The position numbers and the translations under genes were made by a program. The notes under the pieces were generated by a model. That model saw only the letters and a program-made list of their open reading frames with translations. It ran no database searches and was not told where the DNA came from. Shown piece by piece: positions 1 through 27,737 of a DNA stretch of 27,737 bases; position 1 is the first letter of the stretch; every line of letters begins with the position of its first letter. This stretch comes from a virus, in IMG/VR virus record IMGVR_UViG_3300031951_000072, positions 64,001-91,737 of that record; one strand, written 5' to 3'.

Positions 1-158
1 TTGAAATATTCAAATTTATTTTCAAATTCAGCTCTAAAGGTGAAATTTGCGGTAGGAACTCTAGGACCGATTCCGCCGGTGAAACAAACATATTTATTAG
101 ATTGTGAATAACCAAAAATTGGTAAAAAAATTAGAAATACTTTAAAAAAAATTTTCAT
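1..158 (-). CDS. N-terminus of a secreted protein (partial, runs off the left edge)
   Basis: An open frame starts at an ATG at 158 and stays open to base 1, giving 52 codons. The protein begins MKIFFKVFLIFLPIFGYSQS, a textbook signal peptide: two lysines, a hydrophobic core, then a Bacteroidetes-style cleavage site around YSQ. The visible mature part (VCFTGGIGPRVPTANFTFRAE) looks like the start of a beta-rich exported or outer-membrane protein, but too little is present to name it. It is divergent from the plus-strand gene at 228, with about 70 bp of very AT-rich DNA between them. There is no Shine-Dalgarno sequence upstream. Calling it a gene relies on the signal peptide and unbroken frame. 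The family is unknown. Confidence 0.6.
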   Translation of the reverse strand, partial: MKIFFKVFLIFLPIFGYSQSNKYVCFTGGIGPRVPTANFTFRAEFENKFEYF

Positions 159-227
159 GCTTTTATATTGTGTTTTATGTGTAAATGACATTTTTTTTAA
201 TTTTTAACAACACAAAAAATATTATAT

Positions 228-872
228 ATGGATAAAAAATACTCTGTAGTTGTTTTTAAAAACAAAAAACTAAGAAAAATATTAAAAAGGTTTAAGACTA
301 AAGATGGTGCGAATAAATTTTATGAAAAGAAACTATCTGATAGCAATTCTATTATTTTTGATAAAAAAATAGAAAATGGAAGAGCGGTTTATTTTGAATT
401 GGCATTAATTTCAAATGAAAAAAGTGATGACATTATATATAAATCAGATGACTTAGGTCGAAATATTCCTGTCATATCTGAAAATGACAATTTTTCTATA
501 AAAAAAATTGCTGACTTTAAATTAATTGAAAAAATCCAAAAAATAAATAGCCAGGAAAAATTAACTCTAGTCCAAATTGTTAATTCATACCTCAAAGGTA
601 ATTCAATTAAATTAATTTCCAAACTAAATAATAAAATTATTATCCAGGATGATGATTCTTTTATTCTATTTAGCTGTAAATCAAATGATGATGCTGATCG
701 TTTTATTTCTACACTTGAAGATTACTTACTAAATACCAATAAAAAAAATGCAATACTAGTACGAGATACTGATATTGCACAAAAAAAATATTTGTATGAT
801 ATGTTTGAAAAACTAGGATATAGTAGAGATATGTTGTATAGAGTATCAACTACTCATTTAAAACAAAAATGA
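228..872 (+). CDS. hypothetical protein, 214 aa
   Basis: An unrecognised, soluble, Lys/Asp-rich protein beginning MDKKYSVVVFKNKKLRKILK. It has no signal peptide or membrane segment. The N-terminal strand pattern and a short KTKDGANKFYEKKL helix suggest a small alpha/beta domain. The C-terminal half, around NAILVRDTDIAQKKYLYDMF, looks like a second one. It is the only plus-strand gene in the left 22 kb and is divergent from the truncated gene at 1-158. Its last 23 bases overlap the end of the convergent minus-strand gene ending at 850, and I see no terminator between them. The leader is A-rich with no Shine-Dalgarno. Function unknown. Length, clean start and coding-like composition support it as real. 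Confidence 0.75.
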   Translation: MDKKYSVVVFKNKKLRKILKRFKTKDGANKFYEKKLSDSNSIIFDKKIENGRAVYFELALISNEKSDDIIYKSDDLGRNIPVISENDNFSIKKIADFKLIEKIQKINSQEKLTLVQIVNSYLKGNSIKLISKLNNKIIIQDDDSFILFSCKSNDDADRFISTLEDYLLNTNKKNAILVRDTDIAQKKYLYDMFEKLGYSRDMLYRVSTTHLKQK

Positions 873-1074
873 ATTCAATGTTAGATATAACAATTTTAAA
901 CATTTTATCTTCATTACCAATAACATTGGTAAGTTCATTAATAGTTGAATTAAAATCATCCTTTGACACTTCAAAAACAACTGTTTTATTACCGGTATAT
1001 AGCTGATCCAGTCCTTCTGAGATTAAAGCTAATTTACCTAAAATCCCATCAAAACTTTTTTTATCTTTGTCCAT
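850..1074 (-). CDS. hypothetical protein, 74 aa
   Basis: A small protein beginning MDKDKKSFDGILGKLALISE with no membrane segment or known motif. It overlaps the end of the 62-aa gene upstream (1038-1226) by 37 bases in another frame, and its 3' end overlaps the convergent plus-strand gene by 23 bases. Such packing is normal for phage accessory genes. The pattern is a helical N-terminus followed by alternating hydrophobic strands (TVVFEVS, MFKIVISNIEFIFVL), suggesting a compact alpha/beta fold. Function unknown. Confidence 0.6.
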   Translation of the reverse strand: MDKDKKSFDGILGKLALISEGLDQLYTGNKTVVFEVSKDDFNSTINELTNVIGNEDKMFKIVISNIEFIFVLNE

Positions 1075-1226
1075 AAGGTATGTTGTTTAGGTTCTTCGTC
1101 CAAAATTTGTGATTTCTTCAATCCAGCCAAAGATTTTGCAAATTCTTGCTTTTCTTTTTCAAGCTCGGCTTGGTCTTTTTGTTTTTCACTGTTCAGCCAG
1201 TTCTGTAGTTTCTGTAATCTGCTCAT
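1038..1226 (-). CDS. hypothetical coiled-coil protein, 62 aa
   Basis: A highly charged short protein, MSRLQKLQNWLNSEKQKDQA onward, with a Lys/Glu/Gln-rich helix at about residues 5-40 that should form a coiled coil, and a short hydrophobic C-terminal tail (IKKVLMGF). It overlaps the end of the upstream 141-aa gene by 41 bases and the start of the next gene by 37 bases, so it is probably translationally linked to both. No family recognised. The small size and low-complexity composition keep confidence moderate. Confidence 0.5.
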   Translation of the reverse strand: MSRLQKLQNWLNSEKQKDQAELEKEKQEFAKSLAGLKKSQILDEEPKQHTLWTKIKKVLMGF

Positions 1227-1611
1227 TGTTTATTTTTGTAGTATCTTTCTTTATATCAAAAGTTAGATTGTATAAATCGCTTATTGGGTATTTACTGAAA
1301 AAGGTATCCAGCTCATTTTTTTTCTGCACCAATAACAATTCTTTTGCTTCATTTTCCTTATTATATTGAATAAGACCTTTAATATTGTCAAATTGTGATT
1401 CCATTGATAAATCATTTAATTCACAAAAAAAAGAAAAAGTCCTGTAGCCTTCAGAAATTTGTTTCTGTTCTGCAACTGTTTCTTTGTCAACAAATTTCTT
1501 AATGAGTTTCCATTTTTCCGGGAAAGAGACATCTATGCTCAAAAACTTATCCAATTTCCTTATAGAAATTAAATAAGGTAAAATTTGCTCTAAATTTTCA
1601 TATAATTTCAT
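1186..1611 (-). CDS. hypothetical protein, 141 aa
   Basis: An unrecognised, mostly helical soluble protein starting MKLYENLEQILPYLISIRKL. There is no signal peptide. The first 100 residues have an amphipathic helix pattern (PEKWKLIKKFVDKETVAEQK). The tail (TTKINNEQITETTELAEQ) is polar and probably disordered, and this is the part that overlaps the next gene (1186-1226). Two nucleotides separate its start from the stop of the small two-helix membrane protein upstream (ends 1614), so the genes read as one operon. Function unknown. Confidence 0.7.
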   Translation of the reverse strand: MKLYENLEQILPYLISIRKLDKFLSIDVSFPEKWKLIKKFVDKETVAEQKQISEGYRTFSFFCELNDLSMESQFDNIKGLIQYNKENEAKELLLVQKKNELDTFFSKYPISDLYNLTFDIKKDTTKINNEQITETTELAEQ

Positions 1612-1613
1612 TG

Positions 1614-1793
1614 CTAGTAAATAACGTAGGTTATTATGTATGATAACATCATACCATAGAAAATTAATTCTGTGTTTGTTAACTTAACATGTTTCGCCGG
1701 TGTACTAAGTATTGAAAATATAATGATAGCAAACAATCTTATAATTGCCAATATCGAAAAAACAAGTATGTAAAACAAACAAAGATTAATCAT
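1614..1793 (-). CDS. small two-helix membrane protein, 59 aa
   Basis: A short gene filling what otherwise looks like a 170-bp gap. The minus-strand ATG at 1793 overlaps the stop of the H1-like gene (ATGATTAA), and the frame is open to a TAG at 1614. The protein starts MINLCLFYILVFSILAIIRL. It has one hydrophobic helix at about residues 3-29, a short basic/polar loop (TPAKHVKLTNTE) and a second helix at about 43-58, ending ITYVIY. The leader is A/G-rich (GAAGAAAGAAAGAATAAAA before ATG). The topology is a helical hairpin. Holin-like, toxin-like or superinfection-related roles are all possible, and none is shown. The evidence is the junction geometry and the coherent two-helix pattern. Confidence 0.6.
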   Translation of the reverse strand: MINLCLFYILVFSILAIIRLFAIIIFSILSTPAKHVKLTNTELIFYGMMLSYIITYVIY

Positions 1794-1968
1794 TTTTATT
1801 CTTTCTTTCTTCTAAGATTGTTTTTCTTAATGCTAACATATCTTCCTTAATTTCAAGGGCAAGCTTCCTAGCTCTGGTTCCAGCACTATCATTACCTTGA
1901 CTAAACTTACGAAGTTCCATTGATATAGTCTCAGTTTTAGCTTTTAATTCATTAATAAATTTTTCCAT
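1786..1968 (-). CDS. histone H1/Hc1-like small DNA-binding protein, 60 aa
   Basis: A 60-aa Lys/Arg/Glu-rich helical protein starting MEKFINELKAKTETISMELR. The segment at residues 25-35, GNDSAGTRARK, followed by a helix (LALEIKEDMLALRKTILEER), matches from memory the core of the Bacteroidetes/Chlamydia histone H1-like Hc1 family, whose members carry GNKAAGTRxRK then an ExK-rich helix. Those proteins bind and condense DNA, so the product may act on phage or host nucleoid DNA. Its length is close to that of short Bacteroidetes versions. It lacks the long Ala/Lys-rich tail of chlamydial Hc1. The start is the only in-frame ATG that keeps the N-terminal helix. The stop overlaps the next gene's start. 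A profile search would settle the family. Confidence 0.65.
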   Translation of the reverse strand: MEKFINELKAKTETISMELRKFSQGNDSAGTRARKLALEIKEDMLALRKTILEERKNKND

Positions 1969-2005
1969 AATTAATTCTATTTAAATTTATGTTTATTGTA
2001 AAGAT

Positions 2006-2452
2006 TTATCTTATAATATTTTTGTCCAACAATTTATAAAATCTCAAACATAAGTCTAATTCATATTTGGTATGAGGCTTGTAGTGATCAAAAATGCCTG
2101 AGAAATACCGAATTATTTCATTTTTTAACTTGGCTTCATCATGAGAATAATAAATCTCTAAGAAAAGAGTTTTAAAATATTCATAATGCTCACCTTCTTC
2201 TCTGAAATAGATGTTTTCTTTCTTAAAATTTTGAATGGTATTGTTCCAGCACCATTTAAAATGGTTAATGTTATCGTTTAATGATGTCGTGATCCTTGTC
2301 TCAACAGGAACAGAGGTTCCTCCAAGATATGTTTTTTTTATTAGATTAGTAAGAGAGATTAAAAAATCTAAAAAAAGTTCACTTTTTTCTGGTATTAAGT
2401 TATTAACGCTTAACCAGGTTTCGATATCTTCTTTAGTTATGTTTTTCGCCAT
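2006..2452 (-). CDS. hypothetical protein, 148 aa
   Basis: An unrecognised, helix-rich soluble protein beginning MAKNITKEDIETWLSVNNLI. Aromatic residues are frequent in the middle (HFKWCWNN, HYEYFKTLFLEIYY), consistent with a globular helical bundle. There is no signal peptide, membrane helix or catalytic motif. Its ATG lies only two bases after the T-run of a strong intrinsic terminator, leaving no room for a leader with a ribosome binding site if transcription starts after the hairpin. It must be translated from readthrough transcripts or from a leaderless message. Function unknown. Confidence 0.7.
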   Translation of the reverse strand: MAKNITKEDIETWLSVNNLIPEKSELFLDFLISLTNLIKKTYLGGTSVPVETRITTSLNDNINHFKWCWNNTIQNFKKENIYFREEGEHYEYFKTLFLEIYYSHDEAKLKNEIIRYFSGIFDHYKPHTKYELDLCLRFYKLLDKNIIR

Positions 2453-2487
2453 TTAAAAAAAAATTCCATAGATAAGTCTATGGAATT
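2453..2487 (-). terminator. intrinsic terminator after the EF-hand protein gene
   Basis: A perfect 11-bp inverted repeat (AATTCCATAGA / TCTATGGAATT, 2462-2472 with 2477-2487) with a four-base loop. Read on the minus strand, it is followed directly by a run of nine T (2461 down to 2453). It lies 32 bp past the stop of the gene at 2519 and ends at the start codon of the next gene at 2452. This is a canonical Rho-independent terminator, one of the two strongest in the window. Confidence 0.9.
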
Positions 2488-2518
2488 AATATAATAAAAA
2501 AAATAATTAAATTAAATA

Positions 2519-3556
2519 CTATTGTGTTGGTTTTGTGTAATTTGTTAAAACATTAATTCTATTGAACTCTTCATGTAATATTGTCTTTTCAGACTCATTT
2601 TTAGATTCTAACTTAGCTAATATATCCTGAGATGTCTTTTTAGTTTTAGCTTTACCTAAAGCACCCTTAGGCCCTAATTTACTACCAGCATAATCTATAG
2701 GTGTAGGATATCTTTTATATGACGCATTTTTTTGTTCCTGGCCGTAATAGTTGTTTTTATAATTTTTCATCATTCTCTCACCCAATTCACTTTCAACCGC
2801 ATTTGCATATTTTTGAGAATTACCTGATTTAGCATCACCTTTTAAATATCTCGCTATTCTCTCATCATCAAAATGTATTTCATCTGGTATTAAATTTGTC
2901 ATACCAGGATGTGAAAATGCGTCAACATATTCATCAACAGCATCTGAAGGGATATAGGCTTTCTTATCCATTTTAGCTAATTCACCATTACCCTTTGGAA
3001 ATCCTTTAGGGTTTGGATCAAATTTACCTTTAGATCCATCTTTAAGGTACTCATTCATTTTTTTAGCAACATCCTTAATAGCCTGGTTGTTTTCCTGCTT
3101 AGATTTTTTTAAAACTTTCTCTGTCTCAGCTAAACCTTTTGCTTTTTTTTGCTCAGAAACAATATTATATATCAAAAATCTAAGTTCAGATTCTGTCATT
3201 TTCATCGTCTTTTTCTTTGATTTTTTACCTCTATTTCTAAGCATTTCAAAATCTTCTCGATCTAATTTGTTATTACGATTTAAATCTATCTTATGCTGAC
3301 GGCCTTTTAATTCGTCATTTATATTATGTTTTTTATTTTTTGACTTTTTATTCCTTAACCTTTTAAAATCATCCCTATCCAATTTACCATTTTTATTCAT
3401 GTCTAGCTCCCGCTGACGGCCATGAAGCTCATCATTAATTATACTATCGTCAGTTTGCTCATTATTTAATCTTTCCTTTAAACGGGAAACTAGAGAGTTT
3501 GCTTTATCTTCCAAAGCCTCATTTATAATTTGTTGTGCTATTCTATCGTATCTCAT
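2519..3556 (-). CDS. putative virion-associated protein with two EF-hand-like calcium loops, 345 aa
   Basis: I take the ATG at 3556. A TTG one codon earlier would only add a Met. Residues 40-69 and 79-108 are two copies of one ~30-aa unit: INDELxGRQxxxD, then a 12-residue loop, then F. The loops, DMNKNGKLDRDD (52-63) and DLNRNNKLDRED (91-102), fit the EF-hand ligand pattern D-x-N-x-N-x-x-L-D-x-x-D, with Asp instead of the usual Glu at position 12. A helix with KMTESELRFLIYNIVSEQKK (119-138) follows, then a Lys-rich region and a basic C-terminus ending YTKPTQ. The loops imply Ca2+ binding. A structural role is inferred from the absence of enzyme motifs and from position. The gene is followed by a strong terminator, and a TATAAATA box sits 8 bp upstream of the ATG. 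Confidence 0.7.
   Translation of the reverse strand: MRYDRIAQQIINEALEDKANSLVSRLKERLNNEQTDDSIINDELHGRQRELDMNKNGKLDRDDFKRLRNKKSKNKKHNINDELKGRQHKIDLNRNNKLDREDFEMLRNRGKKSKKKTMKMTESELRFLIYNIVSEQKKAKGLAETEKVLKKSKQENNQAIKDVAKKMNEYLKDGSKGKFDPNPKGFPKGNGELAKMDKKAYIPSDAVDEYVDAFSHPGMTNLIPDEIHFDDERIARYLKGDAKSGNSQKYANAVESELGERMMKNYKNNYYGQEQKNASYKRYPTPIDYAGSKLGPKGALGKAKTKKTSQDILAKLESKNESEKTILHEEFNRINVLTNYTKPTQ
3233..3439 (-). repeat. duplicated EF-hand-like unit within the gene
   Basis: Two ~30-aa units 39 residues (117 bp) apart share INDELxGRQ, the Asp/Asn ligand loop and DF-x-x-LRN. They differ at many silent and replacement positions, so the duplication is not recent. The spacer is Lys/Ser-rich (KKSKNKKHN), and a similar basic stretch (RGKKSKKK) follows the second copy. 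Confidence 0.75.
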
Positions 3557-3564
3557 CAATTAAT

Positions 3565-3580
3565 TATTTATATATAAATA
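3565..3580 (-). promoter_or_regulatory. TATAAATA palindrome, candidate late promoter
   Basis: TATTTATATATAAATA is a perfect 16-bp palindrome carrying a T4-late-type TATAAATA box on each strand. The minus-strand copy (3572-3565) is 8 bp before the ATG at 3556, so transcription would start almost at the start codon. In DNA this AT-rich the octamer is expected by chance several times per window, so this is weak evidence. Confidence 0.3.
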
Positions 3581-3582
3581 GT

Positions 3583-4143
3583 TTATAGATATATTTTATT
3601 CAAATTTTTCTCTACTAATTTATACAGTTGAAAAAAATTAATCTGATTTTCTTCTGAAATTCGATTCAAAATATTAACTAATTGTTTTCTTTCTGTTAGT
3701 TTTAATGCGTTAATATCTCCTTGATTACAGTATGGATATTTTTTACATTTCTTTTTAACCGTAACAAATTTACCCCCAGGATATAAAGGTTTCTTAGCCC
3801 CCCTCCAATCTTTTTTACTGGTAGATTTAGCCCACATTGCCGGTGTTTCATATGAACCAGAGGATGACGCCCCTACAGCTTCTTTCGCTTCAGTTTTTTT
3901 CGATTCAAAATTTATAGGCGCAGAATATTGGCCAGAACCCCCACTAGCGGTAGCTTCTTTACTTTCTAACTTTTTCTTAGCACAGGCTTTTTTATTCTTA
4001 GGATCTTTACAGTCTAATTTTCTTTCAGATAGATTAGATGTTATTGAGTTATACATTCCGGCTCCCTCAGGCGTGGATAACGCCCCAGAATTAGATATTT
4101 TCTCCCTTAACGTATCACTAAATGTTTGTAGTAAATTTGACAT
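3583..4143 (-). CDS. conserved-looking phage protein with repeated SGxYxxP motif, 186 aa
   Basis: The best start is the ATG at 4143, which overlaps the previous stop as TAATG. A longer reading from 4170 would add nine residues inside the neighbour. The protein begins MSNLLQTFSDTLREKISNSG. It has two related Ser/Gly segments, SGGSGQYSAPINFES (67-81) and ASSSGSYETPAMWAKS (92-107). A basic block follows: KKDWRGAKKPLYPGG, then KKKCKKYPYCNQGDINALKL (130-149), with two Cys six apart. A C-terminal helix (NILNRISEENQINFFQLY) ends the protein. Four Cys in total hint at a structural metal or disulfide. It resembles small basic proteins I associate with Bacteroidetes phage genomes, but the function is not known to me. 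A structural or scaffold role fits the neighbours. Confidence 0.65.
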   Translation of the reverse strand: MSNLLQTFSDTLREKISNSGALSTPEGAGMYNSITSNLSERKLDCKDPKNKKACAKKKLESKEATASGGSGQYSAPINFESKKTEAKEAVGASSSGSYETPAMWAKSTSKKDWRGAKKPLYPGGKFVTVKKKCKKYPYCNQGDINALKLTERKQLVNILNRISEENQINFFQLYKLVEKNLNKIYL

Positions 4144-4388
4144 TACGCATTTTTTAATCTTGGCTCCCATTGACCTCTATTAGCCCACATTTGGTAGTAG
4201 AACTCACGAAAAACTTTTATTATGATGTCTTTGACATCCCCCTCCAGTTTCCCATCACGAATTTCTTTTGAGATGGTATCCAAAAGCCTATCCTCATATT
4301 GCTTAATAGTATTCTGCCCTAAGAAATCTTTAACTTCTTTGCGGACGATCACTTCAATATCTTTTATGTCACTATTTGTTAATGCCAT
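4143..4388 (-). CDS. hypothetical protein, 81 aa
   Basis: A small, mostly helical protein beginning MALTNSDIKDIEVIVRKEVK. Charged helices occupy residues 5-60. The C-terminus (REFYYQMWANRGQWEPRLKN) is aromatic and basic, which suggests an interaction surface. It starts one base after the stop of the spanin-like gene (4390) and its stop overlaps the next start (TAATG), so it lies in the middle of a co-transcribed string. No known family, signal peptide or membrane helix. It may be a small virion or assembly protein, by context only. Confidence 0.65.
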   Translation of the reverse strand: MALTNSDIKDIEVIVRKEVKDFLGQNTIKQYEDRLLDTISKEIRDGKLEGDVKDIIIKVFREFYYQMWANRGQWEPRLKNA

Positions 4389-4389
4389 A

Positions 4390-4794
4390 TTATTTTATAA
4401 TTAAAATCACAAATGTACTAACCACGTTAAAAAAAGCTGAAAGCCGGTACCAAAACATATTCTTTTTTTGTTGCTCTAGCTGATTAAATGCGATTTCATT
4501 TATTTCTTTATACTGAGCCATTTGTGCCTTATTATTTGTTATAACTTTTAAATAGTTTGTATTAATACTATCCATCATGAATATAACACTATCTTTCAAA
4601 CCGATAATTTCTTGCTGAACTAAAATCTTATCTTCATATTTACCTAATATTTTCTCGGTAGAATCTTTCTCGATCAGTTCTTTAATTATTAATTTTGCTG
4701 TCTGCTCATTTATTTTTATCGTATTCGTATCTGGTTGAGAAAAACATATAAATGTCTGAATTATTAAAACTATCGATAGAATTAATTTTTTCAC
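4390..4794 (-). CDS. spanin-like protein: N-terminal export signal, coiled coil, C-terminal membrane anchor (134 aa)
   Basis: It starts with GTG (no nearby ATG) and reads MKKLILSIVLIIQTFICFSQ, a signal peptide with Cys17 near its end. The flanking residues (TFIC) do not fit a strict lipobox, and cleavage at FSQ is an alternative. Residues 25-112 are a Gln/Lys/Glu-rich coiled coil (QTAKLIIKELIEKD; NQLEQQKK). Residues 117-133 (RLSAFFNVVSTFVILII) form a C-terminal membrane helix. An exported N-terminus plus C-terminal anchor is the layout of unimolecular spanins, which link inner and outer membranes for the last step of lysis. Its first 89 bases overlap the upstream TM/coiled-coil gene in another frame, recalling Rz/Rz1 pairs. 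The endolysin lies two genes upstream. The spanin role is inferred. Confidence 0.6.
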   Translation of the reverse strand: MKKLILSIVLIIQTFICFSQPDTNTIKINEQTAKLIIKELIEKDSTEKILGKYEDKILVQQEIIGLKDSVIFMMDSINTNYLKVITNNKAQMAQYKEINEIAFNQLEQQKKNMFWYRLSAFFNVVSTFVILIIK

Positions 4795-5092
4795 TTGTGT
4801 TTGTTTTTATTGTTGATATATCTTTGTTTATTATGTCGATTTTAGAATATGTACTAACAATTTTGTTATTTATCTCTGTAATTTCAGAATTATAAGTTTC
4901 AATCTTAGTTAGTAAGTGCTTGTTCTCAGAATGAATTGAATCCAATTCTGTCTTGATTCTTTTTATTTCATCAGCACTGTCAACACTATCGTTATTCATT
5001 TTGCGTAGCAGATACACAGTATATAAAAGGCTCAAAATAACAACAGTATATATTATTATATTTAGCAGATTGCTAGCAGATTTTAATTTCAT
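4706..5092 (-). CDS. i-spanin-like membrane-anchored coiled-coil protein, 128 aa
   Basis: MKLKSASNLLNIIIYTVVIL begins the protein. One N-terminal membrane helix (about 10-29) follows three lysine/polar residues, then a periplasmic-type coiled coil (about 38-105: DEIKRIKTELDSIHSENKHL, ITEINNKIVSTYSKIDIINK). This is the topology of Rz-type inner-membrane spanins. Its 3' end overlaps the start of the next gene by 89 bases in a different frame. Its own start overlaps the stop of the preceding gene (ATGA). The amidase-fold endolysin is just upstream in the same run. It could equally be a structural coiled-coil membrane protein. The role is inferred from topology and place. Confidence 0.6.
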   Translation of the reverse strand: MKLKSASNLLNIIIYTVVILSLLYTVYLLRKMNNDSVDSADEIKRIKTELDSIHSENKHLLTKIETYNSEITEINNKIVSTYSKIDIINKDISTIKTNTSEKINSIDSFNNSDIYMFFSTRYEYDKNK

Positions 5093-5703
5093 ACTCCCAT
5101 ATTTTTAGGCGATGTTCTTTTTCTAGCAGCAGTTACTTTTGACCACTTAGCTTTAAATTTTTCATAGTAAGATTGTAAGTCATTTATCATACCTAAGAAC
5201 TCTTCATCAATTTTGATCATATCTCCATTTATGTAAATTCCATTATTTTCCCCTATCGTAAAATAGAAATCTAAATCAAAATCAATAATCTTACCCCCCC
5301 ATTCTACATCATTCTGATAAATATGTAAGGCATCAAAATTAACTAATGATGAAACGTCTTCTATAAATTCATCCATTGTCTCCTGGAACGCAATTTTCTC
5401 GTCTGTTGTAAGTTCCAACTGCGAACGATCAGTTCCATGCATAGTTAATATACCACCAGAAATTCTGTAGGATTGCTGTTTGTCTCCTTTTTTATCTTCA
5501 GTATCTTCATCACCTTTTTCCTTTTTAAAGCTTTTTTTTATGCTTTTTAAAGGATTAATTCTTTGTCTTAAATCTGAAGAGTCTTGCTCTGTCAATAAGT
5601 AATTACTAAGAATTTCATTACTTTCGCTTACTCTGTCTTTACCTAATAATCTTTTTGATGCAGATAAAAGACCGCGTATTTCTTCATACCTTGAGTCGCT
5701 CAT
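5089..5703 (-). CDS. hypothetical protein, 204 aa, possibly structural
   Basis: Soluble, beginning MSDSRYEEIRGLLSASKRLL. Residues 1-50 are helical, 50-80 a Lys/Glu/Asp-rich linker (FKKEKGDEDTEDKKGDKQQ), and 80-190 a mixed alpha/beta domain. That domain has a helix (TTDEKIAFQETMDEFIEDVS) and two strands around WGGKIIDFDLDFYFTIGENN. The tail is basic (KVTAARKRTSPKN). No signal, membrane segment or enzymatic motif. Both ends overlap neighbours through ATGA junctions, between the endolysin and the spanin-like gene. Despite that position nothing in it points to lysis. A virion or assembly protein is more plausible. Function unknown. Confidence 0.65.
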   Translation of the reverse strand: MSDSRYEEIRGLLSASKRLLGKDRVSESNEILSNYLLTEQDSSDLRQRINPLKSIKKSFKKEKGDEDTEDKKGDKQQSYRISGGILTMHGTDRSQLELTTDEKIAFQETMDEFIEDVSSLVNFDALHIYQNDVEWGGKIIDFDLDFYFTIGENNGIYINGDMIKIDEEFLGMINDLQSYYEKFKAKWSKVTAARKRTSPKNMGV

Positions 5704-6293
5704 TTTTCTAATTGGTTTTTTAAAAATTTAAAATCAAAAGCAGGGCTTAAACTTGTAACTTCCATACTAAAATTACTATACGTTATAACCCCCTCATATT
5801 TTTCGGCATAATCTATTTTTGTATTATGGCCTATAAATTTTTGGTTTATGTTTAAACTATTTGTTACTTCTCTTATGACATCTATGCAAGAATTAATTTG
5901 ATCTTGTGTGTATGGCTGCCAATAAAAGTAGTCACGCCATTTTTTCTCATAAATGTCTCCATTATAAATATCTCCAATCCAATTAACAAATCCTGTTTCT
6001 ATGGGAATTTTTTCAAGCCACCCTAAATTTTCTAGAGTTATTATAACAGAGTTTTTATTCATATCCGTTTTTTTAAAAAAATTGGTATATGCATTATCGG
6101 GTAATAACTTGTATACATCACCATTCCTTGATATAACAAAATTCGGTACCTTATCGTAATCGCCATTATTACGATAAAGTACCGAATTGAGATAATCCGT
6201 AATATTCCTGGAGGTGTGTGTTAATATGATCTGTTTCTTAGTTTTACTCTTTTGGTAATTGTTAGAAACGTAGTTTTCAACGATATTAGCCAT
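5700..6293 (-). CDS. endolysin, N-acetylmuramoyl-L-alanine amidase fold (amidase_2/PGRP-like), 197 aa
   Basis: The amidase_2 landmarks appear in order. IILTHTS (22-28) contains the first zinc His (H26). PNFVISRNGDVYKLLPDN (50-67) is the central strand pair. VIITLENLGWL (83-93) contains the conserved acidic residue. FIGHNTK (153-159) contains the second His (H156). SPAFDF (183-188) corresponds to the DPGPAFDW end of AmpD-type enzymes. The residue aligned with AmpD's third zinc ligand (Asp of DPGP) is Ser181, so the metal site is non-canonical unless another residue substitutes. No signal peptide, so export would depend on a holin. Its start overlaps the upstream four-helix membrane gene by 8 bp. 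The expected role is cleaving the peptidoglycan amide bond during lysis. Confidence 0.75.
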   Translation of the reverse strand: MANIVENYVSNNYQKSKTKKQIILTHTSRNITDYLNSVLYRNNGDYDKVPNFVISRNGDVYKLLPDNAYTNFFKKTDMNKNSVIITLENLGWLEKIPIETGFVNWIGDIYNGDIYEKKWRDYFYWQPYTQDQINSCIDVIREVTNSLNINQKFIGHNTKIDYAEKYEGVITYSNFSMEVTSLSPAFDFKFLKNQLEK

Positions 6294-7068
6294 TCCTCCT
6301 AGTATAACTTAAACGCTTTATTTTTGGTATAAGAGGATCCTCTTTAGGGACCTCTAATTCCTGTTGTGTAACTTCAGGTGTTGTTTCGGATGTATATGGT
6401 ATATCATCAACTACGGATACCTGTTCAGTTTCTGTTGGAGTCGGCTCTGGTGTTGGCTCTGGCGTTGGTTCTGGTTTAATTTCGGGTTCTGTTGGGTTTG
6501 GGACTCGTTTCAACTCAGATAATTTTTTTTCTAGCTCTTTAATTTTATCAATTAACCCAGATACATCATCGTTTTGTTTTTCTTCAACAACTTCTGCTGG
6601 CTCCATTTTACTAGATCTAAATTTAACCAACATATGTAGGAATGACAACGATATCAAAGGTAGCATTCCACCTGAGAACATAGAAAGTATTCTTTTATGA
6701 CCAACAATATCTGTTTTTTCAATATTAAATAACTCCGCAATAGGGGTTATTAGGTCAATCCAGTCTTTAAATTCTTTACTCTCTATATTAATGTATGTGT
6801 ATGAGTAGAAGATATTTCCTACGAATTGGATTATTGTTACAATAGCAAACGGAAAATATACCTTACTACCCATCTCAGCAGAAATTGCTGCCAAAGCAGC
6901 TAAGGCAGCAATTTCTACAGCAACAGATAAATAGATTGACCAACTAGCCGGATTGGTTACACCATACCAATTTGTGACATGTGATATTGAAACCAAAGCT
7001 ACCAGGATTATTGGTACTATGAACGAAAAATATATTATTGATTTAAAATTTCTTTTAATCCAACTCAT
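6286..7068 (-). CDS. four-helix membrane protein with Pro-Glu-Pro-Thr tail, 260 aa
   Basis: Four membrane helices at about residues 11-28, 43-64 (very Ala-rich: VEIAALAALAAISAEMG), 68-91 and 128-148, with an amphipathic loop between three and four. A short coiled coil (168-187) and a linker of repeated PEPT/PTPE (about 190-212) follow, then a polar, basic C-terminus. It lies directly upstream of the endolysin and overlaps it by 8 bp, and follows a small one-helix membrane gene. A role in holin function or membrane targeting of lysis is a reasonable guess. The large size and long cytosolic tail are unusual for a holin, so it could instead be a structural or host-interaction membrane protein. 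Confidence 0.65.
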   Translation of the reverse strand: MSWIKRNFKSIIYFSFIVPIILVALVSISHVTNWYGVTNPASWSIYLSVAVEIAALAALAAISAEMGSKVYFPFAIVTIIQFVGNIFYSYTYINIESKEFKDWIDLITPIAELFNIEKTDIVGHKRILSMFSGGMLPLISLSFLHMLVKFRSSKMEPAEVVEEKQNDDVSGLIDKIKELEKKLSELKRVPNPTEPEIKPEPTPEPTPEPTPTETEQVSVVDDIPYTSETTPEVTQQELEVPKEDPLIPKIKRLSYTRRNG

Positions 7069-7070
7069 AA

Positions 7071-7346
7071 TTACTTTAGTTTTTTTAACTCTTCGTCAAT
7101 CGCGTTTTGACGAGAAACATCTAGAAGTGTTCTATCTGTTGCTTGGATCATTCTTTTTTCAGATTCAAGGCCCATTATGGTCAATTTTTTATCCAGTTCA
7201 ACTTTAGTGTAAGTTGAGTCTTTTATCCTGCCAATATCTTTATTTATTTTAGATATTTGACCTTTCGTCGAACAAACACTAAGCAGTGTCATAATCATAA
7301 ACGCAAGCACAATCTCTGTAAAATAGTTTTTAATGAATTGCCTCAT
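7071..7346 (-). CDS. small membrane-anchored coiled-coil protein, 91 aa
   Basis: MRQFIKNYFTEIVLAFMIMT begins the protein. A single helix (about 10-26) ends in LLSVCS. The Cys is close to a lipobox position, but Val precedes it, so lipidation is doubtful. A charged coiled coil fills the rest (ISKINKDIGRIKDSTYTKVE; SEKRMIQATDRTLLDVSRQN). Topology is i-spanin-like or that of a small holin accessory. It is the first gene of the run 7346 to about 3583, two bases before the next start, with a hairpin and an AT-rich 63-bp gap upstream. I recall similar short proteins in Bacteroidetes phages but no established function. Confidence 0.6.
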   Translation of the reverse strand: MRQFIKNYFTEIVLAFMIMTLLSVCSTKGQISKINKDIGRIKDSTYTKVELDKKLTIMGLESEKRMIQATDRTLLDVSRQNAIDEELKKLK

Positions 7347-7376
7347 TTTTTTTAAAGTTTTAGTTTAGAAAATTAT

Positions 7377-7399
7377 TAGACTATCACATAAATAGTCTA
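7377..7399 (-). terminator. hairpin between the sigma factor gene and the lysis-region operon
   Basis: An 8-bp inverted repeat (TAGACTAT / ATAGTCTA) with a 7-base loop lies 11 bp after the sigma factor stop. On the minus strand it is followed by AATAATTTT, a poor U-tract. On the plus strand it is followed by a much better T-rich run. It is a plausible weak terminator for the sigma gene, or an attenuator before the next gene. Confidence 0.45.
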
Positions 7400-7409
7400 T
7401 TTTTTATTT

Positions 7410-8210
7410 TTATATATAGTCAAAAAGAATTGCCGTACCATTCCTAAGTTTACGCAATCCTTTCTCCTTAATCTGACGAATACGCTCTTTTGTTAGATCA
7501 AAGTCTTGTCCAATCTCTTCAAGAGTTCTACATGAACCTGTTAGTCCGTAATAATCTTCAATTATGGTTCTTTCCCTGTCATCCAAGCTACCGAGAAGCT
7601 CAAAAAGTTTATCCCTGAGAACCTTGGTACTATTGAATGATTCATCCGGTCTACTAGCATCATTATTATAAATGACATCAACCAGAGTATCACCATCTTC
7701 ATTTATTGGCTTATCAAGCCAAATCATGCTAGGTAAGTTAGCATATTTATCAGATTTAAATCCAGTACCGTTCTCTATTGCTTTTTTTTCTTTCTGAACA
7801 TCTTGTACGACATTTACAGGAAGCCTTATCGTTCTAGCATTTTCATTGAGAGAGTAAAGGATTGACTGGCGAATCCACCAAACAGCATAAGAAATAAATT
7901 TAAGGTTTTTATTCCAGTCAAAATTTTGAGCTGCTTTCATTAGACCTATATTGCCTTCAGCGATCAAATCTGGAAGATCAAGACCTTGGTTCTGATATTG
8001 CTTAGCAATTGTAATAACAAATCTAAGATTACCACGAACAAGCTCTTCGTTAATCTTTGAAACCTGGCTAGGCGTAAGTGTACCTGAACGCATCAAATCT
8101 GCAATTTCTTTTTCACGCTCAGTTGTCATAACTTCGATCTTTCTAAGATCTTTAAGATATGAGGAAATTTCAGCTTGATTAAATGGAATTGTTGTTTTCT
8201 TTTCTTTCAT
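7410..8210 (-). CDS. RpoD-like sigma factor, 266 aa
   Basis: A sigma-70 family protein of the short RpoD kind seen in Bacteroidetes. Region 1.2-like helix at about 15-45 (SYLKDLRKIEVMTTEREKEI). Regions 2.1-2.4 at about 57-127 include LVRGNLRFVITIAKQYQNQG, DLPDLIAEGNIGLMKAA, and FISYAVWWIRQSILYSLNEN. A linker carries LDKPINEDGDTLVDVI (165-180). Region 4 at about 200-258 has LDDRERTIIEDYYGL and the helix-turn-helix TLEEIGQDFDLTKERIRQIK. Region 3 is shortened. All core-binding and -10/-35 recognition regions look intact. It should redirect host RNA polymerase to phage promoters, as gp55 does in T4 for late genes, though this protein is a conventional sigma. The start overlaps the preceding gene (ATGA). 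Confidence 0.9.
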   Translation of the reverse strand: MKEKKTTIPFNQAEISSYLKDLRKIEVMTTEREKEIADLMRSGTLTPSQVSKINEELVRGNLRFVITIAKQYQNQGLDLPDLIAEGNIGLMKAAQNFDWNKNLKFISYAVWWIRQSILYSLNENARTIRLPVNVVQDVQKEKKAIENGTGFKSDKYANLPSMIWLDKPINEDGDTLVDVIYNNDASRPDESFNSTKVLRDKLFELLGSLDDRERTIIEDYYGLTGSCRTLEEIGQDFDLTKERIRQIKEKGLRKLRNGTAILFDYI

Positions 8211-8695
8211 ATTTGTTCCAAAAATTTTTTTTCTTCATTTGTGAGAGAGGATATGCCTTGTTCATTTATCTTGTCCAAGATAGTATCCATATTGAACACA
8301 CCATCGGTAAAATTGTTGTTACAAATGGTATTATACTCATAATCCTCATCATCTTCATCATCATAATAATCAAAGATTGTTGGATTAGTTATATTGATAA
8401 ATAATTCATATTCTTCTTTATCACGGAAGCTTAACACAGATGAATCATCTACAACAGTCAAAAAATAAACATTATAAATAGAATTTAGAGGCTCACGTAG
8501 TTTACTATCAATATGTTGACAATTCATCTCGCTCATAAAATGAAACATGATTGAATCTCTAGTCCTATAGAACGTAATATCTTGTTTTGTAATATCAAAT
8601 TTTGGTGCAATAATCTCAACAATTTCACCAAATGTTTGCATGATTTCATTTTGCGTAATGCCAGTCTTATTACAAATTAAGTAGTATCTAGTCAT
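8207..8695 (-). CDS. acidic hypothetical protein with DUF6576-like C-terminal tail, 162 aa
   Basis: I start it at the ATG at 8695 (MTRYYLICNKTGITQNEIMQ). A TTG four codons earlier lies inside a candidate promoter element. The N-terminal ~100 residues form an alpha/beta domain (TRYYLICN; DITFYRTRDSIMFHFMSEMN; VYFLTVVDDSSVLSF). A very acidic stretch follows (DYYDDEDDEDYEYN). The last 25 residues, MDTILDKINEQGISSLTNEE then KKFLEQI, match by eye the C-terminal helical motif common in Bacteroidetes proteins (LDKIxxxGxxSLTxEEKxFL, DUF6576-like). It is directly upstream of the sigma factor and overlaps it by 4 bp, so it may modulate sigma activity. That is a guess from context. Confidence 0.65.
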   Translation of the reverse strand: MTRYYLICNKTGITQNEIMQTFGEIVEIIAPKFDITKQDITFYRTRDSIMFHFMSEMNCQHIDSKLREPLNSIYNVYFLTVVDDSSVLSFRDKEEYELFINITNPTIFDYYDDEDDEDYEYNTICNNNFTDGVFNMDTILDKINEQGISSLTNEEKKFLEQI

Positions 8696-8704
8696 ATCGT
8701 TCTG

Positions 8705-8712
8705 CAAAGGTA
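8705..8712 (-). promoter_or_regulatory. Bacteroidetes-type -7 box TACCTTTG, candidate promoter
   Basis: TACCTTTG on the minus strand matches the Bacteroidetes sigma -7 consensus TAnnTTTG and sits 9 bp before the ATG at 8695, in the context TATTACCTTTGCAG. No clear -33 TTG lies at the usual distance. The same TATTACCTTTG string precedes the primase gene. This would start transcription of the acidic-protein/sigma operon with a very short leader. Confidence 0.35.
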
Positions 8713-8730
8713 ATATTTTTTTTTTGATAA

Positions 8731-11067
8731 TTAAATTAATTCACTAATATTTTCAGATTTTTTAATCTGGCAGATATTGTCTGCCCAATTGTCTATCATT
8801 GGGTTATGCGAGATAACAAATATTTTTTCAAAATATTCTCTAATCTTGAAGAAAAAATTGCCAACTAATTCTAAATTGTCATTTGATATTTTACCAAACA
8901 CCTCATCCATTACTATAATGTTTGGTTTTGGAAGCGAACATATTTTAGACAAAACGGATCTTATGGCTAGAGATGAAATTGTCTTTTCGTATCCAGACCC
9001 GCTATTAAGCAATTTTTCAATTCCCGTAGAATTGTCTATCATGTAGAACTCAACATCATTCTTATCTGAAATCTTGATTTCAACTTTGAATGGTGCACTA
9101 TCTTTTAACAATCTTTGAAGCTCATTGTTTATTATTGGTAACATAGTTTTCATTATATACTTACTAATACCATGTTTGCCAAACAACTCTAGATATATTT
9201 TATATATTTTTTCTTTCTCAGCTTCCTCTTCTATTTGCCGGATAAAATTGTAATTAGAGTCTATTTTATCATGATGATTTTTAATTTGCACTATTGCAAA
9301 TGTTATTTTTTCATCAAGTTTCCTTTTAGCTTGCGTAAGTTCTTCTAAACGATATTTAGCTTTCAAAAGTTTTGACTCTATCTCATTATTTTTGTTAATT
9401 TTTTCCTGGATTTCAAGGTAATCCGAAATTTTTTCTTTAGCTGAATTTATTTTTAGCTCTAAAGATTCTTTTGTTATCTCATATTTTGAATAAATTAATG
9501 AATTTTTTTCATAAAGATCAAACTTTTCTCTTAATACAATAAGAGCTTTTTTTTCTTTTTTACATGTTTCAAGTTCAAGAACTAAAGAGTTTTTCTTCTG
9601 ATAGAGTTTTTCCAAATCCATCAATTTGTTTTTAACAAGAATGGCATTAATAATATCAATACCGCAATGTTCACACTTTATACCACCATCAACAGAGTTT
9701 TTTAACTCCTCTAACTCTGATATCTTAGAATCAATAGTTGTCAACTCAACATATATATCATTACACGCATCATTCAATTTATCGTAAACCTGTTCATCAT
9801 AAAACTGATCAGGTTTAACAAGGTAAAGATTAGACATTTCTTTAATTGTATTGCTATATTGGATATTTAGTTTTTCTAACTCAGAATTTAATGTATCCAA
9901 ATTTGTTGCAGCCAAAACCGAATCAATGTCTGTGTGTTTAGAAGCCATCAACTCCTCCCTATATGATGTCCCTATTTTAATCTTTTCCTCAATTTCAGAT
10001 AAAGCATTTTTGTCTATTTCTAGACATTCTTGAAATGTATCGATAAACTCTAAGTTTTTTTCAATATCCTGTTTTAGAGTTTCTTTGTTATATATATTGG
10101 AGATTAATCCCTTAGAGAATGTAGAGTATATTTCTTTGGCGATTTCTTCTTTTCTTTTTAAGAATTCTAACCCTAAAAACTTACTTAAAATTTGTCCTCT
10201 GGCTGTTGGTTTAGACTCAATCAAATCTTCTAGATTTGATCCTGTCGTAAGGATTGTCATCAAAAAGTCCTCTTGTTCTCCAATCGATGATTTTATGAAT
10301 TTTTCTGTTTCACGACGTTGCTCACCTGTTAAACTTTGCAAAGATCCGTCTTTATTTTTCTTTATAAAATCTAATTCCGCTTTTACTGAATAATCCCCAC
10401 TCTTGTTCTTTTTACGCTCAAGAGTCCTAATAATAAAATAATCATCGCCATCAATAGTAACCTCACCTTTAACAACTACTTTGTTTTTGTCTGTAAACTT
10501 ATTGAATATATCCTCATTTTTTGTCGTTTTAGTTGTCGTATTGAAGAATAGAAAAAGCAGAAGATCTACCGCCAGGACTGTTTTACCCCCAAAGTTAGGT
10601 GGATTCGAGGTTATAACTGTAATACCATTGTATTTGGTAAAGTCAATAACTTGATTCTCACCGAAGGACATAAAATTAGAAAATTCAATTCTTTTTAATG
10701 ACCATTTTTTAAATGCGGAGATGTCTTCATACCTAGAAATGAGTAGATCTTCTACTTGTTTATCCAATAAGTAAACGTCAGCAGCGAAATCATTGTATGA
10801 TTTAGAGTCCAAATACATATCAATTAACGACTTCTGATAATTCTTATCCATGATATTGTATGATACATCAATTGTTTGCATGGTCATCTCATCGTCCTGA
10901 CTAGAGTCCACTGTGATAACATTTATATTTGTTGTACCATACTTTTTAGAAAAGTATTGCTTAACGCTTTTTATGCGTTCTTGTGTGAAGTTATGTGGTT
11001 CATCTTCCCAAATAACTTGTACGTTAGGTGTATATTTTTCCTCAATATCAGTTACTTCGCTGCTCAT
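8731..11067 (-). CDS. SbcC/Rad50-like recombination ATPase (T4 gp46-type), 778 aa
   Basis: An SMC-type split ATPase. The N-terminal ABC half starts near residue 123 (LKRIEFSNFMSFGENQVIDF). Walker A is PPNFGGKT (156-163), in which Pro replaces the usual first Gly. Long coiled coils flank a zinc hook CEHC (465-468). The C-terminal half has signature SGSGYEK (689-695), Walker B NIIVMDE (716-722) and H-loop ISHNP (H754). With its nuclease partner it processes DNA ends to 3' overhangs for recombination-dependent replication. The partner is encoded upstream at 12069-12848. Residues 1-122 form an extra N-terminal region absent from typical SbcC/gp46. It contains a small alpha/beta pattern (VQVIWEDEPHNFTQERIKSV; INVITVDSS). 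Followed by a short AT-rich gap. Confidence 0.9.
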   Translation of the reverse strand: MSSEVTDIEEKYTPNVQVIWEDEPHNFTQERIKSVKQYFSKKYGTTNINVITVDSSQDDEMTMQTIDVSYNIMDKNYQKSLIDMYLDSKSYNDFAADVYLLDKQVEDLLISRYEDISAFKKWSLKRIEFSNFMSFGENQVIDFTKYNGITVITSNPPNFGGKTVLAVDLLLFLFFNTTTKTTKNEDIFNKFTDKNKVVVKGEVTIDGDDYFIIRTLERKKNKSGDYSVKAELDFIKKNKDGSLQSLTGEQRRETEKFIKSSIGEQEDFLMTILTTGSNLEDLIESKPTARGQILSKFLGLEFLKRKEEIAKEIYSTFSKGLISNIYNKETLKQDIEKNLEFIDTFQECLEIDKNALSEIEEKIKIGTSYREELMASKHTDIDSVLAATNLDTLNSELEKLNIQYSNTIKEMSNLYLVKPDQFYDEQVYDKLNDACNDIYVELTTIDSKISELEELKNSVDGGIKCEHCGIDIINAILVKNKLMDLEKLYQKKNSLVLELETCKKEKKALIVLREKFDLYEKNSLIYSKYEITKESLELKINSAKEKISDYLEIQEKINKNNEIESKLLKAKYRLEELTQAKRKLDEKITFAIVQIKNHHDKIDSNYNFIRQIEEEAEKEKIYKIYLELFGKHGISKYIMKTMLPIINNELQRLLKDSAPFKVEIKISDKNDVEFYMIDNSTGIEKLLNSGSGYEKTISSLAIRSVLSKICSLPKPNIIVMDEVFGKISNDNLELVGNFFFKIREYFEKIFVISHNPMIDNWADNICQIKKSENISELI

Positions 11068-11076
11068 TTTTCTTAA

Positions 11077-11283
11077 TTAAAGGTTTTGCTGGACGTTTAT
11101 TTGGGGTGAGGGTTGTTCCTCAACTTCTGAAGTTAGCTCTGTTTCAGCCGAGGCTTTATTCTTTTCAATTGACTCTAGAAGAGTTTTAAATGCCTTACGC
11201 TGCCGATTAATATCCTCTGAAATTCTTTGGTTCCTACTTTGAACACGTTGTTTGTGACCTTTTCTGTTTTTTGATTTTGCCAT
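11077..11283 (-). CDS. small basic protein, 68 aa
   Basis: Starts MAKSKNRKGHKQRVQSRNQR: an N-terminal third dense in Lys/Arg/Gln, then a helix (SEDINRQRKAFKTLLESIEK), then a polar Glu/Pro/Gln tail. The basic N-terminus suggests nucleic-acid binding. It lies between the membrane protein gene upstream (14 bp gap) and the SbcC-like gene downstream (9 bp gap), in the operon that splits the SbcC and SbcD genes. Such small basic proteins recur in Bacteroidetes phages as hypotheticals. No function can be assigned. Confidence 0.65.
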   Translation of the reverse strand: MAKSKNRKGHKQRVQSRNQRISEDINRQRKAFKTLLESIEKNKASAETELTSEVEEQPSPQINVQQNL

Positions 11284-11297
11284 AGTTTTAGTTTTTT

Positions 11298-11666
11298 TTA
11301 TTTTTTATTTTCTTCGAACCATTCGATTACACTGTTTAATGCCCAAACGCTTCCTGAGGCGAATAAGCCATCAACAAAGACGACAAGGCTTTCTTTCAGT
11401 ATAGAATCGATTCCACTACCAAAATGTCTGTATTCATCAATATAAGAAATATATGGTGAGAACAATACGAATGATAAGAAGAACCCAACCCATGTTGATG
11501 TACACATAACACAGCTTAGTAGCTGAAGCACAAAGGTACTAATATTTGATATAACAGGTATCCTATTTTCCCTTAAAAAGTTTTTAAATCCATTAAAAAT
11601 GGAACCGTATACCAAAATGTTTGTACAACCGTATGCGATAAAAATCCAAATAAGTAATTTAATCAT
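11298..11666 (-). CDS. three-helix membrane protein with CVMC motif, 122 aa
   Basis: Begins MIKLLIWIFIAYGCTNILVY. Predicted membrane helices lie at about 3-24, 43-70 and 93-114. The second contains CVMC (52-55) followed by TSTWVGFFLSF, a pattern like the C-x-x-C-x-x-x-WxG helix of DUF1360-type small membrane proteins. An acidic loop (YISYIDEYRHFGSGIDSI) separates helices two and three. The tail is charged (EWFEENKK). Its start overlaps the coiled-coil gene upstream (ATGA). The cysteines could form a disulfide or bind metal. Function unknown; its place among recombination genes may be incidental. Confidence 0.65.
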   Translation of the reverse strand: MIKLLIWIFIAYGCTNILVYGSIFNGFKNFLRENRIPVISNISTFVLQLLSCVMCTSTWVGFFLSFVLFSPYISYIDEYRHFGSGIDSILKESLVVFVDGLFASGSVWALNSVIEWFEENKK

Positions 11667-12091
11667 AATTGATCTTTTAAATTTGTTGTTCTCAAAAACG
11701 TTGCTGATTGAGATATTGATTTAGTTTTTATTGCCGATAGCTCATCTTCTTTAGCTTGCAATTCAGATCTCAGGGTTTGTAATGTATTTGACAACTTAGA
11801 CATTTTATCTCGTAAGTCTAACGTTTCTTTTTCGACAAGCTCACTACAATCTTTATCTTGAATCACCGACACCTCTTTAATAATTTCCCTGTCTACATAT
11901 TTAATAACCTCCTTTTCTATTATCTCGATTTGTTTTTCAGGCTCTGATCCACCTAATAATCCATATTTTTTAATATCAAAACCTTGTTTTAAACATTGAA
12001 GTAAAAACTTTTCAATATCAGATATTGAATTTAAGTGACAATATTCCTGAATTGTAGAATACAATTCATTATGAATTGATAAGTTTTTCAT
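11663..12091 (-). CDS. hypothetical protein with C-terminal coiled coil, 142 aa
   Basis: I favour the ATG at 12091 (MKNLSIHNELYSTIQEYCHL). Another ATG two codons earlier is possible. Residues 1-50 form a small strand-helix-helix domain ending QGFDIKKYGLLGG, reminiscent of ribbon-helix-helix or phage small-domain proteins. From about 53 onward it is a long Glu/Lys-rich helix (EKQIEIIEKEVIKYVDREII; DKMSKLSNTLQTLRSELQAK). Its start overlaps the end of the SbcD-like nuclease gene by 23 bp, and its stop overlaps the next start. It may be an oligomeric accessory of the recombination operon. No function is known to me. Confidence 0.65.
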   Translation of the reverse strand: MKNLSIHNELYSTIQEYCHLNSISDIEKFLLQCLKQGFDIKKYGLLGGSEPEKQIEIIEKEVIKYVDREIIKEVSVIQDKDCSELVEKETLDLRDKMSKLSNTLQTLRSELQAKEDELSAIKTKSISQSATFLRTTNLKDQL

Positions 12092-12848
12092 CTCCATTAA
12101 TTATATCATCAATACTAGTAATTTTAAAAGAAAGATAAGACCTGGGGTTTTTAATGTCAAAAAACGTATATTCATCAATTTCTAGATCATAAAGGCCATA
12201 GCCATGATAACTAACTGACTCACCATAATCTTGCTGAATAAAAGAGCCAACCATATATGCTTTCTTATTATTAGGAATATTAAAAACTTGTCTTTTGTGT
12301 ATATCGCCACATAATACTACGTCGCAGCCTGAAAATTTATTAGTATCATAACCTTCAGTAAAAACGTGGCCAACATCTGTTTTTAACCCATGAACCGCAC
12401 CGTGAAATATACCTATGTTTTTTTTATCTGAAAAAACAAAGTCAGGTGGTATATTATGGTCCATTAATGAATATACACACCAATTAACATTGGAATCTTC
12501 ATAGATGCCTCTATTTTTGTAGTAAACAATATTTTTATTATTTAAAGATTCAACAACAGGAGTTATAGCGTCTAGTCGACCCATATTTGCCTCCAAAAAG
12601 TCATGATTACCTGGTATGATAATTGTTTTACATATTTTAGAACATTCCACCAATACCCAAGCAATCATGTCTATCAATTCTGGTGACATTTGGTTTTTAG
12701 AATGAACCAAGTCACCAGAAAAAACAATTCTATCAGGATTATGTCCACGCCACTCAGAAAAGGCTTTATTTAATAATAAACGATATAATTCGTGATCTTT
12801 ATATATTTTAAGGTGTAAGTCCGAGAAGTGAATTATTTTCTTTATCAT
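12069..12848 (-). CDS. SbcD/Mre11-like metallophosphoesterase (T4 gp47-type nuclease), 259 aa
   Basis: I start at the ATG at 12848 (MIKKIIHFSDLHLKIYKDHE). A start 18 bases earlier only adds THKNL-type residues within the neighbour. All calcineurin-type phosphoesterase motifs are present: DLH (10-12), FSGDLV (GD 45-46), PGNHD (79-83), IFHGAV (H149), and CGDIHK (GD 181-182, H184), with QQDYGE nearby. These bind two metal ions for 3'-5' exo- and endonuclease activity in the Mre11/SbcD family. The large ATPase partner is encoded three genes downstream. At 259 aa it has the catalytic core with little C-terminal capping region. Its 5' end overlaps the zinc-ribbon gene by 41 bp. Confidence 0.9.
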   Translation of the reverse strand: MIKKIIHFSDLHLKIYKDHELYRLLLNKAFSEWRGHNPDRIVFSGDLVHSKNQMSPELIDMIAWVLVECSKICKTIIIPGNHDFLEANMGRLDAITPVVESLNNKNIVYYKNRGIYEDSNVNWCVYSLMDHNIPPDFVFSDKKNIGIFHGAVHGLKTDVGHVFTEGYDTNKFSGCDVVLCGDIHKRQVFNIPNNKKAYMVGSFIQQDYGESVSYHGYGLYDLEIDEYTFFDIKNPRSYLSFKITSIDDIINGDEKLINS

Positions 12849-13059
12849 TAGATTCTTGTGTGTCAAAAATATTAAATTCTTTATTTATGTGGTTGCATTG
12901 ATTACAACAATAAACGCTAATAGGTGCAATAGCATCTTGACTCTCCCCAAGCATAATCCTAGACACTTTTTTCAGTATAAAAGCTTCTTTGAAGAGTTTC
13001 GATCCGCATTTTTCGCAAGATATATTAGGTTGTGATCTTAAATCAATTTTTGAATCCAT
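12808..13059 (-). CDS. zinc-ribbon protein, 83 aa
   Basis: Two CxxC knuckles, CEKC (15-18) and CNQC (52-55), frame a central segment (LKKVSRIMLGESQDAIAPIS) and are followed by NHINKEFN. This is the arrangement of a small zinc-ribbon protein that I recall as a recurrent phage hypothetical (a ribbon with KVS and Pro-Ile-x-V/Y strands, then NxEF). It could bind DNA, RNA polymerase or a virion component. The last 25 residues (DTQESNDKENNSLLGLTP) are polar and overlap the SbcD-like gene. The leader is A-rich with no Shine-Dalgarno. It heads the recombination operon that continues to 8731. Confidence 0.7.
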   Translation of the reverse strand: MDSKIDLRSQPNISCEKCGSKLFKEAFILKKVSRIMLGESQDAIAPISVYCCNQCNHINKEFNIFDTQESNDKENNSLLGLTP

Positions 13060-13088
13060 AGTAATTTTAATTTATTTTTAGTTTATTG

Positions 13089-13946
13089 TCAAATTTTGTG
13101 TAATTTAAAATCGTATTGTAAAACACGATTTGTTATGTTTTGAGGAACCCTATACTCAGAATACATTGAGTCCTCATTCAAATGAACCACAATGCAACCT
13201 AATAATTTTGTATTTTCAAATTCAGTTCCTTCAAGCATTTTTAGAAGCAATTTCCCATATAATGGCAACTGTAAATAATAGTGCCCTAAAGCAGTATCGT
13301 CTATATCGTCAAAAGGTGGTTTTAACTTTTTAGTATATTTGTTAGGAACAAAATTCTTAGATTGATTCGTTTTCCAGTCTGTGATAGCAATTCCAATTTC
13401 ACCTCTAGATTTAGATTCAAATAACCATACTTTATCTGGTTGACCAACGTACCCCAATTCAGGATGACCTATTACCATCTCAGTATCCAATAATATACCA
13501 CCACGTTCTTTCATAAGTTTAAGATATTTGTTACCGGCGGATATCATTTTATCACTAGCTAATAACTGGTATCTATCACATTCAAAAACAGGTTCTCTAA
13601 GAGTTTTTCTTAAATTAAAAAGATCTACAGAAGTTTGCTCTAAAAAATAATGTACACGATTACCAAGATTGACAGCTTTATCTCCTGATTCTTTCCATTT
13701 AAGTAATAGTTCATTCTTTTTCTGTGTATTACCTTTTGATATTTGTTCAGAAATTTGTTCGGCATCAAACTCGTCATAAAATTTTTTAATAACTTTAGTA
13801 ACGGAAGGATAATTATCACGTATATTACCATTAGAATCTATCATATGGTAGATGTGTGTATCTTCAAAAAACTTTAGTGAAAGTTCCTCTCTTTTTGTTT
13901 CAAAAACTTTTCTAAGCTCATTAGCCGTGTCATTTATATTCATCAT
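13089..13946 (-). CDS. PD-(D/E)XK exonuclease, RecB/Cas4-like, 285 aa
   Basis: The motifs run in the order of RecB-family nucleases: helix with GNRVHYFLE (H99), TEMVIG (E156), GQPDKVWLF (D171), ITDWKTNQ (D190-x-K192) and QLPLY (Q226-x-x-x-Y230). The N-terminus (LSLKFFEDTHIYHMI; YPSVTKVIKKFYDEFD) resembles the usual leading region of such phage exonucleases. Residues 240-285 form a short closing domain. It probably degrades or resects DNA ends in recombination or host DNA breakdown. ATGATG begins immediately after the primase stop, so the first or second Met may be used. It is co-transcribed with primase. Confidence 0.85.
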   Translation of the reverse strand: MMNINDTANELRKVFETKREELSLKFFEDTHIYHMIDSNGNIRDNYPSVTKVIKKFYDEFDAEQISEQISKGNTQKKNELLLKWKESGDKAVNLGNRVHYFLEQTSVDLFNLRKTLREPVFECDRYQLLASDKMISAGNKYLKLMKERGGILLDTEMVIGHPELGYVGQPDKVWLFESKSRGEIGIAITDWKTNQSKNFVPNKYTKKLKPPFDDIDDTALGHYYLQLPLYGKLLLKMLEGTEFENTKLLGCIVVHLNEDSMYSEYRVPQNITNRVLQYDFKLHKI

Positions 13947-14861
13947 TTATTTTATTTCATAATAATATTCGTTTATTTTTCCCCTCAAATCGCAGACATC
14001 TTTATCTGCCGGTAGTTTTAAAACCCTAATCTTACCGTATAATACCCCCCCATTTAGCTCATGATATAGTTTTAGTGCGTTATCAAAAGCATCTCCATCG
14101 AGGCATATAGTAATATTACCCTTTGCCTTGTTATATAATGCTTCAAAAAGAATATTTGGTAAATGTTTACCTAACAAGGGAATGCTATTGTTTAGAAAAA
14201 AAGAGTCGAACACCCCCTCAACTAAAAAAATATCATCGGACCAATTAATAAGGTGTTCATTAAAAATAATCAACTCCTTTTCAGCCTCAGGATTTTTATA
14301 TTTTGCTCGTGATTTTGTGTTCCAAGATCTTCCAATATAATAATTTAATTCATTGTTACTATCGTATGACGGTACTATAATTCTACCTTTGTAATCTCCT
14401 TTGGCCGCAAAACCTATTTTATATTTGTTTATTATTTCTTCTGTAATACCTCTAGACTTCAAATAATTTATAGCCTCAAGATACGGAGGATACCGTTTAT
14501 TTGATTCACTTAATAACACGAAATCTTCAGGTAGTTTTATTTTCTTCCTAAAATGCGTAACTTGTTCCGAATCTTTCGGTCTTATTAAATTGTAAAGTTT
14601 TTTTAGCCTTTTATCACCATATAATTCAAATAGCTTACCCAGAGGACCATGCATTTTGCTATAATCCCCACAAGACCAGCAGTGAAATAAATGTTTAGAA
14701 TACGATATTTCTAGGTTGCCTTTCCCATCCCCAGATTCTAATCCTTTTAATTCTGAACAATTTGGACAATCATATGATATCTGGGATTTGTTGGGATAGT
14801 GAGCTTTATGCTGACCCAACAGATCATCCAACAAGGTTATTATTACATCATGCTCTTCCAT
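13947..14861 (-). CDS. DnaG-type DNA primase, 304 aa
   Basis: Start chosen at the ATG at 14861 (MEEHDVIITLLDDLLGQHKA). A start at 14900 would add a hydrophobic leader and lie across a candidate promoter. The zinc-binding domain has CPNC (32-35) and CWSC (61-64), preceded by His60. The catalytic half carries the GRIIVPS motif (159-165), equivalent to GRIIFPI in DnaG. Its TOPRIM core has LVEGVFD (E215), ICLDGDA (D255, D257) and a third acidic patch at DKDVCDL. It should lay down RNA primers at the phage replication fork. No helicase domain is fused, so a separate helicase is expected outside the window. The PD-(D/E)XK exonuclease follows directly. Confidence 0.85.
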   Translation of the reverse strand: MEEHDVIITLLDDLLGQHKAHYPNKSQISYDCPNCSELKGLESGDGKGNLEISYSKHLFHCWSCGDYSKMHGPLGKLFELYGDKRLKKLYNLIRPKDSEQVTHFRKKIKLPEDFVLLSESNKRYPPYLEAINYLKSRGITEEIINKYKIGFAAKGDYKGRIIVPSYDSNNELNYYIGRSWNTKSRAKYKNPEAEKELIIFNEHLINWSDDIFLVEGVFDSFFLNNSIPLLGKHLPNILFEALYNKAKGNITICLDGDAFDNALKLYHELNGGVLYGKIRVLKLPADKDVCDLRGKINEYYYEIK

Positions 14862-14865
14862 AGAA

Positions 14866-14873
14866 CAAAGGTA
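14866..14873 (-). promoter_or_regulatory. Bacteroidetes-type -7 box TACCTTTG, candidate promoter
   Basis: TACCTTTG in the context TTTATTACCTTTGTTCT sits 4 bp before the primase ATG at 14861. It matches the TAnnTTTG consensus and the copy near 8705. A -33 TTG at the expected distance is not evident. It lies in the 48-bp gap between the resolvase stop (14910) and the primase start, and would give an almost leaderless transcript. Confidence 0.35.
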
Positions 14874-14909
14874 ATAAATTAATTTCAATAAAAAAAACAA
14901 GAAATAAAT

Positions 14910-15512
14910 TTAACTCCAAATGCCTTCCTTTTTTAGGAACCCTAACGCACAACAATACGCATCAGTACTATCGAAATTTTCTTTTTTCAACGTATTATTT
15001 TTAGTAAATAACCATTGAATTTGCGGTTCACGTTTAGAGACTAATTCCCATATTACCATTTTTTTATCAACATCCTTTGGATACCCACCAAACAAGACAT
15101 TTTTACCCTTATCATTTTTCTGTAAAAGTTCAGGAAAGGCATTTTTCCTGGATTCATATGTTGTGATAAAATCAGGAACAATACCTAATACTTCATAAAC
15201 CTCTCTAAATATTAGAGTGTTAAACCTAAGTAGCGTACCTATTGTATATGCATTATTAGAGTTCAATAACGGCTCTTCAATAACAACATGTGTGATATTT
15301 AAACTAGAATACGCTTCTAACTTTGATCTAAACATATTAGATTTTAATATTAGTTCTTCCAGTTTATTTCCAACTTCAGGTTTTGGCCTGGGGGATACAT
15401 GCGTTAATTCTAATAATTCTTTAGTCGCAATATCAAATAATGCGATCCCAATAGTTTTAGTTGAAACGTCCAATCCTAGAATTTTTGGGTTATTTACAAT
15501 AGTTTCACTCAT
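14910..15512 (-). CDS. RuvC-like Holliday-junction resolvase (RNase H fold), 200 aa
   Basis: An RNase H-fold nuclease. ILGLDVSTKTIGIALFD (11-27) contains the first catalytic Asp (D15). THVVIEEPLL (74-83) contains the central acidic residue (E79/E80). DSTDAYCCALGFL (181-193) carries the C-terminal Asp pair (D181/D184) on a helix. This fits RuvC-type junction resolvases used by Bacteroidetes phages in place of T4 endonuclease VII. The central insertion (FITTYESRKNAFPELLQKND) probably packs at the dimer interface. It should resolve recombination and packaging intermediates. It follows a 51-bp AT-rich gap after the structural gene at 15564, and the primase begins 48 bp after its stop. Confidence 0.8.
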   Translation of the reverse strand: MSETIVNNPKILGLDVSTKTIGIALFDIATKELLELTHVSPRPKPEVGNKLEELILKSNMFRSKLEAYSSLNITHVVIEEPLLNSNNAYTIGTLLRFNTLIFREVYEVLGIVPDFITTYESRKNAFPELLQKNDKGKNVLFGGYPKDVDKKMVIWELVSKREPQIQWLFTKNNTLKKENFDSTDAYCCALGFLKKEGIWS

Positions 15513-15563
15513 ATAATAAATTATTGATACAATAATAGTTAAATATGTTGTAATTGTGAATTA

Positions 15564-17771
15564 TTAAAAATCCAATCTTACTGCAAATTGCTGAGTACCT
15601 TGCCTTTGTATAGGTGACTGCAACTTTGTTATTACAACCAAATCTTTATCGACATCAAACAAACCAACTTCAGTTATAAAACTATTTGTTCCTGGAACCC
15701 ATGTTGGGTTAGTTGTGTTTGTAAATTGTGTTGAAACTAAATTACATAAAAACCTCATTTCATAAATAGTTGCCTCAATATCTGTCTCGATATTTCCATA
15801 AAAAAAATACTCCTCACCAAAATTCAAAAGATCTTCTTGCCCTGATGGTTCTGGTAAAGGTAAATAATCTGCTAAATCATATGTATCGGCATTATTATAC
15901 ATATCGTAGCTAATAATGAATGTATTTGATGTCATAGCAGAAGGCGAAATTGCTCCATTGCAAGTATCACCGCTCACCCTATAAGTAAAATCAATTTTTT
16001 TCCAAGCTCCAGGCGAAGGTTGTGTTGTAGAACCAGAAACCAACTGAGCTAATACCATAAATTCATTCGCATTAAATCCACTAAAACAAGTGCAACCAGA
16101 ATTCATAAAAGGAAATTCCTCACCAAATTTAATAGCAACGTTTTGCCTGTCTTGATTACACTCATCACTAGGACCTTGCACTTTAGAATAATAATTACAA
16201 TGCAATGAGTCAGTAAATCCAAATGTTGAATTAAATCTATACGTAATATACATGTACTCTTGGTTATTACCTATAACACCAAAGTCATCAACGTCAGCAT
16301 CACACAAATTGGGGGCAACCAAAGACAAAGATGGTGCAGGTAATGTCCAGTTTCTATTTGATTTATACGATAAGGCTGCTACGATTTCGTCATCGTCAAA
16401 CACAATAGTTTTTATATCAGGAAATACTTTTCCTACTCTATTTGGTGTACCTAAGTTATTTACATGTGTATCCCACAAATGATAGTATCTTAGCCCTGGA
16501 TTATTCATATCATTATCCACAGCAGATTTCATATATTTGACTTGGAATAATCCCTGAACCCCAACATCCGGATCAACATAAAAAGTCTCCCCCATTTGAC
16601 CGGTAGATGACTTATGCCACATTAGCCAAGGTATTGAAACTTTAAAGTTTCTAGCAAAACCAGTCGTCTCTAAACTTTGCGGATCGAATGGTCTTAACGC
16701 AAATTTTTCACCATAAAAACTATCAATAGCATTGTTTGTATAATGAACTATAGCAATAGCCTTTTGCTCATTAGGATTTTGATAAACAGGTTTTTGATAT
16801 GAATTAAAATAATAAGTATCTGTTGTTTCAGCAGTTAATGCAGGTGAAACCCAAAATGTTTGACCGCTTAGTTCTTGATAGCCAAAATATTCTTTACTAC
16901 CAAGATATGTTCGTGAATTATATTTTGTGAAATCTTCATTCAAAGTAGAAACCACACCTGCCGGACTTACTGACCAAGGAATATTCATATTCCAAATTTT
17001 AACATCGGTGTTACCTAAATCACAAATAGATTCAAAGTTAATAACATCAGGTGGCCAGTATCCTTCAGGCGTATTGTAATCATATAACTCAGTCATACCT
17101 GAAGGGTATATTAATACTCTAGCCGTTCCACAACAACCCGACTCAGAATAATTAGGTATATTCCTATCCAAAGTTAGTGTATTACCTGATACTGATTGTA
17201 TTTTATAAGTTAAAATTGGAAAGTTTGCAGTTAACCCACTATTACATGAACCAACCCCATCATAATAAATCGTAGCAAAATGACCGGAAAATGTTACTCC
17301 TGTTGTTGTAGAACAAAAATCGTCTGTTAATGTTATAGTATTACCACTATTTGAACAAAGGTCCAAAATGTAATTAGAACTAATAGTGTATGCTGAAGAA
17401 GTTTTTGCCGTCCATGAATTAGCCGAACCACTAAAAAAGCCTCTTGGTGCTGCTGTGTTGAATACCGAATAAATTTGTGAGTCCTCAAACGCTAAACCAT
17501 ATGTATTGCCAGATGAACCAGATACATAATATGGATATTTTATATGCATTTTATTTGTCTCTGGATTCTGACTAGAATTTTGAGCATTATATGCGGCCTC
17601 TATTATATTATTGTTTGTTTGATTATAACCTGGTATCTGATTATATAGCACTTCACTATCCCCAATTTGGAAATAACGAATATCTAGTTTACCTTTAGAT
17701 AGCTTTAATCTACCGGTATCTGTAAACCTTGTATTTAATAGACCTGATGTATTTTTTATTATATATGCCAT
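15564..17771 (-). CDS. baseplate/tail-fibre type structural protein, 735 aa
   Basis: The N-terminus, NTSGLLNTRFTDTGRLKLSK then DIRYFQIGDSEV (7-41), has the TDTGRxKL...YFQIGDSE pattern of phage tail or baseplate proteins. The middle ~600 residues are Gly/Ser/Thr/Asn/Tyr-rich and beta-stranded, with scattered Cys and no enzyme motif. The C-terminus (ITEVGLFDVDKDLVVITKLQ) carries the IxEVGLFD motif typical of tail-fibre N-terminal and baseplate attachment domains. Together these suggest a component linking fibres to the baseplate. It is adjacent to the fibre genes (30-bp gap). The leader has an AT-rich box (GGATATTTATCGTT) and no Shine-Dalgarno. The exact T4 equivalent is not clear to me. Confidence 0.75.
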   Translation of the reverse strand: MAYIIKNTSGLLNTRFTDTGRLKLSKGKLDIRYFQIGDSEVLYNQIPGYNQTNNNIIEAAYNAQNSSQNPETNKMHIKYPYYVSGSSGNTYGLAFEDSQIYSVFNTAAPRGFFSGSANSWTAKTSSAYTISSNYILDLCSNSGNTITLTDDFCSTTTGVTFSGHFATIYYDGVGSCNSGLTANFPILTYKIQSVSGNTLTLDRNIPNYSESGCCGTARVLIYPSGMTELYDYNTPEGYWPPDVINFESICDLGNTDVKIWNMNIPWSVSPAGVVSTLNEDFTKYNSRTYLGSKEYFGYQELSGQTFWVSPALTAETTDTYYFNSYQKPVYQNPNEQKAIAIVHYTNNAIDSFYGEKFALRPFDPQSLETTGFARNFKVSIPWLMWHKSSTGQMGETFYVDPDVGVQGLFQVKYMKSAVDNDMNNPGLRYYHLWDTHVNNLGTPNRVGKVFPDIKTIVFDDDEIVAALSYKSNRNWTLPAPSLSLVAPNLCDADVDDFGVIGNNQEYMYITYRFNSTFGFTDSLHCNYYSKVQGPSDECNQDRQNVAIKFGEEFPFMNSGCTCFSGFNANEFMVLAQLVSGSTTQPSPGAWKKIDFTYRVSGDTCNGAISPSAMTSNTFIISYDMYNNADTYDLADYLPLPEPSGQEDLLNFGEEYFFYGNIETDIEATIYEMRFLCNLVSTQFTNTTNPTWVPGTNSFITEVGLFDVDKDLVVITKLQSPIQRQGTQQFAVRLDF

Positions 17772-17801
17772 AACGATAAATATCCTATTTAATGTAAATT
17801 A

Positions 17802-19178
17802 TTAGCCACTAGGTGGGTTATTAGGGTCTTGCTGCGGTATTTGTTGAGGTATTTGCGTGGTACTCTCAATTATTGTTGTTGGTTGAATTATAACACAATC
17901 ATTATCCACCGTAATATTTGACAAATAAGCATTTATCCCAACCGTACCTCTTGTATAACATAATGGATCGAATGTGAAGCCAGGATCAATATCTATTGTA
18001 TATTCAATGTAACCAACAATATTTGATGTGTTATTACCTGTTATGGCTGTAGCAGAATATATATCATATGCAGCATATACATCATGTATCGGATTACATT
18101 GTGACGTAGATATATTGATGAATGGCCCACTATCTATTATTGACATTGTTTTTTGAATATTATTCACACTAATACTATGCCCTGTTGTTATAAAACTAAC
18201 TGTTCCAGGCTCAGAATAGGTTTTAGTGTATGTTACAACATAATCAAACTCAATATTAACACCTACAGGCAATAATGATGTATCAATAGTAAAGTCGATT
18301 TTGTATTTTGTTAAGTCATTTATAGTTGTACCAACTCTATCCGGGCCAGCAGTAACAACCATCGGTAATTCATAAGTTTTTGGTTGAGATGGTGATAGTG
18401 TAACGTCACAACTAGTTGTATTACCTGATGAATCTTTAGCATAGACTGTATATGCCCCAGAAAATAACCCATTAAATATCCCAACATTAATAAAATTAAC
18501 ATTATCTAAAGAATATTGCCAAGGAGGATTACCACCAGTTGCCACCGAAGTTATTGACCCATCATTTTCGTTTACACATGATGGACTATTAAAATTACAC
18601 TTTATACTATATGTCTTATCTGCACTTTGACATTGACCCTCTGTTGATTTACAACTAAAAAATTGAGCGTTATTACCAAAGACAAACCATCCTGTCAATG
18701 GGGTATCTTTCGGGTCTGAGCTTCGTATAATTAAGCTAGGATAATCAGGTATTGGGTCTAGCTCCCAATATTGATTTATAAAATTCCATCTGGCATAATA
18801 GTTTATCAGATTTATTGTCGTAAAATACTCAGGTTTACCATTATAAGAGTTGCCGTTATAACAAAATGTATATCTTTTAAGCGTATTTGTTCTTGAATTT
18901 GTAATTGATAAACAAAAACAAGGATATGTTTTAATTGGATCTGAAATGTTTATTGTATTATACAAGCCACATAAATTGTTATATAATAATATTTTTTTAC
19001 TTGTATCTGGGACTACAACTAAAACCCCTGTTATTAACTCCGAAAAAGTTAATCCTGTAGCAAATTCTGTTGTTAAATATTTAGTAGCCAAACTACTAGA
19101 TGATATATTATCATAATACACCGAAAAAGTTCCGTCAGGAGTTCCTGCTGTTATTGTTATATTAAATATCCTATTCAT
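17802..19178 (-). CDS. tail-fibre/adhesin protein with SprB-like repeat, 458 aa
   Basis: Start at the ATG at 19178, one base after the previous stop. A longer frame to 19298 only mirrors the neighbour's PT repeats as His/Gln/Leu junk. An N-terminal beta domain begins MNRIFNITITAGTPDGTFSV. Residues 190-266 match the SprB repeat: NENDGSITSVATGGNPPWQY, YSLDNVNF, GLFSGAYTVYAKDSSGN, DVTLSPSQP. A further beta-rich domain (YVVTYTKTYSEPG) and a Pro/Gln/Thr tail (QIPQQIPQQDPNNPP) follow. SprB repeats are typical of the Flavobacterium gliding adhesin SprB and of Bacteroidetes surface proteins. No signal peptide, as expected of a virion fibre. The likely role is host-surface binding. Confidence 0.75.
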   Translation of the reverse strand: MNRIFNITITAGTPDGTFSVYYDNISSSSLATKYLTTEFATGLTFSELITGVLVVVPDTSKKILLYNNLCGLYNTINISDPIKTYPCFCLSITNSRTNTLKRYTFCYNGNSYNGKPEYFTTINLINYYARWNFINQYWELDPIPDYPSLIIRSSDPKDTPLTGWFVFGNNAQFFSCKSTEGQCQSADKTYSIKCNFNSPSCVNENDGSITSVATGGNPPWQYSLDNVNFINVGIFNGLFSGAYTVYAKDSSGNTTSCDVTLSPSQPKTYELPMVVTAGPDRVGTTINDLTKYKIDFTIDTSLLPVGVNIEFDYVVTYTKTYSEPGTVSFITTGHSISVNNIQKTMSIIDSGPFINISTSQCNPIHDVYAAYDIYSATAITGNNTSNIVGYIEYTIDIDPGFTFDPLCYTRGTVGINAYLSNITVDNDCVIIQPTTIIESTTQIPQQIPQQDPNNPPSG

Positions 19179-19179
19179 A

Positions 19180-20094
19180 TTATGGTGTCGGAGTTGGCGT
19201 AGGTGTTGGTGTTGATGTCGGAGTAGGACTAACTGTAGGTGTTGGTGTTGATGTTGGTGTCGGGCTAGGAGATATTGTTGGTATTGAACAAGTGCCAATA
19301 TTTAAAACAGACCCCAAAGAATTTGTTTGTATCCAATAAATACCGTTTGAATAATACCCTTCAACTACAGGCATTGTTAATTCATAATCATAATAAATGA
19401 TATCCCCACTTTGCATTTCAAATATTTGTGAAACTGTTGACCAGTATTCTTTTGTTTCACCAGAACATGATGACAAGATAGTTGTTCCGCTACCTAATAA
19501 CAAATAGTTAAGTTCACTAACAGAGCCAGAAAAAATACAATCTAATGGTTCTATTAATTCGCAGCTAACGGTTGTTATAAAGTCATAATATTTATCAGTA
19601 ATTGTGGCATTATATGTACCTGCACTCAAGTTATATATTGTTGTACCAGTAGCTGTGGTATTATTAGGTAATGACCATACAACATAATATGGTGCTGTAC
19701 CCCCAGTTATTGCTAAAGATAATATTCCACTATTAGGACTATTAACGTCAGGATTTATTGCAATACACTGAGCACCTAATGGAAATAATGTTATTGGTTC
19801 ACATTCGTTATATGAAACCCCTGGTATCGGAGGTGGAGGTAATGGCGTTGGCTCTGGCCCTGGACATGGCAAGCATCCTGAATATGAACATGTCATACCA
19901 GATCCAGCATCAACCAAAGGTATATCATCATTTAGAATGGTAAAATATACCTTAATATCTGGCTCTTCAATAACTTTGTAACAAAAATTAATTGGCTTGC
20001 TGATTAATAAATTACCAACAGTGTATTTTGTTCCTGATTTTATTTTATATATTTGATTATCACAGCATCCTGTAACATAGCTACTTAAATTCAT
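19180..20094 (-). CDS. fibre protein with SprB-like repeat, ending in a Pro-Thr tail, 304 aa
   Basis: Start at the ATG at 20094 (MNLSSYVTGCCDNQIYKIKS). A start at 20130 would run into the upstream gene. After a Cys-rich N-terminal domain there is a Pro linker (PGPEPTPLPPPPIPG). An SprB-like repeat spans about 106-183: NSPNSGILSLAITGGTAPYY, YNLSAGTYNATITDKYY, CELIEP. A second beta domain (YWSTVSQIFEMQSGDIIYYD) follows. The last ~30 residues are Pro/Thr/Ser repeats (STPTPTVSPTPT...) and the stop comes inside them. It looks like one fibre module whose linker is terminal, with the next module encoded one base downstream. Probably a receptor-binding or spacer component. Confidence 0.7.
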   Translation of the reverse strand: MNLSSYVTGCCDNQIYKIKSGTKYTVGNLLISKPINFCYKVIEEPDIKVYFTILNDDIPLVDAGSGMTCSYSGCLPCPGPEPTPLPPPPIPGVSYNECEPITLFPLGAQCIAINPDVNSPNSGILSLAITGGTAPYYVVWSLPNNTTATGTTIYNLSAGTYNATITDKYYDFITTVSCELIEPLDCIFSGSVSELNYLLLGSGTTILSSCSGETKEYWSTVSQIFEMQSGDIIYYDYELTMPVVEGYYSNGIYWIQTNSLGSVLNIGTCSIPTISPSPTPTSTPTPTVSPTPTSTPTPTPTPTP

Positions 20095-20099
20095 ATAAT

Positions 20100-20318
20100 T
20101 TATATTACAATTAAAGATTTTATCACACAATTATTCCCATCTAATACCCGGATACCAACTTCACTTAAATTATTGTATGGTTCTGGAACTAAAAAAGAAT
20201 ATGGTATGTCAGCATCATTTATTGTTGTAACGTATGCACACATGTTATATGTATTGTCACAAATATATACTGTGTATGGTTGTGTTCCGATTAAGTCTGT
20301 AATAGTTATCTCTTTCAT
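20100..20318 (-). CDS. small fibre-associated beta protein, 72 aa
   Basis: Starts MKEITITDLIGTQPYTVYIC and continues with alternating strands (MCAYVTTINDADIPYSFLVP, SEVGIRVLDGNNC). The pattern of a GTxPYTVYIC strand, a Pro-rich turn, then V-x-V-x-DxNxC recalls a single immunoglobulin-like module found inside larger Bacteroidetes phage fibres. Here it is free-standing between two large fibre genes (6 bp after one stop, and its stop is 5 bp before the next start). It could be a separate small virion protein or a piece of a once continuous fibre. Confidence 0.6.
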   Translation of the reverse strand: MKEITITDLIGTQPYTVYICDNTYNMCAYVTTINDADIPYSFLVPEPYNNLSEVGIRVLDGNNCVIKSLIVI

Positions 20319-20324
20319 ATTATT

Positions 20325-22115
20325 TTAACTTACACATGTTCCCCAAACTATTGTCACAACAGTAGATCCTATTAATATTGTTGACCCACTAGACGGTATG
20401 GATGTTCCATTTATTTTTACATTATATAATGTGTATCTAATCGGAGTGCCTCCTCCTCCTGAATTCCAATAACCTGTTTTAGTGTCTGGAGTTAAAGATA
20501 CTATCCCAGAATTACCAGTGTTAAATGTTACTAGACTGCTCAGATTATTATATTGAGCACCAGCAACACCTGATGTACAACCTATATCATCATAACCATC
20601 ACCAAAAACTGTTGAAACTGTTAAGTTACCTGTTATAGGTGTATTTAGTTCCGCAACAAATATTGGGAACGATGAACTAGATATATTGTCCATTGTTAAA
20701 TATAATGTTGGGATAACGTCTGTCGGTGTTGGTGTTGGTGTTGAAGTCGGTGTATTCGTAGGAGTGCTTGTTGGTGCCGGAGCAGGTGTCGAAGTTGGGC
20801 CTGTTGCCGTTGGAGATAATGTAGGTGTTGGTGATATCGTGCTTGTTGGTGTTATTGTCGGTGTAGGTGTTGGCGTTGGAGTTATTGAACAGTTATCACA
20901 ACCTGGACCTAAAACCCATATTATGTCATTGAGGATAGCATTTGACGAATTACTTGATAATGACTCGTATGTTACACATTTTGAAACGCCATTTATTACA
21001 CAATTAAATGTAACTCCAGTCTCAATTGATAATCCTGAAAATACCAATGAGTCAACAACATAGTATGTGTCTCCTGATATACAATCAACTAGTTTTTTTG
21101 TTTTAGTATCTGTAAATGTATCATCAACTAAAGTATATGTTACATCACCACTAAAGCAAACGCTATAACCCGTTATTGGTGTTGCCGTAGGTGTCGCACT
21201 AGGTGTTGGTGTAGGTAATGTTGTAGCACTTAAAGAAATACTAGATAACGAACAATCAGATGTCGGCGTTGGTGTCGGTGTTGGTGTTGGAGTAGATGTC
21301 GGTGTAGGGCTTATTGTTGCTGTTGGTGTTGGTGTTATTATCTCACAATTAAAATACGCATTAAAATCAAAATCGTCGCATATTGCAGGTGTTGGCGTTG
21401 GTGTTACAACACAAACTCCTTCTGTTAATTCAGATAATGAAATGTCTGGGCAATTTTCGTAACAAGGAACTTTACCAAATAAAAAACAATCTCCACCCAA
21501 ACTATCAGATAAACACCATTTATACCCTGTATTATATAAATACCCTATTTGATCTGTACCCCCAGTATAATACGCATATCCATTATAGTTACCAACTTTA
21601 TTATAGGTCCCATCATTATCAAAATAATTATTAGTATCTAAGCAATATTGGTTAATCGGACATTCAGGCCCTATATACGTAGGTGTCGGTGTTGGTGATG
21701 GTGTAGGTGTAGGCGTTTGTGTTGGTGTAGGTGTAGGGCATGTTATGCAGCCTTCACAACTAACTTGCTGGACAAATATACCTGTTGTCCCATCATATAC
21801 TGTTCCTCCACCTAAATTATCTATATAGGTGCAACCAGTATATCCTGAAACAGTAACGTGATAAAAGTTAGAAACTAATTGTGCCGGAATACCACTAACT
21901 GTAAATGTTATGCCACTATCACAACAATCCGTAAAATTGTATTGATAACTAGCACAGGCTGGACTACAACTCATGTCAGTTAATGTTATTCCAGAATATG
22001 AGTAATCGTCATTTAAACAAATTGGTGTACCAATAGTAGATCCGCTTTGGAAATAACCGCAACAATCTGTATATTGCCAGGAGCTAGAATTAGTTACACC
22101 AGATAGACAAGCCAT
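20325..22115 (-). CDS. modular tail fibre with Cys-rich domains and Pro-Thr linkers, 596 aa
   Basis: Begins MACLSGVTNSSSWQYTDCCG. Small Cys- and aromatic-rich beta domains alternate with at least five linkers of (PT)n/(TPTPTS) type (for example around residues 125-146, 240-250, 260-285, 305-320 and 415-465). The C-terminal domain (about 470-596: LYLTMDNISSSSFPIFVAEL ... GDGYDDIGCTSG) has no linker. Repeated paired Cys suggest disulfides or metal sites in each module. No signal peptide, as expected for a virion fibre. PT linkers probably act as rigid extended spacers and are possible O-glycosylation targets. It is divergent from the plus-strand glycosyltransferase island at 22232. Confidence 0.75.
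   Translation of the reverse strand: MACLSGVTNSSSWQYTDCCGYFQSGSTIGTPICLNDDYSYSGITLTDMSCSPACASYQYNFTDCCDSGITFTVSGIPAQLVSNFYHVTVSGYTGCTYIDNLGGGTVYDGTTGIFVQQVSCEGCITCPTPTPTQTPTPTPSPTPTPTYIGPECPINQYCLDTNNYFDNDGTYNKVGNYNGYAYYTGGTDQIGYLYNTGYKWCLSDSLGGDCFLFGKVPCYENCPDISLSELTEGVCVVTPTPTPAICDDFDFNAYFNCEIITPTPTATISPTPTSTPTPTPTPTPTSDCSLSSISLSATTLPTPTPSATPTATPITGYSVCFSGDVTYTLVDDTFTDTKTKKLVDCISGDTYYVVDSLVFSGLSIETGVTFNCVINGVSKCVTYESLSSNSSNAILNDIIWVLGPGCDNCSITPTPTPTPTITPTSTISPTPTLSPTATGPTSTPAPAPTSTPTNTPTSTPTPTPTDVIPTLYLTMDNISSSSFPIFVAELNTPITGNLTVSTVFGDGYDDIGCTSGVAGAQYNNLSSLVTFNTGNSGIVSLTPDTKTGYWNSGGGGTPIRYTLYNVKINGTSIPSSGSTILIGSTVVTIVWGTCVS
20722..20883 (-). repeat. Pro-Thr linker, longest 6-bp-type tandem repeat tract
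   Basis: A degenerate repeat of about 6 bp (GGTGTT/GGTGTC-like on the plus strand) encodes alternating Pro/Thr/Ser/Ala in the 596-aa fibre. Shorter tracts of the same kind lie at about 21178-21222, 21260-21337, 21390-21407 and 21677-21739 in the same gene, and at about 19183-19284 in the 304-aa fibre. Slippage by whole units would keep the frame and vary linker length. Confidence 0.8.
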
Positions 22116-22231
22116 GAATAATGTTTTATACTATAAATAACTAGAATTTAATTTTTTTGATAAAATCAATGAAAAATAATAAGCTAATTTATTTAATTTT
22201 GAATTAAAAAACATTATTTTTTTAACAAAAA
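22116..22231. promoter_or_regulatory. divergent intergenic region between fibre gene and glycosyltransferase island
   Basis: A 116-bp, very AT-rich spacer between divergently transcribed genes, so it should hold promoters for both. A plus-strand TATAAATA box (22132-22139) and a TAATTTTG box matching TAnnTTTG (22194-22201) face the glycosyltransferase genes. Neither has a well-placed upstream element. No Shine-Dalgarno precedes the ATG at 22232; the leader ends TTAACAAAAA. Confidence 0.4.
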
Positions 22232-23173
22232 ATGAAAAAAGTATTCCTAGATTTATCCGAAGCAAAAGGCTTAGGTGATACGCTATCAGCAACCCCTGTT
22301 ATTAGGAAATTAAAAGAATCATATGGTTCCAAAATATATGTCATAACGAATTATCCTGAGTTATTCCATAATAACAGAAATGTTGAAAAAGCTTATTATG
22401 TAAATGCAATTAATATAGAAAATGTAAAATCAACACAGATATATCATTCATCATTCAATAATGTTGGTAAGAAAAATGAGTTTGGTGTTGAATTTAAAAG
22501 TAATGTATGTGATATAAGACAATATCATGCTATGACGCTTGGCTTTCAATTATCTGAAGATGATTTGTATACAGAATATGAACCCGATGAATATATACCA
22601 ATTGATGGACTACCAGAAAAATTCGTTTTAATCCATCCCGCAGAAAATTGGCCCTCAAGAACCTGGGATAAAGACAAATGGGCCGATCTTGTTAATTTAT
22701 TATGCGGAAATAATATAAATGTTGTTATTACAGGTAAAAACACCGAGGAATATGGATTTTTTCACATTACAAAAAAAATATTTAGCATAAAACAAGACTT
22801 GGTTTTAGATTTATCAAACAAAAGTAATATATCGCAAACCTGGCACTTAATTGATAAATCTTCTTGTTTTGTAACAATGGATTCAGGACTGCTGCATTTA
22901 GCAGGAACAACAGATGCCGAAATAATTCAACTCGGAAGCTCCATAAATAACGAATTTAGAGCCCCATATAGATATATGTCACAAGATTACAAATACCATT
23001 ATATCTCAGGTCCTTGTGGAATATTTTGTGCTTCAGACATGAAATATGGTGTTAGAGAATGGGGTACAATACATGGTGTTCCCCCATTAATTGGCTGCTT
23101 AGAAAATAAACCTGAATTTGAATGCCACCCATCGGTAATTGATGTTTACGAAACAATTATGAAAATCATATGA
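22232..23173 (+). CDS. GT9-type (heptosyltransferase-like) glycosyltransferase, 313 aa
   Basis: A GT-B glycosyltransferase resembling the ADP-heptose transferase family (GT9). The N-terminal domain starts DLSEAKGLGDTLSATPVIRK (7-26), matching the GxGDxxxxTPxxxxL motif. The second domain has IHPAENWPSRTWDKDKW (134-150), VVITG (164-168), and MDSGLLHLAG (216-225), the usual donor-site segment, followed by IIQLGSS. The C-terminal part carries four Cys (262, 266, 289, 298), including CGIFC and FECHPS, similar to the Cys cluster in the neighbouring enzyme. It should transfer a sugar to an acceptor not identifiable here. Its stop overlaps the next start (ATGA), so the genes are co-transcribed. Confidence 0.85.
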   Translation: MKKVFLDLSEAKGLGDTLSATPVIRKLKESYGSKIYVITNYPELFHNNRNVEKAYYVNAINIENVKSTQIYHSSFNNVGKKNEFGVEFKSNVCDIRQYHAMTLGFQLSEDDLYTEYEPDEYIPIDGLPEKFVLIHPAENWPSRTWDKDKWADLVNLLCGNNINVVITGKNTEEYGFFHITKKIFSIKQDLVLDLSNKSNISQTWHLIDKSSCFVTMDSGLLHLAGTTDAEIIQLGSSINNEFRAPYRYMSQDYKYHYISGPCGIFCASDMKYGVREWGTIHGVPPLIGCLENKPEFECHPSVIDVYETIMKII

Positions 23174-26100
23174 ATAATAAACTTAAATTTGATAAAGCGT
23201 ATATTTTGTATGCAACCGAAAATTATTTTCCAGTAATAGAATGTACTATAACTAGTATTAGGAAGTTCTCTAAATTACCGATAATAGTTTATTCTATAAA
23301 TAAAAAATTTGAAACATCTAATAATGACGTATATTGTGAAGTAATGTATAATATACATTTAAGGCATAAAAATAATGATGATTTATACATTAAAGGATTG
23401 GATGAATCTAATTTTTATATTAAAAGAGAAAACCCTCACATATATTCAATATTAATCCAAAAACCATTTATAACAATACATGCCTTAGAAAATTATGCTA
23501 AAACAGTATTCTTTATTGATGCCGACTCAGTTATATTCAACAATATTGACATTTTTTTTGATTTATATCCAGAAAATGAAAATATTCCTTATTTTACCAA
23601 AGGCATTTATGATTTTTTAGCATATAACGAAATTGGTCATGAAGACGGTTTAGAAAATACCGTTGAACACAAATTATGCGAATTATTGAATATTGATCAA
23701 TCATTTAGGCTAAATACAAGTTATAGGCAATCTGGTTATTATATATCAGGCCAGAAGAGTATACCATTTTTAAATGAATGGTATATTACTTGCGGAATGG
23801 ATATAATATTTAGGAACCATGCAATTTATGCCCCTTATAACGAAGAAACCGTATTAAACTGCTTATTATGGAAATATAAAATAGATAAGGGTTTGCCTTT
23901 AATATATGTTAACGGATCGTTAGATAGAATTGATATTATCAATGATAACAAAAATTATTTAGGTATTGAAAACGAAATACAAGAATGGTTTAAACTACCT
24001 CCCCAGAAAAATTCTGTGTATTTTATACATGGTGAAAAAAGACCAAATATTATTATGGATATGATAAATAAAATTGATGAAATAAAAAACCGAGATAGCG
24101 GAAAAAAAACAAATATATTGTATTTAGCCCCTCATTTATCAACAGGTGGTATGCCAGCTTTTCTACTAAAAAGAATTGAGGCCATAAAAAAATACTATAA
24201 TGACGAATTTAATATTTTTGTTGTTGAATATACAAATTATGGCGATGCATTTTCAGTGCAAAAAGATATGATAAAAACTATGATCGATTCTGATAAGTTT
24301 TATTCCTTAGGATATTTAGGTGAACCTATTGATAATAAATACAAGTTATTGGATATTATTAAATATAATAATATAGACGTAGTACATATTGATGAACCAA
24401 TTGAAGGCTTTGACTCATTTAATCCTGTGCCAAGAGATTTAATTAACCTACTATATTCTGAGGACAGATCTTGGAATATTGTCGAAACATGCCATAATGT
24501 TGTATTTAATCCTAAACAATCAAAAGAATTTCATCCTGACGCATATGCTTTATGCTCAAAATATCATAAAAATGTAACTTTTGCTGATGAAAAAGAAATT
24601 TTAGAGTTAATTGAATATCCGATTGAAAATTTCAAAAAAACAAAAGCTGAAAAATTAAAAGCGCAATTAAGTTTAAATTTAGATCCTGAAGTAAGACACG
24701 TATTAAATGTCGGTATTTGGACACCAGGTAAAAATCAAAAAGAATTCGTAGAAATTGCAAAATTGTTTGAAAACAATAACAATTTACATTTTCATGCTAT
24801 TGGTTCCTTAGCACCTAATTTTGAAGACTATTGGGGCCCAATTGTTGAAAATTTACCTAAGAACATAACTGTATGGGGTGAAAGAAATGACGTTCATGCA
24901 TTTATGGCAGCTTCTGATGTTTTAATATTTAACTCAACATTTGAGTGTAACCCAATAACTCTAAAAGAAGCTATATCTTTTGGATTGAAAATATTAGCAA
25001 GAGATCTAAATGTTTATTTAGACACATACTCACAATATATTATACCAATAGATGATAATATTTTAGACACAAAAAATAAATTAGAAAAAATTGTAAATTC
25101 AAAATTATTTTCATATACAGCAACTAATGAACAGAATTCTTTTGCGGAAAAACATGTTAATTTATATCTAAATTTAAAAAACAAAGAATCCAAATATAAA
25201 TTAGATATAGCTCAATCATTTGTTGGTCAACCTTATTTTGAAATAAAAGGAAAGGATAATAACACATATCACGTAGAATTTATTGATGAAAATAACACAC
25301 TTGTTTATTCTGAAAATATCACCACAAATACTTGGATAAGACTTAACCGAAAATATTATACAAAATGGAAAACTAATGTATCTATTGATGATAAAATTAT
25401 ATATTCAAAAACATTATCATTAAAAAATGAAAGAGTTTATATCGCATTCGATAGTAACTCGTTAGGCGATACAATTGCTTGGATGCCATATTGCTTAGAA
25501 TTTAAGAAAAAACACAATTGTTATTTGATTGTATCAACATTTTGGAATAAATTATTTGTTGATGTTTACCCTGAAATTGAGTTCGTAACTCCTGGTGATA
25601 TTGTTTATGACTTATACGCGATGTATAACATAGGATATTATTATGATAATAATAGTGCCCCAGAAAACCCTCAAATAATACCCTTGCAAAAGGTGGCAAC
25701 AAACATTTTAGGATTAAATTACCATGAAATTTCTCCAAGGATTAAATTTAATCCGGGGAAAAGACCTATTGAATCTAGATACGTTACCATAGCAACAGAT
25801 TCTACAGCCCAACTAAAATATTGGAATTATCCTAGAGGTTGGGAAATACTTTGTGAGTATCTTCAAAATTGCGGATATAAAGTTATCTCTGTCTCAAAAG
25901 AAGCGTCTAAAATTAATGGGGTTATAAACTTATCCGATACATCAATAGAAAATACTATGAATGTGATTCATCATAGTGAGTTTTTAATCGGTTTATCTAG
26001 CGGTCTATCATGGCTTGCTTGGGCATTAGATAAACATGTTGTTATGATCGCTAATTTCACGGATGAGGACCAAGAATTTAAATCAAATTGTACTAGAATT

Positions 26101-26280
26101 ATTAATAAATCAGTATGTAACAGTTGTTGGAATAACCCATTATTTAAATTCGACAAATCAGATTGGAACTGGTGTCCAGAACATAAAAATACTCCTAGGC
26201 AATTTGAATGCCATAAATCTATAACGCCAGATATGGTGTTTCAAAGAATAAAAAAAGACATATTTAAGTATGAAAATTGA
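23170..26280 (+). CDS. three-module glycosyltransferase with TibC-like autotransporter heptosyltransferase domain, 1036 aa
   Basis: Three enzyme modules in one chain. Residues 1-305 look like a GT8/GT-A nucleotide-sugar transferase, with a DxD motif in FFIDADSVIF (D117-A-D119). Residues 313-660 are a GT-B, GT4-like module: LAPHLSTGGMPAFLLKR, GIWTPGKNQ (515-523), and FECNPITLKEAI with the E-x7-E pair (E592, E600). Residues 690-1034 resemble the autotransporter O-heptosyltransferase (TibC/BAHT) family: a beta N-domain (EFIDENNTLVYSENI), FDSNSLGDTIAW (760-771), and a C-terminal four-Cys finger (C983, C986, C1002, C1014) with CNSCWNNP, WCPEHKNTPRQFECHKSITP. The architecture suggests successive sugars added to a protein acceptor. 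The next gene overlaps its end by 11 bp. The acceptor is inferred, not shown. Confidence 0.8.
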   Translation: MNNKLKFDKAYILYATENYFPVIECTITSIRKFSKLPIIVYSINKKFETSNNDVYCEVMYNIHLRHKNNDDLYIKGLDESNFYIKRENPHIYSILIQKPFITIHALENYAKTVFFIDADSVIFNNIDIFFDLYPENENIPYFTKGIYDFLAYNEIGHEDGLENTVEHKLCELLNIDQSFRLNTSYRQSGYYISGQKSIPFLNEWYITCGMDIIFRNHAIYAPYNEETVLNCLLWKYKIDKGLPLIYVNGSLDRIDIINDNKNYLGIENEIQEWFKLPPQKNSVYFIHGEKRPNIIMDMINKIDEIKNRDSGKKTNILYLAPHLSTGGMPAFLLKRIEAIKKYYNDEFNIFVVEYTNYGDAFSVQKDMIKTMIDSDKFYSLGYLGEPIDNKYKLLDIIKYNNIDVVHIDEPIEGFDSFNPVPRDLINLLYSEDRSWNIVETCHNVVFNPKQSKEFHPDAYALCSKYHKNVTFADEKEILELIEYPIENFKKTKAEKLKAQLSLNLDPEVRHVLNVGIWTPGKNQKEFVEIAKLFENNNNLHFHAIGSLAPNFEDYWGPIVENLPKNITVWGERNDVHAFMAASDVLIFNSTFECNPITLKEAISFGLKILARDLNVYLDTYSQYIIPIDDNILDTKNKLEKIVNSKLFSYTATNEQNSFAEKHVNLYLNLKNKESKYKLDIAQSFVGQPYFEIKGKDNNTYHVEFIDENNTLVYSENITTNTWIRLNRKYYTKWKTNVSIDDKIIYSKTLSLKNERVYIAFDSNSLGDTIAWMPYCLEFKKKHNCYLIVSTFWNKLFVDVYPEIEFVTPGDIVYDLYAMYNIGYYYDNNSAPENPQIIPLQKVATNILGLNYHEISPRIKFNPGKRPIESRYVTIATDSTAQLKYWNYPRGWEILCEYLQNCGYKVISVSKEASKINGVINLSDTSIENTMNVIHHSEFLIGLSSGLSWLAWALDKHVVMIANFTDEDQEFKSNCTRIINKSVCNSCWNNPLFKFDKSDWNWCPEHKNTPRQFECHKSITPDMVFQRIKKDIFKYEN

Positions 26281-26635
26281 GGTATCAATTGGAGAAATTG
26301 TAGATAAGTTATCTATTTTACAAATAAAAAAAGAAAATATATCCGATGTTAATAAATTGTATAACGTAAATAATGAATTTAGTTATTTACATGATATTGT
26401 ATTCAATGAGCTTAAAATCAGTGATGACGATTATTATAATCTTTTAATTATTAATAAAAGCTTGTGGGATATTGAAGATCATATACGAAAAAAAGAAATC
26501 GATAAATCATTCGATGATGAGTTTATCGATTTAGCTAGAAAAGTTTATATTACAAACGACAAAAGATCCGTTATAAAAAAAGAAATAAATATAAAATATA
26601 ACTCATTATTTGTTGAAGAAAAATCTTACAAATAA
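26270..26635 (+). CDS. DUF6165-like protein of the glycosyltransferase island, 121 aa
   Basis: Begins MKIEVSIGEIVDKLSILQIK. It matches by eye a family of small helical proteins (DUF6165) with MKIExSxGEIxDKLxILxIK near the start, LWxIEDxIRxKE in the middle (64-77 region), and ELARxVYxTNDxRxxIKKxIN near the end. Here the equivalents are SLWDIEDHIRKKE and DLARKVYITNDKRSVIKKEI. The family is often found beside glycosyltransferase genes in polysaccharide or glycoprotein loci, and its biochemical role is not known to me. It overlaps the big enzyme's stop by 11 bp and is followed by a strong terminator, closing the island. Confidence 0.8.
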   Translation: MKIEVSIGEIVDKLSILQIKKENISDVNKLYNVNNEFSYLHDIVFNELKISDDDYYNLLIINKSLWDIEDHIRKKEIDKSFDDEFIDLARKVYITNDKRSVIKKEINIKYNSLFVEEKSYK

Positions 26636-26673
26636 AAAAAAATGTGGCAGAATTAACTGCCACATTTTTTTTA
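26634..26673. terminator. bidirectional intrinsic terminator
   Basis: A stem of ATGTGGCAG / CTGCCACAT with a six-base loop (AATTAA), flanked by A8-9 on the left and T8 on the right, so each strand sees a GC-containing hairpin followed by a T-run. It serves both convergent genes: the DUF6165-like gene ending at 26635 and the collagen-like fibre ending at 26671. The clearest terminator in the window. Confidence 0.95.
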
Positions 26674-27737
26674 TGATAATATAGTGAAAACTAATTGTGG
26701 ATGGAAATATAATGTATATTCACTTAAAGCTACGCCAATTATCTGTACTACGTCATCTTTGGCTGATGGCGGTGTTGTAGTTATATTTCCTGCTGTAGTA
26801 CTTAAATACCAAATAGTATTAGGACCACCATATGCTCCAACACCTGAAGACACTTTTGTTACAAACCCGTGCATCAAAAAGTTTCCTGCTGCACCACTAC
26901 TTAAGCTTGTTTCAAGACATAAAGCTATTGCAGGAGCTGTAGAGCCCGTATCTGCGTCAGCTTTTTTAAATTGACCAAGTGTTGCGTCAATATATACAAC
27001 ATCACCAAACGCTAATGATTCACCAGCAGTAAATCTGGTTATCATACCCCAACCCGCAGAGCCTGTTGTTCCTGTTGAAATTGGGTATATTGAGGTTATA
27101 CCTGTAAGTGCTGGTGATGTTCCCGAAGTGCCAGATGTTCCACTCGAACCTGATGATCCGCTTGAGCCAGAAGACCCTGATGAACCACTTGAACCTGAAG
27201 AGCCAGAAGATCCTGATGTACCAGAAGATCCCGACCTACCGGATGTACCTGATGTTCCACTCGAACCTGATGATCCGCTTGAGCCAGAAGACCCTGATGA
27301 ACCACTTGAACCTGAAGAGCCAGAAGATCCTGATGTACCAGAAGATCCTGACCTACCGGATGTGCCTGATGTACCACTCGAACCTGATGATCCGCTTGAG
27401 CCAGAAGACCCTGATGAACCACTTGAACCTGAAGAGCCAGAAGATCCTGATGTACCAGAAGATCCTGACCTACCGGATGTGCCAGAAGTACCAGAAGAGC
27501 CTGACGAACCGCTCGAACCAGATGAGCCAGAAGAGCCTGATGACCCGCTTGAACCACTCGAACCAGATGAGCCAGATGTACCAGAAGAGCCTGATGACCC
27601 GCTTGAACCACTCGAACCAGATGAGCCAGATGTGCCAGAAGAGCCTGATGACCCGCTTGAACCACTCGAACCAGATGAGCCAGATGTACCAGAAGAGCCT
27701 GATGACCCGCTTGAACCGCTCGAACCAGATGAGCCAG
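26671..27737 (-). CDS. collagen-like fibre protein, C-terminal part (5' end beyond the window)
   Basis: The frame ending at 26671 is open through 27737 and continues off the window, so at least 355 residues are present and the start is not. The N-terminal visible part is a long Gly-x-y collagen-like tract with x,y almost always Ser or Thr (GSS, GTS, one GRS per 117 bp). After TSPALTGITSIYPISTGTTG there is a C-terminal head domain of about 130 residues: FTAGESLAFGDVVYIDATLG, MHGFVTKVSSG, WYLSTTAGNITTTPPSAKDD, VVQIIGVALSEYTLYFHPQL. That domain has the pattern common at the tips of phage fibres and decoration proteins. It probably trimerises. It may be a fibre or spike for host contact. The reverse-complement frame that looks like HQALLAHL... 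is an artefact of the repeats. Confidence 0.8.
   Translation of the reverse strand, partial: GSSGSSGSSGSSGSSGTSGSSGSSGSSGSSGSSGTSGSSGSSGSSGSSGSSGTSGSSGSSGSSGSSGSSGSSGSSGSSGSSGTSGTSGRSGSSGTSGSSGSSGSSGSSGSSGSSGSSGSSGTSGTSGRSGSSGTSGSSGSSGSSGSSGSSGSSGSSGSSGTSGTSGRSGSSGTSGSSGSSGSSGSSGSSGSSGSSGSSGTSGTSGTSPALTGITSIYPISTGTTGSAGWGMITRFTAGESLAFGDVVYIDATLGQFKKADADTGSTAPAIALCLETSLSSGAAGNFLMHGFVTKVSSGVGAYGGPNTIWYLSTTAGNITTTPPSAKDDVVQIIGVALSEYTLYFHPQLVFTILS
27134..27484 (-). repeat. three 117-bp tandem repeats in the collagen-like tract
   Basis: Nearly identical 117-bp blocks start at about 27141, 27258 and 27375 (anchored on CACTCGAACC), each coding 39 residues of Gly-x-y triplets. They differ at only a few positions, so the expansion is recent or homogenised by recombination. 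Confidence 0.9.
27541..27737 (-). repeat. 54-bp tandem repeats in the collagen-like tract
   Basis: Units starting at 27541, 27595, 27649 and 27703 (anchored on TGACCCGCTTGA) give about 3.6 copies of a 54-bp (18-aa, six triplets) unit, running off the window. Both periods are multiples of nine, so unit gain or loss keeps the Gly-x-y register. Confidence 0.9.

Follow-up and report, generated by a model that had tools for sequence, protein, structure and literature searches.

What does a phage modify with a set of glycosyltransferase genes lodged between two genes for Ser/Thr-rich proteins? The question arises at positions 22232–26635 of a 27,737-nt stretch of viral DNA (IMG/VR record IMGVR_UViG_3300031951_000072, positions 64,001 to 91,737; here called the window), where the ORF listing confirms three plus-strand genes at 22232–23173, 23170–26280, and 26270–26635, with overlaps of 4 nt between genes 1 and 2 and of 11 nt between genes 2 and 3. 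On the left, a divergent, A+T-rich spacer (22116–22231) is presumed, from a reading of the sequence, to be the promoter region; promoter-like matches across the whole scanned region show a modest excess (59, versus a shuffle mean of 46.3 with a standard deviation of 6.1). On the right, separating the island from the collagen-like gene beyond it, an inverted repeat with a 16-bp stem and A/T tracts (26635–26672) reads as a terminator on either strand: its RNA fold has an energy of −20.9 kcal/mol (z = −7.74), with 0 of 200 shuffles as good, and the terminator scan itself found no excess in the number of sites (2, versus 3.3 expected). An earlier, sequence-only reading had described a self-contained three-gene island with an AT-rich divergent spacer on its left and a bidirectional terminator on its right, and this layout was borne out in every part.

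Both neighbours of the island lie on the minus strand. The left one (20325–22115) encodes a 596-aa protein with PT linkers (longest PT run, 11) that could be a second acceptor; the right one (26671–27735) encodes a collagen-like protein, our proposed acceptor, in which 69 G-(S/T/R)-S triplets are followed by a C-terminal domain, with Ser and Thr making up 98% of the X and Y positions over the 69 G-X-Y triplets. This ORF runs without a stop from 26671 up to the end of the contig, with 354 aa present and its 5′ end missing: the window's record stops within the collagen repeat, as do three IMG/VR contigs that carry an identical 1036-aa protein. A division of the region into separate minus-strand genes of 124 and 189 aa was rejected, there being one continuous ORF in the true frame. 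Pfam and PHROGs supply no structural name for either neighbour, and we infer that both are fibre genes; of the Ser/Thr-rich fibre flanks claimed earlier, the PT linkers and the Ser/Thr collagen are seen, whereas "fibre" itself is an interpretation. No autotransporter was found among the eight proteins of the window scanned with Pfam.

BAHT enzymes (the TibC/AAH autotransporter O-heptosyltransferases) form a dodecameric ring and move heptose from ADP-heptose onto Ser of an autotransporter. The 1036-aa product of gene 2 ends in a domain of this family: module 3 (residues ~685–1036; 25222–26280, plus strand), a BAHT/TibC-like O-glycosyltransferase with a beta-barrel, resembles TibC of enterotoxigenic Escherichia coli and AAH (TIGR04414; PDB 4RAP/4RB4) in whole-domain sequence, fold, and barrel. 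Against TIGR04414, the BAHT model (cutoff, 200 bits), the whole protein scores 307.2 bits and module 3 alone 309.3 bits, which places it in the family, and all 37 phage modules scanned match the model at E ≤ 1e-58. The match of module 3 to TibC has an E value of 1.3e-54 in sequence and a VIA Z of 35.3 in fold (352 residues; rmsd, 2.3). Microcystis phage Mel-JY01 contains a stretch with 41% identity to module 3. Conservation was counted over 80 phage representatives retained from 163 relatives. Asp767 aligns with the catalytic base, Asp110 of TibC, which is present in 80/80; C983, C986, C1002, and C1014 align with the iron-finger cysteines 339, 342, 358, and 370, each site being Cys in 78/80 (iron binding is predicted); and T879, K883, and W948 align with Thr226, Lys230, and Trp305, which are kept in 77/80, 80/80, and 79/80, respectively. 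Module 3 retains three of four sugar-site residues, and it differs from TibC and AAH in having Ser for Pro300 and Thr (Thr929) for Arg286, the adenine contact. The Arg286 equivalent is Arg in only 7/80 representatives, which weighs against the enzyme reading; in TibC this residue is reported to be highly conserved and required (PMC4358343).

Unlike TibC and AAH, module 3 is phage encoded and fused to two additional glycosyltransferase modules. Module 1 (residues ~1–310; 23170–24099, plus strand) is a GT-A domain, probably GT8-like, whose DxD motif (D117-x-D119) has both Asp residues invariant among 16 sequences; PF01501 is matched at best with an E of 0.0016, by two of the 16 and not by the window's own, and matches to Skp1-galactosyltransferase/glycogenin are weak (E, 0.076 to 0.8). 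Because modules 2 and 3 filled the structure-search list, the absence of module 1 there carries no information. Module 2 (residues ~313–680; 24106–25209, plus strand) is a GT4-type GT-B domain (PF00534/PF13692) that aligns with HepE over 327 residues at a VIA Z of 28.3 (rmsd, 3.3); many other GT4 entries score similarly. Module 3 is a close structural relative of TibC that retains the catalytic base and the iron finger.

The sequence-only reading was right that a TibC/BAHT relative is present but assigned it to the wrong gene: the 313-aa product of gene 1 (22232–23173, plus strand) scores 25.9 bits against TIGR04414, below the cutoff. Judged by its sequence, it is a divergent GT9 glycosyltransferase, heptosyltransferase-like, which belongs to PF01075 (55 bits; gathering cutoff, 22) and has C-terminal cysteines (C262, C266, C289, and C298) that are invariant in the seven phage sequences aligned. 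As a lipopolysaccharide (LPS) heptosyltransferase I, II, or III, RfaC, RfaF, or RfaQ, it reaches at most 49.1 bits, against NCBIfam equivalog cutoffs of 134.6 to 569. Gene 3 (26270–26635, plus strand) encodes a 121-aa DUF6165 protein (PF19662; 32.8 bits; gathering cutoff, 27), and all 30 members of its alignment match PF19662. It is predicted to form a four-helix bundle (AlphaFold2 pLDDT, 90.9), with which a PDB fold search gave no match at E ≤ 0.001. In PHROGs, genes 1 and 2 have no match and gene 3 a single weak one (phrog_32614; E, 0.0096). Glycosyltransferase modules adjoin 69 of 80 DUF6165 loci (a set that is not dereplicated and includes three copies of the window's own), and DUF6165 is found at just 13 of the 41 module-3 cluster loci, many of which are incomplete. 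DUF6165 genes travel with BAHT-type modules, and gene 3 is likely a partner of the glycosyltransferase modules.

The substrate is suggested by the company that module 3 keeps, which is not strand-loop-strand autotransporters, as with TibC and AAH, but collagen-like triplets. The sequence-only reading had proposed asking whether the island co-occurs with such proteins across related phages, and for Ser/Thr collagen the outcome was strongly positive in both directions. Of 41 BAHT clusters, 22 have Ser/Thr collagen in the flanks that were fetched, compared with 0 of 120 control loci; the control loci are GC matched (median, 0.33 in both sets) and shorter on average (1052 kb over 120 loci versus 737 kb over 41 module-3 loci). 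Three loci that were negative in the first scan all have Ser/Thr collagen elsewhere in the record, and in records of 548, 299, and 249 kb the distance from module 3 to the collagen is 4.3, 2.9, and 1.3 kb. In reverse, records were drawn from four pattern scans (Ser/Thr, G-P-X, random 17-mer, and charged; at least 120 stretches each, with 80 listed per scan), and 50 viral records per pattern were searched for module 3. Among the matches listed, the BAHT module occurs in 21/50 records with (G-S/T-S/T)n arrays, 1/50 with (G-P-X)n, 0/50 with (G-K/N/D/E-X)n, and 2/50 random AT-rich records; the lone G-P-X positive (L365) also has Ser/Thr collagen 1,051 bp from module 3, and both random positives have G-S/T-S/T arrays, which occur in 3/50 of the random records listed. 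This is a specific association, between module 3 and collagen-like proteins of mostly G-(T/S)-S triplets.

Several assignments bear on these counts. One record (L091/G004) fits both the Ser/Thr and G-P-X patterns and was counted as Ser/Thr alone (counted twice, it would bring G-P-X to 2/51); L163, which also fits both, was left out of the search; and the charged set omits L148 and L261, the latter searched within the G-P-X set and lacking module 3. In seven of the 50 Ser/Thr records, no ORF of the locus fetched reaches 12 consecutive triplets; these seven stay in the count, and L130, which is among them, has module 3. G120 and G125 are identical in their scores and in their numbers of arrays and could be a single phage.

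The same pairing exists in cells. Two Methylobacter genomes each have a lone BAHT gene after the gene for an apparently secreted collagen-like protein with G-T-x repeats (20/22 and 14/19 triplets have Thr at X), an independent cellular case for pairing of enzyme and collagen. These neighbours also bear on a rival reading, in which the main acceptors would be the PT-rich linkers of the adjacent minus-strand proteins instead of the collagen repeat. PT runs of at least 8 are indeed enriched at module 3 (9/41 clusters versus 3/120 control loci; P = 2.6e-4), and 2 of 19 long-flank clusters (L045 and L072) have PT genes without Ser/Thr collagen in the fetched stretch, so that co-occurrence with PT linkers, also foreseen in the sequence-only reading, is positive but weaker. 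The association with Ser/Thr collagen is far stronger, however, and no PT repeat was seen in the two Methylobacter collagen-like neighbours, such that PT linkers as main acceptors are highly improbable; PT-rich proteins are perhaps further substrates. An island in relatives without such fibres, which would count against glycosylation of the collagen, proved rare, being limited to two related records (G104 and G108) in which the parts fetched hold module 3, PT genes, and a mixed collagen of 18% Ser/Thr.

Ser/Thr collagens and BAHT-type enzymes might instead merely share an exchangeable adhesion region in large phages of certain hosts, with no enzyme-substrate tie. Module 3 is common in the lineage related by SbcC (7 of 10 records, copies of the window's own phage included, and 3 without), although an SbcC homologue was rejected as a lineage control, its 14 loci being too few and too close, and random 17-mers were used in its place. 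Positives are also commoner among longer records (3/10, 4/19, 8/13, and 6/8 per length bin), and records of at least 20 kb number 50 of 50 in the Ser/Thr set, 41 in the G-P-X set, and 42 each in the random and charged sets; for this reason, the permutation test was stratified by length. In that test, 0 of 20,000 permutations reach 21, and the absence of module 3 from the charged-collagen records listed, the GC-matched random loci and random records, and the recurrence of the two-gene pair in bacteria likewise speak against mere proximity. The nearest other positive is just 38 to 77% identical in module 3; this is evidence against a single recent lineage, though not against co-inheritance of older date, and adhesion regions as a whole may be co-inherited. 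Also weighing against an enzyme-substrate tie, 29 of the 50 Ser/Thr-array records among the matches listed, many of them fragments, lack module 3, and the listed arrays are remote from it in some records (G006, ~40 kb; G009, 63 kb); moreover, triplet composition is much alike in arrays without module 3 and so does not point to enzyme-driven selection. On balance, shared location without a functional tie seems very unlikely.

In PMC12619734, PMC7029224, and PMC10202952, phage glycosyltransferases are ascribed mainly to DNA protection or host-surface change, and the island could modify the host surface (O-antigen, capsule, or a host adhesin) to block superinfection, a role already proposed for the glycosyltransferases of host-recognition regions in pelagimyophages. 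Gene 1 belongs to GT9, the family that contains LPS heptosyltransferases; glycosyltransferases adjacent to pelagimyophage tail-fibre genes have been described as likely modifiers of the host O-chain (PMC7029224); and for Nanopelagicales phages with collagen-like genes, cell-wall change or DNA protection was suggested (PMC10202952). Nevertheless, the substrates of TibC and AAH are proteins (PMC4358343), and the association is limited to Ser/Thr collagen rather than extending to collagen generally. GT2 glycosyltransferases show no like enrichment (14/50 versus 8/50), on which ground an explanation through glycosyltransferases in general was rejected. Modification of the host surface is therefore unlikely, and of the two targets allowed by the sequence-only reading, the phage's own fibres gain from the collagen association and host surface proteins become the less likely.

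We consider it probable that, with this island, the phage encodes an O-glycosylation system whose targets are its own collagen-like (fibre) proteins, rich in Ser and Thr. For the acceptor and donor, we infer a scheme in which module 3 would attach the first sugar to Ser/Thr within G-(T/S)-S triplets, the GT4 module, the GT8-like module, and the GT9 would lengthen or cap that sugar, DUF6165 would serve as an adaptor or oligomerisation partner, and a nucleotide sugar of host origin would be the donor. A full ADP-heptose pathway in the phage is not supported: among 31 large module-3 records, which are incomplete, no gene of ADP-heptose synthesis scores over its cutoff, the only matches being sub-cutoff ones to gmhA in 1/31 (G032; 180 bits versus a cutoff of 209, near enough that it may be real) and to rfaE domain II in 5/31 (best, 99.8 bits versus 181.5), and the window's own record matches neither. 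Speculatively, the glycan could stabilise a proline-free triple helix, shield the fibre, or tune receptor binding.

Glycosylated collagen-like triplets have a bacterial precedent in BclA of the Bacillus exosporium, which bears O-glycans made by different glycosyltransferases. Among viruses, Mimivirus L230 hydroxylates Lys in a collagen-like protein of the virus and attaches glucose (PMC9614988). This, too, is a viral enzyme that, in vitro at least, glycosylates a collagen-like protein of its own virus; it differs as an unrelated enzyme of a eukaryotic virus with a hydroxylysine acceptor, whereas here Ser/Thr and a BAHT-type enzyme are involved. Mycobacteriophages are also reported to carry glycans on virion proteins, on capsid and tail-tube subunits (Freeman 2023, via PMC12619734), and the account of this in PMC12619734 draws no link to BAHT or collagen. 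Our literature searches returned no report of phage BAHT-type glycosylation of collagen-like proteins.

More tentatively, and at rather less than even chances, these islands may represent widespread, unrecognised phage "fibre-glycan writers": BAHT initiators whose acceptor has changed from autotransporter repeats to G-(T/S)-S collagen and whose donor nucleotide has probably switched (given the loss of Arg286), built in several module orders with exchangeable extenders and DUF6165, so that module swapping would yield varied glycan coats on long collagen fibres that lack proline, and with the same pairing in Methylobacter. For many uncultured phages and two methanotroph genomes, the analysis offers a concrete, control-backed enzyme-substrate prediction, namely, sugar on Thr or Ser within G-(T/S)-S triplets. 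If correct, this prediction would help to account for the stability of proline-free phage collagens, much as glycosylated threonine is said to add stability to Riftia collagen (PMC10141479); it would give DUF6165 a role and provide an enzyme source for producing O-glycosylated collagen; and it would add collagen-like proteins to the virulence autotransporters as targets of the BAHT family.

The C-terminal module (module 3) of the island's 1036-aa enzyme (gene 2, 23170-26280, plus strand) matches the NCBIfam model of autotransporter O-heptosyltransferases (BAHT; TIGR04414) with 307 bits over residues 698-1029 (cutoff, 200), and its PDB match is TibC (1.3e-54). The protein was modeled with AlphaFold2 from a 27-sequence alignment (pLDDT 83; pTM 0.46, which makes the placement of its domains unreliable); in this model, predicted module 3 aligns with TibC (Z 35.3, rmsd 2.3, 352 residues) and predicted module 2 aligns with GT4 enzymes (Z up to 28.3). 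In module 1, the DxD motif is invariant and GT8 signals are weak. Gene 1 (22232-23173) encodes a GT9 enzyme, at whose C terminus four cysteines are also kept, and gene 3 (26270-26635) encodes a DUF6165 protein with the predicted fold of a four-helix bundle.

We compared 80 dereplicated phage modules with the catalytic and iron-binding residues of TibC, as described in PMC4358343. Asp110, Lys230, Thr226, Trp305, and the cysteines are each retained in 77 to 80 of the 80. The adenine-contacting Arg286 is kept in 7 representatives and lost from 73 (Thr, 50; Val, 14; other, 9), and the Pro300 position is occupied by Ser in 60 and by Gly in 19; in the window enzyme, these two positions are Thr929 and Ser943. 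AAH, which likewise has Ser at the Pro300 position, is reported in PMC4358343 to take either heptose isomer. Since the catalytic and iron-binding residues are kept but Arg286 is mostly replaced, phage module 3 is, as judged from sequence and predicted structure, a BAHT in fold and catalytic site, whose donor nucleotide cannot be assumed.

As the sequence-only reading had described, the island comprises three plus-strand ORFs with overlapping junctions, and the A+T-rich spacer and terminator (26635-26672) placed beside it were both confirmed. The window (27,737 bases; positions 64001-91737 of a virus record totaling 91,737 bp) encodes a sigma factor as well as phage-type primase, exonuclease, SbcC-like, and SbcD-like proteins. 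Two small ORFs were rejected as the right-hand neighbor of the island; instead, a single collagen-like ORF (26671-27735, minus strand) stays open to the contig end. Four assemblies with an identical enzyme (the window, at 27735, and loci L001-L003) all end within the GSS repeat, such that the remainder of the collagen gene is absent from each. Close to the PT-rich genes of the window lies a 498-aa minus-strand ORF (17802-19298) with a SprB repeat (PF13573, 30.4 bits; cutoff, 28), known in Flavobacterium surface proteins.

Co-occurrence with Ser/Thr (S/T) collagen across relatives, proposed as a check of the fiber glycosylation reading, was borne out from both directions. The 82 loci with module 3 form 41 clusters at 90% identity, and a G-X-Y ORF of at least 15 triplets was present in the fetched stretch of 22 clusters versus 0 of 120 GC-matched random loci (p 3.5e-16). 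All 22 collagens have S/T at half or more of their X/Y positions, and none is Pro-rich. Among clusters flanked by 8 kb or more on either side, a looser run length yields S/T collagen in 14 of 19, and S/T collagen or PT runs in 16 of 19; the three records that were fetched from among those whose loci initially scored negative (L012, L044, and L046) all have S/T collagen. Conversely, module 3 was found in 21 of 50 records selected for (G-S/T-S/T)8 arrays, versus 1 of 50 for (G-P-X)8 and 0 of 50 for (G-K/N/D/E-X)8 (Fisher test of 21/50 versus 1/100, 5e-11; one record, G004, fits both of the first two patterns and was tallied as S/T only). Even in the sole G-P-X positive (L365), an S/T-rich collagen lies 1,051 bp away from module 3. 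In 20,000 length-stratified permutations, 21 was never reached (maximum, 18), and GT2 glycosyltransferases showed no comparable bias (14/50 versus 8/50). Module 3 was found in 2 of 50 random AT-rich records, which are probably one phage; both belong to the 3 of these 50 in which S/T arrays occur.

The proximity of module 3 to collagen goes beyond mere presence in the same genome. In 14 of the 21 array-selected positives, a collagen ORF (at least 15 triplets) lies near module 3 in the fetched stretch (up to ±10 kb), of the S/T type in 13 (distance, 0 to 4.3 kb) and of the Pro type in one (L359). Such closeness is also seen in records of 548, 299, and 249 kb; elsewhere, arrays are distant (~40 kb in record G006 and 63 kb in G009). 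Fiber and glycosyltransferase genes may, alternatively, sit in one common variable region.

A single scan across 84,980 prokaryote genomes returned 19 loci, five of which (L590, L592, L594, L600, and L607) read as phage-like MAG contigs adjoining G-S/T-S/T proteins; L590, L594, L600, and L607 are probably phage contigs with module 3 that were binned into prokaryote MAGs of the GTDB-based collection. Methylobacter luteus and Methylobacter sp. BlB1 each have a stand-alone BAHT gene (311.5 and 309.5 bits), which starts ~40 bp downstream of the gene for a protein with an apparent signal peptide and apparent G-T-S/A/N repeats (weak scores on collagen-like adhesin models), and this bacterial pairing is an independent case. 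The BAHT of Burkholderia sp. L27 (575 bits) adjoins a protein read as a classical strand-loop-strand autotransporter. At the Arg286 position, this Burkholderia enzyme has Arg, and the M. luteus enzyme, with its collagen-like neighbor, has Ile.

Polypeptides with module 3 are arranged as modules 1-2-3 in 22 of the 41 clusters, module 3 without the others in 10, modules 2-3 in 7, and modules 2-1-3-DUF6165 in 2; modules 1 and 2 are sometimes encoded as separate genes. Among the 80 loci retained of 113 in a reverse search from DUF6165, 56 have module 3 (>80 bits) and 69 have one or more of the four glycosyltransferase modules. The link is weaker when traced from module 3: DUF6165 was found in 13 of 41 module-3 cluster loci, many of them truncated. 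Six loci (L516, L519, L531, L540, L579, and L585) have DUF6165 genes and none of the four modules within the fetched stretch. Module-3 genes or stretches are duplicated side by side in L602, L606, L072, G047, G104, and G108, the second copy being shorter or more divergent wherever scored. By eye, L084:1-8328 (record positions 40001-48328) holds nine successive minus-strand ORFs (each ~260-320 aa) whose starts look similar and which apparently form a tandem array of paralogs, and L083:11138-17634 holds a second group of like-sized ORFs, on the plus strand.

Collagens of the 41 clusters have Thr (62%) or Ser (27%) at X and Ser (77%) at Y, where Thr reaches only 7%; the window array is 74% GSS, 22% GTS, and 4% GRS. 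S/T arrays lacking module 3 are much alike, and composition alone thus cannot reveal modification. Counting against fiber glycosylation, module 3 was not detected in 29 of the 50 S/T-array records. The fetched parts of two related records with module 3 (G104 and G108) contain PT genes and a mixed collagen (165 triplets, 18% S/T, 22% Pro) at the record ends, where it is cut by the contig end. Also on the opposing side, PMC7029224 presents host O-chain modification as the likely role of pelagimyophage glycosyltransferases. The literature searched, mostly without subscription papers and as far as it was listed, yielded no description of BAHT enzymes in phages or of glycosylated phage collagens.

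Every step past the association is one that we infer. On the fiber glycosylation reading, module 3 would act in the host cytoplasm, on fibers that have yet to fold or are folding, and would add the first sugar to Ser/Thr of G-(T/S)-S triplets. Further sugars would come from modules 1 and 2 and from the GT9 enzyme, and DUF6165 would aid assembly. The host would supply the sugar donors, as gmhA and rfaE-II gave only below-cutoff matches in 31 large records (in 1 and 5 records, respectively). Riftia collagen is said, in PMC10141479, to be stabilized by threonine glycosylation. Based on sequence and modeling, we propose that the island enzymes glycosylate collagen-like phage fibers, which may benefit the stability of a proline-free helix, shielding, or adsorption.
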